Notes under the pieces: model-generated
Database searches by the model: none
Told to the model about the DNA's origin: nothing
What the model saw: only the letters and a program-made list of their open reading frames with translations
Made by a program: the position numbers and the translations under genes
Source: Sphingomonas sp.
GTDB lineage: Bacteria; Pseudomonadota; Alphaproteobacteria; Sphingomonadales; Sphingomonadaceae
DNA length: 64,000 nucleotides
Assembly: GCF_013812825.1 (NCBI RefSeq)
Contig: NZ_JACCSU010000070.1
Coordinates: 1 to 64,000, forward strand
Direction of reading: 5' to 3'
Part shown: piece after piece, positions 1-64,000 of the stretch
Layout of the letters: each line of letters begins with the position of its first letter
Numbering within the stretch: the first letter of the stretch is position 1

Positions 1-18
1 CCCCCCCCCCCCCCCCCC
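1..18. other. Run of 18 cytosines at the window edge
   Basis: The window opens with 18 consecutive C, then ordinary mixed sequence. It lies just upstream of, and in frame with, an L,D-transpeptidase whose signal peptide is missing. A pure C run this long inside a GC-rich gene is unusual and more likely marks a contig end or sequencing artefact than biology, although a real homopolymer cannot be excluded. Confidence 0.6.
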
Positions 19-1309
19 ACTTCCTTCATTGGCAGCAGCTCCCGCCTCGCCCGCTCCGGCCACGGCCGCGGGATCAGCCCAGCTCGCAACCGCGTTCAAC
101 AGCGGCTCGGCGATTGCCGATTTCTACCGCGCACGCGGCGGCCGGCCGCTGTGGCTCGCACCTCAGTCCGGAGCAGCCGCCCAACTGATGCTCGGCCTGC
201 TCAACAGCGCGTCGGTCGATGGGCTCGATCCCGATCGCTACCAGATCGCCAGACTGACCAGCGCGCTGCGCGCCGCGCGGCGCGGCGACATCCGGTCGGT
301 CGAGCGCGCGGAGCTGATGCTCAGCCAGGCGTTCGTCGATTACGCGCGCGACCTGCGGCGGACGCCGAACATCGATATCGTCTATGTCGATCGGGAGCTG
401 GTTCCCGGCCCGCCATTGGTTCGGTACCTGCTCGACAGCGCCGCCTCGGCGTCTTCGCTCGAGAACTTCGTCGACACCATGGCGTGGATGAACCCGACCT
501 ACGGGCAGCTCCGCCGGGCCCTGCTGAGCCGCTCCTATTCCGACGACCGGCAGCGGCGCACGCTGATGTTGAATCTCGAGCGCTCGCGGGCGCTGCCGCC
601 GGGCGACCTGCGCCATGTCGTGGTCAATGTGCCCGCCCAGCGATTGTATATGTATGAAAACGGGCAGGTCGTGGATTCCATGCGGGTGGTCGTCGGCAAG
701 CCCAAGCACCCGACCCCGATGATGAACGCGTTCATTCGCGCCGCCGCCCTCAATCCCTATTGGAATGTGCCGCCCGACCTCGCCGCCGAGCGCATCGCTC
801 CCCATGTTGTCAAGCAGGGCGTCCGATATCTGACCGCCAACCGCTATCAGCTGCTGTCGGACTGGAGCGACAAGCCGACCGTCGTCGACCCGGGCACGGT
901 CGACTGGAAGGCGGTCGCGGACGGCCGGGTCGAAGTCCGCATCCGCCAGCTCCCGGGCCCCAACAACGGCTTGGGGATGATAAAATTCCTGTTTCCCAAC
1001 AGGGAAGGCATCTTCCTTCACGACACGCCCGAGCGGCAGCTTCTGAGCGAGGCGTCGCGGCTCTACAGCGGCGGCTGCATTCGCCTCGAGGACGCGCCGC
1101 GTTTCGCCCGCTGGCTGTTCGGCCGCGAACTCAAGAAACAGGGCGACGCGCCCGAGCAAATCGTCCCCATCCCGACGCTGGTCCCGCTCTACATCACTTA
1201 TCTGACCGCGGTCCCGAGCGGTTCATCTGTCGCTTATTATGACGATGTATACGGAAGGGACGCGGCGCGGCTTGTGGCCGTCGGAGCGGAGCATCGCGCG
1301 GGCCGTTGA
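2..1309 (+). CDS. L,D-transpeptidase (YcbB/LdtD-like), 5' end missing
   Basis: This enzyme forms 3-3 crosslinks in peptidoglycan from the periplasm. Counting from a TTG at 29, the YkuD catalytic signature is clear: His331 in the HDTPE motif and the nucleophile Cys350 in SGGCIRL. About 190 residues resembling the scaffold domain of large L,D-transpeptidases come first. No signal peptide is visible, and the frame stays open to base 2 through the poly-C run, so the true start is probably outside the window. The next gene is a full-length paralogue 47 bp downstream, suggesting tandem duplication and a shared transcript. The family call is firm; the start is not. Confidence 0.88.
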   Translation, partial: PPPPPPLPSLAAAPASPAPATAAGSAQLATAFNSGSAIADFYRARGGRPLWLAPQSGAAAQLMLGLLNSASVDGLDPDRYQIARLTSALRAARRGDIRSVERAELMLSQAFVDYARDLRRTPNIDIVYVDRELVPGPPLVRYLLDSAASASSLENFVDTMAWMNPTYGQLRRALLSRSYSDDRQRRTLMLNLERSRALPPGDLRHVVVNVPAQRLYMYENGQVVDSMRVVVGKPKHPTPMMNAFIRAAALNPYWNVPPDLAAERIAPHVVKQGVRYLTANRYQLLSDWSDKPTVVDPGTVDWKAVADGRVEVRIRQLPGPNNGLGMIKFLFPNREGIFLHDTPERQLLSEASRLYSGGCIRLEDAPRFARWLFGRELKKQGDAPEQIVPIPTLVPLYITYLTAVPSGSSVAYYDDVYGRDAARLVAVGAEHRAGR

Positions 1310-1356
1310 CCAAGGCGGGCGCCGGCTCCATATAAAGAGCATCGGAGAAAAAAGTG

Positions 1357-2718
1357 ATGAGTTTGCGTAACTTAAGCGCTCGCGCGAGCCCCGTGCTCTC
1401 GTTCGCAAAGGCGGCCCGCATGGCCGCCCTGCTGCCGCTTGTCGCGGCGACCCTGACGATCACCAACGCCGCGCCGGCGGCCGCGCAACGCAAGGCGGTG
1501 GCGCGCGAAAACCCCGGAATGGGCAACGCGATCGCCGAATTCTACCGCTCGCGCGGCGGTGCACCGTTGTGGTTCTCGCCGACGGCCGGACCCGCGCCGC
1601 ACCAGTTGCTCCAGCTTCTGAGCACGGCGCACGCCGACAATCTGAATCCCAACCGCTACCGCGTCGCGCAGCTCTCGAGAGCGGTTCAGGCCGCCTCGCG
1701 CCGCCACCCGGCCGCCGTGCAGCGCGCCGAAGTGATGCTGAGCGAGGCGTTCGTCACCTATGTCCGCGATCTCAAGCGCGACCCGAACGTCGGCATCATC
1801 TACGTCGACCCCGAGCTCAAGCCGACCCCGCCTTCGCCGCGAACCATCCTCGACCAGGCGGCGAGCTCCGGCTCGGTTTCCAGATATATGGAACGGATGG
1901 GCTGGATGAGCCCGGTCTACGTGCAGCTTCGCCGAGCGCACGCCGCCCGTCAGTACCGCAACGAACATGAGCGCCAGCTGCTGGCGGTCAACATCGAGCG
2001 CGCCCGGGCGCTGCCTTCGGGCAGCCACCGCTATGCGATCGTCAACCCGGCGGCGCAGCGGTTGTACATGTACGAGGACGGCCAGGTCGTCGACATGATG
2101 CGGGTCATCGCCGGCAAGCCCTCGCCCCAAATCGCCCAGACGCCGATGATGAGCGCGTTCATCCGCTTCGTGGTGCTCAACCCCTATTGGAACGCGCCGG
2201 CCGACATCACCGCGCAGCGCCTCGCTCCCAACGTCCTCAAGCAGGGCCCGAGCTATCTCAAGGCGAAGGGCTATCAGGTGATGTCCGACTGGACGGACAA
2301 CGCCAGGGTCGTCAGTCCGGCCTCGGTCGACTGGCGGGCCGTCGTCGCCGGACGGGTCCCGATCCGCCTTCGCCAGAACCCCGGTCCCGCCAACTCGATG
2401 GGCCAGATGAAGTTCATGTTCCCCAACGAGCAGGGGATCTGGCTCCACGACACGCCGTCGAAGGAATTGCTCGACGAGGCCGCCCGTCTGGCGAGCAACG
2501 GCTGCGTTCGGCTGGCCGATGCGCCGCGGTTCGCGCGCTGGCTGTTCGGCCGGCCGATCAAGGCGCAGGGCGCACGGCCCGAGCAGAAGGTCCCGCTGCC
2601 TGTCCCGGTCCCAGTGTACATCACCTATCTGACAGCCGTCCCGAGCGGGTCTTCGATCGTCTATTTCGACGACGTCTACGGGCTCGACCGGCGCGATCGC
2701 CGCCTGGCGAGCCGCTAA
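1357..2718 (+). CDS. L,D-transpeptidase (YcbB/LdtD-like)
   Basis: A full-length periplasmic peptidoglycan L,D-transpeptidase of 453 residues. The N-terminus has a basic region and a hydrophobic segment ending in AAPAAAQ, which fits a cleaved signal peptide. The YkuD motif has the HDTPS histidine and Cys383 in SNGCVRLADAP. The ATG at 1357 is preferred over the overlapping GTG at 1354 because GGAGAA ends about 7 bases upstream of it. It shares long blocks with the gene before it, including RFARWLFGR and VPVYITYLTAVPSGSS, and it converges on the TonB-like gene. A frameshifted third relative lies near 52 kb. Confidence 0.92.
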   Translation: MSLRNLSARASPVLSFAKAARMAALLPLVAATLTITNAAPAAAQRKAVARENPGMGNAIAEFYRSRGGAPLWFSPTAGPAPHQLLQLLSTAHADNLNPNRYRVAQLSRAVQAASRRHPAAVQRAEVMLSEAFVTYVRDLKRDPNVGIIYVDPELKPTPPSPRTILDQAASSGSVSRYMERMGWMSPVYVQLRRAHAARQYRNEHERQLLAVNIERARALPSGSHRYAIVNPAAQRLYMYEDGQVVDMMRVIAGKPSPQIAQTPMMSAFIRFVVLNPYWNAPADITAQRLAPNVLKQGPSYLKAKGYQVMSDWTDNARVVSPASVDWRAVVAGRVPIRLRQNPGPANSMGQMKFMFPNEQGIWLHDTPSKELLDEAARLASNGCVRLADAPRFARWLFGRPIKAQGARPEQKVPLPVPVPVYITYLTAVPSGSSIVYFDDVYGLDRRDRRLASR

Positions 2719-2728
2719 GCCGGCGATT

Positions 2729-3451
2729 TCAGCGGTTTGGGGTCCAGTCCGGGTACCAAGTGATGTCCTGCGCCACGGGCCGGCCCTGCGGATCCCGCGC
2801 CGGCCGGAAGCGGACATGTTGCAGTGTCAGGCTGCACATCAGCGAATCGACGCTGGAATTGCCGCTCGAGCGGGCGACCCGGCAATTGGAGAGCCGGCCG
2901 TCGGTGTTGACCTTGACGGTGATGCCGACGCGGCCCCGGCGCATGCCGCTGGCGGTGACGAAGCGCCGGTATTCGCGATCGGGAATCTTGCTGATCCTCT
3001 GAGCCGGGGTGAAGCCGTCGCCGCTGCCGCCGCTGCCCCTGCCGCCGCCGCCGAGGCCGGTCCCCGACCCGCCGGCGCCGGTTCCGGTTCCGGAAGCTGC
3101 CGCGCCGGCTGTCGCCGCGCTGCCGGTCGACGGCACTCGGGATGCGACGACCGGCGACTTGGCCGGAAGGACGATCTTCGGCGGCGGGGCCACGACCGGG
3201 GTCGGCAGCGCTTTCTTGGCCGCCGCTCCCTCCTTTTCCTTGGCGCGTTCGGGAGTCGGGCTCGGCGGCGGTGGCGGCGGCGGGGGTGGCGGAAGCTCGG
3301 TGATGTCGAATGTCCGCAGCCGCTCGATGGTCGTCGCGACAGTGCGGACATTGAGCCCGGTCAGGATCACCGCTCCAAGCGCGACGTGAACGGCCAGCAC
3401 GCCGGCCAGCGCCTTGATCCGGTCGGGCTTGTGCGAAGCTTGGTAGGCCAT
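2729..3451 (-). CDS. TonB-like energy transducer
   Basis: A protein of 240 residues with TonB architecture: a short cytoplasmic N-terminus (MAYQASHKPDR), one transmembrane helix (about residues 16-36), a proline-rich periplasmic spacer with ten consecutive prolines, a Gly/Ser-rich linker, and a C-terminal TonB-like domain with the VGITVKVNTDGRLSNC strand and a closing WYPDW. TonB proteins pass proton-motive energy to outer-membrane receptors such as the one at 32.5-35.4 kb. The ATG at 3451 is chosen because a GAGG-type ribosome site precedes it and the helix follows directly; a longer reading would run into accC. No exbB or exbD is adjacent. Confidence 0.82.
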   Translation of the reverse strand: MAYQASHKPDRIKALAGVLAVHVALGAVILTGLNVRTVATTIERLRTFDITELPPPPPPPPPPSPTPERAKEKEGAAAKKALPTPVVAPPPKIVLPAKSPVVASRVPSTGSAATAGAAASGTGTGAGGSGTGLGGGGRGSGGSGDGFTPAQRISKIPDREYRRFVTASGMRRGRVGITVKVNTDGRLSNCRVARSSGNSSVDSLMCSLTLQHVRFRPARDPQGRPVAQDITWYPDWTPNR

Positions 3452-3519
3452 GGGCGCCTCGTCGTGATCCCAACGCTTCGGCTGGCGGAAAGTTTGATTG
3501 CCCGGGCCAAGTCCCACGG

Positions 3520-4872
<1,353 letters not shown>

Positions 4873-4882
4873 CGGCTGGCCG

Positions 4883-5389
4883 TTAGCCGAGCACGATGAG
4901 GGGCTGATCGAACTCCACGGGCTGGGCGTCGGCGACGAGGATTTTCTTGATCACTCCGCCGCTTGGGGCAGTGATCGGGTTCATCACCTTCATCGCCTCG
5001 ATGATCAGCAAGGTATCCCCGGCCGTGACCGCGTCGCCCACCGAGACGAACGGCTCGACTCCCGGTTCGGGCGACAGGAACGCCGTGCCGACCATCGGGG
5101 ACTTGATCGTCTGGCCGGACAGATCCTCGGCGGGAGCGGCGGCCGAAGGGGCCGCAGGCTGGGACCCCGGGGGGGCCGCTTCCCTGTGGGTTTCCGGCGT
5201 TGGGGCGGGCGCGAAGCCACGCCTCACCTTGATTCGGCGAGGGCCGTCGGCGACCTCGATCTCGCTCAAGTCGTTGTCGGTCAGCAACTGGGCGAGATCG
5301 CTCACCAGCTTGGCGTCGATCCGCATTGACCCGTCATCGGCTTCGGCCTCTGGGGCCTTGCTTCGGACAGGCTTACCGGGTTCGGCCAT
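4883..5389 (-). CDS. Acetyl-CoA carboxylase biotin carboxyl carrier protein
   Basis: AccB carries the covalently bound biotin that AccC carboxylates. In 168 residues it has an N-terminal helical region (about 20-60), a Pro/Ala-rich mobile linker (about 60-95) and a C-terminal biotinyl domain. The biotinylation motif EAMKVMN puts the modified lysine at Lys134. It is first in the accBC pair and divergent from thiS, with about 74 bp between the start codons. Confidence 0.96.
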
Positions 5390-5463
5390 CGGCGAAAGTT
5401 CCCTCGTTCATTCCGGCCAGTCGTTTGCGATTGGCCGTGGAGCTTCCTATCTGCGGTTTGTCA

Positions 5464-5688
5464 ATGACGATCGATGCCCAACAAAGCCTCGCGATCCACG
5501 TCAACGGCGAGGAGCGCCGGGTGCCCGCCGGGCTCAGCATCGCCGCGATGCTGGCCGAGCTCGGGCTCAATCGGCAGCGGGTCGCGGTCGAGCGCAATCT
5601 CGAGGTGGTTCCGCGCTCGAGGCTTGCCGATCTGCGGGTCGAGGACGGCGACCGCTATGAGATCGTCCATTTCGTCGGAGGCGGCTGA
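5464..5688 (+). CDS. Sulfur carrier protein ThiS
   Basis: ThiS is a ubiquitin-fold protein whose C-terminal thiocarboxylate donates sulfur to the thiazole ring of thiamine. At 74 residues it contains [18 protein letters not shown] and ends in the required di-glycine tail (VGGG). The ATG at 5464 gives the normal length; a longer in-frame reading would enter the accB promoter region. The thiG start codon follows the stop codon directly, so the two are co-translated. No other thi gene lies here. Confidence 0.92.
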
Positions 5689-6501
5689 GTGACCGCACAT
5701 GCGGTTCCAGGCCAGGCGCTCAGCGGCGTCGACAGCGACAGTTGGACGGTCGCTGGCCGAACCTTCACGTCGCGGCTGATCGTCGGCACTGGCAAGTACA
5801 AGAGCTTCGAGGAGAATGCCGCGGCGGTCGACGCGTCGGGGGCCGAGATCGTCACCGTCGCGGTGCGCCGGGTCAACATCGCCGACCCCAAGCAGCCCAT
5901 GCTGACCGATTTCATCGATCCCCAGCGGGTCACCTATCTTCCCAACACCGCCGGCTGCTTCACCGGCGAAGACGCGGTCCGGACGTTGCGCCTGGCGCGC
6001 GAGGCGGGCGGCTGGAGCCTGGTCAAGCTCGAGGTGCTGGGCGAAGCCAGGACGCTCTATCCCGACATGCTCGAGACGCTCCGGGCGACCGAAATCCTCG
6101 CCAAGGAGGGGTTCGAGCCGATGGTCTATTGCGCCGACGACCCGATCGCCGCGAAGCGGCTCGAGGACGCGGGCGCGGTCGCGATCATGCCCTTGGGAGC
6201 GCCGATCGGCTCGGGCCTCGGCCTGCAAAACCTGGTCACCATCCGGCTGATCGTCGAGGGCGCCAAGGTGCCGGTGCTGGTCGACGCCGGGGTCGGCACC
6301 GCCAGTGACGCCGCCGAGGCGATGGAGCTTGGCTGCGACGGAGTGCTGATGAACACCGCGATCGCCGAGGCCAAGGACCCGGTGCTGATGGCCCGGGCGA
6401 TGAAGGCAGCGGTCGAGGCCGGACGCCTCGCCTATCTCGCCGGACGGATGCCCAAGCGGCGCTATGCGGACCCGTCGAGCCCGCTCGCCGGGATCATTTG
6501 A
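5689..6501 (+). CDS. Thiazole synthase ThiG
   Basis: ThiG condenses deoxyxylulose phosphate, an imine donor and ThiS thiocarboxylate into the thiazole phosphate of thiamine. The 270-residue protein shows [12 protein letters not shown] near the N-terminus, the likely Schiff-base lysine Lys113 in LVKLEVLG, and the phosphate-binding segments [12 protein letters not shown] and [18 protein letters not shown]. It begins with GTG immediately after the thiS stop. It converges with the methyltransferase gene, overlapping it by 8 bp. Confidence 0.95.
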
Positions 6502-7300
6502 TCGCGGTCACCACGTGCGCGGACATTGGCGCGTCCAGTCCGTCCGGTCCTTCAAACTGTTGCAAGGCCCGGGCGGCCGCCTCGGTTGCTCGCTCGAGCG
6601 CATCGGATCCGTATTTCTCGATCTCGGTGCGCATCGGGCTGCCCTGGCAAAGGCCTTTCGCAGCCTCGGCGGCCGATCGCGCCCGGCTCCTGAGGCCGAC
6701 GGTTTCGAACTCGATGTCCTGAAAGCCCGCGGCGAGCAGGTCGTGCTCGATCAGAGCGGGATCGTGATAGCGGAACGGAATTCGTTCGTAGAAGGCGCCG
6801 GAATTGTCCGGGAAGAGCCCGGCGACCGCCGCCCCGGCGGCCTTGGTTGCGAGGTTGCGATCGATGCTGTCCCAGATGACCAGCAGATAGCGGCCGCCTT
6901 CGCGGAGCACTCGGCGCGCCTCCGCGTTGGCGGCGACCTTGTCGGGGAAGAACATCACTCCGAACTGGCAGACGACGAGGTCGAAGCTGGAGTCGTCGAA
7001 CGGCAGCTGCAGCGCGTCCGCCGCCAGGAAGCTCACCTGGTCCGATTGGAGACGCGAGGCGGCGACCTCGAGCATCGGCTGGTTGAGGTCGGTGGCGACG
7101 ATCTCCGCTTGCGGCAGCGCGGTGTGCAGCGCGGCGGTGACGATGCCGGTGCCGGCCGCAGTCTCCAGGATCCGCTGTGGCCGCAGCGCCTTGGCGCGCT
7201 CGGCGACGATCTCGGCATAGGGCTCGAACAACAGCGGCACCAGGTAGCCGTCGTAGATGCTCGGGATGGAGCCGGCGAAAACCGTGTCGCTCGTGGCCAT
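6494..7300 (-). CDS. Class I SAM-dependent methyltransferase (UbiE/MenG-like fold)
   Basis: A 268-residue protein with a standard SAM-binding Rossmann fold: motif [16 protein letters not shown] (about residues 43-57), an acidic end of strand 2 ([10 protein letters not shown]) and a later [13 protein letters not shown] motif. The substrate cannot be read from the sequence; small-molecule or lipid methylation is common in this group. The gene diverges from pcm, with 47 bp between starts, and converges on thiG. Only the general activity is assigned. Confidence 0.85.
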
Positions 7301-7347
7301 TGGAACGCCCTTCGGGTCTGCAAGTTAGTGTCGGCGAGCCGACGCTG

Positions 7348-8004
7348 ATGACAGATTTCGCCAAGCTTCGCGAGCGGATGGTGGAGCGGCAAATTGCCGC
7401 GCGGGGAATTCGCGACCCGATGCTGCTCGACGCGTTCCGGCAAGTGCCCCGCGAGGAGTTCGTCGCGCCCGCGCATGCCGCCCAGGCGTATGGCGACCAC
7501 CCGCTGCCGATCGAGGCCGGGCAGACGATCTCGCAGCCCTATATCGTCGCGCTGATGATCGAAGCGGCCGGCATCAAGCCGGGCGACCGGGTGCTCGAGG
7601 TCGGCGCCGGCTCCGGCTACGCGGCGGCGGTGATGAGCCAAATCGCCGACCAGGTGATTGCCGTCGAGCGCAAGCCCGAGCTGGTGGCGGTGGCGACCGA
7701 GCGCCTCAGGCGGCTCGGCTACGACAATGTGGCAATCCTCGAGGGCGATGGCACGCGCGGCTGCCCGGACGGCGCGCCCTACGACGCGATCCTCGCCGCG
7801 GCCAGCGGAAGCCACGTGCCGCAGCCGCTGGTCGACCAGCTGGCTCCGGGCGGGCGCTTGGTGATGCCGGTGGGCAGGCAGGCCTGGGTGCAGAAACTCG
7901 TCAAGCTGACCAAATTGCCGGACGGCGAGGTCGAACGCGAAAGCCTCGGCGAAGTCCGCTTCGTGCCGCTGATCGGCGAGGAAGGGTGGAAGGATGCTGG
8001 ATAG
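7348..8004 (+). CDS. Protein-L-isoaspartate O-methyltransferase
   Basis: Pcm methylates isoaspartyl residues in damaged proteins, starting their repair. The 218-residue product has the family-specific IEAGQTISQPYIVALM segment (about 56-71) and SAM motif I, RVLEVGAGSGYAA (about 81-93). The ATG at 7348 gives the expected N-terminus MTDFAKLRERMVERQI. Its last 11 bases overlap the next gene, so translation of the two is probably coupled. Confidence 0.94.
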   Translation: MTDFAKLRERMVERQIAARGIRDPMLLDAFRQVPREEFVAPAHAAQAYGDHPLPIEAGQTISQPYIVALMIEAAGIKPGDRVLEVGAGSGYAAAVMSQIADQVIAVERKPELVAVATERLRRLGYDNVAILEGDGTRGCPDGAPYDAILAAASGSHVPQPLVDQLAPGGRLVMPVGRQAWVQKLVKLTKLPDGEVERESLGEVRFVPLIGEEGWKDAG

Positions 8005-9232
8005 CGAACTTGAGTTGCTGCCGGAACTGATCCGCACGTCCGCGGAGCCGCTGCCTCAGATCGACGAGCCTGCATTCGGGGCGATGTTCGACCGCTTCGG
8101 CGAAGCGCGCGTCGTGCTGCTCGGCGAGGCGAGCCACGGCACGTCCGAATTCTACCGCGCGCGCGCCGCGATCTCGCGGCGGCTGATCGAGCGTCACGGC
8201 TTCAACATTGTCGCGGTCGAGGCCGACTGGCCGGATGCCGCCACCGTCGACCGCTATGTCCGGTGCCGCGCGCGGCGCGAGGGCGAGGAGGCGGCATTCG
8301 AGCGCTTCCCGACCTGGATGTGGCGCAACACCGACGTCGACGACTTCATCCGCTGGCTGCGCGGCCACAACCACGGCCGCGAGTACGAGGCGATGACCGG
8401 CTTCTACGGGCTCGACCTGTACAACCTGTCGAGCTCGATGCGGGCGGTGATCGATTTCCTCGAGCGCGAGGACCCGCAGCTCGCCGAGCTCGCGGTCAAG
8501 CGGTACGGCTGCCTCGAGCCGTGGGCCGACAATCCCGCCGCCTACGGCCGCCATTCGCTGGTCGAGGGCTATGCGCGCTGCGAGGTCGGCGTCGTCCAGA
8601 TGCTGAAGGAGCTGATGGACGGTCGCATGCAATGCCTGTCCGAGGAATGCGACGAGTGGCTCGATGCCTCGGCCAACGCGCGCCTGGTGAAGAACGCCGA
8701 GGCCTATTATCGAGTGATGTACCACGGCTCGGCGGAGAGCTGGAATCTGCGCGACACGCACATGTTCGAGACTTTGTGCCAGCTGCTCGAGGCCAAGGGG
8801 CCGCGATCGAAGGTGATCGTGTGGGCGCACAACAGCCACATCGGCAACGCGGCTTTCACCGACATGGGCATGTCGCGCGGCGAGCTCAACATTGGCCAGC
8901 TCTGCAAAGAGCGGTTCGGCGATGAGGCGGGGCTGATCGGCTTTGGCACTCACACGGGCACGGTCGCCGCCGCCGACGACTGGGACGAGCCGATGCGGAT
9001 CAAGCGGGTGCGGCCGTCGCTGCCGGGAAGCCACGAGCGCATGTCGCACGACAGCGGCATTTCGCGCTTTCTCCTCGACCTGCGCGAAGGCGAAGCGGAC
9101 GAGCGATTGCTCGAGGCGCTCGAGGAGCCGCGGCTCGAGCGCTTCATCGGGGTCATCTACCGGCCCGAGACCGAGCGCTGGAGCCATTATTCGGAAGCGA
9201 TCCTGCCCAGGCAGTTCGACGCGTGGGCATAA
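7994..9232 (+). CDS. Erythromycin-esterase-family hydrolase
   Basis: A 412-residue protein of the EreA/ChaN-like superfamily. The signature LLGEASHGTSEFYRAR carries Glu45 and His48, which in characterised esterases are catalytic or metal-linked, and the later VWAHNSHIGNA motif supplies another histidine. The segment EADWPDAATVDRYVR is also typical. Members near pcm or phosphoribosyltransferases are widespread in soil bacteria and most are not known to hydrolyse macrolides, so calling it a resistance gene would be unsafe. The 11-bp overlap with pcm suggests a linked maintenance or stress role. Confidence 0.88.
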   Translation: MLDSELELLPELIRTSAEPLPQIDEPAFGAMFDRFGEARVVLLGEASHGTSEFYRARAAISRRLIERHGFNIVAVEADWPDAATVDRYVRCRARREGEEAAFERFPTWMWRNTDVDDFIRWLRGHNHGREYEAMTGFYGLDLYNLSSSMRAVIDFLEREDPQLAELAVKRYGCLEPWADNPAAYGRHSLVEGYARCEVGVVQMLKELMDGRMQCLSEECDEWLDASANARLVKNAEAYYRVMYHGSAESWNLRDTHMFETLCQLLEAKGPRSKVIVWAHNSHIGNAAFTDMGMSRGELNIGQLCKERFGDEAGLIGFGTHTGTVAAADDWDEPMRIKRVRPSLPGSHERMSHDSGISRFLLDLREGEADERLLEALEEPRLERFIGVIYRPETERWSHYSEAILPRQFDAWA

Positions 9233-9321
9233 TTCGACGAGACCAGGGCGGTCACTCCGCTGCCGGGCGAACAGCGGCCTGGGGAGGAAGAGACGTATCC
9301 ATTTGGGCTCTAAGGTCTTTC

Positions 9322-9353
9322 TGTGGATAAGAAGCTGTCGAGCCTGTGGATAA
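9322..9353 (-). promoter_or_regulatory. Two perfect DnaA boxes in tandem
   Basis: TGTGGATAA, the reverse complement of the consensus DnaA box TTATCCACA, occurs at 9322-9330 and again at 9345-9353 in the same orientation, 23 bp apart start to start (about two helical turns). They lie in an AT-richer stretch of the 224-bp region between the erythromycin-esterase gene and a small reading frame. Two exact 9-mers this close are unlikely by chance in 65 percent GC DNA. DnaA binding is inferred; this could be a DnaA-controlled promoter or titration site. Confidence 0.55.
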
Positions 9354-9456
9354 CATTTTGCACTCCGAAACAGACGTAACTTTGCGGATCAATTCGGGCA
9401 CTTAACTCGTAGGCGTTACAGGGCACCGGACTTCCGGAGAAGGCCCGGAGAAGATG

Positions 9457-9642
9457 ATGCGTAGTCGCCGCGTAGAGTATGGAAGTTTCCGGGCGCGAAT
9501 GGAGGATTTGGTCCCGCTGCTTGGAGCTGATCCTCAGCAAGTCAAGCCCGGCTTCGACAAGGCGCCCAAGCCTTTCGCCCGGACTCGGCGCCGTACCGCC
9601 TACCTCATCAACCAATATCTGTTCGAGCACTCGCGGCGCTGA
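9457..9642 (+). CDS. Small basic hypothetical protein
   Basis: A 61-residue reading frame rich in Arg and Lys (MRSRRVEYGSFRARMEDLV, later KPFARTRRRTAYLINQ). I recognise no family. A GGAG ribosome site lies 6 bases before the ATG at 9457; an in-frame ATG sits at 9454 but is too close to it. The DnaA boxes lie about 100 bp upstream. It converges on the ThDP enzyme gene. An overlapping antisense frame exists but has no ribosome site or family features. Moderate support only. Confidence 0.42.
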   Translation: MRSRRVEYGSFRARMEDLVPLLGADPQQVKPGFDKAPKPFARTRRRTAYLINQYLFEHSRR

Positions 9643-9657
9643 GCGCGGCGGCGGGGC

Positions 9658-11325
9658 TCACTTACGCTTCCGCAGCTCCGAGATGGTCGTCTGGTTACTG
9701 ATCTGCTCGACGTCGGTCTTCAGGTGAAGCAGGCGGATGCCCCGTTTCTTTAAAGCCCGGTCGAGCGCCGCGGCGAAGTCGTCCGTCCGCTCAACCGTCG
9801 CCGCCCAGCCTCCGTAAGCGCGGGCGAGCGCCGCAAAATCCGGATTTTGAAGATCGGTCCCGGACACCCGCTCTGGATAGTCGCGCTCCTGGTGCATCCG
9901 GATCGTGCCGTAGCTGGAATTGTCGACGAGGATCACCAGCAGATCGAGCCCTCGCCCGGCCGCGGTCGCCAGTTCCTGCCCGTTCATCAGAAAATCGCCG
10001 TCGCCCGCGACGCAGACCACCGGGCGGTCCTGGAATCGCAGCGCCGCGGCGACCGAGGCAGGCAGTCCGTAGCCCATCGTGCCGCTGGTCGGCGCAAGCT
10101 GGGTCGGCATGCAGCCGTAGCGCCAGTAGCGGTGCCACCAGCCGGAGAAATTGCCGGCGCCGTTGCAGATGATCGTGTTCACGGGGAGCTTGTCGCGCAT
10201 CACCTTGACGCACGGGCCGAGGTCGAGCTGGACACCGTCGCGCGGTTTCGGCTCGGACCATTCGAGCCACTGCTTGTGCGCCTCCTCGCCGGCGGAAAAG
10301 CGGACCAGATCGGGCTCGTGCCAGTCGGCGACGACTTCCGCGAACTCGCCCATGTCGGCGCAGATCGGCAGGTCGGCGTGGTAGATCCGGCCGAGCTCAT
10401 TGGGGTCCGGATGGACGTGGACCAGAGTCTGCCCGGGATGGTCGGGAGCGATCAATTTGTAGCCGTCGGTGGTCGCCTCGCCGAGCCGGGCGCCGGCGAC
10501 CAGGAGCAGGTCGGCCTCGCGGATGCGCTGCTGAAGCTCCGGGTTGGGGCCGTAGCCGAGGTTGCCGGCGTAGACCTGGCAGCTATTGGCGATCGCGTCC
10601 TGCCGCCGGAACGCGGCCGCCACCGGGATTCCGTAGCGGTGGGCGAAGGTGGCGAAGTGATGGGCGGCGCGCGGGCTCCAGTCGGCGCCGCCGACGATCG
10701 CGACCGGCGCGCAGGCTTCCTTCAACAGCTCGAACAAAGCCTGGATCGCGCCCGGGTCGGGGGCTTCGGCGAGCGGCGGGACGTTGGGCCGGTCGGCGGC
10801 CTCGACCTCGTCGCGAAGCATGTCCTCGGGGATGGCCAGCACGACCGGGCCCGGACGGCCGGCGGTCGCGACACGCCAGGCTCGGGCGACATATTCGGGG
10901 ATCCGACGAGCATCGTCGATCCGCGCCGCCCATTTGGCGATCGGCCGAAAGAACGCTGCGAAATCCACCTCCTGGAACCCCTCGCGGTCCTTGTCGGAGC
11001 GGTCGAGGTCGCCGACGAACAGGATCATCGGGGTTGAATCCTGGAAGGCGACATGGACCCCGCCGCTGGCGTTGGTCGCACCGGGACCGCGGGTGACGAA
11101 GGCGACGCCCGGCCGCCCCGTCATCTTGCCGTCGGCATCGGCCATGTAGGCGGCGCCGCCCTCCTGCCGGCAGACGACGAGGTCGATCTCGGGCGTGTCG
11201 TGGAGCGCATCGAGAACGCTAAGGAAGCTTTCGCCCGGCACCGTGAAGATCCGGTCGCAGCCCTGGATCCGAAGCTGGTCGACTAGGATGCGTCCGCCGG
11301 TTCGCTTTTTCGGTTTTGGAGCCAT
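9658..11325 (-). CDS. ThDP-dependent decarboxylase/synthase (acetolactate-synthase-like)
   Basis: A 555-residue enzyme with the three-domain layout of thiamine-diphosphate decarboxylases. The N-terminal domain has the catalytic glutamate (Glu55 in CRQEGGAAYMADA) and the TRGPGATNA loop; the C-terminal cofactor motif starts at GDGDFLMNGQEL and ends in VDNSSYGT. The ATG at 11325 is chosen over a GTG at 11343, which touches a palindromic repeat. It lies 63 bp downstream of an aldehyde dehydrogenase on the same strand. No acetolactate synthase small subunit is present, so a 2-oxoacid decarboxylase feeding that dehydrogenase is a reasonable alternative to valine synthesis. The substrate is not determinable. 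Confidence 0.85.
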   Translation of the reverse strand: MAPKPKKRTGGRILVDQLRIQGCDRIFTVPGESFLSVLDALHDTPEIDLVVCRQEGGAAYMADADGKMTGRPGVAFVTRGPGATNASGGVHVAFQDSTPMILFVGDLDRSDKDREGFQEVDFAAFFRPIAKWAARIDDARRIPEYVARAWRVATAGRPGPVVLAIPEDMLRDEVEAADRPNVPPLAEAPDPGAIQALFELLKEACAPVAIVGGADWSPRAAHHFATFAHRYGIPVAAAFRRQDAIANSCQVYAGNLGYGPNPELQQRIREADLLLVAGARLGEATTDGYKLIAPDHPGQTLVHVHPDPNELGRIYHADLPICADMGEFAEVVADWHEPDLVRFSAGEEAHKQWLEWSEPKPRDGVQLDLGPCVKVMRDKLPVNTIICNGAGNFSGWWHRYWRYGCMPTQLAPTSGTMGYGLPASVAAALRFQDRPVVCVAGDGDFLMNGQELATAAGRGLDLLVILVDNSSYGTIRMHQERDYPERVSGTDLQNPDFAALARAYGGWAATVERTDDFAAALDRALKKRGIRLLHLKTDVEQISNQTTISELRKRK

Positions 11326-11345
11326 GGGCGGCCGTGTAGCCACCC

Positions 11346-11373
11346 CGTCATTCCCGCGAAAGCGGGAATGACG
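11346..11373. repeat. Perfect 12-bp palindrome with GAAA loop
   Basis: CGTCATTCCCGC, GAAA and GCGGGAATGACG form a perfect 12-bp stem with a four-base GNRA-type loop. The CATTCCCGC...GCGGGAATG core is a dispersed intergenic palindrome I recall from many proteobacterial genomes. It lies between the end of the aldehyde dehydrogenase gene and the start of the ThDP enzyme, so it may modulate readthrough or protect the upstream mRNA. No T-run follows, so it is not a classic terminator. Confidence 0.75.
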
Positions 11374-11388
11374 TTCGAAGGGCGTCGC

Positions 11389-12816
11389 TCAAGCCTGGTG
11401 GATCGCCTTGACCACCTGGTAGGTCTCGAGCCCTTCCTTGCCGCCTTCGCTCCCGAAGCCGGAATCCTTGACCCCCCCGAACGGCGCGTCGGCGACCGAG
11501 ATGTTGAAGGTGTTGATGCCGACCATGCCGGCCTCGATCGCGTCGCCGAGCAAATTGGCGCGGCGGCCGTTCTCGGTGAAGGCGAAGGCGGCGAGGCCGT
11601 AAGGCAGGCGGTTGGCCTGCTCGACCGCGTCGTCGAATGTGTCGAAGGGACGAGACACGGCAACAGGTCCGAACGGCTCGTTGTTCATGATGTCGGCTTC
11701 GAGCGGCACGTCGGCGAGCAGGGTCGGCTGGAAGAAGAAGCCGCTGTCGCCCGGCTCGCCGCCGGCAACGACGCGCGCGCCTTTCGCCCGTGCGTCCTCA
11801 ATCATCGCTGCGACCGCTTCGGGGCGGCGCTTGTTGGCGAGCGGGCCCATTTTGGTGTCCTCGGCAAGGCCGTCGCCGACCTTTACCTTTTGAGTGCGCC
11901 TGGCGAAGCCGTCGATGAAGGCCTCGTAGATGCCTTGCTGCACATAGAATCGCGTCGGCGAGACGCACACTTGCCCCGCGTTGCGGAATTTCTGCGGGAC
12001 GACCATGTCGAGCGTCTTCTCGAGGTCGCAATCGTCGAAGATCAGCACCGGCGCGTGGCCGCCCAGCTCGAGCGTCACTCGGGTCAGGCTGTCCGCGGCC
12101 AGCTTCATCAGATGCTTGCCGACCGGGACCGAGCCGGTGAAGCTCATCTTGCGGATGACCGGCGAGCCGATCAGCTTGCCGCTGACCATGTCCGGGACTC
12201 CGTGGACCAGCTGGAACACGCCCTTGGGCAGGCCGGCATCGTCAAGGGCGCGGGCGAGCGCGCCGGTGCAGCCGGGCGTCTCCTCGGGCGGCTTGGAGAT
12301 CACCGAGCAGCCGGCGGCGAGCGCCGCGGCGACCTTCTTGGCGAGCAGGTAGATGGGGAAATTCCACGGCGTGAAGGTGGCGACCGGGCCGACCGGCTCG
12401 TGCATCACCCGCGACAGCTGGCCCGGCGGGCGGACCAGCACCCGGCCGTAGTCGCGCCTGGCTTCCTCGGCGTACCAGTCGAACAGCTGGGCGGCGCCGA
12501 GGACTTCGCCTTTGGCCTCGGCGAACGGCTTGCCCTGCTCCTGCGTCAGCAGTCGGCCGATGTCCTCCGCCCGCTCGCGCAGAAGCTTCGCCGCCTTGCG
12601 CAGGATCGCGCCGCGCTTCTCGACGTCGGTCGAGCGCCACTCCGGGTACGCCCGCTGCGCCGCGGCGAGCGCTTCCTCGAGATCGGCCTCGCTGGCCAGC
12701 GGGAGCTCGCCGATGCCGCTTCCGGTGACCGGGTTGACGACGGTGAAATGGTCGCGGTCCTCGCCGGCGCGCCAGCTGCCGTCGATGAACAGCTTCAAGT
12801 CTGCTTCATATCCCAT
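11389..12816 (-). CDS. NAD(P)-dependent aldehyde dehydrogenase (succinate-semialdehyde type)
   Basis: A 475-residue aldehyde dehydrogenase. It shows the cofactor/active-site segment FTPWNFPIYLLAKK, the FTGSVPVGKHL nucleotide loop, the general base in LELGGHAP and the catalytic cysteine in GQVCVSPTRFYV. The order and spacing fit the succinate-semialdehyde dehydrogenase subgroup, but substrate calls in this family are weak. The ATG at 12816 matches the normal N-terminus (MGYEADLKLFIDGSW). The gene heads a probable two-gene operon with the ThDP decarboxylase, and its promoter region carries the DUF559 element. Confidence 0.9.
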   Translation of the reverse strand: MGYEADLKLFIDGSWRAGEDRDHFTVVNPVTGSGIGELPLASEADLEEALAAAQRAYPEWRSTDVEKRGAILRKAAKLLRERAEDIGRLLTQEQGKPFAEAKGEVLGAAQLFDWYAEEARRDYGRVLVRPPGQLSRVMHEPVGPVATFTPWNFPIYLLAKKVAAALAAGCSVISKPPEETPGCTGALARALDDAGLPKGVFQLVHGVPDMVSGKLIGSPVIRKMSFTGSVPVGKHLMKLAADSLTRVTLELGGHAPVLIFDDCDLEKTLDMVVPQKFRNAGQVCVSPTRFYVQQGIYEAFIDGFARRTQKVKVGDGLAEDTKMGPLANKRRPEAVAAMIEDARAKGARVVAGGEPGDSGFFFQPTLLADVPLEADIMNNEPFGPVAVSRPFDTFDDAVEQANRLPYGLAAFAFTENGRRANLLGDAIEAGMVGINTFNISVADAPFGGVKDSGFGSEGGKEGLETYQVVKAIHQA

Positions 12817-12836
12817 GCAAGCGCAGATAGGCTCGC

Positions 12837-12853
12837 CTTGATGCCGCTGCAAC
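12837..12853. repeat. 17-bp direct repeat, left copy
   Basis: CTTGATGCCGCTGCAAC occurs here and identically at 13342-13358, on the outer sides of the two inverted ends of the DUF559 unit. The copies differ immediately on both sides, so the identity is exactly 17 bp. This looks like a target duplication or site-specific recombination footprint and would leave a short divergent promoter region if the unit were removed. Confidence 0.75.
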
Positions 12854-12860
12854 TTGACTA

Positions 12861-12927
12861 ATCCTCCCTTCGAGCGAAGCTCGTGGGGAGGGGGACCATC
12901 CACCGAAGAGTGGATGGTGGAGGGGCC
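12861..12927 (+). repeat. Left structured inverted end of the DUF559 unit
   Basis: This 67-bp end shares three blocks with the reverse complement of 13270-13333: ATCCTCCC, TGGGGAGGGGGACC and GGTGGAGGGGCC. It can fold into two hairpins. In the first, CCTCCC pairs with GGGAGG around an inner CGAGC-GAA-GCTCG stem. The second is a 9-bp stem, ACCATCCAC with GTGGATGGT. The stem sequences differ between the two ends while pairing is kept. The GGAGG near its inner edge also supplies the ribosome site of the nuclease gene. Confidence 0.8.
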
Positions 12928-12930
12928 AGC

Positions 12931-13296
12931 GTGCGAGCTACTCGAAATTCAATGCGAGCGGCGCGCCAGCAGCGGCGTGCGATGACTCCTCCCGAAGTGC
13001 GGTTGTGGGGCCTGTTGCGCCGTTCGCCTGCAGGAATCCGTTTTCGTCGTCAGCATGCAATTGGCGGCTACGTCGCAGACTTCTACTGCCCGGCAGCCAG
13101 GTTGGTAATCGAGGTGGATGGCCAGATTCATGACTCGGCAGACGCTGTCGCGCGAGACGATGTACGGGATCATTATCTGCGGGGGCTTGGCCTGCAGGTC
13201 GTCAGGATTCGGGCGGCCGACGTGCTGGCCGATCCGACTGGCGTAGCGGACAGCCTCACTCGTCTGTGTGGCCCCTCCACCACTCAGCATAGCTGA
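12931..13296 (+). CDS. DUF559 (Vsr-like) endonuclease-domain protein
   Basis: A 121-residue protein with the DUF559 core: an Arg-rich N-terminus with LWGLLRRSPAGIRFRRQ, then YVADFYCPAARLVIEVDG, whose Asp and Glu-x-Asp match a PD-(D/E)xK-type nuclease site, followed by H in DGQIH and a closing VVRIRAADVL helix. The family is related to very-short-patch-repair endonucleases; its cellular role is not established. The GTG at 12931 is chosen because GGAGG of the left inverted end lies 7 bases upstream; an ATG at 12952 is an alternative. The last nine codons lie inside the right inverted end. Confidence 0.85.
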   Translation: MRATRNSMRAARQQRRAMTPPEVRLWGLLRRSPAGIRFRRQHAIGGYVADFYCPAARLVIEVDGQIHDSADAVARDDVRDHYLRGLGLQVVRIRAADVLADPTGVADSLTRLCGPSTTQHS

Positions 13297-13333
13297 GCGG
13301 TCCCCCTCCCCACCGCTTCGCGCCAGGGAGGAT
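13270..13333 (-). repeat. Right structured inverted end of the DUF559 unit
   Basis: Reverse-complemented, this end repeats the three conserved blocks of 12861-12927. Its first hairpin keeps the GAA loop on a shorter CGC/GCG inner stem. Its second hairpin is ACCGCTCAGC with GCTGAGTGGT, one G-T pair, quite different from the left copy in sequence but paired in the same place. It contains the 3' end and stop codon of the nuclease gene. Confidence 0.8.
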
Positions 13334-13341
13334 GAGGGCTG

Positions 13342-13358
13342 CTTGATGCCGCTGCAAC
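13342..13358. repeat. 17-bp direct repeat, right copy
   Basis: Identical to 12837-12853 (CTTGATGCCGCTGCAAC). It lies 8 bp beyond the right inverted end and about 37 bp upstream of the SCP2-like start codon, in that gene's probable promoter or leader. Confidence 0.75.
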
Positions 13359-13394
13359 GGGCGGCTAGCAGCGCGTCTCGAAAAGGAGATGCGA

Positions 13395-13694
13395 ATGACC
13401 AAGCAGGAACTGGTGGCCAGGATGCAGGAAGGCCAGGCGTGGATTCCGGGCAAGCGGGTCAAGCTCGATTTCGGCGACCAGGGCGCGGTGATGCTCGACG
13501 GCGCGGCCAGCCAAGTCAGCGAGAACGACGGCGAGGCGGACACGACGATCAAGGTCGGCTGGGACGACTGGCAGCAGATGGCGGCGGGTCAGCTGGACGG
13601 GATGACCGCCTTCATGACCGGCAAATTGAAAGTCGAAGGCGACATGTCGAACGCGATGCAGCTCCAGGGGGTGCTGGCCAAGCTTCGGAGCTGA
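13395..13694 (+). CDS. SCP2 sterol-carrier-like small protein
   Basis: A 99-residue protein resembling a single SCP2 (sterol carrier protein 2) domain: an N-terminal helix, GKRVKLDFGDQGAVMLDG, DTTIKVGWDDWQQMAAGQLDG and the closing MTGKLKVEGDMSNAMQLQ motif characteristic of the fold. Such proteins bind hydrophobic ligands or acyl-CoA; the ligand is unknown. The ATG at 13395 is preferred to one at 13389 because AAAAGGAG ends 6 bases before it. It precedes scoAB by 10 bp and is probably co-transcribed. Confidence 0.85.
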   Translation: MTKQELVARMQEGQAWIPGKRVKLDFGDQGAVMLDGAASQVSENDGEADTTIKVGWDDWQQMAAGQLDGMTAFMTGKLKVEGDMSNAMQLQGVLAKLRS

Positions 13695-13704
13695 AAGGCG
13701 GCTG

Positions 13705-14412
13705 ATGAAGAAAATCTACTCCGATGCAACAGCGGCGCTCGACGGGCTGCTCCACGACGGAATGACCATCGCCGCCGGGGGCTTCGGCCTGTGCGGCATT
13801 CCCGAGCGGCTGATCGACGCGATCGTCGCCAGCGGGGTCAAGGATTTGACCATCGCGTCGAACAATGCCGGAATCGACAATGAGGGGCTCGGCAAGCTGC
13901 TGCGCACCCGCCAGGTGAAGAAGATGATCTCGTCCTACGTCGGCGAGAACAAGGAGTTCGAACGGCAATTCCTCGCCGGTGAACTGGAGGTCGAGTTCTG
14001 CCCGCAGGGCACGCTCGCCGAGCGGATGCGCGCCGGCGGCGCGGGAATCCCCGGGTTCTACACCAAGACGGGAGTGGGGACGGTTGTCGCGGAGGGCAAG
14101 GAGCTGAAGGAGTTCGACGGCGAAACCTATGTGCTCGAGCGCGGAATCCGCGCGGACTTGTCGATCGTCAAGGGCTGGAAAGCCGACGAGCTCGGCAATT
14201 TGATGTTCCGCAAGACCGCCCGCAACTTCAACCAGCCGGCCGCGACCTGCGGCAAGATCTGCGTCGCCGAGGTCGAGGAGATCGTGCCGGTGGGCTCGCT
14301 CGACCCCGACTGCATCCATCTGCCGTCGATCTACGTGAAGCGGATGATCTCCGGCGCGCCCTACGACAAGAAAATCGAGTTCCGCACCGTCCGCGAGCGG
14401 GAGACGGCATAA
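13705..14412 (+). CDS. 3-oxoacid CoA-transferase subunit A
   Basis: ScoA with ScoB transfers CoA from succinyl-CoA to acetoacetate or related 3-oxoacids. The 235-residue protein has the subunit A signature [20 protein letters not shown] and the [15 protein letters not shown] loop. It overlaps scoB by one base (TAATG). The neighbours, an SCP2-like protein upstream and a divergent aldehyde dehydrogenase, fit lipid or C4 acid metabolism. Confidence 0.94.
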
Positions 14413-15047
14413 TGCCCTGGGACCGCAACCGGATGGCCGCGCGCGCCGCGAACGAGCTGCGCGACGGCTATTACGTCAACCTCGGCATCGGCATTCCGAC
14501 GCTGGTCGCCAACCACATCCCGCAGGGGCTGACGGTGACGCTTCAAAGCGAGAACGGGATGCTGGGAATCGGCCCCTTCCCGTATGACGACGAGGTCGAC
14601 CCGGACCTGATCAACGCCGGCAAGCAGACCATCAGCGAGCTGCCGTCCTCGTCCTATTTCAGCTCAGCGGACAGCTTCGCGATGATTCGCGGCGGCCACA
14701 TCGACTTGACGGTACTCGGCGCGATGGAAGTCAGCGAGAAAGGCGACATCGCCAACTGGATGATCCCGGGCAAGATGATCAAGGGCATGGGCGGGGCGAT
14801 GGACCTGGTCGCCGGGGTCAAGAAGATCATCGTCGTCATGGAGCATGTGTCGAAAAACGGCGACCCCAAGTTCATCCCCGAGTGCACTCTGCCGCTGACC
14901 GGCCAGAACGTCGTCGACATGATCATCACCGACTTGTGCGTGTTCCAGCGGCCCGATCACGACAGTTCGTTCAAGCTGGTCGAGTTGGCGCCGGACGTCA
15001 CGGCGGACGAGGTCCGCTCCAAGACCAGCGCGCATTACGAGGAATGA
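14412..15047 (+). CDS. 3-oxoacid CoA-transferase subunit B
   Basis: The catalytic partner of ScoA. In 211 residues it carries the conserved [17 protein letters not shown] segment and the active-site glutamate motif [13 protein letters not shown], which forms the glutamyl-CoA intermediate. The start overlaps the scoA stop, and its own stop overlaps the next small lipoprotein gene by 4 bp, so the operon continues. Confidence 0.94.
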
Positions 15048-15325
15048 GGGCCGCCGCCGCTGCGCTGCTGCTGCTGTCGATCGCGGCGTGCGGGAAGCCG
15101 GAGCCGGTGGTGATCGACGGGTCGTCGCCGCAAGCGTTCGAGCGCACGACGGCACAGGCGCGGCGCCAGCTTCCGGATGCCGACCGGCTGCTGTTCGACC
15201 GGGCGATCCGCACCGTCGGCGGACGCCGCCATGCCGAGCGCGACCCGGCCGCGTTGGCGCGGGTCACCTTCGACGGTATGACCGCAAGCCAGGTCGTCGC
15301 CGATCAGCGGGCACACCAGAACTAG
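15044..15325 (+). CDS. Small lipoprotein
   Basis: A 93-residue protein with a lipoprotein signal ([18 protein letters not shown]; lipobox ending at the cysteine). The mature part contains [14 protein letters not shown] and ends with [18 protein letters not shown]. This pattern recalls a family of small lipoproteins annotated DUF6694, but I am not certain. The ATG is embedded in the scoB stop (ATGA), so translation is coupled. Function unknown. Confidence 0.7.
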
Positions 15326-15335
15326 GAGGTATCGA

Positions 15336-15551
15336 ATGATTCGATTGGCCACGCTCTTGGTTGCAACCGTGGCGCTCGCTGGCTGCGCTCCCCAAGCCAA
15401 CGACCAGCCCTCGGCCAATGCGTCGTCGACGAACGCCGCCGCGACCGGCGAGTTCGAGAAGCTGGCGAAGGAAACCGGCGCGAAGGTCGTCATCCAGCAC
15501 GAGCCCGCCGACATCTCCAAGCTGCCGGGCGTCGCCGGCGCGGCGGGCTGA
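15336..15551 (+). CDS. Small lipoprotein
   Basis: A 71-residue lipoprotein. MIRLATLLVATVALAGC is a clear type II signal peptide with an LAGC lipobox. The mature part is a Ser/Asn/Ala-rich tether followed by a short segment (FEKLAKETGAKVVIQHEPAD). I recognise no family. An AGGAGG ribosome site precedes the ATG. It lies 10 bp after the previous lipoprotein and 2 bp before the quinone reductase gene. Confidence 0.7.
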   Translation: MIRLATLLVATVALAGCAPQANDQPSANASSTNAAATGEFEKLAKETGAKVVIQHEPADISKLPGVAGAAG

Positions 15552-15553
15552 GT

Positions 15554-16549
15554 GTGCGCGCACTGCTGAGCGAGGCTCCGGGCGGTCCGGAGACTCTGCG
15601 GATCGCTGATCTCCCGGAACCCGGGCCGGGGCCCGGCGAGCTGCTGGTCCGGGTGCGGGCGTGCGCGATCAACTATCCGGACGTGCTGATCATCGAGGAT
15701 AAGTATCAGTTGAAGCCGCCGCGGCCGTTCGCGCCGGGCGGCGAGGTCGCGGGCGAGGTCGAGGCGGTCGGCGAAAATGTCGACGGCTGGCAAGTCGGCG
15801 ACCGGGTGATCGCGGTGCCGGGCTTCGGCGGGCTGGTCGAGAAGATCGTTATTCCCGCCAAGATAGCGTTCCGCCTGCCATCCGAGCGCAGTTTTAAGGA
15901 GGGGGCCGCGCTGCTCCTCACCTATGCGACGTCGATCCACGCGCTCGCCGATCGCGGCAGGCTGCAGGCAGGACAGACGCTGCTGGTGCTCGGCGCGGCC
16001 GGCGGGGTCGGCCTTGCCGCGGTCGAGCTCGGCAAGGCGATGGGCGCGCGGGTGGTCGCCGCGGTCTCGTCGGACGAGAAAGCCGCCGCGGCGCGCGAGG
16101 CCGGCGCCGACGAAGCCTTGGTCTATCCCAGCGGGCCGTTCGACCGCGACGGCCAGAAAGCGCTCGCGGCCCTGTTCAAGGGCGCGGTCGGCCCTGCCGG
16201 GGCCGAGGTGATCTTCGATCCGGTCGGCGGCGATTATGCGGAAGCTGCGCTGCGCTCGATCGGCTGGGGCGGCCGCTATCTCGTGGTCGGATTTCCAGCC
16301 GGAATCCCCAGGCTCCCGCTCAACCTGACGCTGCTCAAGAGCTGCGACGTGTGCGGCGTGTTCTGGGGTGCATTCGTGATTCGCGATCCGGCGGCCAACG
16401 CGGCCCATGTCGAGCAGCTGTTCCGCTGGTGGGAACAAGGGAAGATCGCGCCGAGGATCAGCGCGACCTATCCGCTCGAGCGCGCCGGCGAGGCGATCCG
16501 GGCGATCGCCGAGCGCCGAGTGATCGGCAAGCTGGTGGTCGAGCTTTGA
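15554..16549 (+). CDS. NADPH:quinone oxidoreductase family protein (MDR superfamily)
   Basis: A 331-residue medium-chain dehydrogenase/reductase. The N-terminal GroES-like domain has PEPGPGPGELLVRVRACAI and the RPFAPGGEVAGEVEAVG segment; the Rossmann loop is LGAAGGVGLAAVELGKAMGA. It lacks the cysteine cluster of the structural zinc site and fits the quinone reductase branch. Electron donor and acceptor are inferred from the family. It begins with GTG 2 bp after the lipoprotein gene. Confidence 0.88.
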   Translation: MRALLSEAPGGPETLRIADLPEPGPGPGELLVRVRACAINYPDVLIIEDKYQLKPPRPFAPGGEVAGEVEAVGENVDGWQVGDRVIAVPGFGGLVEKIVIPAKIAFRLPSERSFKEGAALLLTYATSIHALADRGRLQAGQTLLVLGAAGGVGLAAVELGKAMGARVVAAVSSDEKAAAAREAGADEALVYPSGPFDRDGQKALAALFKGAVGPAGAEVIFDPVGGDYAEAALRSIGWGGRYLVVGFPAGIPRLPLNLTLLKSCDVCGVFWGAFVIRDPAANAAHVEQLFRWWEQGKIAPRISATYPLERAGEAIRAIAERRVIGKLVVEL

Positions 16550-16660
16550 GCAACCAGGAAGCGCGCATCGCCCGGCGTTTCCACGGGCCTCCGGACAGCA
16601 CGCTGGACTGACCGGGCGACGGTCCCTATCTGCGACGGCGAGAGCATCGGGAAGGAGCCA

Positions 16661-16990
16661 ATGACGACATTCGACGACCGCGAGCGCGCCTTCGAGACCA
16701 AATTTGCGCACGATGAAGAGCTGAGGTTCCGCGTCATCGCCCGTCGCAACCGGCTGCTCGGCGCCTGGGCGGCGCGGCTGATGGGCCTCTCGGACGCCGA
16801 AGCCGACGCCTATTCCAAGGACGTGATCCGCGCCGATTTCGAGGAAGCGGGCGACGAGGACGTGATCCGCAAGCTGCTCGGCGACCTCACCGCGGCCGGA
16901 GTCGACACCGACGATTCGAAGATTCGCGAGGCGGTCGCCCACAAGGAGGCGGAAGCCCGGCGCCAGATCATGGAACAGATCAACCTGTGA
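16661..16990 (+). CDS. DUF1476 protein (F1F0-ATPase inhibitor zeta subunit)
   Basis: A 109-residue mostly helical protein that matches the alphaproteobacterial zeta family: MTTFDDRERAFETKFAHDEEL at the N-terminus, FRVIARRNRLLGAWAARLMG in the middle, and a C-terminal helix rich in Lys and Glu. In Paracoccus the homologue binds F1 through its N-terminal region and blocks ATP hydrolysis. A GGAGCC ribosome site precedes the ATG. Confidence 0.92.
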   Translation: MTTFDDRERAFETKFAHDEELRFRVIARRNRLLGAWAARLMGLSDAEADAYSKDVIRADFEEAGDEDVIRKLLGDLTAAGVDTDDSKIREAVAHKEAEARRQIMEQINL

Positions 16991-17009
16991 CGCCCGTGGC
17001 GGCCCTCTG

Positions 17010-17255
17010 ATGCCGATGGCGGCTCAAGAAATCGAGCGGCTGATCCGGGACGCGATCCCCGATGCCGAGGTGACGATCACCGACCTCGCCGGCGACGGCG
17101 ACCATTATTCGGCGCGGGTGGTCAGCCCGAGCTTTGCCGGCCTCGACCGGGTTCGCCAGCACCAGCGGGTGTATGCGGCGCTGGGCGGGCGGATGGGAGA
17201 GGAACTGCACGCGCTGCAGCTGACGACCGCGGCGCCATCGGGAGAGAGTCGGTGA
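17010..17255 (+). CDS. BolA-family protein
   Basis: An 81-residue BolA-like protein with the conserved [28 protein letters not shown] core, quoted here only in part ([20 protein letters not shown]). BolA proteins partner monothiol glutaredoxins in iron-sulfur trafficking or regulation. The next gene is that glutaredoxin, overlapping by 4 bp, which supports the pairing. An in-frame ATG at 17016 is an alternative start. Confidence 0.92.
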
Positions 17256-17587
17256 GCGAACACAAGGCAGTGAGCGATGCCAAGGAGCGGATCGGCGAGA
17301 TCGTCGGCAAGAACGACGTCGTCCTGTTCATGAAGGGCACCAACCTGTTCCCGCAATGCGGCTTCTCGAGCCGCGCGGTGGCGATCCTCGATCATCTTGG
17401 CGTCCCGTACGAGACGGTCGACGTCCTGCAGGACCCGGAAATCCGTCAGGGAATCAAGGATTACAGCGACTGGCCGACCGTCCCCCAGCTGTACGTGAAG
17501 GGCGAGTTCGTCGGCGGATCCGACATCATGATGGAGATGTTCGAGAGCGGCGAGCTGAAGCAGCTGGTCGAGCAGGACTCGCAATAG
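17252..17587 (+). CDS. Grx4-type monothiol glutaredoxin
   Basis: A 111-residue monothiol glutaredoxin with the CGFS active site (Cys36 in [11 protein letters not shown]), the [19 protein letters not shown] glutathione-binding segment and normal family length. These proteins bind a bridging [2Fe-2S] cluster with glutathione and hand it on, often with BolA. The GTG start overlaps the end of bolA. Confidence 0.95.
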
Positions 17588-17598
17588 CTGGAGCCCAT

Positions 17599-17655
17599 AA
17601 TGAAGGAGGGACGGTGGCGCGGGACCAGAAAGACCGCTTCACCGTCCCTCTCATT
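17599..17655. repeat. Long imperfect hairpin after grxD
   Basis: GAGGGACGGTG (17606-17616) and CACCGTCCCTC (17640-17650) form an 11-bp perfect stem around a 23-base loop. Outer bases AATGA and TCATT extend the pairing past a small bulge. It starts 12 bp after the grxD stop. There is no T-run, so it may be a 3' stabiliser, a factor-dependent terminator, or an operator for the glycosyltransferase gene that follows. The rest of this 256-bp gap is AT-richer and probably carries that gene's promoter. Confidence 0.6.
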
Positions 17656-17843
17656 GGCGTGGAACCAAGTGGACGGCATAAATATAGCAACCGCCGTGCC
17701 AATCGCAGAAAACGGCTGTTTTCCGATATTTTCAGATTGAAAGCCGAGGCGTCCCGGCGGCAAACTGTAAAATTCACCGACAGTTCCGCGCGCCAAGGGC
17801 CGCCGATGGCACTTTGTCCGCCCTTTCGGGTTGGGACAGGCGC

Positions 17844-19100
17844 ATGAGCCTCGACGATCCCAACTTGATCGGCCCTCTGAGCGCACCGAGGCTGTTTTGC
17901 GACCTGACCCAGAGCTGGTCCGAGGTCGGCGGCGGAGTGCGCACCTATTTGCTCCACAAGCGGCGGCACATCCTCGATTCGACCGCTCACCGCCATTTGA
18001 TGATCATCCCCGGCGCGCGCGACGAGGTGATCGACGAGGGCCGCGCGGTCACCGTGACGATCGCCTCGCCGCATGTGCCGACCAGCCCCCATTATCGGTT
18101 GCTGCTGCGCAACGGCGCCGTGCGCGAGGCGCTCGAGCGCCATCGGCCCGACCTCATCGAGTGCCAGGACGCATACAATCTGCCGTGGGCGGCGACCTCC
18201 CATCGCAAGCGCCACCCGGAGACGGCGCTGGTCGCGGCCTACATGACCGATTTTCCGACCGTCTATGTCCAAAGGCCGTTTCGAAAGGTGATCGGCAACA
18301 CGCTCGCGGGGGCGGCGGCGCTGCTAGGCTATCGCTACTGCGGCTATCTCTACCGCCGTTTCGACTCGGTCTTCGCACTCAGTCACAACGGCGGCGCGAC
18401 CAAGCTGCGCGCCTACGGAGTGCCGAACGTCGACATTGTCGGCCTCGGGGTCGAGCTGGGCGATTTCAGTCCCTCGCGCCGCGACCCGCAATTGCGCCGC
18501 AAGCTCGGCCTTGGAGATGACCAGCCGCTGCTGATCTATGTCGGCCGGCTCGACCGCGAGAAAAAGCCCGACATGGTGGTCGACGCTTTCCGGCGCCTGC
18601 CGGAGGAACTGGGCGCCAGGCTCGCGTTGATCGGCGAAGGCCGGCTACGCGAACAGATCGCGGCGATGGGCGATCCGCGGATCATCATGCCCGGTTATTT
18701 CAAGGACCGGATCGAGCTCGCCAGATGGGTGGCGAGCGCCGACATCTATGTCTCGGGAATGGCCGACGAGACTTTCGGAGTGTCGATCGTCGAAGCGCAG
18801 GCGTCCGGCCTGCCAGTGGTCGGAGTCGCAGCCGGTGCGATGATCGACCGGGTGACCGAGCGCATCGGACGCCTGGGACCGGTCGACGACAGCGAGGCGA
18901 TGGCCAGGAACATCCTCGCGGTGTGGAATTCCGACCGCGAATCGATCCGCCAGGAAGCCTGCACGGAAGCCCGCCAGTTCAGCTGGGACCGGAGCATGGA
19001 CGCGCTGTTCAGCCGCGTTTACCCGGATGCATTCGCCCGCAGCGCCGAGCGCGGCGCGGCTCCGGCCGCTGCTCTGGCGGCGTCGCTGGCCAAAGCCTGA
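17844..19100 (+). CDS. GT4-family glycosyltransferase
   Basis: A 418-residue GT-B glycosyltransferase. The N-terminal domain has VGGGVRTYLLHKRRHI; the C-terminal donor-binding domain has LLIYVGRLDREKKPDMVVDAF, and the GMADETFGVSIVEAQASGLPVVG motif contains the E-x7-E signature of GT4. It probably adds a hexose to a cell-envelope glycan or lipid; donor and acceptor are unknown. The ATG at 17844 is used; a TTG 30 bases upstream is less likely. No other glycan genes are adjacent. Confidence 0.88.
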   Translation: MSLDDPNLIGPLSAPRLFCDLTQSWSEVGGGVRTYLLHKRRHILDSTAHRHLMIIPGARDEVIDEGRAVTVTIASPHVPTSPHYRLLLRNGAVREALERHRPDLIECQDAYNLPWAATSHRKRHPETALVAAYMTDFPTVYVQRPFRKVIGNTLAGAAALLGYRYCGYLYRRFDSVFALSHNGGATKLRAYGVPNVDIVGLGVELGDFSPSRRDPQLRRKLGLGDDQPLLIYVGRLDREKKPDMVVDAFRRLPEELGARLALIGEGRLREQIAAMGDPRIIMPGYFKDRIELARWVASADIYVSGMADETFGVSIVEAQASGLPVVGVAAGAMIDRVTERIGRLGPVDDSEAMARNILAVWNSDRESIRQEACTEARQFSWDRSMDALFSRVYPDAFARSAERGAAPAAALAASLAKA

Positions 19101-19168
19101 CTGGCGGTTAAAGGCGGGTTCACCTGCCGCGCCCGAACGAGCATAAGCCGTTGCCGGGAGGGCGAATC

Positions 19169-19999
19169 ATGACCGCACGAAATTGGCTGCTTGGAATCGC
19201 GCCGGCATTGGCCGCGACCGGGGCCATGGCCGCGCAGCCGGCTCCGGCGGGCGCGCTTGCCGCACCGTCCGAGGCGACCAAGAAGGTCGCCGAGTGCGAG
19301 GGCGAGAAGTTCGAATTCACGGCCGGCGACACGCGACCGACCAAGATCACGCTGTGCAGCGACAAGGGCGCCGACAAGGACGACCTGGTGCGAATGTTCG
19401 AAAGCGCCGCCACCAAGATCGAGCAGCTCGAAAAGCTCCCGCAGGATCGGCGGGCGGCGCTGGTGGCTCAGCTCAAGGCGAAAATCATCGAAGTCCGGGC
19501 GAGGGATGTATTCATCAGCCCGTTGCCCGCAGCAGGCCCTCCGCCCGGAATTCGGCCTGAGATCGGGCCCACGCCTGAGTACGCGCAATTGCCGCCGCTC
19601 CCCTTGCCGGTGCGGGCGCCCGTCGTGGCGGCACCATCGCTCGCGCCTGGGATTGCGCTCACCAAGCCGAACCTGACTCTGGAATGCTCGACTCCGGGCG
19701 AAATTGGCGAGGGCGGCCCCTGCATCGCGTTCGCCAGGGACACGCTGCTCACCATCCGTGCCGACGAGGCGCTGGGCGGCGACACCAGCCTGCGCTTTGT
19801 GCGGAGAGGGGATGTCCGCGCCGAGCTCGCTCTGGCGCAGATGCGCAAGGGACAGACGCGCCGAATCCGGCTGCCTTCGGAGCTGTGCGCCGGAGTGACC
19901 GGGAGCAACATCGAAATCCAGGTGGTGAGGAGCGCCGGCAGCGCCGCAAGCCTGGGTCAGGTGGTCGATACGCGCGGGCCCTACCAACTGCGCTGCTAG
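19169..19999 (+). CDS. Hypothetical secreted protein
   Basis: A 276-residue protein with a signal peptide (MTARNWLLGIAPALAATGAMAAQ). It has an N-terminal Cys-containing region (AECEGEKFEF, ITLCSDKGADKDDLVRMF), a short coiled helix rich in Glu and Lys, a Pro-rich linker, and a C-terminal domain with two further cysteines (LECSTPGE, GGPCIAFARDTLL). I recognise no family. The ATG at 19169 follows GGGAGGG. Disulfides in the periplasm are plausible. Confidence 0.75.
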   Translation: MTARNWLLGIAPALAATGAMAAQPAPAGALAAPSEATKKVAECEGEKFEFTAGDTRPTKITLCSDKGADKDDLVRMFESAATKIEQLEKLPQDRRAALVAQLKAKIIEVRARDVFISPLPAAGPPPGIRPEIGPTPEYAQLPPLPLPVRAPVVAAPSLAPGIALTKPNLTLECSTPGEIGEGGPCIAFARDTLLTIRADEALGGDTSLRFVRRGDVRAELALAQMRKGQTRRIRLPSELCAGVTGSNIEIQVVRSAGSAASLGQVVDTRGPYQLRC

Positions 20000-20038
20000 C
20001 TCGCCTTTTGCAAACCACAAGCGGGGCGTGGCACAGGC

Positions 20039-20899
20039 GTGATCGTGGATGCGCCATACGCCAAGCTTGAGCCGCTCGAGCCGGGGATCGCCCGAGTGCT
20101 CGCTTCGAACCCGTCGGCTTTTACGTACACCGGCACCCAGACCTATCTTGTCGGGGCCGGCGAGGTCGCGGTGATCGACCCGGGTCCCGACCTGCCCGAG
20201 CATGTCGAAGCGCTCATCGAAGCGATCGCCGGCCGCCCAGTCGCGGCAATCATGTGCACCCACACCCACCGCGACCACAGCCCGGCCGCTCGGCCGCTCG
20301 CCGACGCCACCGGGGCTCCGATCGTCGGCTGCGCGCCGCTGGCGCTGGAAACGGTCGGCCCGCGGGCCGATGCCGCGTTCGACGGCGACTATCGCGCCGA
20401 CCAGGTGCTCGAGGACGGGGAGTGGGTCGACGTCGACGGGCGGCGGCTGACCGCGGTCGCAACGCCGGGGCACACGTCGAACCATCTGTGCTTTGCCGAC
20501 GAAGCTGCCGGCGCGGTGTTCACCGGCGACCATGTGATGGGCTGGTCGACCACCGTCGTCGTTCCTCCCGACGGCGACATGGCCGCCTATATGGCCAGCC
20601 TCGACAGACTGCAGCGGCGCGACGACCGCATTTACTACCCGGCGCACGGGCCGCCGGTGACCAACCCGAGGCAGCATGTGCGCGGGTTCATCGGCCATCG
20701 AAAACAGCGCGAGCGGCAGATCCTGTCGCTGCTCGAGCAGCGGGCGCGGACGATCCCCGAGATCGTCGCCGACGCCTATCCAGGGCTCGATCGGCGGCTG
20801 GTGACGGCGGCCGGCGGCTCGGTGCTCGCGCATCTTCTGGACCTTGAAGCGCGGGGACTCGTTGTTTGCCAAGGAGAGACATGGAACCGCGCCGCCTGA
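20039..20899 (+). CDS. MBL-fold metallo-hydrolase (LACTB2-like)
   Basis: A 286-residue metallo-beta-lactamase-fold hydrolase. The metal-binding motif THTHRDHSPAARPL (HxHxDH) is followed by further histidines in TPGHTSNHLCF and FTGDHVMGWS, the usual dinuclear zinc set. The C-terminal 70 residues look like the winged-helix domain of LACTB2-like nucleases, so an RNase or thioesterase-like hydrolase is more likely than a beta-lactamase. It starts with GTG. The next gene starts inside its 3' end. Confidence 0.88.
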   Translation: MIVDAPYAKLEPLEPGIARVLASNPSAFTYTGTQTYLVGAGEVAVIDPGPDLPEHVEALIEAIAGRPVAAIMCTHTHRDHSPAARPLADATGAPIVGCAPLALETVGPRADAAFDGDYRADQVLEDGEWVDVDGRRLTAVATPGHTSNHLCFADEAAGAVFTGDHVMGWSTTVVVPPDGDMAAYMASLDRLQRRDDRIYYPAHGPPVTNPRQHVRGFIGHRKQRERQILSLLEQRARTIPEIVADAYPGLDRRLVTAAGGSVLAHLLDLEARGLVVCQGETWNRAA

Positions 20900-21603
20900 A
20901 CCGTCCGATGCTCATCGCGGGAATCCTCGCGGCCATGGTGCTCGGCCTGCTGATCGGCGTCGCCGCGGTCGCCGATCGCATTTTCGGAGCTCCCGACCCC
21001 AAGACCATCGCCACCTCCAGCCTCGAATCGATGCGGGCCCAGAACCGGCTGATCGTCTTTGCGGCGCGCTATGTGTCGGTCACCAGCTCGCGCCAGAGCC
21101 GCCTCGGCTTCTCGGCCGAGCGAACGCTGATCCTGCCCGGCGACGTGCGCTACGAAGTCGATTTGTCGAAGCTCCAGCCCGGAGACGTGCGCTGGGATGC
21201 AGGCAGCAGCACGCTTCGGGTCACGGTGCCCGACATCGAGATCGCCGGACCGCAGGTCGATCTCGCCAGCGCCCGCGAATATGGCAACGGCAGATTGATG
21301 ACGACCATCTTCGGCGGCGAAGACCGGCTCGACCAGGCCAACCGCGCCGCTGCGGTCGCCGACCTGCGCAAGCAGGCGATGGCCGAGCTGCCGATGCGAC
21401 TGGCGCGCGAATCCGCCCGGCAGGCAATCCAGCGCAGCTTCGCGATGCCGCTCAACGCCGCGGGCTTCGACAAAGCCAAGGTGGTTGCCCGGTTCGCAAG
21501 CGAGAAGGAGACCGCGGACCCCTCTTATATCGACCGGTCGCGTTCCTATAATGAGGTATTGGAAGAAGCGCGCTCCAAGCGGGCCGCCGAAGGAACGCGA
21601 TGA
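20881..21603 (+). CDS. DUF4230 membrane-anchored protein
   Basis: A 240-residue protein with one N-terminal transmembrane helix (MLIAGILAAMVLGLLIGVAA) and a soluble DUF4230-type domain containing SSLESMRAQNRLIVFAARYV, PGDVRYEVDLSKLQPGDVRW and VTVPDIEIAGPQVDL. The function of the family is unknown. AAGGAGAG precedes the ATG at 20881. It overlaps the MBL gene by 19 bp and nadA by 4 bp, so the three form an operon. Confidence 0.85.
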   Translation: MEPRRLNRPMLIAGILAAMVLGLLIGVAAVADRIFGAPDPKTIATSSLESMRAQNRLIVFAARYVSVTSSRQSRLGFSAERTLILPGDVRYEVDLSKLQPGDVRWDAGSSTLRVTVPDIEIAGPQVDLASAREYGNGRLMTTIFGGEDRLDQANRAAAVADLRKQAMAELPMRLARESARQAIQRSFAMPLNAAGFDKAKVVARFASEKETADPSYIDRSRSYNEVLEEARSKRAAEGTR

Positions 21604-22601
21604 CCGCACAGCCGCAGAGCCTGAAAGGGATCGATCTCCTCGGCGAGATCGAGCGGTTGAAGCGCGAGCGCAACGCGGTGATCCTCGCGCATTACTACCA
21701 GAAGCCCGAGATCCAGGACCTCGCCGATTTCGTCGGCGACAGCCTCGATCTGTCGCGCAAGGCCGAGGCGACCGATGCCGAAGTGATCGCCTTTTGCGGA
21801 GTCCGCTTCATGGCCGAAACCGCCAAGATCCTGTCGCCGGACAAGATTGTGATCCTGCCCGACATGGACGCCGGCTGCAGCCTCGAGGATTCGTGCCCGC
21901 CCGATCAGTTCAAGGCGTTTCGGGACGCGCACCCCGACCATATCGCGCTGACCTACATCAACTGCTCGGCGGCGGTGAAAGCCTTGAGCGACATCATCGT
22001 CACCAGCAGCTCGGCGGACATCATCCTCAAGCAAATCCCCAAGGATCAGAAGATCATCTTCGGTCCCGACCGCCATCTCGGCGGATATCTTGCCCGCAAG
22101 ACCGGGCGCGACATGCTGCTGTGGCCGGGCGTGTGCATCGTCCACCAGGCGTTCTCAGAAACGGAGCTCTTGAAGCTCAAAGCCGAGCATCCGGGCGCTC
22201 CCGTCGCCGCGCATCCCGAGTGCCCGCCGCACATCATCGACCATGCCGATCATGTTGGCTCGACCCGGTCGATCCTCGAGTTCGCGCTGAGCAGCCCGGC
22301 GCAGACCATCCTCGTCGCGACCGAGCCGCACATCATCCACCAGATGGAGAAGGCGGCGCCGGGCAAGGCCTTCATCGGGGTGCCGGGCGGCGACGGCAAC
22401 TGCAACTGCAACATGTGCCCGTACATGGCGCTCAACACGCTGGAGAAATTGTACGTGTCGCTGCGCGACCTGAAGCCGCGGATCGAGCTGTCGCCCGATA
22501 TCATGGCCCGCGCCCGGGTGCCGCTGGAGCGGATGCTGCAAATGGCCGGCCGAACCGTCGGCCAGGGCGACGTCGGTCGCCCCCAGATCAGCGGCGATTA
22601 G
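21600..22601 (+). CDS. Quinolinate synthase NadA
   Basis: NadA condenses iminoaspartate with dihydroxyacetone phosphate to quinolinate in NAD synthesis, using a [4Fe-4S] cluster. The 333-residue protein has the YYQKPEIQDLADFVGDSLDL segment and conserved cysteines in DMDAGCSLEDSCP, TYINCSAAVKA and CNCNMCPYMALN, which include the cluster ligands. The ATG overlaps the DUF4230 stop. nadB and nadC are not in the window. Confidence 0.95.
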   Translation: MTAQPQSLKGIDLLGEIERLKRERNAVILAHYYQKPEIQDLADFVGDSLDLSRKAEATDAEVIAFCGVRFMAETAKILSPDKIVILPDMDAGCSLEDSCPPDQFKAFRDAHPDHIALTYINCSAAVKALSDIIVTSSSADIILKQIPKDQKIIFGPDRHLGGYLARKTGRDMLLWPGVCIVHQAFSETELLKLKAEHPGAPVAAHPECPPHIIDHADHVGSTRSILEFALSSPAQTILVATEPHIIHQMEKAAPGKAFIGVPGGDGNCNCNMCPYMALNTLEKLYVSLRDLKPRIELSPDIMARARVPLERMLQMAGRTVGQGDVGRPQISGD

Positions 22602-23257
22602 GTTCCCGTCTGGCTGTGGGGCGCGGTGACGGGCTTGGATTCGGGCGAATCCTTTTGCCGGAGCCAGATGCTGAGGACGACCAGCACCGCGGTCGACAGG
22701 AACTCGCTTTGCCAGTTCTGGAACGATTCGAACCATAATTGCGGGCTTGTCAGGTAAGCGCCGAGCGGTTCTCCCGCTTCGCCATGCAGCGCCGCTTCCT
22801 CGCCGGCGTGGCGAGCGCTGAACAACCAGTGCAGGAGGAACGAGGCGAGAAACAGCAGCAGCAGCGCGACCCCTAGCGAGTGGGCGTGCAGCCAGCGGAC
22901 GACGGGCCCCTTGCGGACCGCGGCCGGTGCGTTCGGCGCGAAGCGGGCATTCTCGAGCCGGCCGTCGCGCGATCCTTCGTCCGGGTCCTCGGATTCCGCC
23001 GAGCCCTTCTGGAACAGGAAGGTGGTGAGGACGACATAGGCGGACATCTGCAGGAACTCGCTTTCCCAATTCTCGAACACCGTCGACAGGAACTGCGGGT
23101 CGCTCAGGAACTGGATCGCGCCGATCGGCTCCTCGCCGTGGCGCACCAGCTCTTCGTTTTCGAAATGCACGCCAGTGAGCCACTGGCCGATGATGCTGCC
23201 CAGGAACAGCAGCAGGAGAACGATGGTGAGTCCGTTGTTCTTGAAGAGCTTGGTCAT
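22598..23257 (-). CDS. DUF6766 membrane protein with internal duplication
   Basis: A 219-residue protein of two similar halves. Each has a hydrophobic helix, a short His-containing loop, a segment such as FENWESEFLQMSAYVVL or FQNWQSEFLSTAVLVVL, and a second helix ending in FQKGSAES or RQKDSPES. Four transmembrane helices are predicted. I match it to DUF6766, whose function is unknown. It is convergent with nadA, overlapping by 4 bp. Confidence 0.8.
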   Translation of the reverse strand: MTKLFKNNGLTIVLLLLFLGSIIGQWLTGVHFENEELVRHGEEPIGAIQFLSDPQFLSTVFENWESEFLQMSAYVVLTTFLFQKGSAESEDPDEGSRDGRLENARFAPNAPAAVRKGPVVRWLHAHSLGVALLLLFLASFLLHWLFSARHAGEEAALHGEAGEPLGAYLTSPQLWFESFQNWQSEFLSTAVLVVLSIWLRQKDSPESKPVTAPHSQTGT

Positions 23258-23296
23258 GGGACCTCCTGTGTCCCATGCGCAAATCGCGGATCGGAC

Positions 23297-23773
23297 TTAC
23301 GTTCCCGGACCTAATTTTCGCGAATCGGGAGGGCCCTGCCCGGGCTGGGACGGTGCGGCTTTCGCGTCGATCGTCGCGGTGCTCGCGTGATGCTTGTCGA
23401 GGTGGCGCTTGATGATCCGCAAATTGCGGGTGTTCGACCGGAAGAACAGGTCGGGGATCGCCCCGACCCACGGGATCAGCCCGAGCAGCCAGTCGACTCC
23501 GACATTGCCGGCCATTCGGGAGATCTGCCATTTCGACATGCCGATATTGCGCGCTTCCCAGGTCATGTAGGCGCCGAGCGCCGCCGCCGCCGTGCTGCCG
23601 GCGATTGGCACCAGGTCGAGGATCACGTCGAGGCCGACCGGCCGGTTGATGCCCGGGATCACGAACATCCGCTCCATCAGCCGTTCGAGCGCCTCGACAC
23701 GGCGGCGGACCGACTGTGGGTCGGTGCCGAGGCCGGGAAACCGTGTTCTGTCTTCGGGTGGCACGGCCATCAT
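23297..23773 (-). CDS. DUF4112 protein
   Basis: A 158-residue protein matching DUF4112: RVEALERLMERMFVIPG, then RPVGLDVILDLVPIAGSTAAA, SKWQISRMAGNVGVDWLLG and IPWVGAIPDLFFRSNTRN. The two glycine-rich hydrophobic segments may be membrane-embedded. Function unknown. Its ATG overlaps the stop codon of the solute-binding protein gene by 4 bp, giving tight translational coupling; a second ATG follows directly. Confidence 0.85.
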   Translation of the reverse strand: MMAVPPEDRTRFPGLGTDPQSVRRRVEALERLMERMFVIPGINRPVGLDVILDLVPIAGSTAAAALGAYMTWEARNIGMSKWQISRMAGNVGVDWLLGLIPWVGAIPDLFFRSNTRNLRIIKRHLDKHHASTATIDAKAAPSQPGQGPPDSRKLGPGT

Positions 23774-25254
23774 TGAGCGCCTTCGCGGTTGAGCCTTTCC
23801 TCGAGGCTGGTGAGCGTGTGGCGGGCGAAGCGGTTCCCGGCGAACCCCGTGACGCGGTCCGAAACCAGCGCCCAGCGGACGGGGGCTGCGATCGGGATGA
23901 ACAGCTGATTTTCGTCCATCAGGCGCGCGGCCTCGGCGAGCAGGGCGCCGCGCTGGGCCGCGACGGGAGCCGCCCTGGCGGCTTCGAGCAATGGGTCGAT
24001 CTGTTCGTCGCAGATCGGCGCGGTTCCGCAACGGAACCGGCGCAGGAACCAGGCCGGCGAAGTCGACGGTGCGACCGCATCGACCAGCTTGAGGTCGGTC
24101 GGCTGCCCCGGCGCCGAGCGCTCGAGCTTGATGCCGAGCAGCGCCCAGTCGGAAGCGATCCGATTGAACAGCAGCTGCGCTCCTGGGCCTTCGGGCAAAG
24201 CGATGCGCAGGACCGGCCGTTCCTCGGCTCCGAAAACGCGGTCGGAGGCGGCGATCAGCCCTGGCCGGCGCTCGCCGATCGGCACCGTCAGCCACTCCGG
24301 AGTGACCGGATCCGGAACCCCGTCGAGACCGGCTTCGAGCAGAGTCGCTCGGCCGACCAGCCCGGGCACGCCGAGCGCCTCGATCAGCGCGTCGCGATCG
24401 ATGGCCTGGCTGAGCAGCCGGCGAAGCTCGGGATCGGCAAGCGGGCCCCCGCTTCGAGCGGGTGCGAGCCCGAACAGCCCCGCGACCGGATCGAAACGCA
24501 GCGCCCCGCGCGGAAGCTGGACTCGGCGCGCGTAGGGAAGGTCCGCGAACGTGCCGCCGAGCACCAGGTCGGCCTCTCCGGCCACAAAGGCGCGCACCGC
24601 CGTGGGCGCGTCCGATCCGCCGAGCCACAGCTGTTCGGTGCGGCCCTCCTCGCCGTCCAGCGCGGTCACCTGCCGCTCGAGCCGGATGACCCCCGCCGGC
24701 CCACCGTGCGCGATTCGGAAAGGACCGCTGCCTTCGTCCTCGCGAACCAGTGCAAACTCGGGCTGGGCGAGCAATTGCAGGAGGTTGGGCCGCGGAGCCT
24801 TGAGCCGGATTTCGAGCACCCGGTCGGTCATCGCGACGATCTCGTCGACGGCCCCGAGCGTGTCCTTGAGCGGGCTGTTGCTGCTGGCGGCGATCGTCCG
24901 GCGCAGAAGTCGAGCCACCTGATGCGCGGTGATCCTGTCCCCGCTCGGCCATTCGCCGGCGGCCATTCGGAAGATGTAGCTGAGGCCGTCGTTGCTGACG
25001 TTCCAGCGCTCGGCGAGTCCCGGCTCGATCTGGCCGCGAGCGTCGAACCGCACCAACCCTTGCGCGACATTGGTCAACAGGAGCGCTTCCCCGGGGGACA
25101 GCGGCCCGGCCGCCGGGTCGACCACCTTCGGGGTTTCGCCGATGACGACGACCTTGACCGCGCCTTCCGGCTTGCGCTCGCAGGCGGAAGTGACGGCGGC
25201 GACGGCGACGACCAGCGCCATCGCCAGGGCGCGCCGGAGAGCGGACCGCGGCAT
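23770..25254 (-). CDS. Family 5 ABC solute-binding lipoprotein
   Basis: A 494-residue lipoprotein of the peptide/nickel-binding (SBP_bac_5) family. The signal MPRSALRRALAMALVVAVAAV leads to a SAC lipobox. The body has LLLTNVAQGLVRFDARGQIEPGLAERW and SYIFRMAAGEWPSGDRITAHQV, typical of domain I. It would bind an oligopeptide or similar ligand, but no ABC permease or ATPase gene is nearby, which is odd for this family. The ATG at 25254 is used because the signal peptide starts there. It is divergent from the PBP gene. Confidence 0.85.
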   Translation of the reverse strand: MPRSALRRALAMALVVAVAAVTSACERKPEGAVKVVVIGETPKVVDPAAGPLSPGEALLLTNVAQGLVRFDARGQIEPGLAERWNVSNDGLSYIFRMAAGEWPSGDRITAHQVARLLRRTIAASSNSPLKDTLGAVDEIVAMTDRVLEIRLKAPRPNLLQLLAQPEFALVREDEGSGPFRIAHGGPAGVIRLERQVTALDGEEGRTEQLWLGGSDAPTAVRAFVAGEADLVLGGTFADLPYARRVQLPRGALRFDPVAGLFGLAPARSGGPLADPELRRLLSQAIDRDALIEALGVPGLVGRATLLEAGLDGVPDPVTPEWLTVPIGERRPGLIAASDRVFGAEERPVLRIALPEGPGAQLLFNRIASDWALLGIKLERSAPGQPTDLKLVDAVAPSTSPAWFLRRFRCGTAPICDEQIDPLLEAARAAPVAAQRGALLAEAARLMDENQLFIPIAAPVRWALVSDRVTGFAGNRFARHTLTSLEERLNREGAQ

Positions 25255-25361
25255 GGTGCGCCGTGTAGCCTCAATCACCGGTTCAGCAAATGTCTGGATA
25301 TATGCTCGGCACTGTTTTACTGGACTAAGGCAGTTGGCGAGTCCCGCAAGAAGGATCGTGG

Positions 25362-27386
25362 GTGGCGGACAGGGACGGAATCTGGAGCCGCGGCGGCGTT
25401 CATGTCGAGGAGCTTCCCGACCCGTTCGCGCCGATTGCGATGCCGGCGCCGGCCGAGCCCGGCAGGACCGAACCGGTTGGGCCCCAGCCACCCACCGTTG
25501 AGCAAAGGCCGACGCGAAGCCGGCGGCGGATCATCTTCTATACCGTTTCCGTGGTCCTGTTGGTGACCTTGTTGTGGCTGATCGTCACCGCGCCGCTGTC
25601 GCGCGCGCTCGAGCCGCTCGACGATCCCGCCTTGTTGCTGTTGTCGCAGGAGGGCAGGCCGATCGCCCGGCGCGGAGCGATCAAGGAGGCGCCGGTCAAC
25701 GCCGCCGACCTCGACCCGCTGACCAGGGCCGCGTTCGTCGCCATCGAGGACCGGCGATTCTACCGCCACTGGGGGATCGATCCGCGCGGCATCGGGCGAG
25801 CGATGATCGCCAACGCACGGGCCGGCGGAGTCCGCCAGGGCGGCAGCACGATCACCCAGCAGCTCGCCAAGACGAGCTTCCTGTCGAGCGACCGGAGCCT
25901 CAAGCGCAAGGCCCAGGAGGTGATCATCTCCTTGTGGCTCGAGGCCTGGCTGACCAAGGAGGAGATCCTGTCGCGCTACCTCTCGAGCATCTATTTCGGA
26001 GACGGAGTCTATGGGCTGCGCGCTGCCGCGAAGCATTATTTCAACCGCTCGCCGCAGCGTTTGACGCTGGCTCAATCGGCCATGCTTGCCGGCATCGTCC
26101 AGGCGCCGTCGCGGCTGGCCCCGACGCGCAACCTGAAGCTCGCCCAGAAGCGCAGTCAAATGGTGCTCGACGCGATGGCCGAGACCGGTGTGATCGGTGA
26201 GGCCCGGTCGCATGCGACGGTCCTTGCACGGCCGGTGGGACGAACATCGAAGGTGCCGACAGGGACCTATTTCGCCGACTGGGTCGCACCCGCGGCGCAA
26301 AAGGCGTTCGAGGCCGATTTCGGCGAGGTCCAGGTGCGAACCACGCTCGACGCCGACCTGCAGCGGATCGCTGTGCGGGCGATCAACAACGCGGCGATCG
26401 GCGATGCCCAGGCGGCGATCGTCGCGATGCGGCCCGACGGGCGGGTCGTGGCGATGGTCGGCGGTCGAAGCTACAAGGCGAGCCCGTTCAACCGGGCGAC
26501 CCAGGCGAGGCGCCAGCCGGGATCGGCGTTCAAGCTGTTCGTCTATCTGGCGGCGATGCGTGCCGGCTGGACCCCCGAAAGCATCATCGACGACCGCCCG
26601 ATCACGATTCGCGGCTGGACTCCGGCCAACAGCGACGGCGTCTACCGCGGGCGGATCACCTTGCGCGAGGCGTTCGCCCGCTCGAGCAACGCGGCCACCG
26701 TCCGACTCTCGGAAAGCGTCGGCCGGGCCAATGTCCTTCGAGCCGCCCGCGAGCTCGGCATTTCAACTCCCCTTCCCAACGCCCCGAGCGTTGCTCTGGG
26801 CACCGCCGGAGTCAGCCTGCTCGAGCTGACTTCGGCCTACGCGGCCATCGCCGGCGGCCACTACCCGGTGGAGCCGCGCGGCCTCGCCCTGGCCCGCGAA
26901 GAGGAGGGGTTCGCCAGCTTCTTCCGCCGCGGCGGCAGCCTCGATCGGCGGCGCGACTGGGCGCCGATGCTCGATCTTCTGTGGGAGGCGGCCAACAACG
27001 GAACCGGCCGCCGAGCTGCGCTGGCGGTCCCGACGTTCGGCAAGACCGGCACCACGCAAGGCAATCGCGATGCCTTGTTCGTCGGCTTTGCCGGCGACCT
27101 GGTGGTCGGCGTATGGGTCGGCCGCGACGACAACAAGTCCTTGGGGAAAATCACCGGCGGCACCGCGCCGGCGCGAGTCTGGCGCAGCTTCATGGTTCCG
27201 GCGCTGGCCGTCGACGGCCGTTCGGGACCGCCGCTGCCGCGCACCTTCCGAGCGCCGGCCGAGCAGCCGCGGCCGCGCCGCCCGGAAAGGAAAAGCCCGC
27301 TTCCCGAGGATTGGAGCGAGCGCACTCGCGGGCTGCGCGAGCTGGTGCGCGATCTCGAGGAAATGATCGAGGACAACGGCCGCTGA
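25362..27386 (+). CDS. Class A penicillin-binding protein (transglycosylase/transpeptidase)
   Basis: A 674-residue bifunctional peptidoglycan synthase. A cytoplasmic tail of about 55 residues precedes one transmembrane helix (IIFYTVSVVLLVTLLWLIV). The GT51 domain has the catalytic Glu129 in EDRRFYRHWGID and RQGGSTITQQLAKT. The transpeptidase domain has Ser388-x-x-Lys391 in PGSAFK, the SSNAATVRL SxN motif and Lys561 in KTGTT. It starts with GTG and is shorter than E. coli PBP1A. The closest type is PBP1A/2C-like. Confidence 0.94.
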   Translation: MADRDGIWSRGGVHVEELPDPFAPIAMPAPAEPGRTEPVGPQPPTVEQRPTRSRRRIIFYTVSVVLLVTLLWLIVTAPLSRALEPLDDPALLLLSQEGRPIARRGAIKEAPVNAADLDPLTRAAFVAIEDRRFYRHWGIDPRGIGRAMIANARAGGVRQGGSTITQQLAKTSFLSSDRSLKRKAQEVIISLWLEAWLTKEEILSRYLSSIYFGDGVYGLRAAAKHYFNRSPQRLTLAQSAMLAGIVQAPSRLAPTRNLKLAQKRSQMVLDAMAETGVIGEARSHATVLARPVGRTSKVPTGTYFADWVAPAAQKAFEADFGEVQVRTTLDADLQRIAVRAINNAAIGDAQAAIVAMRPDGRVVAMVGGRSYKASPFNRATQARRQPGSAFKLFVYLAAMRAGWTPESIIDDRPITIRGWTPANSDGVYRGRITLREAFARSSNAATVRLSESVGRANVLRAARELGISTPLPNAPSVALGTAGVSLLELTSAYAAIAGGHYPVEPRGLALAREEEGFASFFRRGGSLDRRRDWAPMLDLLWEAANNGTGRRAALAVPTFGKTGTTQGNRDALFVGFAGDLVVGVWVGRDDNKSLGKITGGTAPARVWRSFMVPALAVDGRSGPPLPRTFRAPAEQPRPRRPERKSPLPEDWSERTRGLRELVRDLEEMIEDNGR

Positions 27387-27537
27387 CGAGCGGTCATCGT
27401 GGTTAACCGGCGGCAACCTCCCGCTTTAAGTCTTTCTCAACCCCTCGGCGACTATTTCGGACGCAACCTACGCGAAGGACTGCGCAGGTGGGGGAACAGT
27501 CGGTTCCCGAGTAAGTGGAACCTTAAGGAGACCAGAG

Positions 27538-27696
27538 ATGGCCAAGTTTCTGAAACTGATTCGTAACGACAAGGGCGCGACCGCCATTGAATATGGTCTG
27601 ATCGCCGCTCTCATCGCCGTTGCGGCGATTGGTGCGATGTCGAGCATCGGCAGCGCGCTGAACACGACCTTCACCGAGGTCTCGACCAACCTGTAA
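27538..27696 (+). CDS. Flp-family type IVb pilin
   Basis: A 52-residue prepilin. A short basic leader (MAKFLKLIRNDKG) is followed by ATAIEYGLIAALIAVAAIGA, where cleavage by a TadV/CpaA-type peptidase would fall after the glycine and the conserved Glu-Tyr follows. The rest is a hydrophobic helix and a short tail. AAGGAG lies before the ATG. The gene is short and isolated: no tad/cpa assembly genes are in the window. A strong hairpin terminator follows, consistent with high, independent expression. Confidence 0.88.
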   Translation: MAKFLKLIRNDKGATAIEYGLIAALIAVAAIGAMSSIGSALNTTFTEVSTNL

Positions 27697-27721
27697 TCGC
27701 CATTTGACGGTTACAAAGTCG

Positions 27722-27757
27722 GGCGGCGGCGTCGAAAGGCGCCGCCGCCTTTCTTTA
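27722..27757. terminator. Rho-independent terminator, probably bidirectional
   Basis: GGCGGCGGCG and GCCGCCGCC flank a GAAA-containing loop and are followed by TTTCTTT. The distance from the pilin stop is about 25 bp. The stop codon of the convergent ESFPASDPP-motif gene lies in the T-rich tail, so the same hairpin can end both transcripts. Confidence 0.85.
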
Positions 27758-27976
27758 TGCGCGCTTCGAGCGCCGGTCTGGCTCGGCTGGCGAATCATCC
27801 CGGCCGCTGGTCCACGCGGGCGGGTCGCTGGCCGGAAAGCTTTCGATCGAAGCCTCGTCGACGATGTCGTACTGCCGGCGACCCTTGGGTTCACTCCGCG
27901 GCGGGCCTGGCCTGGCGGCCCTCGAACTCCGTCTCTCGCCGGCCTTCCCCATTGGCCGATCATAGCATTCTTTCAT
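27755..27976 (-). CDS. Small protein with ESFPASDPPAW motif
   Basis: A 73-residue (or 65, from an ATG at 27952) hydrophilic protein. It contains DIVDEASIESFPASDPPAW, a motif shared by many short alphaproteobacterial proteins of unknown function, where it usually sits near the C-terminus or is appended to other domains. The rest is basic and low-complexity. It converges on the Flp pilin. The motif makes a real gene likely even though the ribosome site is weak. Confidence 0.72.
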   Translation of the reverse strand: MKECYDRPMGKAGERRSSRAARPGPPRSEPKGRRQYDIVDEASIESFPASDPPAWTSGRDDSPAEPDRRSKRA

Positions 27977-28055
27977 CGCCGAGCCGATGACGGGTCGAGG
28001 CCGCTTCAGCGCCCGCCGAATTGAACTTTGCGTGCCCATCCGCCAATCGCGTCTG

Positions 28056-29609
28056 ATGCAGGATACGACCGCAGCGCGCATTTCAATCGTCGGTGAGCGA
28101 GCGGCGTGGTTCTGGGCGGGCTGCGCAGCCATCGCGGCCGGCGTGCTGCTCCACTTGCCAATGCTCGCCGAGGCGCGCCGAATGGGGAACCAGCTCGCCG
28201 GAATGCCGCTCGACCAGACGATGTACGCAGGCATGGCGCTGATTGCCGCCGGGGTGCCGCTCGCCATCTTCGGAGCCTTGCCCAGGCGCCGGGCGCCGCA
28301 TGGCGACCATGCCGGGACGAGCTACGAAGCGCCGGACTCGACGCCGCTCAACCGCTGGCACCTCGGTGTCCTGCTGGTCCTCATCTTCGGATTGATCATC
28401 GACGTGATGAAGCCGGCGACCCTCGGCTTCGTGCTGCCGGGAATGAACTCCGAATACGGCATCAGCAAATCGACGGTCGCCTGGTTGCCGTTCACCGCGC
28501 TGGCGGGGACGACCATCGGCTCGTTCGTCTGGGGCTGGCTGGCGGACGTCTACGGCCGGCGTGTCTCGATCCTCCTTTCCACCATCCTGTTCGTTTCCAC
28601 CTCCATCTGCGGGGCGATGCCGGCGTTCGAATGGAATCTCCTGATGTGTTTCCTGATGGGCTGCTCGGCCGGCGGCATGCTTCCGGTGGTCTATACGCTG
28701 CTCGCCGAAGTGATGCCGCCCAAGCACCGCAGCTGGGTGCTGGTGCTGGTCGGCGGGACGGGCCTGGCCGGGGGCTATCTCGCCGCCAGCGCCGCCGCCC
28801 ACACGCTCGAACCTTTGTTCGGCTGGCGTGTGCTGTGGCTGCAGGGCTTTCCGACCGGGATCGCCTTGCTGGCGCTCGCCCGGCTGATCCCCGAATCGCC
28901 GCGCTTCCTCGCCGAACAGGGGCGCCGCGCGGAGCTCAGGCAGATGGAGGTCCGGTTCGGCATATTGCCCAAGCCGCCGGTGGCCGCGCCGCCGGATGCG
29001 CCGATCGCGGCTCAGCGACACGACCGGCTGACCAGCGCCCTGGCGATCGCCGCGCTGTCCTGGAGCTTCGTCAATTTCGGCCTCCTGCTGTGGCTGCCGA
29101 CGGACCTCCAGGCGCGCGGCTACAGTTCGGCGCTCGCCAGCGGCATTATCACCAGCTCCGCGTTGCTCGCGCTGCCGACCATCCTCATCGGGGCCTGGTT
29201 CTACGCCCGGGTCAGCAGCAAATGGACGCTGGTTGGAACGATCCTGTTGACGCTGGCCGGACTGCTCGGGGCGTTGCTGCCCGCCGATTTGCTGACCTGG
29301 CCGCCGCTGCTGATCGCGGTCATCGCGATGCTGATTGTCGGCACCAACGGGATGATCGCGGTTCTCCTCCCTTACACCGCCGAGAATTACGCGCTGGGGG
29401 TTCGCGGCCGAGCCACCGGGCTGGTTGCCGGAAGCAGCAAGTTCGGCGGCGTCGCGGTGCAGGGATTCGCGCTGGCCGGACTGATCCCGACGCTGACCGG
29501 AGCGGCCGCCGCGCTGCTCGGCCCGATGGCGCTTTCGGCCGGACTCATCGCCTGGGCTGGCCGCGAGACGCGCGGGCGCAGCCTCAGGGAGCTGGAAGCC
29601 GGAACCTAG
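28056..29609 (+). CDS. MFS transporter with extended N-terminus
   Basis: A 517-residue major facilitator permease. The signature between helices 2 and 3 is present as GWLADVYGRRVS, and PESPRFLAEQGR follows helix 6, as in sugar and aromatic-acid permeases. About 90 residues precede the core and include two further hydrophobic segments, suggesting 14 helices. The substrate is unknown; the position next to the sugar locus hints at a carbohydrate or acid. The ATG at 28056 is a best guess, with a GTG at 28032 also possible. Confidence 0.85.
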   Translation: MQDTTAARISIVGERAAWFWAGCAAIAAGVLLHLPMLAEARRMGNQLAGMPLDQTMYAGMALIAAGVPLAIFGALPRRRAPHGDHAGTSYEAPDSTPLNRWHLGVLLVLIFGLIIDVMKPATLGFVLPGMNSEYGISKSTVAWLPFTALAGTTIGSFVWGWLADVYGRRVSILLSTILFVSTSICGAMPAFEWNLLMCFLMGCSAGGMLPVVYTLLAEVMPPKHRSWVLVLVGGTGLAGGYLAASAAAHTLEPLFGWRVLWLQGFPTGIALLALARLIPESPRFLAEQGRRAELRQMEVRFGILPKPPVAAPPDAPIAAQRHDRLTSALAIAALSWSFVNFGLLLWLPTDLQARGYSSALASGIITSSALLALPTILIGAWFYARVSSKWTLVGTILLTLAGLLGALLPADLLTWPPLLIAVIAMLIVGTNGMIAVLLPYTAENYALGVRGRATGLVAGSSKFGGVAVQGFALAGLIPTLTGAAAALLGPMALSAGLIAWAGRETRGRSLRELEAGT

Positions 29610-29625
29610 CCGCCGGATTTCGCCG

Positions 29626-31137
29626 TCAGCCGGCCTTCCGCGGCTCGTCTTCGACCCACAGCATCGCCACGGCGGCCAGCGCCATGACGATCGCCGCGGC
29701 GAGCATCGTCCAGATCGGTTCGCCGGGGAAGAACGCGTTCATGATCGACCCCATCACCGTGGCGACCAGCAATTGCGGGATGACGATGAAAATATTGAAC
29801 AGCCCCATGTAGATGCCGAGCTTGCGCTGCGGCAGGCTGCCGGCGAGGATCGCGTAGGGCATCGCCAGGATCGACGCCCAGGCGATGCCGACGCCAATCT
29901 CCGACAGGACCAGCCACTGCGGGTCGCGGATGATGAAGAAGCTCGCATAGCCGGCCGAGCCGGCGAGCAGGCCGATCATGTGGGTTCGCGCCTTGCCGAC
30001 CCGCGCCGCCAGCCACGGCAGGAGCGTCAGAGCGGCGATCGCCGCGACGCCGTTGTAGATGGCGAAGAGCACCCCGACCCAATTGCCGGCGTCCTGGTAA
30101 CCGGCGCTCGCCGGATCGGCGGCTCCGTAAAAGTTCTGCGCGACCACCGGCGTGGTGTTGATCCACATGATGAACAGCGCCGACCAGCTGAAGAATTGCG
30201 CGACCGCGAGCCGCTTCATGACGGTCGGCATGCCCGAGAAATCGCCGACGATGTGGCTGAGCATGTTGGTCGTGCTGCCGCTCCGGGCCAGCAGGATGGC
30301 GATGATGCTGGCGAGCCCGTAGGTGATCAGCAGGCCGCCGAGCAGATAGACTTCCTTTTCGAGCCCGAGCGGAGCGACCGACAGGGCGACCAGGGCTCCG
30401 GCGGCGATCCACACGAGGCTTCCGCCGAGACCGCGCGCGGCAAGCGCGCCGAGCGTCTGCGCGCTGTCTGGATGGTCGACGCTTTCGGTGAAGCGCGCCA
30501 TCTCGTCGGGCGAATATTCCTTGGTCGAGACAATCGTCCACAGCACGGCCGCAAACAGCGCCGCGCCGCCGAACCAGAAGCTGTAGCGGACCGTGTCGGG
30601 AATGCCGCCGCCGGGCACCTCGTTCGCCACCCCCATGGATTCGAGCAGCCACGGGAAAATCGAGCCGACCACCGCCCCGGCGCCGATGAACGCGGTCTGC
30701 ACCGCATAACCGGCGGTGTGCTGGTCCTTGCGCAGCATGTCGCCGACGAACGCCCGGAACGGCTCCATCGAGATGTTGAGGCTGGCGTCCAATGTCCACA
30801 GCAGCACCGCGGCCATCAGCAGCACGGGGGCCAGCGGCATCAGGAACAGCGACAGCGCGGCGAGGATCGCACCGGCGAGGAAATAGGGCCGACGCCGTCC
30901 GAGCCGGCCGAGCCAGGTGCGGTCGGACATATGGCCGACGATCGGCTGCACCAGCAGGCCGGTCAGCGGCGCCGTGATCCACAGCGCGGGAAGGTCGTCG
31001 AGGCTCGAGCCCAGCGACTGGAAGATCCGCGACATGTTGGCGTTCTGGAGCGCGAACCCGATCTGGATCCCGAAGAAGCCGAACGAGATGTTCCACAGAC
31101 CCGCGAAGGACTGCCGCGGCTTTTCCACTGTCGTCAT
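29626..31137 (-). CDS. MFS sugar transporter (MalY/GPH-like)
   Basis: A 503-residue inner-membrane permease with 12 predicted helices. N-terminal NISFGFFGIQIGFALQNANM and PIVGHMSDRTWLGRLGRRRP are typical of the sucrose/maltose transporter branch seen next to TonB receptors in Caulobacter and sphingomonads. It likely moves maltose-type disaccharides or glucose from the periplasm to the cytoplasm. It lies 211 bp downstream of the lacI-type gene and converges on the other MFS gene. Confidence 0.88.
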   Translation of the reverse strand: MTTVEKPRQSFAGLWNISFGFFGIQIGFALQNANMSRIFQSLGSSLDDLPALWITAPLTGLLVQPIVGHMSDRTWLGRLGRRRPYFLAGAILAALSLFLMPLAPVLLMAAVLLWTLDASLNISMEPFRAFVGDMLRKDQHTAGYAVQTAFIGAGAVVGSIFPWLLESMGVANEVPGGGIPDTVRYSFWFGGAALFAAVLWTIVSTKEYSPDEMARFTESVDHPDSAQTLGALAARGLGGSLVWIAAGALVALSVAPLGLEKEVYLLGGLLITYGLASIIAILLARSGSTTNMLSHIVGDFSGMPTVMKRLAVAQFFSWSALFIMWINTTPVVAQNFYGAADPASAGYQDAGNWVGVLFAIYNGVAAIAALTLLPWLAARVGKARTHMIGLLAGSAGYASFFIIRDPQWLVLSEIGVGIAWASILAMPYAILAGSLPQRKLGIYMGLFNIFIVIPQLLVATVMGSIMNAFFPGEPIWTMLAAAIVMALAAVAMLWVEDEPRKAG

Positions 31138-31348
31138 TGTCGCCAAGGTTTGTCCCCACCGTTGAGACCGGCGAAGCTGGCAGAACCGCCGCTGTCCGAC
31201 AACGGCGGATTGTTGTTTGTGCAGTGCAGCGCATACGAATACGCGGCTTGTTCGTCCCCGTTGCCTGCTACGCGGTCATCGCTGCCTTCGGGGTCGGGGT
31301 GCCACAACGCTCGGCGCGGCGCGACCGCTGGCCGGCGGCCGCGCCCGC

Positions 31349-32377
31349 CTAGGTCGCGCGGCTCGATTCGCGCACTTTCAGACGCACCGGGAGCAGGCGG
31401 TTTTTCGCCGAGCCCAGTCCGATCGCCTCGATCAGCGCCTCGACCAGCGCTTCTCCCGCGCCTTTCGCGTCCTGGGTCACGGTGCTCAGCCGCGGACTCG
31501 ACAGGCTCGCCGCGGGGATGTCGTCGAAACCGACGATCGCCACTTCCTGCGGGATCGCCCGGCCGAGCTTCTGAAGCGCGTGCATCGCACCGATCGCGGT
31601 GACGTCGCTGGCCGCGAAGATCGCGTCGAACGCGACCCCGCGGCGAATCAGCTCCGCGACCGCGGCGCGGCCCGACTCCTCGCTCGGCTCGGCGTCGACT
31701 CGAAGCTGGCCCTCGGGCTCCATTCCGGATGCCCGAAGCGCCCGGCAATGGCCCCGCCAGCGATCGAGGAACTCGGGGTAGGCGGGTTCGGCGGTGCCGA
31801 TGAAGGCGATCGTCCGGCGGCCTTCCTGGAGCAAATGCTGGGTCGCGTCGAAGCCGCCCTGTTCGTTGTCGGAACTGACGGTGGCGCCGAACTGGACCCC
31901 GCCCGCCGAGCCCCACCGGACGAAATGCGTGCCGCGCTCGACCAGCCGCTGCAGGAGCGGCTGATATTCGAGATAATCGCCGTACCCGAGCAGGATGATC
32001 CCGTCCGCCTTGCGGCTGTCCTCATAATCGACATGCCAGTCGGACGACAGCTGCTGGAACGAGATCAGCAGATCGTATCCGTCGCGCGCGCACTTGCGGA
32101 CCATCGGCCCCAGCATCGAGAGGTAGAACGGGTTGATCAGCGCTCCCTCGGTCGAGCTCTCCTCGAAGAACAAGAGCGCCAGAGTCCGCGACTGCTGCCG
32201 GCGCAATCCGGACGCGTTCTTGTCGACCTTGTAATTGAGCTGCTCGGCGGCCGCGAGCACCCGCGCTCGGGTCGGCTCGCTGACCGAGGGGTTGCCGCTC
32301 AACGCGCGCGAGACCGTCGGCTGCGAAACGCCGGCCAGCGCGGCGATGTCGAACGAAGTCGGGCGCCTCTGCGTCAT
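31349..32377 (-). CDS. LacI-family transcriptional regulator
   Basis: A 342-residue repressor. The N-terminal helix-turn-helix is RPTSFDIAALAGVSQPTVSR, followed by the hinge helix region and a periplasmic-binding-protein-like sensor domain with AIVGFDDIPAASLSSPRLST. It faces the TonB receptor operon across 157 bp and lies upstream of the MFS sugar transporter gene on its own strand, so it probably controls both in response to an alpha-glucoside. The ATG at 32377 is preferred over a GTG at 32386. Confidence 0.93.
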   Translation of the reverse strand: MTQRRPTSFDIAALAGVSQPTVSRALSGNPSVSEPTRARVLAAAEQLNYKVDKNASGLRRQQSRTLALLFFEESSTEGALINPFYLSMLGPMVRKCARDGYDLLISFQQLSSDWHVDYEDSRKADGIILLGYGDYLEYQPLLQRLVERGTHFVRWGSAGGVQFGATVSSDNEQGGFDATQHLLQEGRRTIAFIGTAEPAYPEFLDRWRGHCRALRASGMEPEGQLRVDAEPSEESGRAAVAELIRRGVAFDAIFAASDVTAIGAMHALQKLGRAIPQEVAIVGFDDIPAASLSSPRLSTVTQDAKGAGEALVEALIEAIGLGSAKNRLLPVRLKVRESSRAT

Positions 32378-32397
32378 TAAATGCACAGCCTAAGCGG

Positions 32398-32415
32398 GCT
32401 GAATACGTATGTATA
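32398..32415. promoter_or_regulatory. Candidate LacI-type operator
   Basis: TGAATACGTATGTATA in the lacI/TonB-receptor intergenic region has the perfect 8-bp palindrome ATACGTAT with partly symmetric flanks. LacI-family sites are typically palindromes with a central CG, as here. It lies 23 bp upstream of the regulator start and about 120 bp upstream of the receptor start. A weaker related string, CATACGAATACG, occurs near 31228 ahead of the MFS gene. Binding is inferred. Confidence 0.5.
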
Positions 32416-32534
32416 GCCGCACGAGCGCTTCCCGCGCCGCAAACTGCTGATATTCCTAGGCTTGGAGTGAGCGGGGCTTCGGGCCGCGCATTGGTGAGCC
32501 TGTGCCGCGGGGCCGGGTTTCCGGGGGAGACAAG

Positions 32535-35369
32535 ATGAAGGCAATCTCGACACGTTCGCAGTTCGCAGCGACGGTGAGTCCGTTGGCTATCGGCCTGGTG
32601 ATGCTGCTGAGCGCGGGTACCGCTCAGGCGCAAGACACGGGCGTGGCTCCCCCTCCGGCGCCGCCGCAGCAAACCGAGGAGGAAAAGACCGAGGTCACTC
32701 CGACCGGCGAGGTGCAGGAAGAGGTTTCCGCGGGCGGCACGACCTCGCCATCGGGCGACTCGCAGGACATCGTCGTCACCGGCTTCCGAGCCAGCCTGAT
32801 GAGCGCGATCAACAAGAAGAAAACCAGCGAGCAGGTGGTCGAATCGGTATCGGCCGAGGACATCGGCAAGCTGCCCGACGCATCGATCGGCGAGTCGATC
32901 GCCCGGCTTCCCGGCCTGACTTCGCAGCGCCTCAACGGTCGCGCCGCGTTCATCTCCATTCGCGGCTTCGGCCCTGATTTCTCGACGACGTTGCTCAACG
33001 GGCGCGAACAGACCTCGACCGGCGACAACCGCGCGGTCGAGTTCGACCAGTATCCGTCCGAGGTCGTCAACCGCGTCGACGTCTACAAGACGATGACTCC
33101 GAGCCTCATCGGCCAGGGCCTCGTGGGCACGGTCGACATCCGCACCGCGCGTCCGCTGGAAACGACTTCGCGGGTGATCGCGGTCGGACTCAAGGCCAGT
33201 AACGCCGAAATCGGCAAGCTTAATGCCGGGTCGAAGGACTTCGGCTGGCGCGCCAATGCGACCTACATCGACAAGTTCGCCGACGACACGATGGGCATCG
33301 CACTTTCCGCCAGCTACGTCGACGAGCCCTACCAGATCGAGGAATATAACGCCTGGGGATGGCAGGACTCAGGCGGCCGGATTATCAGCGGCAACAAATC
33401 CTGGGTCACTTCAACCCAGCTCAAGCGCTACGGCGCCAGCGCCACTTTCCAGGCGGACATGTCCGACGCGTTCCGAGTGACGCTCGACGGCTTCTATTCG
33501 AAGTTCGATGACGACATCATCCGGCGCGGCATCGAACTGCCGCTCGCCGGTGCGCTCGGCTGGACCTCCGCCGGGCTCACCAACACCCAGGTCGAGGACG
33601 GCAATGTCGTCAGCGGCACCTTCACCAATATCGAGGCGGTGGTGAACAACCACCACCTGACGCGTGAAGCCGATTTGTTCTCGGGAGGCGCGAACCTTGC
33701 GTGGCGCCCGGGCAACGGGTGGAAGGCCGAGCTCGACCTCAGCATCTCCCGCACCGACCGCGAGGAACTGATCCTGGAATCGAATGCCGGCACCGGCCGC
33801 GGATTCGGAGTCGGCGCTCGCGACACGCTCGATTTCGAATGCGGCGAGAGCGGCTGCACCTTCGACCCGACGCTCGATTATAGCGATCCCAATGTCATCA
33901 AGCTGACCTCGCCGATGGGTTGGGGTGCGGGTCCCGACACTCCGGGGGGCCAGGATGGCTACTACAACAACCGCATCGTCGACGACGTGCTCAAGCAGTA
34001 TCGCGGCGACGTGGAGCGCGAGCTCGGCGGCTTCCTTTCGAGCGTTCGTGCCGGCCTGTCGCTCACCGACCGGGACAAGTCGCTGACGCCCGATGAATCG
34101 TACCTCATGCTCGCCAACGGCGCCGCGGAAATGGTGGTTCCGAGCCAGTATCTGCTGAGACCGACCAACCTCTCCTACCTCGACCTCGGGCCGGTGATCA
34201 GCTACGACCCGCTCGCGCTGCTCCGAGACGGGATCTACACCCGCGTCGCCAATCCGCACTCCGATATCCCGAGGAAGGCATACGACATCCGGGAGAATCT
34301 CTACGCCGGCTATGTGATGTTGAATCTGGATGGTGACATCGGGCCGTCGCGACTGACCGGAAACGTGGGAGTGCAGGCGGTCCGGACCGATCAGGAATCC
34401 ACCGGAGCGGTGATCACCGGCAACATTTTCGACCGGGCGACGCTCGGCGACAAATATTGGGACGTGCTGCCTAATCTGAACCTGTCGCTGCGCACGCCCG
34501 CTGATCTGGTCGTACGATTCGCGCTCGCCCGCCAAATGCAGCGCCCGCGCCTCGACCAGATGCGGGTGGCGTTCGGTTATGGTGTCGACAGGACCGACCT
34601 GTCCAACCCGACCATCCGCGGCGGCGGCGGTAACCCTGAGCTGCGGCCGTACCGAGCCAATGCCGCCGACCTCACCGTCGAGAAATACTTCGGCACGCGC
34701 GGCTACGTTGCGGCGCAGCTGTTCTACAAGCAGCTGAAGAACTTCATCTACGAACAGGAAGTGCCGTACGACTATGCCGGCCTGCCGCTCGACGATCTGC
34801 TTGTAGCACCAAGCGGCATCATTCCAGAGGGTGTACCCGGCACCATCTCGCAGCCGGTCAATGCGAAGGGGGGCAAGATCTACGGCGTCGAGATTGCCGG
34901 CACCTTGCCCTTCGGCGAGTTCATCTCGGCGCTCGACGGGTTCGGGGTCACCGGCGGCTACGGATACACCAAGAGCCGGGTTCGCCCAGAGCCCGACGGT
35001 CCTTTCGGCGACATCCCTGGCTACTCGCGTCACGTAGCCAACGGCACTCTGTTCTTCGAAAAGTGGGGATTTGGTGCCCGGGTCAGCGCCCGCTACCGCT
35101 CGACGTTCATGGGTGAGTTCTCCGGTTTTGGCGCCAACCGTATTCGCCGCCGCGCGAAGGGCGAGACCCTCATCGATGCTCAGATCGGCTACGACCTTGG
35201 CGCCGGCAGGGGGGCGGGAACCATGTTCAACGGCCTCTCGGTGTTCGCCCAGGCGTCCAACCTGACCGACGAGCCGTTCAGCACGATCAATGCTGGCGCT
35301 CCGTTCGAGGTCATCGACTATCAGAGCTACGGACGCCGCTATCAGGTCGGCGCCACCTTCAAGTTCTGA
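32535..35369 (+). CDS. TonB-dependent receptor (carbohydrate type)
   Basis: A 944-residue outer-membrane receptor. A signal peptide ends in AGTAQAQ; a Pro/Glu/Thr-rich stretch and the TonB-box-like DIVVTGFRASL follow. The plug domain has IGKLPDASIGESIARLPGL and the barrel ends in a C-terminal aromatic (YQVGATFKF). The plug pattern is that of the large Caulobacter/sphingomonad receptor family. From its neighbours it should import maltodextrins or other alpha-glucans. GGGGGAGA precedes the ATG at 32535. It heads a long operon. Confidence 0.95.
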   Translation: MKAISTRSQFAATVSPLAIGLVMLLSAGTAQAQDTGVAPPPAPPQQTEEEKTEVTPTGEVQEEVSAGGTTSPSGDSQDIVVTGFRASLMSAINKKKTSEQVVESVSAEDIGKLPDASIGESIARLPGLTSQRLNGRAAFISIRGFGPDFSTTLLNGREQTSTGDNRAVEFDQYPSEVVNRVDVYKTMTPSLIGQGLVGTVDIRTARPLETTSRVIAVGLKASNAEIGKLNAGSKDFGWRANATYIDKFADDTMGIALSASYVDEPYQIEEYNAWGWQDSGGRIISGNKSWVTSTQLKRYGASATFQADMSDAFRVTLDGFYSKFDDDIIRRGIELPLAGALGWTSAGLTNTQVEDGNVVSGTFTNIEAVVNNHHLTREADLFSGGANLAWRPGNGWKAELDLSISRTDREELILESNAGTGRGFGVGARDTLDFECGESGCTFDPTLDYSDPNVIKLTSPMGWGAGPDTPGGQDGYYNNRIVDDVLKQYRGDVERELGGFLSSVRAGLSLTDRDKSLTPDESYLMLANGAAEMVVPSQYLLRPTNLSYLDLGPVISYDPLALLRDGIYTRVANPHSDIPRKAYDIRENLYAGYVMLNLDGDIGPSRLTGNVGVQAVRTDQESTGAVITGNIFDRATLGDKYWDVLPNLNLSLRTPADLVVRFALARQMQRPRLDQMRVAFGYGVDRTDLSNPTIRGGGGNPELRPYRANAADLTVEKYFGTRGYVAAQLFYKQLKNFIYEQEVPYDYAGLPLDDLLVAPSGIIPEGVPGTISQPVNAKGGKIYGVEIAGTLPFGEFISALDGFGVTGGYGYTKSRVRPEPDGPFGDIPGYSRHVANGTLFFEKWGFGARVSARYRSTFMGEFSGFGANRIRRRAKGETLIDAQIGYDLGAGRGAGTMFNGLSVFAQASNLTDEPFSTINAGAPFEVIDYQSYGRRYQVGATFKF

Positions 35370-35379
35370 CGTGAAGGAT

Positions 35380-35408
35380 GCGGCGGCTCGAGGCGACTCG
35401 ACCGCCGC
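35380..35408 (+). promoter_or_regulatory. Strong intra-operon hairpin after the receptor gene
   Basis: GCGGCGGCTCGAG and CTCGACCGCCGC form a 12-bp stem with one bulged C around a GCGA tetraloop, starting 11 bp after the receptor stop codon. No T-run follows. Such a hairpin can stabilise the receptor message and partly attenuate transcription into the downstream enzyme genes. Confidence 0.6.
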
Positions 35409-35429
35409 CGCAAGCAAAGAAGCAGGCCG

Positions 35430-36944
35430 ATGAAAATCGTCGTCGTCGGGGGCGGTTCGGCCGGCTGGATGGCCGCTGCCGCGCTCGGCCGGATCATCGG
35501 CGAGCAATGGCCGATCGAGCTCGTTGAATCCGAGCAGATCGGCACCGTCGGAGTCGGCGAGGCGACGATCCCCCAAATTCTGCTGTTCAACGGCGTTCTC
35601 GGCCTGGACGAGGCCGAGTTCGTCCGAGCGACGAAGGGCAGCTTCAAGCTGGGGATCGACTTCGTCGGCTGGGGAGCGCCCGACGAGCGCTATATCCACG
35701 CGTTCGGGCTGGTGGGCCGGGATCTGGGTCTGATCCCGTTTCATCATTACTGGCTCCAGGCGCGAGCCCGCGGCGACCGGACGGGCCTCGCGGAGTACAG
35801 CCTGTCGGCGATGGCCGCGGCGAGCAACGTGTTCATGCGCGAAGACCCGCTGCCGCGGACGCCGATCGGAGCGGCCAACTACGCCTATCATTTCGACGCC
35901 AGCCTCTACGCGGCCCATCTTCGCGATCATGCCGAGAAATGGGGCGTGAAACGGCTCGAGGGGCGGATCACCGATGTCGGCCGGGACGGCGAAAGCGGCC
36001 ATGTCACTCATGTCGAGCTCGAGGACGGCCGCCGGGTCGCCGGCGACCTGTTCATCGATTGCTCGGGCTTCCGAGCGCTGCTGATCGGCGAGGCGATGGG
36101 CAGTGCCTATGTCGACTGGTCGCAATGGCTCCCATGCGACCGGGCGCAGGCCGTGCCCTGCGAGTCGGTCGAGCCGCTGACCCCGGTCACCCGGGCAACG
36201 GCTCGCGAGGCCGGCTGGCAGTGGCGAATCCCGCTGCAGCACCGGATCGGCAACGGCTACGTCTATTGCTCGGACTTCATCAGCGACGACGCGGCCGCGA
36301 CCACGCTTCTGGCCAACCTCGACGGCAAGGCGCTCGGCGAGCCGCGGCCGCTGAAGTTCACCGCCGGCCGTCGGCAGGATTTCTGGCGCGGTAACGTCGT
36401 CGCATTGGGGCTCGCCAGCGGCTTTCTCGAACCGCTCGAATCGACCAGCATCCATCTCGTCCAGTCGGGGATCAAGCATCTCGTCGACCTGCTTCCGCGC
36501 GACGGCATCGACCCGGCCGACGTCGCCGCCTACAACGCCAAGCTGACCTTCGAATATGAGAAGATCCGCGACTTCCTGATCCTGCATTATTGGGCGAACG
36601 GGCGGAGCGAGCCGTTCTGGAAGCGCTGTCGCGAGATGGAAATCCCGGACACGCTCGTCGAAAAGATCGAGACCTTCCGCTCGCACGGCCGGATCTTCCG
36701 CTTCAACGAGGAGCTGTTCACCGAGGTCGCCTGGCTCCAGGTGATGGTCGGGCAGAACATCCTGCCGCGAAGCTACCATCCGCTCGCCGACGCGCCCGGC
36801 GACGACAATGTCGACCAATATCTCGCTTCGATCCGCGAGCTGATCGCAGCCAAGGTCAGGCGGATGCCCGACCACCGCGACTATCTGAACCGCCTGTCCC
36901 GGACCGAAGCGCAACAGGCGGTCGCAACGGAGGTGCCGGCATGA
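35430..36944 (+). CDS. Tryptophan-halogenase-family flavoprotein 1
   Basis: A 504-residue FAD-dependent halogenase-like protein. The FAD motif is VVVGGGSAGWMAAAAL (from residue 4). The conserved lysine that handles hypohalous acid in true halogenases is present as Lys73 (SFKLGIDF). The WxWxIP motif starts at Trp263 (WQWRIP), and FLEPLESTSIHL carries the acidic catalytic segment. It is the first enzyme gene after the TonB receptor and overlaps the amylase gene by 4 bp. Such genes recur in carbohydrate receptor loci, with no proven substrate. Halogenation is possible but unproven. Confidence 0.9.
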   Translation: MKIVVVGGGSAGWMAAAALGRIIGEQWPIELVESEQIGTVGVGEATIPQILLFNGVLGLDEAEFVRATKGSFKLGIDFVGWGAPDERYIHAFGLVGRDLGLIPFHHYWLQARARGDRTGLAEYSLSAMAAASNVFMREDPLPRTPIGAANYAYHFDASLYAAHLRDHAEKWGVKRLEGRITDVGRDGESGHVTHVELEDGRRVAGDLFIDCSGFRALLIGEAMGSAYVDWSQWLPCDRAQAVPCESVEPLTPVTRATAREAGWQWRIPLQHRIGNGYVYCSDFISDDAAATTLLANLDGKALGEPRPLKFTAGRRQDFWRGNVVALGLASGFLEPLESTSIHLVQSGIKHLVDLLPRDGIDPADVAAYNAKLTFEYEKIRDFLILHYWANGRSEPFWKRCREMEIPDTLVEKIETFRSHGRIFRFNEELFTEVAWLQVMVGQNILPRSYHPLADAPGDDNVDQYLASIRELIAAKVRRMPDHRDYLNRLSRTEAQQAVATEVPA

Positions 36945-38740
36945 TTGGAAAATTCCCGCTCTGGCTATTCGGCGCGGCCCTGCTCGCCTCGTCGGGCGCG
37001 GCCGCGCAGAGCCTCCGCGATCGCGCGCCCGAAGACGAAGTCATCTATTTCCTGCTTCCCGACCGGTTCGAGAATGGCGACCGGGGCAACGACCGCGGCG
37101 GCATCACCGGCGACCGGCTGGCGACAGGGTTCGACCCGACCCACAAGGGGTTCTTCCACGGCGGGGACCTCAAGGGGCTGACCCGGCGGCTCGGCTATAT
37201 CCAGCGGCTCGGCGCGACCGCCGTGTGGCTCGCGCCGGTGTTCAAGAACAAGCCGGTGCAGGGGCCCAGGGGGCAGGAGAGCGCAGGCTATCACGGCTAT
37301 TGGGTGACGGACTTCACCCAGGTCGACCCGCACTTCGGCAGCAACGCCGACTTCAAGGCGTTCGTCGACGCGGCGCACGCGCGCGGGATGAAGGTCTACA
37401 TGGACATCATCACCAATCATACCGCGGACGTCATCCAGACGACCGAGTGCGTCCAGATCGGCCAATGCGCCTACCGCAGCATCGCCGACTACCCGTACCA
37501 GCGCCGGGGCGGCGTCAACGGACCGCCGATCAACTCCGGCTTCGCTGGACATGGCGAAGGCACCGCCGCCAATTTCAGCCGGCTGACCGACACCAATTAC
37601 GCTTACACTGTGCGCGTGCCGGACGCCGAAAAATCGGTGAAGGTGCCGGCCTGGCTCAACGACCCGATCCACTACCACAACCGCGGGGACTCGACCTTCC
37701 GCGGGGAATCGAGCTTGATGGGCGACTTCGTCGGGCTCGACGACCTCTTCACCGAGAGCCCGCAAGTCGTCGCCGGAATGATCGAGATCTACGGCTCGTG
37801 GATCGACCGCTTTGGCATCGACGGCTTCCGCATCGACACCGCGCGGCACGTCAACCCCGAGTTCTGGCAGCAGTTCGTGCCGGCGATGATCGAGCGGGCG
37901 CGGCGGCGCGGAATCCCCAACTTCCACATGTTTGGCGAAGTCGCCAACGATGATTTCAACCAGGGCTACCTCGCGCTGCACACGAAGCGCGACAAACTGC
38001 CGACGGTGCTCGACTTCGCGTTCAAGGAAGGCGCGCTGAGGACGATTGCCGGGAACAAACCGACCGAGATCTGGCGCCAGTTCTTTGCCGAGGACCTGCT
38101 GTACGAGGGCGGCGAGGCGACAGCGCTGCGGCTGCCGACCTTCATCGGCAACCACGACATGGGGCGGTTCGCCCACCATGTCCGCAAGGGGTTCCCCCAG
38201 GCCAGCAGCGATGAGGTCTTGAAACGGGTCATGCTGGGCCACGTGCTGATGCTCACCGCGCGCGGCGTTCCGACCATCTATTCGGGCGACGAGCAGGGCT
38301 TTGTCGGCGACGGCGGCGACCAGGACGCGCGCGAGGACATGTTCCCGTCGCGGGTCGCCATCTACAACGACAATGATCTGCTCGGCACCCGCGGGACCAC
38401 CGCCCAGTCGAACTTCAACCCGGGCCACCCGCTGTACCGCCTGATCGCGCAGCTTGCCGACATCCGCAGGCGGACGCCCGCTCTGCGCCACGGCGCAACC
38501 GTGTTTCGCGCGGGCGCCGACACTCCCGGGCTGCTCGCATTCTCGCGCGTGCTGGACGGCAAGGAGGTGCTGGTCGCCCTAAACACCTCGCCGCAGCCGA
38601 TCGCCGGAAATATCATTGTCGAGGTCGGCTCCACGCGTTTCGCGAGCCTTGCCGGCGCTTGTCCGGCCGCCGCATCGGCGCCCGGCAGCATCCGCATCAC
38701 CCTGCCGCCGCTCGGCTATGCGATCTGCAATGCTCGCTGA
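36941..38740 (+). CDS. Secreted GH13 alpha-amylase
   Basis: A 599-residue glycoside hydrolase with a signal peptide (MIGKFPLWLFGAALLASSGAAA). GH13 regions are clear: MDIITNHTAD, the nucleophile in GIDGFRIDTARHV, the acid/base in FHMFGEVAND, and FIGNHDMGRF. Size and motifs fit cyclomaltodextrinase- or neopullulanase-like amylases. It should cut alpha-1,4-glucans in the periplasm. The ATG overlaps the halogenase stop and follows GGAGG. Confidence 0.94.
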   Translation: MIGKFPLWLFGAALLASSGAAAQSLRDRAPEDEVIYFLLPDRFENGDRGNDRGGITGDRLATGFDPTHKGFFHGGDLKGLTRRLGYIQRLGATAVWLAPVFKNKPVQGPRGQESAGYHGYWVTDFTQVDPHFGSNADFKAFVDAAHARGMKVYMDIITNHTADVIQTTECVQIGQCAYRSIADYPYQRRGGVNGPPINSGFAGHGEGTAANFSRLTDTNYAYTVRVPDAEKSVKVPAWLNDPIHYHNRGDSTFRGESSLMGDFVGLDDLFTESPQVVAGMIEIYGSWIDRFGIDGFRIDTARHVNPEFWQQFVPAMIERARRRGIPNFHMFGEVANDDFNQGYLALHTKRDKLPTVLDFAFKEGALRTIAGNKPTEIWRQFFAEDLLYEGGEATALRLPTFIGNHDMGRFAHHVRKGFPQASSDEVLKRVMLGHVLMLTARGVPTIYSGDEQGFVGDGGDQDAREDMFPSRVAIYNDNDLLGTRGTTAQSNFNPGHPLYRLIAQLADIRRRTPALRHGATVFRAGADTPGLLAFSRVLDGKEVLVALNTSPQPIAGNIIVEVGSTRFASLAGACPAAASAPGSIRITLPPLGYAICNAR

Positions 38741-40337
38741 CCGGCAAACACTCAGCGCCGCGCAGCTGGCGCCGTGGTGGCGCGGCGCGGCGATCTACCA
38801 GATTTACCCGCGCAGTTTCGCCGACAGCAACGGCGACGGGATCGGCGACCTGCCGGGAGTCACCGCACGTCTCGAGCATGTCGCGAGCCTCGGAGTGGAT
38901 GCGATCTGGCTGTCGCCTTTCTTCCGCTCGCCGATGCGCGACTTCGGCTACGACGTGTCCGATTATTGCGCGGTCGACCCGGTGTTCGGAACGCTTGCCG
39001 ACTTCGATGCTCTGGTCGAGCGCGTCCATTCGCTCGGCCTGCGGTTGATGATCGACCAGGTCTATTCGCACAGCTCCGACCAGCACCCGTGGTTCCTGGA
39101 GAGCCGCTCGAGCCGCGACGGGCCGCGCTCCGACTGGTACGTGTGGGCCGACCCCAAGCCCGACGGTACGCCGCCCAACAATTGGCAATCGGTATTCGGT
39201 GGCGCCGCCTGGACTTGGGACGCTCGGCGCGGCCAATATTATCTGCACAATTTCCTGCGCGAGCAGCCCGACCTCAACCTCCATAATCTCGCGGTCCAGG
39301 ACGCGCTCTTGGATGTCGCCCGCTTCTGGCTCGACCGCGGCGTCGACGGCTTCCGGATCGACGCGATCAATTTCGCCATGCACGACCCTCAGCTGCGCGA
39401 TAATCCGCCGGCGCCCCCGGGCGGGAAGCGGACTCGGCCGTTCGACTTCCAGCAGCACCTGCACAACCAGTCCCACCCGGACATCGTCCTGTTCCTCGAA
39501 CGGCTTCGGCGGGCGATCGACGGCTACGGCGGCCGCTTCACCCTGGCCGAGGTCGGCGGCGACGGATCGCTGGGCGAAATGCACGTCTTCACGCAGGGGA
39601 ATTCGCGGCTGCACAGCGCCTACGGTTTCGACTTCCTCTATGCCGAGCGGCTGACCCCGGAGCTCGTCGCTCGGGTCGCCCAGGACTGGCCGGCCCGGCC
39701 CGGGGTCGGCTGGCCGACCTGGGCGTTCGAGAACCACGACGCTCCGCGGGCGCTGTCGCGCTGGGCGCCGATCGAGCAGGCCGACCGTTTCGCGCGGACC
39801 AAGATGCTGCTGCTCAGCGCGATGCGCGGGTCGATCATCCTGTTCCAGGGCGAGGAGCTGGGGCTGCCGCAGGTCGACGTGCCGTTCGACCAGCTCCAGG
39901 ATCCCGAGGCGATCGCCAACTGGCCGCAGACCCTCAGCCGCGATGGAGTGCGGACTCCGATGCCGTGGCGCAGCGAGGCTCCGAACCTCGGCTTTTCAAC
40001 CGGCGAGCCGTGGCTTCCGGCGGGCGACGAGCACCGTCCGCTGTCCGTCGACCGGCAGGTCGGCGATCCGGACTCGATGCTGGCCTTCACCCGGCGCTGC
40101 CTGAAGTTCAGGTCCGACTGCGCCGTGCTGCGCCTGGGGTCGATGGACATCATCGAGGCCGGCGAGCAGCTGCTGCGCTTCGAGCGCTCGCACGACGGCC
40201 GGCGGTTGCTGTGCAGCTTCAACCTTTCGGAGCGGCCGGCGGCGTTCCGGGCATCTGGCCCAAGCCTGATATCGTCCGGCGAGGCGTCTTCGGGAGCGCT
40301 CGGCGCATTTTCGGCGGCCATTGAGGACATTAGCTGA
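38730..40337 (+). CDS. GH13 alpha-glucosidase (oligo-1,6-glucosidase type)
   Basis: A 535-residue alpha-glucosidase beginning WWRGAAIYQIYPRSFADSNG. It has DFGYDVSDYCAVDPVFG, the nucleophile in GVDGFRIDAINF, the acid/base in FTLAEVGG and FENHDAPRAL. No signal peptide is visible, so it likely acts in the cytoplasm on maltose or isomaltose. The start at 38730 overlaps the amylase gene by 11 bp; an ATG at 38718 is also in frame. Confidence 0.94.
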   Translation: MLADRQTLSAAQLAPWWRGAAIYQIYPRSFADSNGDGIGDLPGVTARLEHVASLGVDAIWLSPFFRSPMRDFGYDVSDYCAVDPVFGTLADFDALVERVHSLGLRLMIDQVYSHSSDQHPWFLESRSSRDGPRSDWYVWADPKPDGTPPNNWQSVFGGAAWTWDARRGQYYLHNFLREQPDLNLHNLAVQDALLDVARFWLDRGVDGFRIDAINFAMHDPQLRDNPPAPPGGKRTRPFDFQQHLHNQSHPDIVLFLERLRRAIDGYGGRFTLAEVGGDGSLGEMHVFTQGNSRLHSAYGFDFLYAERLTPELVARVAQDWPARPGVGWPTWAFENHDAPRALSRWAPIEQADRFARTKMLLLSAMRGSIILFQGEELGLPQVDVPFDQLQDPEAIANWPQTLSRDGVRTPMPWRSEAPNLGFSTGEPWLPAGDEHRPLSVDRQVGDPDSMLAFTRRCLKFRSDCAVLRLGSMDIIEAGEQLLRFERSHDGRRLLCSFNLSERPAAFRASGPSLISSGEASSGALGAFSAAIEDIS

Positions 40338-42364
40338 TGGTCCGGTCTCTTTTGGCTTTGCTCATGCTGGTGCTCGCCGTGCCCGCCGCGGCCGCGGACA
40401 AGGTTGCCAGCGCGACCTCGCCTGGCGGAGTGCTGGCCCTCGACATCACCATCAACGGCGAGGGACGCGTCGGATATGCCGTCAGCAGGCTTGGCCAGCC
40501 GGTGATCGGCGAAAGCCATGTCGGATTCCTGCTCGCCGATGCTCCGCAATTGCTGCGCAACTTTCAGCTCACCGGGCAAATCCGGCGCAGCTTCGACCAG
40601 AGTTGGGAGCAGCCGTGGGGCGAATGGCGAACCGTCCGCGACCGCTACAACGAGCTCGCCATCGGCCTTGAAGAAAAGGACAAGCTCAAGCGCCGCATGA
40701 CGCTGGTGTTCCGGCTCTACGACAACGGCATCGGCTTTCGCTACGAGCTGCCGCAGCAGCCGAACCTCAACCAGGTCAGCATCACCGAAGAGCTGACCCA
40801 ATTCCGGGTCGTCGAGCCGGGCGAGGCGTGGTGGTCGCCGGCGTTCGAATCCAATCGCGAGGAATATCTCTACAATCGGACTCCGATCAGCGGCATCGCG
40901 ACCGCCCAGACGCCGCTCACCATGCGCACCGCGAGCGGCGTCCACATCGCGATCCACGAGGCGGCGCTGGTCGATTATTCGGGGATGAACGTCCGCCAGG
41001 TGGAGAATGGGCTGCTCGAAGCGGTGCTCACTTACTCCGCGGCTGGTCCGAAGGTGGCGCGCGCGACCCCGTTCGCGACGCCGTGGCGGGTGCTTCTGAT
41101 TACTGCGGACGCGCCGAGCCTGTACGCGGCCAACACGCTGATCCTCAACCTCAACCAACCCAACGCGCTCGGCGACGTCAGCTGGGTCAAGCCGATGAAA
41201 TATGTCGGCATCTGGTGGGGCATGCACCTCGACACTCAGACCTGGCACGCCGGGCCCAAGCATGGGGCGACGACCGCCTACGCGATGAGGATGATCGACT
41301 TCGCCGCAAAGCACGGCTTTGGAGGCGTGCTGATCGAAGGCTGGAACAAGGGCTGGGAGGATTGGTTCGCGACCGGCGACGACTTCAGCTTCACCGAACC
41401 CTATCCCGATTTCGACATCGCCAGGGTCGCCGCCCACGGCCGCCGCAAAGGCGTCAGCCTGATCGGCCATCACGAAACTTCGGGCAATATCGCCCACTAC
41501 GAAGATCAGCTCGAGGCTGGCCTCGACCTCTATCAACAACTCGGCGTTCAGGCGGTGAAGACCGGCTATGTGTCCGACGCCGGCGGAATCCAGGCGCGCG
41601 GTCCGGATGGCCGAATCCGCTTCGAGTGGCACGAAGGGCAGGTGATGGCCCGCCATCATCTGAAGGTGGTCAGGGAAGCGGCAAGACGCCGGATTTCCAT
41701 CAATCCGCACGAGCCGATCAAGGACACGGGCCTGAGGCGCACCTACCCCAATTGGGTCACCCGCGAGGGTCAGCGGGGGATGGAATATAATGCCTGGGGC
41801 GAGCCCAAGAACCCGCCCGAGCATGAAGTGAACTTGGTGTTCACGCGCATGCTGTCCGGACCGATGGACTACACCCCCGGGATCCTCAGCCTCCGCGGCA
41901 GGGGCGACACGGCGATCCCATCGACGCTCGCCCGGCAGCTCGGGCTCTACGTCGTCATCTATTCGCCGCTCCAGATGGCCGCCGATCTGCCTGAGAATTA
42001 CGAAGCCAACCGACGGCCGTTCCAGTTCATCAAGGACGTGCCGGTCGACTGGGAAGACACGCGCATGCTTGCAGGCGAGGTCGGCGACTTTGCGGTGATT
42101 GCCCGCAAGGACCGCAATTCGGCCGACTGGTATCTGGGGGCGGTCGGCGACGAGCAGGAACGGCGGTTCGACGTTGCGCTCGGCTTTCTCGCGCCGGGCC
42201 GCCGCTACCGGGCCGAAATCTACCGAGACGGGGATCGCGCCGATTACCGCACCAACCCGCGCGACATCGTGATCGAGAATCGGACGGTGACCAGCGGCGA
42301 TCGCCTGGCGATCCGGATCGCGCCGGGCGGCGGAACGGCGGTGCGGTTCGTGGCCCTCAAATAG
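40337..42364 (+). CDS. GH97 glycoside hydrolase (SusB-like)
   Basis: A 675-residue GH97 enzyme with a signal peptide (MVRSLLALLMLVLAVPAAAA). N-terminal VLALDITINGEGRVGYAVSR starts the beta-sandwich domain, the barrel has GGVLIEGWNKGWEDW, and the family segments INPHEPIKDTGLRRTYPN and REGQRGMEYNAW are present, with glutamates where GH97 catalysis is expected. GH97 members are alpha-glucosidases or alpha-galactosidases; the amylase neighbours favour alpha-glucosidase. The start overlaps the previous stop by 1 bp. Confidence 0.93.
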   Translation: MVRSLLALLMLVLAVPAAAADKVASATSPGGVLALDITINGEGRVGYAVSRLGQPVIGESHVGFLLADAPQLLRNFQLTGQIRRSFDQSWEQPWGEWRTVRDRYNELAIGLEEKDKLKRRMTLVFRLYDNGIGFRYELPQQPNLNQVSITEELTQFRVVEPGEAWWSPAFESNREEYLYNRTPISGIATAQTPLTMRTASGVHIAIHEAALVDYSGMNVRQVENGLLEAVLTYSAAGPKVARATPFATPWRVLLITADAPSLYAANTLILNLNQPNALGDVSWVKPMKYVGIWWGMHLDTQTWHAGPKHGATTAYAMRMIDFAAKHGFGGVLIEGWNKGWEDWFATGDDFSFTEPYPDFDIARVAAHGRRKGVSLIGHHETSGNIAHYEDQLEAGLDLYQQLGVQAVKTGYVSDAGGIQARGPDGRIRFEWHEGQVMARHHLKVVREAARRRISINPHEPIKDTGLRRTYPNWVTREGQRGMEYNAWGEPKNPPEHEVNLVFTRMLSGPMDYTPGILSLRGRGDTAIPSTLARQLGLYVVIYSPLQMAADLPENYEANRRPFQFIKDVPVDWEDTRMLAGEVGDFAVIARKDRNSADWYLGAVGDEQERRFDVALGFLAPGRRYRAEIYRDGDRADYRTNPRDIVIENRTVTSGDRLAIRIAPGGGTAVRFVALK

Positions 42365-42377
42365 TGACAGCCAGGCG

Positions 42378-43898
42378 GTGAGCGACGGCGGACGGCCCCC
42401 TTCGATCCTGATCCTCGGCGGCGGCACCGCCGGCTGGATGGCCGCCAACCTGTTCCAGCACCGCTGGGGCACCCTGGGCACGCGCGTCGCGCTGGTCGAA
42501 TCGAGCGAAATCGGGATCATCGGCGTGGGTGAAGGGTCGACTCCGCAGTTGAAAGCCTTTTTCGACACGATCGGGATTTCCGAGCAGGAGTGGATGCCGC
42601 GGTGCAACGCGACCTACAAAGCCGGCATCCGCTTTATCGACTGGTCCGACCGGCCGGGGTTCGACCGCTACTTTCACCCGTTCCTGACCACGGCCGACGC
42701 GCACACCGCCAACAAGTTCTTCTACAACACGCGGGCGCGCCGCACCGGCCGCGACGTCTGGGCGCATCCCGACCGCTTCTTCCTCAACACAGCGCTCGCC
42801 CGGAAGCGCCTTGCGCCGCTCGCGCCGGCCGATGCCGCATTCCAGGCGAGCTATGGCTATCATTTCGATGCGGTGTTGCTCGGCCGATATCTCAAGGAAG
42901 TCGCGACCGGCCGCGGTGTCGAGCACGTCGACGCGAAAATTGCCTCGGTCGAGCTGGGCGAGAACGGCGACGCCATCGCCCTCGAAGCCGAGGACGGCCG
43001 CCGCTTCGAAGCCGAGTTTTTCGTCGATGCGAGCGGGTTTCGAGCGCTGATCATCGAGCAATCGCTCGGGGAGCCGCGTCGCTCGTTCGCCGACAATCTG
43101 TTCAACGACCGGGCGGTCGTCGCTCCGACTCCGCTGCCGGACGAAGGGCCCGGATGCTGCACCCTGGCGACAGCGAAAAGCGCCGGCTGGATCTGGCACA
43201 TCCCACTGACGAGCCGAATCGGCAATGGCTACGTCTATTCGTCGCGCTACATCGATCCCGACGAGGCCGCCGCCGAGCTTCGAGCGCACCTCGGGCTGGC
43301 GAATGACGCCGAGGTCCGCCACCTCGAGATGCGAGTTGGCCGGCTCGAGCGAAGCTGGGTCAGCAATTGCCTCGCGATCGGGCTCGCCCAGGGCTTTCTC
43401 GAGCCGCTCGAAGCGACCGCGCTGCACATCGTCCTGACGACGGTCGACGAGTTCATCGCCGAGGTCGATTCGCAAGGCATGGAGGAGGCGGCGCGCAGTC
43501 GCTTCAACGACGCCACGGCGCGGCGCTACGAAGGCATCCGCGATTACATCGTCTGCCACTATCGCACGCAGCTTCGCCGCGACACCGACTATTGGCGCGA
43601 CGCCGCAGCGATGACCGAACTGTCCGACAGCCTCAAGGGGATCATCAGCGCCTGGTTCAGCGGCGGCGAGCTTGACCGCGAAGTCGCCGAGCAGGACATC
43701 GGCGGCTATTACAGCGCCGTGTCGTGGCACTGCATGCTCGCCGGCTACGGCAATTTCCCGGATGCATCGAAGCTTCGCCCGCCGGGACCCGACATCGTCC
43801 CGGTCGACATGGACGAGATCGACCGCTTCATCGCCGAGTGCGCGAAGACCTTTCGGCCGCACTCCGAGGCGCTCGGAATGCTCGAGGACGCCGCGTGA
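42378..43898 (+). CDS. Tryptophan-halogenase-family flavoprotein 2
   Basis: A 506-residue second halogenase-like protein, clearly diverged from the one at 35.4 kb. It has the FAD motif ILILGGGTAGWMAANLF, the conserved Lys81 (NATYKAGIRF), WxWxIP from Trp271 (WIWHIP) and FLEPLEATALHI. All known catalytic signatures are kept, so it is not simply a dead copy. It starts with GTG 14 bp after the GH97 gene and overlaps the esterase gene by 4 bp. Confidence 0.9.
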   Translation: MSDGGRPPSILILGGGTAGWMAANLFQHRWGTLGTRVALVESSEIGIIGVGEGSTPQLKAFFDTIGISEQEWMPRCNATYKAGIRFIDWSDRPGFDRYFHPFLTTADAHTANKFFYNTRARRTGRDVWAHPDRFFLNTALARKRLAPLAPADAAFQASYGYHFDAVLLGRYLKEVATGRGVEHVDAKIASVELGENGDAIALEAEDGRRFEAEFFVDASGFRALIIEQSLGEPRRSFADNLFNDRAVVAPTPLPDEGPGCCTLATAKSAGWIWHIPLTSRIGNGYVYSSRYIDPDEAAAELRAHLGLANDAEVRHLEMRVGRLERSWVSNCLAIGLAQGFLEPLEATALHIVLTTVDEFIAEVDSQGMEEAARSRFNDATARRYEGIRDYIVCHYRTQLRRDTDYWRDAAAMTELSDSLKGIISAWFSGGELDREVAEQDIGGYYSAVSWHCMLAGYGNFPDASKLRPPGPDIVPVDMDEIDRFIAECAKTFRPHSEALGMLEDAA

Positions 43899-44833
43899 TC
43901 GCTCGGCTCGCGCTGTTCCTGGCGATGCTTCTGGCCGCTGTCCCCGCGGCGGCCGGCATTTCCACGGGCAAGCTCGACGATCTCGGCATCGTGCAGTCGC
44001 GCTACGCCGACCCGCGCAAGGTGACCGTGTGGCTGCCGGCCAGCTACCGGCCGGGCGGGCCTCGGCATTCGGTGCTCTACATGCACGACGGCCAGAATCT
44101 GTTCGATCCGGAAACCGGCTTTGGCGGGATGGAGTGGAAGATCGACGAAGTGCTCGGCCGGCTGATTGCCCAGAACAAGGTCCGTCCGACGATCGTCGTC
44201 GCGATCTGGAACACGCCCAAGCGCCTGCGCGAATATGTGCCGTCAAAGGCGTTCCGGCGTCTTCCGCCGGCGTACATGGAGCGGGTGCGCGGCCTCTACG
44301 GCGGCGACCCGTTGTCCGACGGCTACCTAAAGTTCATCGTCCGTGAGCTCAAGCCGCGCATCGACCGCGCTTACCAAGTGCGCACCGGCCGTTCCGACAC
44401 GGCGATCATGGGTTCGTCGATGGGAGCGTTGATCTCGCTTTACGCGATCAGCGAATATCCCCATGTCTTCGGCGGCGCGGGCATGGTCTCGACGCACTGG
44501 CCGCTGATGATCCCGCCGGAAGGCAAGACACTCAGCGACTCCGATTATGAGACGGTGTCCTCCGCGTTCGAGCGTTATCTGGCGCCGTCTCTGCCTTCGC
44601 CGCGCACCCACCGGCTGTACTTCGACCATGGCAGCGAAACCCTGGATGCGGTCTACGCCCGCTACCAGATGCGCATCGATCGAGTGGTCGCGAGGCGAGG
44701 CTACCGGCTGGGCCGCAACTGGATCAGCCGCAACTTCCCCGGCCAGGCGCACAACGAGATCAGCTGGGCCTCGCGCGTTGAAATCCCGCTGCGTTTCCTG
44801 CTGCCGCCGCGTAAGGGAGCGCATGGCCGATAA
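43895..44833 (+). CDS. Secreted alpha/beta-hydrolase (CE1/esterase-D-like)
   Basis: A 312-residue hydrolase with a signal peptide (MIARLALFLAMLLAAVPAAAG). The nucleophile elbow is GSSMGAL, and LYMHDGQNLFDPETGF is the oxyanion-region signature of this esterase group. Related enzymes remove acyl groups from sugars or hydrolyse siderophore esters. Here a carbohydrate esterase acting on substituted glucans is plausible. The GTG start overlaps the halogenase stop, and its 3' end overlaps zwf by 11 bp. Confidence 0.87.
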   Translation: MIARLALFLAMLLAAVPAAAGISTGKLDDLGIVQSRYADPRKVTVWLPASYRPGGPRHSVLYMHDGQNLFDPETGFGGMEWKIDEVLGRLIAQNKVRPTIVVAIWNTPKRLREYVPSKAFRRLPPAYMERVRGLYGGDPLSDGYLKFIVRELKPRIDRAYQVRTGRSDTAIMGSSMGALISLYAISEYPHVFGGAGMVSTHWPLMIPPEGKTLSDSDYETVSSAFERYLAPSLPSPRTHRLYFDHGSETLDAVYARYQMRIDRVVARRGYRLGRNWISRNFPGQAHNEISWASRVEIPLRFLLPPRKGAHGR

Positions 44834-46280
44834 GGTTTCCGCACTGCTGCTGTTCGGAGCGACGGGCGATTTGGCCCGGCGGATGCTGCTTCCGTCGCTG
44901 TACGGGCTCGACGCCGACGGGCTGCTGCCCGACGATCTGACGATCATCGGCACCGCTCGAAGCGAGCTCGACGACGACGGCTACCGCGACAAGGCCAAGC
45001 AGGCGCTCGACGAGCACCTCGCCGCCGGCTTCTACGATCCCGAAATCGGTGAGCGCTTCCTCAAGCGGCTTGCCTACGTGCCGCTCGACATCGCCGACGA
45101 GGCGGGTTTTCAGCGTCTCGCCGAAGCCGTCGGCGACCCGGCGCGCGGGCTGGCGATCTTCCTGTCGACGGCGCCATCCTTGTTCAAGCCGACCATCGAC
45201 GGGCTGGCCGCGGTCGGGCTCGCCTGCCCGACGGTTCGGATGGCGCTGGAAAAACCGCTGGGCTCGGACTTGAAGTCGAGCCGGGAAATCAACGATTCGG
45301 TCGCAGCGGCCTTCCCCGAGGAGCGCACCTTCCGGATCGACCATTATCTCGGCAAGGAAACCGTCCAGAATCTGCTCGCTCTGCGCTTCGCCAATTCGCT
45401 GTTCGAGCCGCTGTGGAACAGCACCCATATCGACCATGTCCAGATCAGCGTCGCCGAGACGGTCGGGATCGAGGGCCGCGGCGATTATTACGACGGCGCC
45501 GGGGCGCTCCGCGACATGGTCCAGAATCACATGCTGCAGCTGCTGGCGCTGGTCGCGATGGAGCCGCCGACCAATTTCGACGCGACGGCTGTCCGGGACG
45601 AGAAGGTCAAGGTCCTGCGTTCGCTTCGGCGGCCGACCAGCGAAACCATCGCCGCCCACATTGTCACCGGCCAGTACGGCCGCGGCGCGATCGATGGGCA
45701 GACGATGCCCGGCTATGTCGAGGAGCTCGGCCGCGACAGCTCGACCGAGACGTTCATCGCCTTGAAGGCCTATGTCGACAACTGGCGGTGGAAGGGAGTG
45801 CCCTTCTACCTGCGCACCGGCAAGCGCCTGCCCGAGCGGCAGACCGAGATCTTCATCCAGTTCAACGGCGTCCCCTATTCGATCTTCGCCGCCCGCGGCG
45901 CGGCCACCGTTCCCAACAAGCTTGTCATCGGGCTTCAGCCGGAAGAAACCATCCGCTTGCTGGTGATGGCCAAGACTCCGGGCCTCGACCGCCACGGGAT
46001 CCGCCTTCGCGAAGTGCCGCTCGACCTCGGGCTGGCCAACGCGTTCGCCGACCAGCGCCGGCGGATCGCCTACGAGCGACTGCTGCTTGACCTCATCGAG
46101 GGCGACCCCACCTTGTTCGTTCGCCGCGACGAGGTCGAGGCGCAATGGGAATGGATCGACGCCATCCGCGCCGGCTGGTCCGAGGCCGGAGTTGCGCCTC
46201 GGCCGTATGCGGCGGGAACCTGGGGACCTTCGGCCGCAATTGCGCTGACCGAGCGCGACGGCGTCAGCTGGCACGAGTAA
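44823..46280 (+). CDS. Glucose-6-phosphate 1-dehydrogenase
   Basis: Zwf oxidises glucose 6-phosphate to 6-phosphogluconolactone, entering the Entner-Doudoroff pathway. The 485-residue protein has [18 protein letters not shown] (NADP-binding) and the active-site motif RIDHYLGKE (residues 171-179). It overlaps the secreted esterase gene and precedes edd by 31 bp. Confidence 0.96.
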
Positions 46281-46311
46281 GCGGCACGGGCGTATCGCAG
46301 GAGTTGGGAAA

Positions 46312-48126
46312 ATGACGCTCAATGCAACCGTGGCCCGGGTCACCGACCGGATCATCGAGCGATCGAAACCGAAGCGTCGGCGCTACCTCGAGCTGATCGC
46401 CGAGCAGAAGGAGCGGGGCATCGGCCGGCCGCGCATGTCGTGCGGCAATTTCGCCCATGGCTTCGCCGCCGCCGGCGACGACAAGGACCGCATCAAAACG
46501 ATGAGCGGCCCCAATATCGGCATCGTCTCCGCCTACAACGACATGCTCTCGGCGCACCAGCCGTACGGACGCTACCCCGAGCAGATCAAGATTTTCGCCC
46601 GCGAGGCCGGGGCAACCGCCCAGGTCGCCGGCGGCGTTCCGGCGATGTGCGACGGGGTCACCCAGGGCCAGCCGGGCATGGACCTGTCGCTGTTCAGCCG
46701 CGACGTGATCGCGATGGGGACGGCGGTCGCGCTGAGCCACGGAATGTTCGACGCCGCGGCGCTGCTTGGCATCTGCGACAAGATCGTCCCGGGGCTGCTG
46801 ATCGGGGCGCTCCGGTTCGGGCATTTGCCGGCGCTTCTGATTCCCGGCGGGCCGATGCCGTCGGGCTTGCCGAACAAGGAAAAGCAGCGCGTCCGGCAGC
46901 TGTTCGCCGAAGGCAAGGCGAGCCGCGACGAGCTGCTCGAGGCGGAGTCGAAGTCGTACCACAGCCCTGGCACCTGCACCTTCTACGGCACCGCCAATTC
47001 CAACCAGATGATGATGGAGCTGATGGGGCTTCACATCCCCAACGCGGCGTTCGTCAACCCGCAGGACCCGTTGCGCCAGGCGCTGACCCGGGCCGCCGTC
47101 CACCGGCTGGCCGAGCTGGGCCGCGACGGCGCTCGGCCGCTGGGCGAGGTGGTCGACGAGAAAGCCGTCGTCAACGCGATGGTCGGGCTTCTGGCGACCG
47201 GCGGCTCGACCAACCACGCGATCCATTTGCCGGCGATCGCCCGGGCGGCGGGCATCAGCGTCGACTGGGAGGATTTCGCGATGTTGTCGTCGCAAGTGCC
47301 GCTGATCGCGCGCATCTACCCCAACGGCGCTCGCGATGTGAACGACTTCCACTCCGCGGGCGGAATGGCGTTCGTCGCCTCGACCCTGCTGTCCCAGGGC
47401 CTGATCCACGCCGACACCCTGACCGCGGGCGCCGACGATTTCAGCGCCTACACCGCCAACCCGGTGATCGAAGGCAACGCATTGGCGTGGAAGCCCGCCG
47501 GTGACAGCCTCGACCTCGACATGCTGCGCCCGGTTTCCGACCCGTTCCTGCCCGATGGCGGAATGAAGCTGGTCGCGGGCAACCTGGGCCGGGCGATCTT
47601 CAAGACCAGCTCGGTCGAGGCCGACCGCTGGACGATCGAGGCGCCGGCGCGCTGCTTTTCCGATCAGAACGAGGTGCTCGAGGCGTTCAAGGCCGGCGAG
47701 CTCGACCGTGACATGGCGGTCGTGGTCCGCTTCCAGGGCCCGCGCTCGAACGGCATGCCCGAGCTGCACAAGCTGACCCCGGCGCTCGGCGTCGCCCAGG
47801 ACCGCGGCCACCGGGTCGCGCTGATCACCGACGGGCGCATGTCCGGCGCCAGCGGCAAGGTTCCCGCGGCGATCCACGTCTCGCCCGAAGCGCTGCCCGA
47901 CGGGCCGCTGGCGAGGATCCGGGACGGCGACCTGATCCGGCTGTGCGGACACGACGGACGGCTGGAAGCGGTCGGAGTGGATATCGCCGCGCGCGAACCG
48001 GCGCCGGCGCCGGCGCCGCCGCTCGGCACCGGGCGCGAGCTGTTCGCTCTGATGCGCCGCTATTGCAACGACGCCGAGGCCGGCGGCTCCGCGATGCTCG
48101 CGGAAATGGACCTCGAACTCGCATGA
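46312..48126 (+). CDS. Phosphogluconate dehydratase Edd
   Basis: Edd dehydrates 6-phosphogluconate to KDPG with an iron-sulfur cluster. The 604-residue protein has the IlvD/Edd family motifs [38 protein letters not shown] and [17 protein letters not shown], with cluster cysteines in MCDGVTQG and [11 protein letters not shown]. The length is normal. Its stop overlaps the glk start (ATGA). Confidence 0.96.
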
Positions 48127-49094
48127 GCCGGACCATTGCCGTCGCCGACATCGGCGGCACCCACGCGCGGTTCGCGCTGGCCCAAATCGATTCAGGCCAC
48201 GTCGTCGCACTGGGCGAGCCGGTGACCCTGAAGACCGCCGAGCATGCGAGCTTCCGAACCGCCTGGGAGGAGTTCGGGCGGCAGGCGGACGGCGATCTGC
48301 CCGACGCGCTCGGAATGGCGTTCGCCGGGCCGGTCGGCGGCGAGCTCTTAAAGCTGACCAACAACCCGTGGGTGATCCGCCCGGCGCTGATGGAGGAAAA
48401 GCTCGGGGTCACGCGGCACCTCATCGTCAACGATTTCGGTGCGATCGCCCACGCGGTGGCTGAATTCGGCGCCGAGCATTTTCTCCATGTCTGCGGACCG
48501 GATCTGGAGCTGCCGCGCGAAGGCGTGACGACCATCGTCGGACCCGGCACGGGCCTGGGGGTCGCGCAATTGCTGATCGACGGCGAGCACCGCCACGTGA
48601 TCGAGACCGAGGGCGGCCATGTCGATTTTGCTCCGCTCGACAGCCTCGAAGACCAGATCCTCGCCCATTTGCGGCGCAGCTTTCGCCGAGTCTCGGTCGA
48701 GCGGATCGCCAGCGGCTCGGGCCTCGTAAACACCTACACCGCGCTGGCCGCGATCGAGGGCCGGGCGGTGACCCCGCCCGAGGACAAGGCGCTGTGGAGC
48801 GCCGCGCTCGAGGGCAGCGATGCGCTCGCCTCGGCGGCGCTCGACCGCTTCTGCCTGGCACTGGGAGCGGTGGCCGGCGACCTTGCGCTGGCCCACGGCG
48901 CCAACGGAGTCGTCATTGCCGGTGGCCTCGGCTACCGGCTCCGCGACCATCTCCACAAATCGGGCTTCGACGACCGCTTCATCGCCAAAGGCCGCTTCGA
49001 GCGGCGCATGGAGGCGATTCCGGTCAAGCTCGTTACGCATCCGCAGCCCGGGCTGTTCGGCGCAGCGGCAGCCTTCGCCCAGGCCTATCGGTGA
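48123..49094 (+). CDS. Glucokinase
   Basis: A 323-residue proteobacterial Glk that phosphorylates glucose with ATP. Signatures are [30 protein letters not shown], the [11 protein letters not shown] segment and [11 protein letters not shown]. It gives the operon its entry step for free glucose released by the glucosidases. It overlaps both edd and eda by 4 bp. Confidence 0.95.
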
Positions 49095-49702
49095 CCATCG
49101 ACGAGATCATGCGCAAAGCGCCGGTGATCCCGGTGCTGGTGCTCGACGGCTCGCTCGACCCGGCCACCCTGGCGGAAACGCTGGTCGAGGCCGGCCTTCC
49201 GGTAATCGAGGTGACCTTGCGAACCCCGCACGCACTGGATGCGATCCGGGTCATGGCCGGCGTTTCGGGTGTGATCGTCGGTGCCGGGACCGTTCTCAAT
49301 GCGGGCCAGCTGGTCGCCGCTGCGGAGGCGGGTGCCCGCTTCATCGTTTCGCCGGGCCTGACCGAGCCGCTGGCCGACGAAGCGATCTCGAGCGGCGTGC
49401 CGTTCCTGCCCGGGGTGGCGAGTGCCGGCGACATCATGCGCGGGCTCGACCTCGGGCTCGACCGCTTCAAGTTCTTTCCGGCGGCAAGCTCGGGCGGAAT
49501 CCCGGCGCTGAAGGCGCTCGCCGGGCCGTTCGGCGACGTGCGCTTCTGCCCGACCGGGGGAATCACGTCCGAAAGCGCGGGCGACTGGCTGGCGCTCGAG
49601 GCGGTGCACTGCGTCGGCGGCAGCTGGCTGGTCGGCCGCGGTGAGACGGACCTATTGGCCGTCGCCGAGCGCGCCCGCCAAGCCGCGGCGCTTGCCTCTT
49701 AG
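49091..49702 (+). CDS. KDPG aldolase Eda
   Basis: Eda cleaves 2-keto-3-deoxy-6-phosphogluconate into pyruvate and glyceraldehyde 3-phosphate. The 203-residue protein has the catalytic glutamate in GLPVIEVTLRTP and the Schiff-base lysine Lys127 in DRFKFFPA. The GTG start overlaps the glk stop. It ends the sugar operon, 13 bp before an oppositely oriented tRNA gene. Confidence 0.95.
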   Translation: MTIDEIMRKAPVIPVLVLDGSLDPATLAETLVEAGLPVIEVTLRTPHALDAIRVMAGVSGVIVGAGTVLNAGQLVAAAEAGARFIVSPGLTEPLADEAISSGVPFLPGVASAGDIMRGLDLGLDRFKFFPAASSGGIPALKALAGPFGDVRFCPTGGITSESAGDWLALEAVHCVGGSWLVGRGETDLLAVAERARQAAALAS

Positions 49703-49715
49703 TAGCGCCGGGCGC

Positions 49716-49792
49716 TGGCCCGCTCCGAGGGGCTCGAACCCCCAACCTCCGGGTTCGAAGCCCGGCGCTCTATCCAGTTGAGCTAGGAGCGG
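49716..49792 (-). tRNA. tRNA-Arg (TCG anticodon)
   Basis: A 77-base gene with encoded CCA. The acceptor stem pairs CCGCTCC with GGAGCGG. The anticodon arm is CCGGG, loop CTTCGAA, CCCGG, giving anticodon TCG. The T-arm has GGTTCGA. D-arm TAGCTCAACTGGATAGAGC is standard. Confidence 0.95.
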
Positions 49793-49838
49793 AACAAGCT
49801 CGGCAGTGGCCTCCGCGGGGGCGGCCAGCGTGGACGGA

Positions 49839-49914
49839 TGGTGGAGCCGAGGGGGATCGAACCCCTGACCTTCGCAATGCCATTGCGACGCTCTCCCAGC
49901 TGAGCTACGGCCCC
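49839..49914 (-). tRNA. tRNA-Ala (GGC anticodon)
   Basis: A 76-base gene with encoded CCA. The acceptor stem GGGGCCG pairs with CGGCTCC and includes the G3-U70 wobble that identifies alanine tRNAs. The anticodon loop ATGGCAT gives GGC. It lies 46 bp from tRNA-Arg in the same orientation and may share its transcript. Confidence 0.96.
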
Positions 49915-49998
49915 GTCCGACAAGCGCTTTTAGGCGAACTTGTCTCTCCTGAAAACTTGAAAATCGAGCGCCTGTGCAGCGCTCCCGACCGCTGGAGC

Positions 49999-50319
49999 CT
50001 AGCTTTCGTCTTCCTTGGCCTCGGTTTCGACTCCGAGATCGTCGTCGCCGGTGGTGAGGTCGACCTCGTCGTCGGCCGACGGCTCCTCGTCCTCGTCGAT
50101 CGCCAGATCCTCGGCTTCGAGATCGGTCTCGGCAACGGGCTCCTTGGCGACCGGAGCGGCCGGCTCGAACGGCAGCGGCTGCTTGGACTTGAGGATCGGC
50201 TCGGGCACCCATTCATTGCCGCATTCGATGCAATGGACCGGATCGTCCTTGCCGAGATCGTAGAAGCGGGTCGAGCACTTGGGGCAAGTGCGCTTGGCGC
50301 CCCATTCGGGCTTCACCAT
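49999..50319 (-). CDS. FYDLN acid-domain protein (TIGR02300 family)
   Basis: A 106-residue protein with the conserved N-terminus MVKPEWGAKRTCPKCSTRFYD, a zinc-ribbon-like pair of Cys motifs (CPKC, CIEC) and a long acidic C-terminal tail rich in Asp and Glu. The function is unknown; it is found mainly in Alphaproteobacteria, often near tRNA or cmk genes as here. The ATG at 50319 gives the family N-terminus. It is divergent from cmk. Confidence 0.92.
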   Translation of the reverse strand: MVKPEWGAKRTCPKCSTRFYDLGKDDPVHCIECGNEWVPEPILKSKQPLPFEPAAPVAKEPVAETDLEAEDLAIDEDEEPSADDEVDLTTGDDDLGVETEAKEDES

Positions 50320-50455
50320 GGTGAGTTTCACTCCAGTTTCGGGTTCGGTCCGGAAGGCCTGAAGGGAAGCCCGGCACCGTGCGGCGGGCGCCTTGCCATA
50401 GGCTTGGAGCCCTGTCAAAGCGCGGTGCTTGAACGAGCACTACGACAACGAGAAC

Positions 50456-51115
50456 GTGGCTGCGGAGCGGATTCTGATCGCTGTCGACGGACCCGCGGCG
50501 AGCGGCAAGGGGACCATCGCCCGGGCGCTCGCCAGCCACTTCAAGCTGCCGCACATGGACACCGGAATGCTCTACCGAGCGGTGGCCCTGAACCTGTGGC
50601 GCTGGGGCGGCGACCCTTCGAGCGAGTTCGAAGCGCTGCGGGGGTGCGACGTCGCCGCGGTCGACCCGGCGGACGCGGAATTGCGCAGCGAAGCGGTGTC
50701 GAGCATCGCCTCGCGGATTTCGGCCTACCCGTCGGTCCGCGCCGCGCTGCTCGACCGCCAGCGGCAGTTCGCCGGCCAGCCGGGCGGGGCGGTGCTCGAC
50801 GGCCGGGACATCGGCACGGTGGTCGCTCCGGAAGCCGACGCCAAGCTGTTCGTCACCGCCGCGGCCGAGGTGCGGGCCCAACGGCGCGTCCGCGAGTTGC
50901 TCGAGCGCGGGCTGCCCGCCCATTACGAGGACGTGCTGACCGACATCCGGGCCCGCGACGAGCGCGACACGAACCGCCAGATCAGCCCGCTCGCCCAGGC
51001 GCACGACGCCGACTTGCTCGACACCAGCGGGCTCGACATCGATCAGGCGATCGCCGAGGCGATCCGGCTGGTCGAGCGGCGCCTGGCGGCGCGCTTGTCC
51101 ACCCAACAAACGTAA
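50456..51115 (+). CDS. Cytidylate kinase
   Basis: Cmk phosphorylates CMP and dCMP. The protein of about 219 residues has the P-loop VDGPAASGKGTIARALA, the CMP-binding MDTGMLYRAVAL and VLDGRDIGTVV. The start is uncertain: a GTG at 50456 gives a family-like N-terminus, while a TTG at 50429 would add nine residues. In most alphaproteobacteria rpsA follows directly; here rpsA is 6.5 kb away. Confidence 0.93.
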   Translation: MAAERILIAVDGPAASGKGTIARALASHFKLPHMDTGMLYRAVALNLWRWGGDPSSEFEALRGCDVAAVDPADAELRSEAVSSIASRISAYPSVRAALLDRQRQFAGQPGGAVLDGRDIGTVVAPEADAKLFVTAAAEVRAQRRVRELLERGLPAHYEDVLTDIRARDERDTNRQISPLAQAHDADLLDTSGLDIDQAIAEAIRLVERRLAARLSTQQT

Positions 51116-51187
51116 ATTTAACAACTGTCGGCCCGCGGACTCGGGGAACGCCGGGATTTCGGCTATCGAACGGCTCGGGGGTGGGGC

Positions 51188-51376
51188 ATGCCCGAGTACA
51201 AGCTTTACTGTCTCGACGGGGCGAAGCGGATCGCCCGCGCCGCCGACGTGCTTCGAGCTGAGAGCGACGAGCAGGCGGTCGCGGCCGCCCGCGGCCTCGG
51301 CAGAGCGAGCGCATGCGAGATCTGGCAGGGGCGGCGGCTCGTCGCGACGATCCCGAGCGCCAAGCCGAGCAAATGA
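51188..51376 (+). CDS. Small hypothetical protein
   Basis: A 62-residue protein, MPEYKLYCLDGAKRIARAAD followed by an Asp/Glu-rich helix (ESDEQAVAAARGL) and CEIWQGRRLVATI. I associate this pattern with short sphingomonad proteins of unknown function. A GGGG-rich stretch precedes the ATG. A shortened relative lies at 55385-55543. Confidence 0.7.
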   Translation: MPEYKLYCLDGAKRIARAADVLRAESDEQAVAAARGLGRASACEIWQGRRLVATIPSAKPSK

Positions 51377-51385
51377 AGCGCTCGC

Positions 51386-51478
51386 TCAGGGCTTGCGACG
51401 AACCGCCCAGATCAGCGTCGACAGGCTGGTGATGAACGCGGCAAGCCCGACCAGAACGGGCGCATCGATAACAAGCAT
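51386..51478 (-). CDS. 30-residue single-helix membrane microprotein
   Basis: A tiny frame with start and stop codons and a GGAG ribosome site 9-10 bases upstream. The product begins MLVIDAPVLVGLAAFITSLS, continues as one hydrophobic helix and ends in a basic VRRKP tail, an arrangement typical of small inner-membrane proteins oriented with the C-terminus inside. No family is assigned. It lies between the small protein gene and the frameshifted L,D-transpeptidase. Confidence 0.55.
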   Translation of the reverse strand: MLVIDAPVLVGLAAFITSLSTLIWAVRRKP

Positions 51479-51556
51479 AGGGGCGACTCCGTAGGAGCCT
51501 TGTTCCCTATTTGTTTCCTATCCGCAATAGGCAGATGCCTATCCTAGATTGCATTC

Positions 51557-52970
51557 CTAGTGCGGAGCGGCCGTGGCGTCCGCCCCGCCGGCGGCCGCGG
51601 TGGAGCCTGGCGCAGGGACCAGCGGTTCGATCGCCGCCAGCCCCGTTTCGGCCTTGGGGTCGAGCCCGTAGATATCCTTGGTGAAGGCCAGCCGGCCATC
51701 GTCCGCCAGCGCGGTCACATAGGTGATGTAGACCGGTACCGGCCTGGGCAGCCGGACCGACTGCTCGGGCTGTTCGGACGGCGGCACCGGTTCGGACCCG
51801 AGCAGCCAGCGGCCGAGCCGATTGGCGGACCCGCACGCAGCCGAGGCTGAAGGTCCGCTGGTCCTTGGCGAACAGACCCCGGTGCGGAGTGTCGTGGAGG
51901 TAGATGCCAAGGTCGTTGACGAAGCCGAACTTGATCGCGCCCATCATGTTGTTGGGGCCAGGCAGCTGGCGGATGCGCGCTTCGACCGTGCCTTCGGCGA
52001 CCGCCTTCCAGTCGACGCTGTCGGGCGCAACGACGGTCGCCTGAGTCGACCAGTCCGACACGACTTCGTAGCGCGCGGCGCGCAGATAGGCGGTGCCGCG
52101 CTTGACGACCAGCGGCGCGACCGCCCGCTGGGCGACGTCGGTCGGGATATTCCAGTATGGATTGAAGGTCGCGTAGTGGATGGTCCCGGCGAGCATCGGC
52201 GTGGGAGTGTCGCGCCGGCCGACCACCACCTTCATCGTGTCGACCACCCGCCCGTCCTCGTACACCGACAATTGCTGGGTGGCGGCGTTGACGGCGATGA
52301 AGCGGCCGGTCGCCGGGAACACCCGCGCGCGCTCGAGATTGGCCGTCAGCCGGGCGTCGGGAGCCGGGCCCCCTTCGAGGCGCATGCGGTCCCACGCCGC
52401 GTCGCGGATTTGCGCGTAGACCGGGTTGATCGACGACACCGCCCGGACGTGCTCGGCCAGCGACGGCGCCTTGAGCGCTTCGGCGAGCACCTGGTGCGGC
52501 AGCGGAAGGCGCGGCGCCAGCGCCGGGTCGCCCCACGTCATGCCGCGGATGGGCGACTTCAGAGCGCGCACGTATTGCACCCAGACCGCGGACAGCAGCT
52601 TGTCCGCGTCGACCAGCGCGGACGGCCGGGCAGCGGGCGGCGCGGACAGGATATTGGGCTGGGCTTGGGCAATCGCGCTCTCGACCAGCCGGGCGAGCTC
52701 GGGACCGTTGGCGAGCCCGTCGAGCGTCGCGCGCTCGAGGATCGCCGGCAGCAGCTTCGCGGCCTCGAGCGACGCGGAGTCGCGCAGCCAGATCGGCGCA
52801 TTGGCGCGCTGCTGGTAGTAAATGTTGACCGCCGGGCTCGCCGGAAGCGGCGCGAAGCTCACCAGCGCGGGGGTCAGGCTGGCGGACGCGGGAGCCGGAT
52901 TTTGCGAGGGCGTTTGGGCGATGGCCGGCGAAGCGCCGCACAGCAGCGCCGCCGCGATCAGTCCTGGCAT
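51557..52970 (-). pseudogene. L,D-transpeptidase with a frameshift after the active site
   Basis: A third YcbB-like L,D-transpeptidase. From the ATG at 52970 it has a signal peptide (MPGLIAAALLCGASPAIAQ), the scaffold region and the catalytic SLGCVRV with Cys378. Just beyond, near 51826-51833, the family sequence moves to another frame: ANRLGRWLLGSEPVPP and VPVYITYVTALADDGRLAF continue there to a stop at 51557, while the original frame runs on with unrelated Arg/Ala-rich residues to 51507. One extra base, or two or five lost bases, would explain it. It could be a real mutation or an assembly error. Confidence 0.82.
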
Positions 52971-53181
52971 TCGCGGCCCCGCTCGCACCTCGATCGGCTC
53001 CCTTCGTCCTCGCCCGGTTTCAACGCGGCCCGCCGCGCCGCGGCCCCATGAATTCGAAAATAGTCGCCATTCCCTAACGGGTTGTGACTTGCGGGCCACG
53101 GCGGCGAAGGCTCGCCCGCTGGGTTGGCGAGCCATCCGGCGCTTGTGGGTTTCGCGAGCTTCGGTCCCCAGCCGCAAGTCC

Positions 53182-53211
53182 AATGTCCGCATTGGGTGGA
53201 AAGCGGACATT
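53182..53211. repeat. Palindromic repeat, full copy A
   Basis: AATGTCCGC, then ATTGGGTGGAAA, then GCGGACATT: a 9-bp perfect inverted repeat around a 12-base loop. It ends inside the stop codon of the YkgJ-type gene. The same unit recurs at 54588 and, decayed, at 54157, 55362 and 56577. Confidence 0.8.
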
Positions 53212-54115
53212 AGTCATTCAGGACAATGGCGTGGCCGACATGCAGGTGGTTTTGGTACTCCGCTCGCATCCCGGCGAGGGTTTCGCGTGCATCTGGCGAG
53301 CACCTGCTAGCCGCGAGATCCCGGTCGATTACGGTTAGCTGAAGCTTGATGAGCCTATTGCATTCCTCCGAACCAATCAGTCCAACATCGGCAGCAATCT
53401 GCCAGGCCAAGCTCATCGACGTTGTCGTAGCTCCGAAGTGCGCTCCGGCTTCGACCTCCTGCAGCCTCGGCAGCGTGCCCGGTCCCTGAGTTCCGGCCTT
53501 CATTCGTCGGACGATTGCCTCGCTCCAGCGGCGGTCGCGCTCCACCATCGCAATGGCTTCCGACCGAGCTGTCTTCATGTCCGAAGCGACGATCTGACCG
53601 TTTTTTAGAACGATTGGCGCAGTCTCGCTGGTGTCGCAGCCATAGCCGGTCGTCTCAACGAAGGCCTTGAGGCCACTCTCTGCCAAGGCTTCGGCGCGTG
53701 AGTAGTGGAACGGTACCGAGCGGCAGCTCAGTGGCCGCCGATCATAGATGCCGCAGCGCTCCCCGTTCAGGGCGCTGCAGGCCCCAAGCCTCGTGTCGAG
53801 CGCGAGCGCAGAGATCATGAAGTACTTCGTATACTCGACCGCTTTCCGATCACGCCGCACCTTCACCGAAGACTGGTGTGCGGCAAAGGCACTCAGGAGG
53901 CGCTTCTTTTCATAGAAAACCGCCCTCGCATTCGCCGCGTCCTCGCTCGGTGCGACATAGTCGCTTAGCTGACGCGGCAGCCAGTAGAGGCGGAACATGA
54001 GCCTGAGCACAAAGACGTCCGCAAGGGCCGCCGCTTCCGACAGCTCGACCTCGGGTGACCGATTGCAGCACATGCCACATTGGGTGCAGGCAAAACGCTG
54101 TACTGCGAGTTCCAC
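53210..54115 (-). CDS. YkgJ-family cysteine-cluster protein
   Basis: A 301-residue protein with the N-terminal CTQCGMCC motif and later cysteines in GACSALNGERCGIYDRRPLSC, quoted in part (GERCGIYDRRPLSC). The pattern is that of YkgJ/FliB-like zinc- or iron-sulfur-binding proteins, some of which methylate flagellin; no flagellar gene is nearby and no function is assigned. Base composition is visibly less GC-rich than the neighbouring core genes, suggesting acquisition. Confidence 0.82.
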   Translation of the reverse strand: MELAVQRFACTQCGMCCNRSPEVELSEAAALADVFVLRLMFRLYWLPRQLSDYVAPSEDAANARAVFYEKKRLLSAFAAHQSSVKVRRDRKAVEYTKYFMISALALDTRLGACSALNGERCGIYDRRPLSCRSVPFHYSRAEALAESGLKAFVETTGYGCDTSETAPIVLKNGQIVASDMKTARSEAIAMVERDRRWSEAIVRRMKAGTQGPGTLPRLQEVEAGAHFGATTTSMSLAWQIAADVGLIGSEECNRLIKLQLTVIDRDLAASRCSPDARETLAGMRAEYQNHLHVGHAIVLND

Positions 54116-54156
54116 TCTCAGCTTCCCCTAGTGAGATGAGGTTTGCACGAGAGTCG

Positions 54157-54170
54157 AATGTCCGCAATGG
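54157..54170. repeat. Palindromic repeat, decayed copy B
   Basis: AATGTCCGCAATGG matches the left arm and start of the loop of copy A. The right arm is missing. It lies about 40 bp upstream of the YkgJ-type start codon. Confidence 0.5.
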
Positions 54171-54270
54171 TCGGGAGCAGGCCCAGCCGCCATGCCGCTA
54201 TCGATGGCTAGCAGATCATTGCAAATCGGGTCTTTTGAACCCACGGTGACTTAGATGACGAGGTAACGAA

Positions 54271-54576
54271 TTGTCTTTGCTTCTCCTCCTCGTGGCTCAA
54301 GCTATAAGCTCGGCTCCCCCCGAAAGGATTGTTTTGACCATTCCACAGCCGTGCGAAGCGCGGCGCTCGTCTAACGAGGAAATTGTAGTCTGCGCCCCCC
54401 GAACCGATGGTTCGAGCCCTTACCGCATCAACCAACCGCCTGCACCGCAGCCGCAGGTTCCGAAGGCCGAGGTGCAACTTGCCACTGGGGTTAGCGCCAG
54501 CGCTGAAACAGAGCAGGCTGATGTGGGTGGTTTCCCGTCCAATCGACTGATGGTTCGGCTCAAGATCAAGTTCTAG
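54271..54576 (+). CDS. Small hypothetical exported protein
   Basis: A 101-residue protein starting at TTG with GAGG 7 bases upstream. The N-terminus MSLLLLLVAQAISSAPPE looks like a short signal peptide. The segment EEIVVCAPRTDGSSPYRI matches a motif I associate with small sphingomonad exported proteins of unknown function. The C-terminal segment LMVRLKIKF could be a beta strand. The start codon is the weak point. Confidence 0.6.
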   Translation: MSLLLLLVAQAISSAPPERIVLTIPQPCEARRSSNEEIVVCAPRTDGSSPYRINQPPAPQPQVPKAEVQLATGVSASAETEQADVGGFPSNRLMVRLKIKF

Positions 54577-54587
54577 GCCGACACGGC

Positions 54588-54617
54588 AAGTGTCGCTTTG
54601 GGTGGAAAGCGGACATT
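54588..54617. repeat. Palindromic repeat, full copy C
   Basis: AAGTGTCGC, TTTGGGTGGAAA, GCGGACATT. The loop and right arm match copy A; the left arm carries two changes that weaken the stem. It lies between the exported protein and the aquaporin gene, about 20 bp before the aquaporin start. Confidence 0.7.
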
Positions 54618-54638
54618 TTCGGCCGCATAGGCGCGAGC

Positions 54639-55346
54639 ATGAAATACTCACTGGTCCAGCGGCTTTCCGCGGAGGCGATCGGCACCGGGCTGCTTGTCGC
54701 GACGGTGGTCGGTTCCGGGATCATGGCCGAGACACTGGCGGGCGGGAATGTCGCCGTCGCGCTGCTCGCGAACAGCATCGCCACAGGAGCGATCCTGTTC
54801 GTCCTGATCACCGCGCTCGGACCGGTCTCCGGTGCTCACCTCAATCCGGTCGTGAGCACCGTTTTCGCGCTCAGGCGGGAGATTGGCTGGGCTAAGGCCG
54901 GCGCCTTTGTCGCGGCGCAGATCGCCGGCGGCATCAGCGGGACCCTGCTCGCTCATGTGATGTTCGATCAACCATTGATCCAGCTATCGGGGCACGCCCG
55001 CACGGGCCTGGGGCAATGGCTGTCCGAGACTGTTGCCACTTTCGCGCTGGTGCTGACGATCCTCGGGACGCTCCGCTCGCGGCCGGAATCCGTGCCGGTT
55101 GCTGTCGCGCTGGTCATCGTCGCGGCCTACTGGTTCACCGCTTCGACGTCCTTCGCCAATCCAGCAGTGACGATCGCTCGGTCGTTCTCGGACACGTTCA
55201 CTGGGATCGCGCCGTCGAACGCGCCGCCGTTTGTCATCGCCCAGTTCATCGGCGGCCTGACCGCCTGGATCGTTTCAGAGCGTCTGTTCGGTTGGACCCC
55301 GACCAAGGGCGAGCAGCCCTCGCTCTCGGGATCGCTGGAGCAATAA
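54639..55346 (+). CDS. MIP-family aquaporin/solute channel
   Basis: A 235-residue membrane channel with six predicted helices and the two half-helix pore motifs as NPVVS (after SGAHL) and NPAVT (after TSFA). AEAIGTGLLVATVVGSGIMA is a typical first helix. It could pass water, glycerol or arsenite; sphingomonad relatives occur in arsenic loci, but no ars gene is present. It lies in the accessory stretch between cmk and rpsA. Confidence 0.88.
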   Translation: MKYSLVQRLSAEAIGTGLLVATVVGSGIMAETLAGGNVAVALLANSIATGAILFVLITALGPVSGAHLNPVVSTVFALRREIGWAKAGAFVAAQIAGGISGTLLAHVMFDQPLIQLSGHARTGLGQWLSETVATFALVLTILGTLRSRPESVPVAVALVIVAAYWFTASTSFANPAVTIARSFSDTFTGIAPSNAPPFVIAQFIGGLTAWIVSERLFGWTPTKGEQPSLSGSLEQ

Positions 55347-55361
55347 GGCGTGATGGTCTCG

Positions 55362-55383
55362 GATGTCCGCAATGGGTGGAAGA
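55362..55383. repeat. Palindromic repeat, decayed copy D
   Basis: GATGTCCGCAATGGGTGGAAGACG keeps the left arm and loop of the repeat but lacks the right arm. It directly abuts the truncated small frame at 55385. Confidence 0.5.
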
Positions 55384-55384
55384 C

Positions 55385-55543
55385 GTGATCGATGCCAACA
55401 GCGATTCGGAGGCGATGCGCCTGACTCGAAAGTTGCGGAGCGGCCGCTATGAGCTTTGGCACCAGAACCGACGGGTGCTGACTTCCAAGCCTGCTGCGCA
55501 AGCCCGACCCATTCTCCATCTGCGTGCACAGGCCTCCCACTAG
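55385..55543 (+). pseudogene. Truncated relative of the 51188 small protein
   Basis: A 52-residue frame from a GTG. DSEAMRLTRKLRSG and YELWHQNRRVLTSKP align with ESDEQAVAAARGLG and CEIWQGRRLVATIPS of the protein at 51188, but the N-terminal MPEYKLYCLDGA part is missing and a palindromic repeat abuts the start. It may be a remnant broken by recombination at the repeat, or a very short active gene. Confidence 0.45.
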
Positions 55544-55776
55544 TCCCAAGATCGGTCCGGCCCTTCGAGCCTGACGTCTGCCGTGCGGGTACTTTGTCGA
55601 GTTCTGGAAGATTCCCTTTCCGCCTAACTTATTGAAATTCTTAAATCTGTTGCCGATTGATCGGGACTCCGCGCGCGACATATGTTATAGTGATGAGATT
55701 GCCACTCGGACTAACCGGGCTGTGGCGACTGAGAGATTCTTCGAGCTCCCGCCCTTATCGACGCGGGAGACAAGCC

Positions 55777-56544
55777 GTGACGGCTTTCAACACACAACAG
55801 CTCAACGGATCCGGGCTCGAGCCGATGGTCCGCAAGCTCGAATATCGCGGGAAGTTCAGCGACGCTGACCGCGCCGCGCTGCTCGGCTTGCCCCACGTCG
55901 TCAAGACGATGGAGAACAATCACTACATCGTCCGCGAGCGCGACAAGACCACGCATTCCTGTTTGATGCTGGCCGGCTTTGCGGTCCGTCACAAGATCGT
56001 CGCCGGCGGGCATCGCCAGATCGTCGCCATCCACATGAAGGGGGAGATGGTCGACCTCCAGAACTCGCTGCTTGGGACCGCCGACCACAGCGTCCAGATG
56101 CTGACGGCCGGCAAGGTCGCATTGATCCCGCGAGAGGAGATCGTCCGCATTGCCTTTGAGCGTCCGGCAATCGGCCAGGCCATGTGGCTGGACACCCTCG
56201 TAGACGGCTCGATCTTCCGCGAGTGGATCGCCAATGTCGGCCGCAGGGATGCGCGCACTCGCATTGCGCACCTTTTTTGCGAGTTCGGGATGAGGCTGCA
56301 GCACGCGGGACTGGCCGAGCAGACCGGCTATGCAATGCCAATGACCCAGGAGCAGCTGGGCGACGCGACCGGGCTGACCTCGGTCCACGTCAACCGGACG
56401 ATCAAAGCGCTCGAAGCGGACGACCTCATCACCCGCAGCACCCCGCGGGAGATCATTATCGGGGACTGGAAGAAGCTCGCCGCCGCCGGCGACTTCGACA
56501 GCGGCTACCTGCATATGAGAGAGGACGATCCGGTGCTCGCCTGA
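55777..56544 (+). CDS. Crp/Fnr-family transcriptional regulator
   Basis: A 255-residue regulator with an N-terminal cyclic-nucleotide-binding-type fold (ENNHYIVRERDKTTHSCLML, VALIPREEIVRIAFERP) and a C-terminal winged helix whose recognition region is MTQEQLGDATGLTSVHVNRT. The Fnr cysteine cluster is absent. The ligand is unknown. The GTG at 55777 follows CGGGAGA. It may serve the neighbouring aquaporin or a distant regulon. Confidence 0.9.
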   Translation: MTAFNTQQLNGSGLEPMVRKLEYRGKFSDADRAALLGLPHVVKTMENNHYIVRERDKTTHSCLMLAGFAVRHKIVAGGHRQIVAIHMKGEMVDLQNSLLGTADHSVQMLTAGKVALIPREEIVRIAFERPAIGQAMWLDTLVDGSIFREWIANVGRRDARTRIAHLFCEFGMRLQHAGLAEQTGYAMPMTQEQLGDATGLTSVHVNRTIKALEADDLITRSTPREIIIGDWKKLAAAGDFDSGYLHMREDDPVLA

Positions 56545-56908
56545 TCGATGCGTCGAGTGGCCCGGCTTGCACCGCGAATGTCCGCTCCGGGCCGGCGGCA
56601 GCCATTTCGCTAGCCGCGCCGTCCGGCAGGCCTTCGCACTCGGCAGGTCCCGGCCGGGCGATGCCGATTGCCGGTCCACCGATCTTCGGCGAGTGCGTGC
56701 CGCCCTAGCAAAATCGCGCCGTCACGCGGCCCGCGACAGGTGCGACACGAAGGTCGCGCGGGTGACGTCGACGGTCAGGCCCCCCCATCGCGGCTGGCGC
56801 GGGCAGAACCGCTTCAGATTGGATCAAGTATATCTTGCCGACAGCAAAATATGTTAAAGTTGTCCGCCTAACCTCCGGCATCGCGATTTTTTCGAATGGA
56901 GTGATGCC
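56545..56908. other. 364-bp intergenic region
   Basis: No convincing gene. It contains the decayed palindrome copy E (56577-56591, AATGTCCGCTCCGGG). The last 90 bases are clearly AT-richer, including AAGTATATCTTGCCG and AAAATATGTTAAAG, and are the likely promoter of the response regulator. Confidence 0.6.
56577..56591. repeat. Palindromic repeat, decayed copy E
   Basis: AATGTCCGCTCCGGG keeps the left arm and part of the loop of the repeat. It is the last copy before rpsA. Confidence 0.45.
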
Positions 56909-57256
56909 GTGCATGCCTTGATTATCGAGGACGAGGTTATGATCGCCGCGGCCATCGAATTTGTGCTCCGGGATTGCGGGTTCGATTCATTCGACGTCGC
57001 GTCGTCGAGCATGGCGGCGATCCGTGCCGCCGCCCGGCGCTGTCCAGACCTGATTACCGCCGACGTCGCCCTGGCCGCCGGAGACGGCATTGAAGCCGTC
57101 CGGATCATCTGCCGCGGGCCCTCGATCCCGGTGATCTTCATCACCGGACAGCCGGCCGCCGAGGTCCGGCAACAAATGTCCGACTATCCGGTGCTCACCA
57201 AGCCGTTTTCCGAGCAGACCCTGACCTACACCATCGCCGCCTCGCTGGACCGCTGA
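56909..57256 (+). CDS. Single-domain response regulator
   Basis: A 115-residue CheY-like receiver with no output domain. The acidic pocket is in LIIEDEVMIA, the phospho-acceptor is Asp52 (TADVAL), and the conserved lysine is in VLTKPFSEQ. The MIAAAIEFVLRDCGFD helix is typical of alphaproteobacterial stand-alone regulators. It starts with GTG. No histidine kinase is adjacent. Confidence 0.88.
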   Translation: MHALIIEDEVMIAAAIEFVLRDCGFDSFDVASSSMAAIRAAARRCPDLITADVALAAGDGIEAVRIICRGPSIPVIFITGQPAAEVRQQMSDYPVLTKPFSEQTLTYTIAASLDR

Positions 57257-57620
57257 TCCAGGTTTCCCTTTGAGCTGGCGCATGCCGCGCCCTCTGGCGG
57301 TTCGCCGGCCCCGGCACGCTGCAGGCCCCGACCCTTGCTCCTGATCCCCCCTTCGCATATAGGCCGCGCCGTCCGGCGGGTGCTTAGCGCTCGCGGCAGC
57401 CCGTCTCTTTGGCGAGCGCGTGTGGTGTTCGGGACGAACCGGCACTGCGACGCGCTTTTTGTCATGGAGGCCGGGGCCGCGGCCCAATCCATCCGACGGA
57501 TGCCTCCTCGGCAATGGGGCCGGGGGCGGCGGCATGGGTTTGACCAAGTCCGCAGAGGAAAGCCGGCCCGTCGCCGGCTGCGCGGCCGACGTTCAACGAA
57601 TTTCAGGAACACGGAATTTT
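57257..57620. promoter_or_regulatory. Long leader region of rpsA
   Basis: This 364-bp stretch has no convincing gene and carries the rpsA promoter and 5' leader. Near 57561-57579 AGCCGGC and GCCGGCT form a 7-bp stem with a 5-base loop, about 40 bp upstream of the start codon. S1 genes often regulate their own translation through leader structure; whether this one does is inference. Confidence 0.55.
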
Positions 57621-59333
57621 ATGGCGACCACGGTATTTCCGACCCGCGACGATTTTGAAGCCCTGCTCAACGAGAGCCTCGGCGGCGAGAACGAAACCTT
57701 CGAAGGCAAGGTGGTCAAGGGCACCGTCACCGGCATCGAGAACGATCTCGCGGTGATCGACGTCGGGCTGAAATCCGAAGGACGCGTGCCGCTGCGCGAG
57801 TTCGCGGCGCCGGGGCAGAAGGCGGACCTGAAGGTCGGCGACGAGGTCGAGGTCTATGTCGACCGGGTCGAGAACAGCGCCGGCGAAGCGATGCTCAGCC
57901 GCGACCGCGCTCGCCGCGAGGCCGCGTGGGACAAGCTCGAGAAGGAATTCGAGAAGGGCGAGCGGGTCGAGGGGATCATCTTCGGACGGGTCAAGGGCGG
58001 CTTCACGGTCGACCTCGGCGGCGCCGTCGCCTTCCTTCCGGGAAGCCAGGTCGACATCCGCCCGGTGCGCGACGTCGGGCCGCTGATGGACCTGCCCCAG
58101 CCTTTCCAGATCCTCAAGATGGACCGCCGCCGCGGCAACATCGTCGTATCGCGCCGGGCGATCCTGGAAGAAACCCGCGCCGAACAAAGATCGGGCCTGA
58201 TCCAGAGCCTCGCCGAGGGCCAGGTGATCGAGGGCGTGGTCAAGAACATCACCGACTACGGCGCGTTCGTCGACCTCGGCGGGATCGACGGCCTGCTGCA
58301 CGTCACCGACATCAGCTACAAGCGCGTCGGCCACCCGAGCGAAGTCATCAACATCGGCGACACGGTCAAGGTGCAGATCGTCCGGATCAACCGCGACACG
58401 CAGCGCATCAGCCTGGGCATGAAGCAGCTCGAGAGCGACCCGTGGGACGGAGCGGCGGCCAAATATCCGGTCGACGGCACATTCCGCGGCCGGGTGACCA
58501 ACATCACCGAATATGGCGCCTTCGTGGAACTGGAACCCGGCATCGAGGGGCTGGTCCACGTGTCCGAGATGAGCTGGACTAAGAAGAACGTCCACCCGGG
58601 CAAGATCGTCAGCACCAGCCAGGAAGTCGACGTCAAGGTGCTCGAGGTCGACGAGGAGAAGCGCCGGATCAGCCTCGGGCTCAAGCAGGCGCAGTCGAAC
58701 CCGTGGGCCGATTTCGCCGAGAAGCACCCGGTCGGATCGACCGTCGAGGGCGAGGTCAAGAACGCGACCGAGTTCGGATTGTTCGTCGGCCTCGACGGCG
58801 ATGTCGACGGAATGGTCCACATGTCGGACATCGCCTGGGGCGTGTCGGGCGAGGAGGCGCTGCAGCTCCACCACAAGGGCGAGACGGTCAAGGCGCAGGT
58901 GCTCGACGTCGACGTCGAGAAGGAGCGCATCAGCCTGGGCATCAAGCAGCTCGAGCGCGGCGGGGTCGCGGCCGGCGGCGGCAAGGGCGGCTCGGGCGGA
59001 GTCACCAAGGGCGAGACGGTCACCATCTCGGTCCTCGAGGTCCGCGACGGCGGGCTCGAGGTACAGGTCGGCGACGACGGACCGACCGGCTTCGTCAAGC
59101 GCACCGATCTCGGCCGCGACCGCGACGAGCAGCGCCCGGAGCGCTTCCAGGTCGGCCAGAAGCTCGACGCGATGGTGATCGGCTTCGATCGGTCCAAGAA
59201 ACCCAATTTCTCGGTCAAGGCCCTGCAGATCGCCGAAGAGAAGCAGGCGGTCGCCCAGTACGGGTCGTCGGATTCGGGCGCCTCGCTCGGCGATATCCTC
59301 GGCGAGGCGCTGAAGCAGGCGAAAAAGGAGTAG
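57621..59333 (+). CDS. 30S ribosomal protein S1
   Basis: S1 unfolds mRNA on the small subunit during initiation. The 570-residue protein has six S1-type OB-fold repeats; the third and fourth are the best conserved, with repeats such as NITDYGAFVDLGGIDGLLHV and NITEYGAFVELEPGIEGLVHV, quoted here near the limit. A Gly-rich linker (GGGKGGSGG) separates the last repeat, and the tail is Lys/Ala-rich. The ATG at 57621 gives the normal start MATTVFPTRDDFEALL. ihfB follows, as usual. Confidence 0.97.
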   Translation: MATTVFPTRDDFEALLNESLGGENETFEGKVVKGTVTGIENDLAVIDVGLKSEGRVPLREFAAPGQKADLKVGDEVEVYVDRVENSAGEAMLSRDRARREAAWDKLEKEFEKGERVEGIIFGRVKGGFTVDLGGAVAFLPGSQVDIRPVRDVGPLMDLPQPFQILKMDRRRGNIVVSRRAILEETRAEQRSGLIQSLAEGQVIEGVVKNITDYGAFVDLGGIDGLLHVTDISYKRVGHPSEVINIGDTVKVQIVRINRDTQRISLGMKQLESDPWDGAAAKYPVDGTFRGRVTNITEYGAFVELEPGIEGLVHVSEMSWTKKNVHPGKIVSTSQEVDVKVLEVDEEKRRISLGLKQAQSNPWADFAEKHPVGSTVEGEVKNATEFGLFVGLDGDVDGMVHMSDIAWGVSGEEALQLHHKGETVKAQVLDVDVEKERISLGIKQLERGGVAAGGGKGGSGGVTKGETVTISVLEVRDGGLEVQVGDDGPTGFVKRTDLGRDRDEQRPERFQVGQKLDAMVIGFDRSKKPNFSVKALQIAEEKQAVAQYGSSDSGASLGDILGEALKQAKKE

Positions 59334-59439
59334 GCGCCGGCTGGAATCGGTTGCGCAAACAGCGCTTTCCTGACAGCCTATGTTCAATCGGCCGGTGCGA
59401 CGGGGAGCGCCGAAGGCCACCTTTAAAAGCGGGGACAGG

Positions 59440-59736
59440 ATGATCCGTTCTGAATTGGTCCAGAAGCTGTGCGCCGATTTTCCCGGCCTGACACAGCGTG
59501 AAGTCGAAGGCGTCGTCGGAGCGATCTTCGATTCGATCACCGAGCAGCTGGCCAACGGCGGCCGAGTCGAGTTACGCGGTTTCGGGGCGTTCTCGACCCG
59601 CCAGCGCGACGCGCGGGTCGGCCGCAATCCGCGGACCGGGGAATCGGTCGACGTCGACGCCAAGCGCGTGCCCTATTTCAAGCCGGGCAAGGAAATGCGC
59701 GAGCGGCTCAACCTGCAGGACGTCACCGCCCAATAA
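59440..59736 (+). CDS. Integration host factor subunit beta
   Basis: IhfB pairs with IhfA to bend DNA sharply in replication, recombination and promoter control. The 98-residue protein has [19 protein letters not shown], the [20 protein letters not shown] core with the Asn-Pro arm tip, and [15 protein letters not shown]. The ATG at 59440 follows GGGGACAGG. The rpsA-ihfB order is conserved in proteobacteria. Confidence 0.95.
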
Positions 59737-59829
59737 TCGGACCGGCGGCTGCTCGCTTAGCTGCCTCAATCTAAAGAAACGCTCGGGCGGCGAGTTGCAC
59801 ATCGCCGCTGGAAGCGCATGATCGCGAAT

Positions 59830-59917
59830 GCGGACGTGGCGGAATGGTAGACGCTGGAGACTTAAAATCTTCTGCCCGGATTAGGGCGTGCGGGTTCGAG
59901 TCCCGCCGTCCGCACCA
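59830..59917 (+). tRNA. tRNA-Leu (TAA anticodon)
   Basis: An 88-base class II tRNA with encoded CCA. The acceptor stem pairs GCGGACG with CGTCCGC. The anticodon loop CTTAAAA gives TAA, and a long variable arm (about 14 bases, GCCCGGATTAGGGC) marks it as leucine. The T-arm has GGTTCGAGTCC. Confidence 0.96.
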
Positions 59918-59927
59918 TCGCCAGCTC

Positions 59928-59944
59928 CCCTGTCCCAGACAGGG
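59928..59944. terminator. Hairpin after tRNA-Leu
   Basis: CCCTGTC, CCA, GACAGGG form a 7-bp stem with a 3-base loop 10 bp past the tRNA. There is no T-run, so termination is uncertain; a processing or stabilising role is also possible. Confidence 0.45.
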
Positions 59945-60006
59945 TGCGCGCGCAATCCCTCCAAATCGGAGACAAATTGTTAAGCCTGATCGGTTAACCG
60001 GCAGAT

Positions 60007-61623
60007 GTGTCGAGTGAAACTGGCCTTCCAGGTGCCGAGGGGACCAAGACCGCGCCCCCGTTGAGCGCGCGCCGCGATGCGGTGATGCTGGCCGTGCTGA
60101 TCATCGCCGTCGTGCTGCTGATCTGGAACGGGAGCACCTTCTTCCGGCAAATCAGCGCGGTGGGCGCCGACCTTGGCCGCGAGGCCCGGACGGCAAGCAT
60201 CGCGCTGACCCTCAACGTCGCTCTGATCCTGTTCGGCTGGCGCCAATATGTCGACCTGCAGCATGAGGCGGAGCGTCGCGCGGACGGCGAACGGCGGGCG
60301 GCGGTCCTCGCTTCGACCGATTCCCACAGCGGCCTTCTCAACCGCAAGGGATTTGCCGACCGCGCCCAGGTGCTGGCAGAGCGGGCTTGCCGGCTCGGGC
60401 TCGACCTGGCGATCATCTCGATCCAGATCAACCGCTTCAAATCGATCAACGAGCGCCACGGCTACGACGTTGGCGACAGCCTGCTGCGCTCGATCGCCGC
60501 GGCGATGACCGAAGCGCTCGGCGAGGGCGCCGAGATCGCTCGGCTGAGCGGCGACGAATTCGCCGTCGCGCTGGCCGTCGATCCCGAGAAGCCCGGTGAC
60601 GCCGAGCACTCCGCCGAGGCCGCGATGCACGCGGTCACGACGGTGTTCACGATCGACGACCGGGTGATCCAGGTCGGGGCGTTCGCCGGAATTGCCTGGG
60701 CGCCGGCCGTCGACGTCCGGATCCCCGACCTCCTGCGCCGCGCCGACATCGCGATGGAGCACGCCAAGAGCGGCCGCTCGGCCCGGCCGGTGTGGTTCGA
60801 TGCGGGCATGGAGCGGGCGCTGATCGCCCACGGCGAGATCGAGCAGGGGATCCGCTACGGCCTCGAGCACGACCAGTTCGTCCCCTTCTTCGAGCCGCAG
60901 CTCGACCTCGAGACCGGCGAGATCGTCGGCTTCGAAGTGCTGGCGCGCTGGATTCACCCCCTTAGCGGCACCATCCAGCCCGATGTCTTCATCCCGGTCG
61001 CCGAAGAGCTCGGATTGATCGGGCGCCTGTCGGAAAAAGTGATCGCCGATGCGCTTGCACAGGCCGTGGACTGGGACCCCAAGGTCAAGATTTCGGTCAA
61101 CATCTCGCCGATCCAGCTGACCGACGCCTGGCTTGCCCAGCGCATCGTCAGGCTGCTGACGGAAACCGGTTTTCCAGCCGACCGGCTGGTGGTCGAGATC
61201 ACCGAAAGCTCGCTGGTCACCGACATCGACCTCGCCCGCTCGATCGTCACCAGCCTCAAGAACCAGGGCGTCCGACTGGCGCTCGACGATTTCGGAACCG
61301 GCTTCTCGTCGCTGTCGCACCTGCGCTCGCTGCCGTTCGACGTCATCAAGATCGACCGCAGCTTCGTCGCCAACATCCATTCGAACCGCGAGAGCGTCGC
61401 CATCGTCCGGGCCGTGACGACTCTCGCCAGCGCGCTCAATGTCCCGGTCTGCGTCGAAGGCATCGAAAGCGAAGCCGCCCACGCCGCCGTGCTCGGGCTC
61501 GGCTGCGCGGTCGGCCAGGGCTGGTATTTCGGCAAGCCGATGCCGGGCGAGCAGGCGGCGGAAATGCTGGTTCAGCGCGGGCATCAGGAACCGCAAGCGC
61601 CGCGCACCGCCGCGGCCGGCTGA
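60007..61623 (+). CDS. GGDEF-EAL cyclic-di-GMP signalling protein
   Basis: A 538-residue membrane protein with two N-terminal helices (AVMLAVLIIAVVLLIWNG, ASIALTLNVALILFGW), then a GGDEF domain and an EAL domain. The cyclase motif reads SGDEF (Ser181-Phe185), and the EAL motif reads EVLAR from Glu310, which still satisfies ExLxR. LDDFGTGFSSLSHL and IKIDRSFV are intact. Phosphodiesterase activity is likely; cyclase activity is uncertain because SGDEF variants can be active or not. It starts with GTG. Confidence 0.9.
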   Translation: MSSETGLPGAEGTKTAPPLSARRDAVMLAVLIIAVVLLIWNGSTFFRQISAVGADLGREARTASIALTLNVALILFGWRQYVDLQHEAERRADGERRAAVLASTDSHSGLLNRKGFADRAQVLAERACRLGLDLAIISIQINRFKSINERHGYDVGDSLLRSIAAAMTEALGEGAEIARLSGDEFAVALAVDPEKPGDAEHSAEAAMHAVTTVFTIDDRVIQVGAFAGIAWAPAVDVRIPDLLRRADIAMEHAKSGRSARPVWFDAGMERALIAHGEIEQGIRYGLEHDQFVPFFEPQLDLETGEIVGFEVLARWIHPLSGTIQPDVFIPVAEELGLIGRLSEKVIADALAQAVDWDPKVKISVNISPIQLTDAWLAQRIVRLLTETGFPADRLVVEITESSLVTDIDLARSIVTSLKNQGVRLALDDFGTGFSSLSHLRSLPFDVIKIDRSFVANIHSNRESVAIVRAVTTLASALNVPVCVEGIESEAAHAAVLGLGCAVGQGWYFGKPMPGEQAAEMLVQRGHQEPQAPRTAAAG

Positions 61624-61730
61624 ATCCTCCAGCAGCGACGCATGCTCCCTGTCCCACGCCGGGACGGATGGGACCCGTTGCGTCCAAAACGGTGTTGTTG
61701 GCGTGGTAAAAACCGGATTAAGACTTTCGC

Positions 61731-61955
61731 ATGGCTACCACCCGGCCCGCCACCGCGCTCGCAAGCTCGAGGCTCCGATTTGCCCGCTCTTCCATCGGAC
61801 GCGCGGCGCCGATCGATCCGCGCCGTTTTGGAAAGCGCGCGCCGGTTCACGGCGAAGCGCAGGCGCTCCCCGCGAGCAACGCGCACGATGACCTGCGCCT
61901 GTTCGCCGCGACCTTCGCGGCCGGCTTCCTGTTCGTGTCCGTCTTGATCGTCTAG
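61731..61955 (+). CDS. Small membrane-anchored hypothetical protein
   Basis: A 74-residue protein with a basic N-terminal half and a C-terminal hydrophobic helix in DLRLFAATFAAGFLFVSVLI, resembling tail-anchored small proteins I associate with sphingomonads. Function unknown. It is probably monocistronic, about 107 bp after the GGDEF-EAL gene. Confidence 0.55.
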   Translation: MATTRPATALASSRLRFARSSIGRAAPIDPRRFGKRAPVHGEAQALPASNAHDDLRLFAATFAAGFLFVSVLIV

Positions 61956-62031
61956 CGCCCGATCGTCGGGGCCGAGGCCGACCGGCTGAACGATCCGCCG
62001 TCCGACAAATCGTTAGCGGTCGAGAGCAGGA

Positions 62032-63327
62032 TCAGGGCCCGGGTGCATGGCGCGCCGACAGCAAGTTGTCGTTCCCCGCAGCTACCGCATCAGGTCTCGA
62101 TCGCAGATGGAAAACCGCTGCTGCAAGCAGTGCAATACCGCCGGCGGTCAGCAGGTCTGACTTGAGGCGTGTCGCCATCCAGAACCCGTCCATCGACGGC
62201 TCCGCTAGAAAGGCCATCTTGGCGAGGCCGGGTGCGCTCCACGTCAGAACGAGCGACAGAAGCAGAAGATTCCTGCTCGGGCCCTTGCCCAACAGCGGCA
62301 GCAAAAGCAGGCAGGTGAAGAACAGAATGAAATCATAGGCGTGCAGTTGCGCCATGCTCAGCAGAGCGGCGACCGAGACCATCCAAAAGCTGACGACGAA
62401 GCGGTCACGTTCTGCCTCAGGGCTGCGCCGCAACAGCAATTCCGCGGTCGCCCAAGCCGCAACCAGCGCGGCGACAGCGGGAATCCCGATCCCCAGATAG
62501 GCAAACAGATGCGGCAGGCCGCTGTTGTGGATCGGCCAGTTCCACGGCGACTGGCCATAGAGCTGGAGGTTCTGCAGCAGGTTGCGAGCGCTCTCCACCG
62601 TTGCTCCGAAGCCGAGCGTGAACAGGAGCGGCAGGCACGCGATGGCGGTTACCAAGAGCGCGAGTCCGGCAGCCGCCCGGGTCTCCCGCCTCGTCGCCAT
62701 CAGAGCCAAGAAAAGCAGTCCGATCGGCGGCTTCAATAGCAGGACGGCGAGGCCGGCGACTTGGGTCGGGCGGCGATTGTCAGTCAGCCCGGCAATCAGC
62801 AGTGCGAAGCCCAGCAGCACGAACAGGCCTGTCTGGCCCAGCCTCAGCACATTCTCCATGATGTCGGAAGTGAACGCGCATAGAATGAACAGGCAGGCCG
62901 GCCACAGCCACCTTCCAGCCGCCAGACGCGCGGCGCTCCTGACGAGAAGGGCGCATGCAGCCGCCGCGGCAGCGAGGTTCAGCAGTTTCCAGGCCAGGAC
63001 AGCGCTGCCGGTTTTCAACGCCGCGAGCGGAACGGCGATGATCCACCAATTGGGTGGATAAGCGAACACGGTCGCGTCCGGCGCCAGGAGGCCCGCTCCG
63101 GCAGCGAGAAATCCAGGGCCGTAAGGGTCGAGGCCGGCGCCCCACATTCGGCCGGCGACGAGGATATAGGTAAAATCGACCAAGTTCGCGGCCTTGAGCG
63201 CTCGCGTGATCATCAGCGCGGAAGCCGCAGAGATGAGGGCGAGCGCGATCCACCGTTCCGCGCGCCGCCTGGCGTTCGGCGCCGGGCGAGCCCCGGTGGG
63301 CGCCCGATCTGCCGCCTTCAATTGCAC
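62032..63327 (-). CDS. GT87/DUF2029 polyprenol-dependent glycosyltransferase
   Basis: A 431-residue polytopic membrane protein with about ten helices. YILVAGRMWGAGLDPYGP, with the acidic loop residue after helix 1, and VFAYPPNWWIIAVPLAAL are signatures of GT87 (DUF2029) GT-C enzymes, which transfer mannose or other sugars from polyprenyl phosphate. The acceptor is unknown. It starts with GTG, overlapping the 3' end of the MFS gene by 10 bp. Confidence 0.85.
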   Translation of the reverse strand: MQLKAADRAPTGARPAPNARRRAERWIALALISAASALMITRALKAANLVDFTYILVAGRMWGAGLDPYGPGFLAAGAGLLAPDATVFAYPPNWWIIAVPLAALKTGSAVLAWKLLNLAAAAAACALLVRSAARLAAGRWLWPACLFILCAFTSDIMENVLRLGQTGLFVLLGFALLIAGLTDNRRPTQVAGLAVLLLKPPIGLLFLALMATRRETRAAAGLALLVTAIACLPLLFTLGFGATVESARNLLQNLQLYGQSPWNWPIHNSGLPHLFAYLGIGIPAVAALVAAWATAELLLRRSPEAERDRFVVSFWMVSVAALLSMAQLHAYDFILFFTCLLLLPLLGKGPSRNLLLLSLVLTWSAPGLAKMAFLAEPSMDGFWMATRLKSDLLTAGGIALLAAAVFHLRSRPDAVAAGNDNLLSARHAPGP

Positions 63328-64000
63328 GCCTTATGGAGCTTCCAGCCGATCCAGGCGGCGACGGCGCTGGCCACCGCGACGATCAGCAAACTGTCGGCGA
63401 CGGTCACGCCGAGCTGCACCGCGATCGTCAGGATCAGGGTCGCGGCGACCATCATTCCGGCGTTGACGATGTTGTTGGCGGCGATCGTCCGAGCGGTTTC
63501 CGACTTGGGCACGGTGGTCGTCAGGAATGCGTAGAGCGGCACCACGAACATGCCGCCGGCGATCGCCACCCCGAGCAGGTCGACGACCACCATCCAGCTG
63601 TTGGGAAGAGCGAGGAACTGGCCGATGTCGTGGAGCTCGCCGCCGTTCGCCGGCCAGGTCCGGACCCGGCGGTAGAGGTCGAGGACGAACAGCCCCATGG
63701 CGAGCGCCGAGGCTGGCGAGTATTGAGCGCCGACGCGGCCCTTGAGCAGCCGGTTGACGGCGACCGAGCCGATCGCGACTCCGATCGAGAAGACGGCGAG
63801 GAACAGGGTCGCGACCGTCTGGTCGGAGCCGAGGCTGTTCTTGACCAGCGGCGGGAACTGGGCGGCGAGCACCGCGCCCATCGACCAGAAAAAGCTGATC
63901 GCGACGATCGCCAGGAACAGGCGCTTTACGTGCAGGGTCGCGCTCACCAGCGTGATCGACGCGCGGATGATGTGCCAGTCCATGCCGCGCTTGGGAAAGC
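63318..64000 (-). CDS. MFS transporter, cut by the window edge
   Basis: The visible 227 residues are the C-terminal half of a major facilitator permease. ISFFWSMGAVLAAQFPPLVKN and KSETARTIAANNIVNAGMM resemble LplT-type lysophospholipid transporters and the transporter half of Aas proteins. The stop codon follows the last helix, so no acyltransferase domain is fused at the C-terminus. The reading frame stays open beyond 64000; the ATG at 63983 is internal. Confidence 0.8.
   Translation of the reverse strand, partial: FPKRGMDWHIIRASITLVSATLHVKRLFLAIVAISFFWSMGAVLAAQFPPLVKNSLGSDQTVATLFLAVFSIGVAIGSVAVNRLLKGRVGAQYSPASALAMGLFVLDLYRRVRTWPANGGELHDIGQFLALPNSWMVVVDLLGVAIAGGMFVVPLYAFLTTTVPKSETARTIAANNIVNAGMMVAATLILTIAVQLGVTVADSLLIVAVASAVAAWIGWKLHKACN

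Follow-up and report, generated by a model that had tools for sequence, protein, structure and literature searches.

We report a compact inserted unit in a Sphingomonas genome, consisting of a DUF559 nuclease gene between two structured, inverted ends, and consider it likely that the unit is the autonomous member of a mobile repeat family organized in two tiers, whose spread is driven by the nuclease. The unit lies in the window, the whole 64,000-nt stretch of contig NZ_JACCSU010000070.1 that was analyzed, between two genes that the original prediction named as aldehyde dehydrogenase and SCP2-like (Table 1). That prediction described a minimal mobile unit with a Vsr-like nuclease as its only protein, and it is supported by the existence of empty sites and by the presence of such ends at DUF559 genes elsewhere. 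We infer that the DUF559 nuclease itself mobilizes the units.

Table 1. Features of the inserted unit, in window coordinates.
Feature	Position	Strand	Remark
Left 17-bp target duplication, CTTGATGCCGCTGCAAC	12837..12853	.	Perfect; single copy in relatives' empty sites
Complete inserted unit, 488 bp	12854..13341	.	Missing from the interval in seven relatives
Left structured end	12861..12927	+	End type also scattered across the genome
DUF559 (PF04480) nuclease gene	12931..13296	+	121 aa; GTG start inferred
Right structured end	13270..13333	-	Inverted copy of the left-end type; includes the gene's TGA stop
Right 17-bp target duplication, CTTGATGCCGCTGCAAC	13342..13358	.	Perfect; single copy in relatives' empty sites

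The predicted 17-bp direct repeats are perfect on both sides (Table 1), and the three inverted blocks ascribed to the ends are common to both, with 15/15, 14/14, and 11/12 complementary bases. In the left end the order is ATCCTCCC, an outer hairpin, GGGGAGGGGGACC, an inner hairpin, and GGTGGAGGGGCC. The claim that hairpins are retained in both ends though their arms differ was borne out by folding as single-stranded DNA, which gave two hairpins per end and outperformed shuffled sequences for the left end (z -4.8 on the plus strand and -4.5 on the minus strand) and for the G-rich strand of the right end (z -3.6), but not for its C-rich strand (z only -1.7). The ends had also been credited with supplying the gene's ribosome site and stop codon. 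In agreement, GGAGGGG at 12919-12925 occupies the expected position and, judged from the sequence, is probably the ribosome site of the gene, whose start at GTG 12931 is our choice in a frame already open from GTG 12883, and the TGA at 13294-13296 is located inside the inner hairpin of the right end.

We looked for the aldehyde dehydrogenase/SCP2-like interval in 41 congeneric genomes and extracted stretches from 20 of them. As the original prediction had anticipated, empty sites exist: the unit is absent from seven stretches (G185, G180, G171, G170, G181, G183, and G163), each with one 17-mer-like sequence (CTTGATGC..CGCAAC), the remaining 13 being left uncounted because they had no clear 17-mer or, in three cases, about 2 kb between the flanks. 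Seven empty sites with a single 17-mer indicate that the unit arrived with a 17-bp duplication. A gene-less pair of ends in the window's genome (C50:27657, 111 bp) has flanks 9-27 bp apart in G185, G181, G182, G173, G172, G158, and G187 vs. 134-152 bp in the query; the pair is therefore missing in those seven congeners, an absence read from the flank coordinates, a separate alignment not placing the exact border.

As part of the predicted mobile-unit geometry, the direct repeats hold up as a target duplication at the window, but long duplications are rare at other units: besides the 17/17 bp of the window unit, we found 19/22 bp at L246 and a weaker 26-bp duplication at L225, the other units being near chance. 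Duplication scores of at least 10 were obtained for 9 of 151 units vs. 2.5 expected, and exact flanking repeats of at least 9 bp for 3 of 93 units vs. 1.9 expected; by these counts, target duplication as a general rule was rejected. The duplications at the window and L246 point to staggered breaks, and most units are without any. When 29 window-type units and pairs were compared, their flanks proved different and no common flanking sequence was seen beyond the ends, the exception being L248 and L249, which share one site. CTAG or TTAG borders several gene-less pairs of the window's genome (L005, L008, L009, and L014), which could reflect either a target preference or a stop-codon bias.

Searching the window alone for GGGGAGGNGGACC with two mismatches allowed gave two copies, a number not above chance, and the weight for non-chance ends comes from the whole genome and its relatives. 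In the 2.45-Mb genome of the window, GGGGAGGNGGACC occurs 19 times and the reversed pattern 0 times. By our reading, four copies are the ends of two DUF559 units, 11 belong to 10 gene-less pairs, three are single, and one (L006) lies in coding sequence and looks like a chance match. The gene-less copies that the original prediction proposed to look for are thus present as 10 inverted pairs. Window-type units measure approximately 440-490 bp with the gene and 110-210 bp without it. In seven gene-less pairs (L007-L011, L014, and L015), one end is of the window type and the other of a second type, GGGGAGGTGGCAGC...GACGGAGGGG or similar, and a single nuclease may therefore serve two end types. Among the pairs of opposite-facing window-type ends listed, 26 are by our reading spaced 65-164 bp apart and eight 405-453 bp apart, with none between. 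All eight long pairs contain a DUF559 gene; seven were chosen blind, in genomes known to carry DUF559 at a position not known to us, and for the eighth (G032) the position was known beforehand. None of the 12 short pairs opened, out of the 26 listed, contains DUF559. Since gene-less ends are scattered in genomes carrying such enzymes, DUF559 probably spreads the repeats.

Structured ends also accompany DUF559 genes elsewhere. In public genomes, we scored the inverted similarity of the two flanks (threshold 16) at the best 80 of 571 confirmed DUF559 loci, most of them from Pseudomonadota and a few assigned by title or placement to Thermodesulfobacteriota, Acidobacteriota, Spirochaetota, Hydrogenedentota, Nitrospira, or Chloroflexi. 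With one locus (L119) excluded for runs of N, 64 of 79 DUF559 genes are flanked by inverted ends vs. 2 of 372 other ORFs at the same loci (Fisher p 2e-60) and 1 of 162 size-matched control ORFs, which bears out the expectation that such ends are a property of DUF559 genes; 15 of the 79 score under the threshold. When loci with runs of N were kept, the counts were 65/80 for DUF559, 3/378 for ORFs, and 5/600 for random windows. The stronger of the two scoring control ORFs turned out to be a second DUF559 gene, likewise between strong inverted ends (L127:6050-6422) and situated on a Mesorhizobium contig about 0.7 kb from the first DUF559 gene of that contig. Neighboring ORFs and random windows served as the null, since DUF559 ends resemble each other and a null of swapped DUF559 loci was dropped for that reason. 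In Sphingomonadaceae, 80 of the 91 DUF559 genes examined score at least 16, but these 91 are the better-scoring matches, so that weak relatives are under-sampled; in the window's own genome, scores range from 22 to 28 for all four DUF559 genes. The two ends of one unit match each other in this set. Ends vary between units around a common plan of a C-rich arm, a loop, a G-rich arm, a spacer often with a second hairpin, and a second G-rich arm.

At four loci (L027, L029, L032, and L051), DUF559 proteins have C-terminal tails such as PNPSPARGEGL or PLPAGERG that are the translated right-hand repeat, and tails of this origin may be widespread among database proteins of the family. Two DUF559 genes with inverted ends, one between sufB and sufC (L279, NZ_CP155753.1) and one between a GatB/YqeY gene and dnaG (L278, NZ_CP155749.1), are in records labeled as Sphingomonas plasmids, yet their neighborhoods are chromosomal in appearance.

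The association of gene and ends could also be viewed from the side of the host, with DUF559 as a mismatch-repair or defense nuclease and the repeats moved otherwise, collecting around such genes or serving as terminators. Caulobacter VsrA is a DUF559 protein to which a mismatch-repair role has been assigned, with links to a cytosine methyltransferase and SOS induction described in PMC12907096. The Vsr-like fold and weak partial matches to nuclease parts of defense proteins are in keeping with such a role, and the hairpins could end transcription. However, other ORFs at the loci are almost never flanked (one of the two exceptions being DUF559 itself), a unit's two ends resemble one another, the types of end group according to nuclease clade, end spacing foretold the DUF559 gene in 7/7 blind cases, and the empty sites show gene and ends arriving together. 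We consequently regard a host function of this kind as quite an unlikely explanation.

At the level of whole genomes, DUF559 is present in 128 of 149 Sphingomonadaceae genomes and in 83 of 219 genomes sampled from the phylum, and one DUF559 query matched 40 of 72,556 records in a plasmid collection and 1 of 50,697 in a phage collection. When three end types were counted in the 149 genomes, repeat copies correlated with DUF559 copies (rho 0.70, p 7e-23; because the genomes are related by descent, this and the following p-values overstate independence and are guides only). At least three repeat copies were present in 64 of the 128 genomes with DUF559 vs. 0 of the 21 without, and window-type repeats still correlated with DUF559 after two were subtracted per gene (rho 0.49); the reversed-pattern control is invalid for one motif in this count, which is nearly identical backwards. 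Within the genus, the median number of matches was 10 in 21 genomes with DUF559 vs. 3.5 in 20 without (p 8e-5), a rough count made with a 1.7-kb query holding one gene-less pair, with its own locus counted and few candidates scored per genome. In the phylum, at least three copies of the hairpin CCCTCTCCC-N3-8-GGGAGAGGG were found in 39 of the 83 genomes that have DUF559 and in 7 of the 136 that lack it (p 2e-13), and the reversed control pattern numbered 0 among the results listed. Counts of 5-57 hairpins were recorded in seven DUF559-negative genomes, and this pattern is missing from 19 of 63 genomes with strong DUF559.

These counts also bear on the possibility that the repeats are moved by a REP-associated tyrosine transposase (RAYT) or an IS200/IS605 enzyme, with DUF559 as a passenger. 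The layout and the hairpin conservation resemble REPIN/RAYT as described in PMC2817692 and PMC3116915, and genomes with Y1_Tnp, the RAYT domain, have somewhat more repeats (at least three in 16 of 25 Y1_Tnp genomes vs. 48 of 124 others, p 0.03). On the other hand, Y1_Tnp occurs in 25 of the 149 genomes with no match in the window's own, and among the 45 genomes with at least 10 repeat copies, 30 are without Y1_Tnp and 0 without DUF559; furthermore, every one of the long end pairs opened held DUF559. Given its absence from the window's genome and from two-thirds of the repeat-rich genomes (30/45), RAYT as the mover was rejected, and we attach only a very slight probability to it.

Enzymes and ends tend to be matched across the nuclease family. 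In a tree of 180 DUF559 domains (178 different, with a few loci in both the public and Sphingomonadaceae sets), ten true window-type units form one clade with support of 100/99; eight of them were picked through their ends, their placement in the tree being free. Two other rows (L108 and L196) have the window-type label in the tree only by a one-mismatch rule. Nine end-type labels require 26 changes vs. 73.7 when shuffled, with a value as low in 0 of 200 shuffles, on a tree in which 69 of 180 rows are unlabeled, columns are few, and bootstrap support is unsettled. Seven of the labels cluster, and AAGGAT and GTGAGGG show no clustering. Among 49 distinct window-type ends, the arms of the inner hairpin form 4.1 pairs with their own partner vs. 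1.8 with swapped partners (maximum of 2.2 in 500 shuffles). In the inner hairpin it is the pairing that is conserved rather than the sequence.

In the mechanism that we propose, a single small DUF559 nuclease would recognize its cognate structured end, made up of a C-rich arm, a G-rich arm, often a second hairpin, and a second G-rich arm, and would bring about the spread of units with two inverted ends, whether gene-carrying or gene-less and dependent. The nuclease would most likely act on folded single-stranded ends, for example on the lagging strand, and may cut near the TCCTCCC border. Insertion would take place at a staggered break, whose repair would have left 17 bp duplicated at the window. 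The single-strand route is our preferred guess because the hairpins have been kept through compensating changes.

The nuclease itself belongs to DUF559 by its Pfam match (E 1.2e-25), with matches to Vsr (0.066), a mismatch-repair endonuclease that nicks T:G mismatches at a methylation site, and to the Vsr model TIGR00632 (0.038) below cut-off. It contains E22, D50, E61, D63, H67, and D76, which are invariant across a 64-sequence alignment. Its predicted structure (mean pLDDT 89.6) matched 3hrl (2.4e-5), I-Bth0305I (3r3p; 6e-5), and, weakly, Vsr (1vsr; 0.05) in Foldseek, with mitochondrial ribosome chains interspersed in the ranking, and a profile comparison with I-Bth0305I gave an E of 0.0048. 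The nearest solved structure beyond the family's own 3hrl is therefore the EDxHD homing endonuclease I-Bth0305I, and a cyanobacterial DUF559 gene has been termed an EDxHD homing endonuclease in PMC9403480. Two further frames in the unit gave no family match in a Pfam search, and no transposase domain of known kind was present among the unit frames tested. The kinship with I-Bth0305I and the lack of a known family in the other frames tested would fit a homing-type DUF559 that breaks its target, the unit then being copied in as the break is repaired, without strand transfer of the transposase kind. Units at different sites with no common flanking sequence beyond the ends, and gene-less copies that multiply, argue against such homing, which we consider conceivable but rather unlikely. 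It overlaps with our best explanation in that the nuclease remains the driver, and break-induced copying is the main rival to the single-strand route.

Spread of these repeats by DUF559 may reach well beyond sphingomonads. An intrastrand triplex motif has been reported in 3610 copies from 262 proteobacterial genomes, with 23 in E. coli MG1655 (PMC4666352). As described there, these repeats (TM/TMECO/PIT) are intergenic, lie near all kinds of genes, vary between strains, and sometimes form inverted pairs; they were tied to genome instability, for which no mechanism was settled, the text consulted names no enzyme, and the main text contains none of the terms "DUF", "endonuclease", and "Vsr". The ends studied here are like the published motif (PMC4666352) in having a C-rich arm, a loop, a G-rich arm, a short loop, and a second G-rich arm, and unlike it in that several subtypes, the window type included, fall outside the published consensus. 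TM-like arms, which may be able to form a triplex, were found in the window and in many units. The window ends are one subtype within a much wider repeat class. The earlier statement that no system of this layout has been described is accordingly right for the nuclease link within the papers searched, as no title or abstract among those listed by one open-access library connects DUF559 with repeats or mobility of this kind, but not for the plan of the ends, which is known as the intrastrand triplex motif.

In E. coli, copy 9 of the motif (Table 1 of PMC4666352) is located downstream of ycjD, the DUF559 gene of this species, at about 170 bp from its 3' end, and by our reading the 3' end of ycjD overlaps half of another triplex motif. 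The patterns tried find no motif on the 5' side, and the ycjD unit therefore looks decayed. Between ycjD and motif 9 of K-12, the 3' end of ycjD recurs as a second, diverged fragment (L065:1706-1945), which looks as though two adjacent units had arisen by insertion or duplication. Strains without ycjD were considered as empty sites and rejected, since the two opened hold regulator and efflux genes at that place, which correspond to the eef operon (PMC12817139). Triplex-like places number 1-27 per E. coli genome (median 16). At hrpB-mrcB the repeat is present or absent between strains with no clean duplication, and at alx-sstT a form collapsed to a single hairpin is found in one strain and different DNA in another. 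On our explanation, the TM/PIT repeats known from E. coli and further bacteria would be related to such units or be remnants of them. On balance, we lean toward the broader view that DUF559 proteins (COG2852/YcjD-type) mobilize an entire class of repeats, found in Pseudomonadota and beyond, whose ends form triplexes or hairpins, with clade-specific ends and gene-less dependants, E. coli TM/PIT included, and that the elements are nuclease-only and unrelated to DDE, HUH, tyrosine, and serine transposases.

Repeats of the triplex type, for which counts exist from hundreds of genomes (PMC4666352), now gain a candidate enzyme from those same genomes. They also gain a unit with measured borders and candidate cognate pairs of enzyme and end, and a specific prediction follows for the uncharacterized DUF559 family. 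If the prediction is true, the repair-enzyme annotation given to DUF559 proteins needs to be reviewed.

Among known systems, insertion sequences and their MITEs likewise combine an autonomous unit with gene-less units that have common inverted ends, and the 17-bp duplication at the window is a further likeness; they differ in that the DUF559 unit has no transposase domain in the frames tested, regular target duplications were not found, and pairing rather than sequence is kept. Homing endonucleases of the EDxHD type, such as I-Bth0305I (3r3p), have a related catalytic fold and likewise a nuclease gene inside a spreading unit, whereas the DUF559 system stands apart by its structured ends in inverted orientation, its copies without a gene, and its many sites. 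Homing copies into a single allelic site, unlike the DUF559 units, which occupy differing sites as judged from the flanks of the 29 units and pairs. Moreover, the DUF559 protein is barely more than a catalytic domain, whereas I-Bth0305I has extra DNA-binding regions (PMC3943268). The closest parallel in organization is with REPIN/RAYT, in which, as described in PMC2817692 and PMC3116915, a gene lies between two inverted palindromic repeats and gene-less inverted pairs occur, enzyme and repeat co-evolve, repeat abundance follows gene presence, and palindromes show compensatory changes. Each of these has its equivalent here: the gene is flanked by inverted repeats (64/79 and 80/91), gene-less doublets exist (12/12 short pairs opened), repeat abundance tracks the gene, palindromes are kept by complementary changes, and enzyme and end types go together. 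The flanked gene, however, is PF04480, a nuclease of PD-(D/E)XK/EDxHD type, and not a Y1 (PF01797) tyrosine transposase, an enzyme of the HUH type, and the DUF559 system occurs in genomes with no Y1_Tnp match. Because the organization matches except for the enzyme, the DUF559 system works like REPIN/RAYT but is not a member of it; if our reading is true, a Vsr-like nuclease alone can sustain a mobile repeat system that is the convergent counterpart of REPIN/RAYT.
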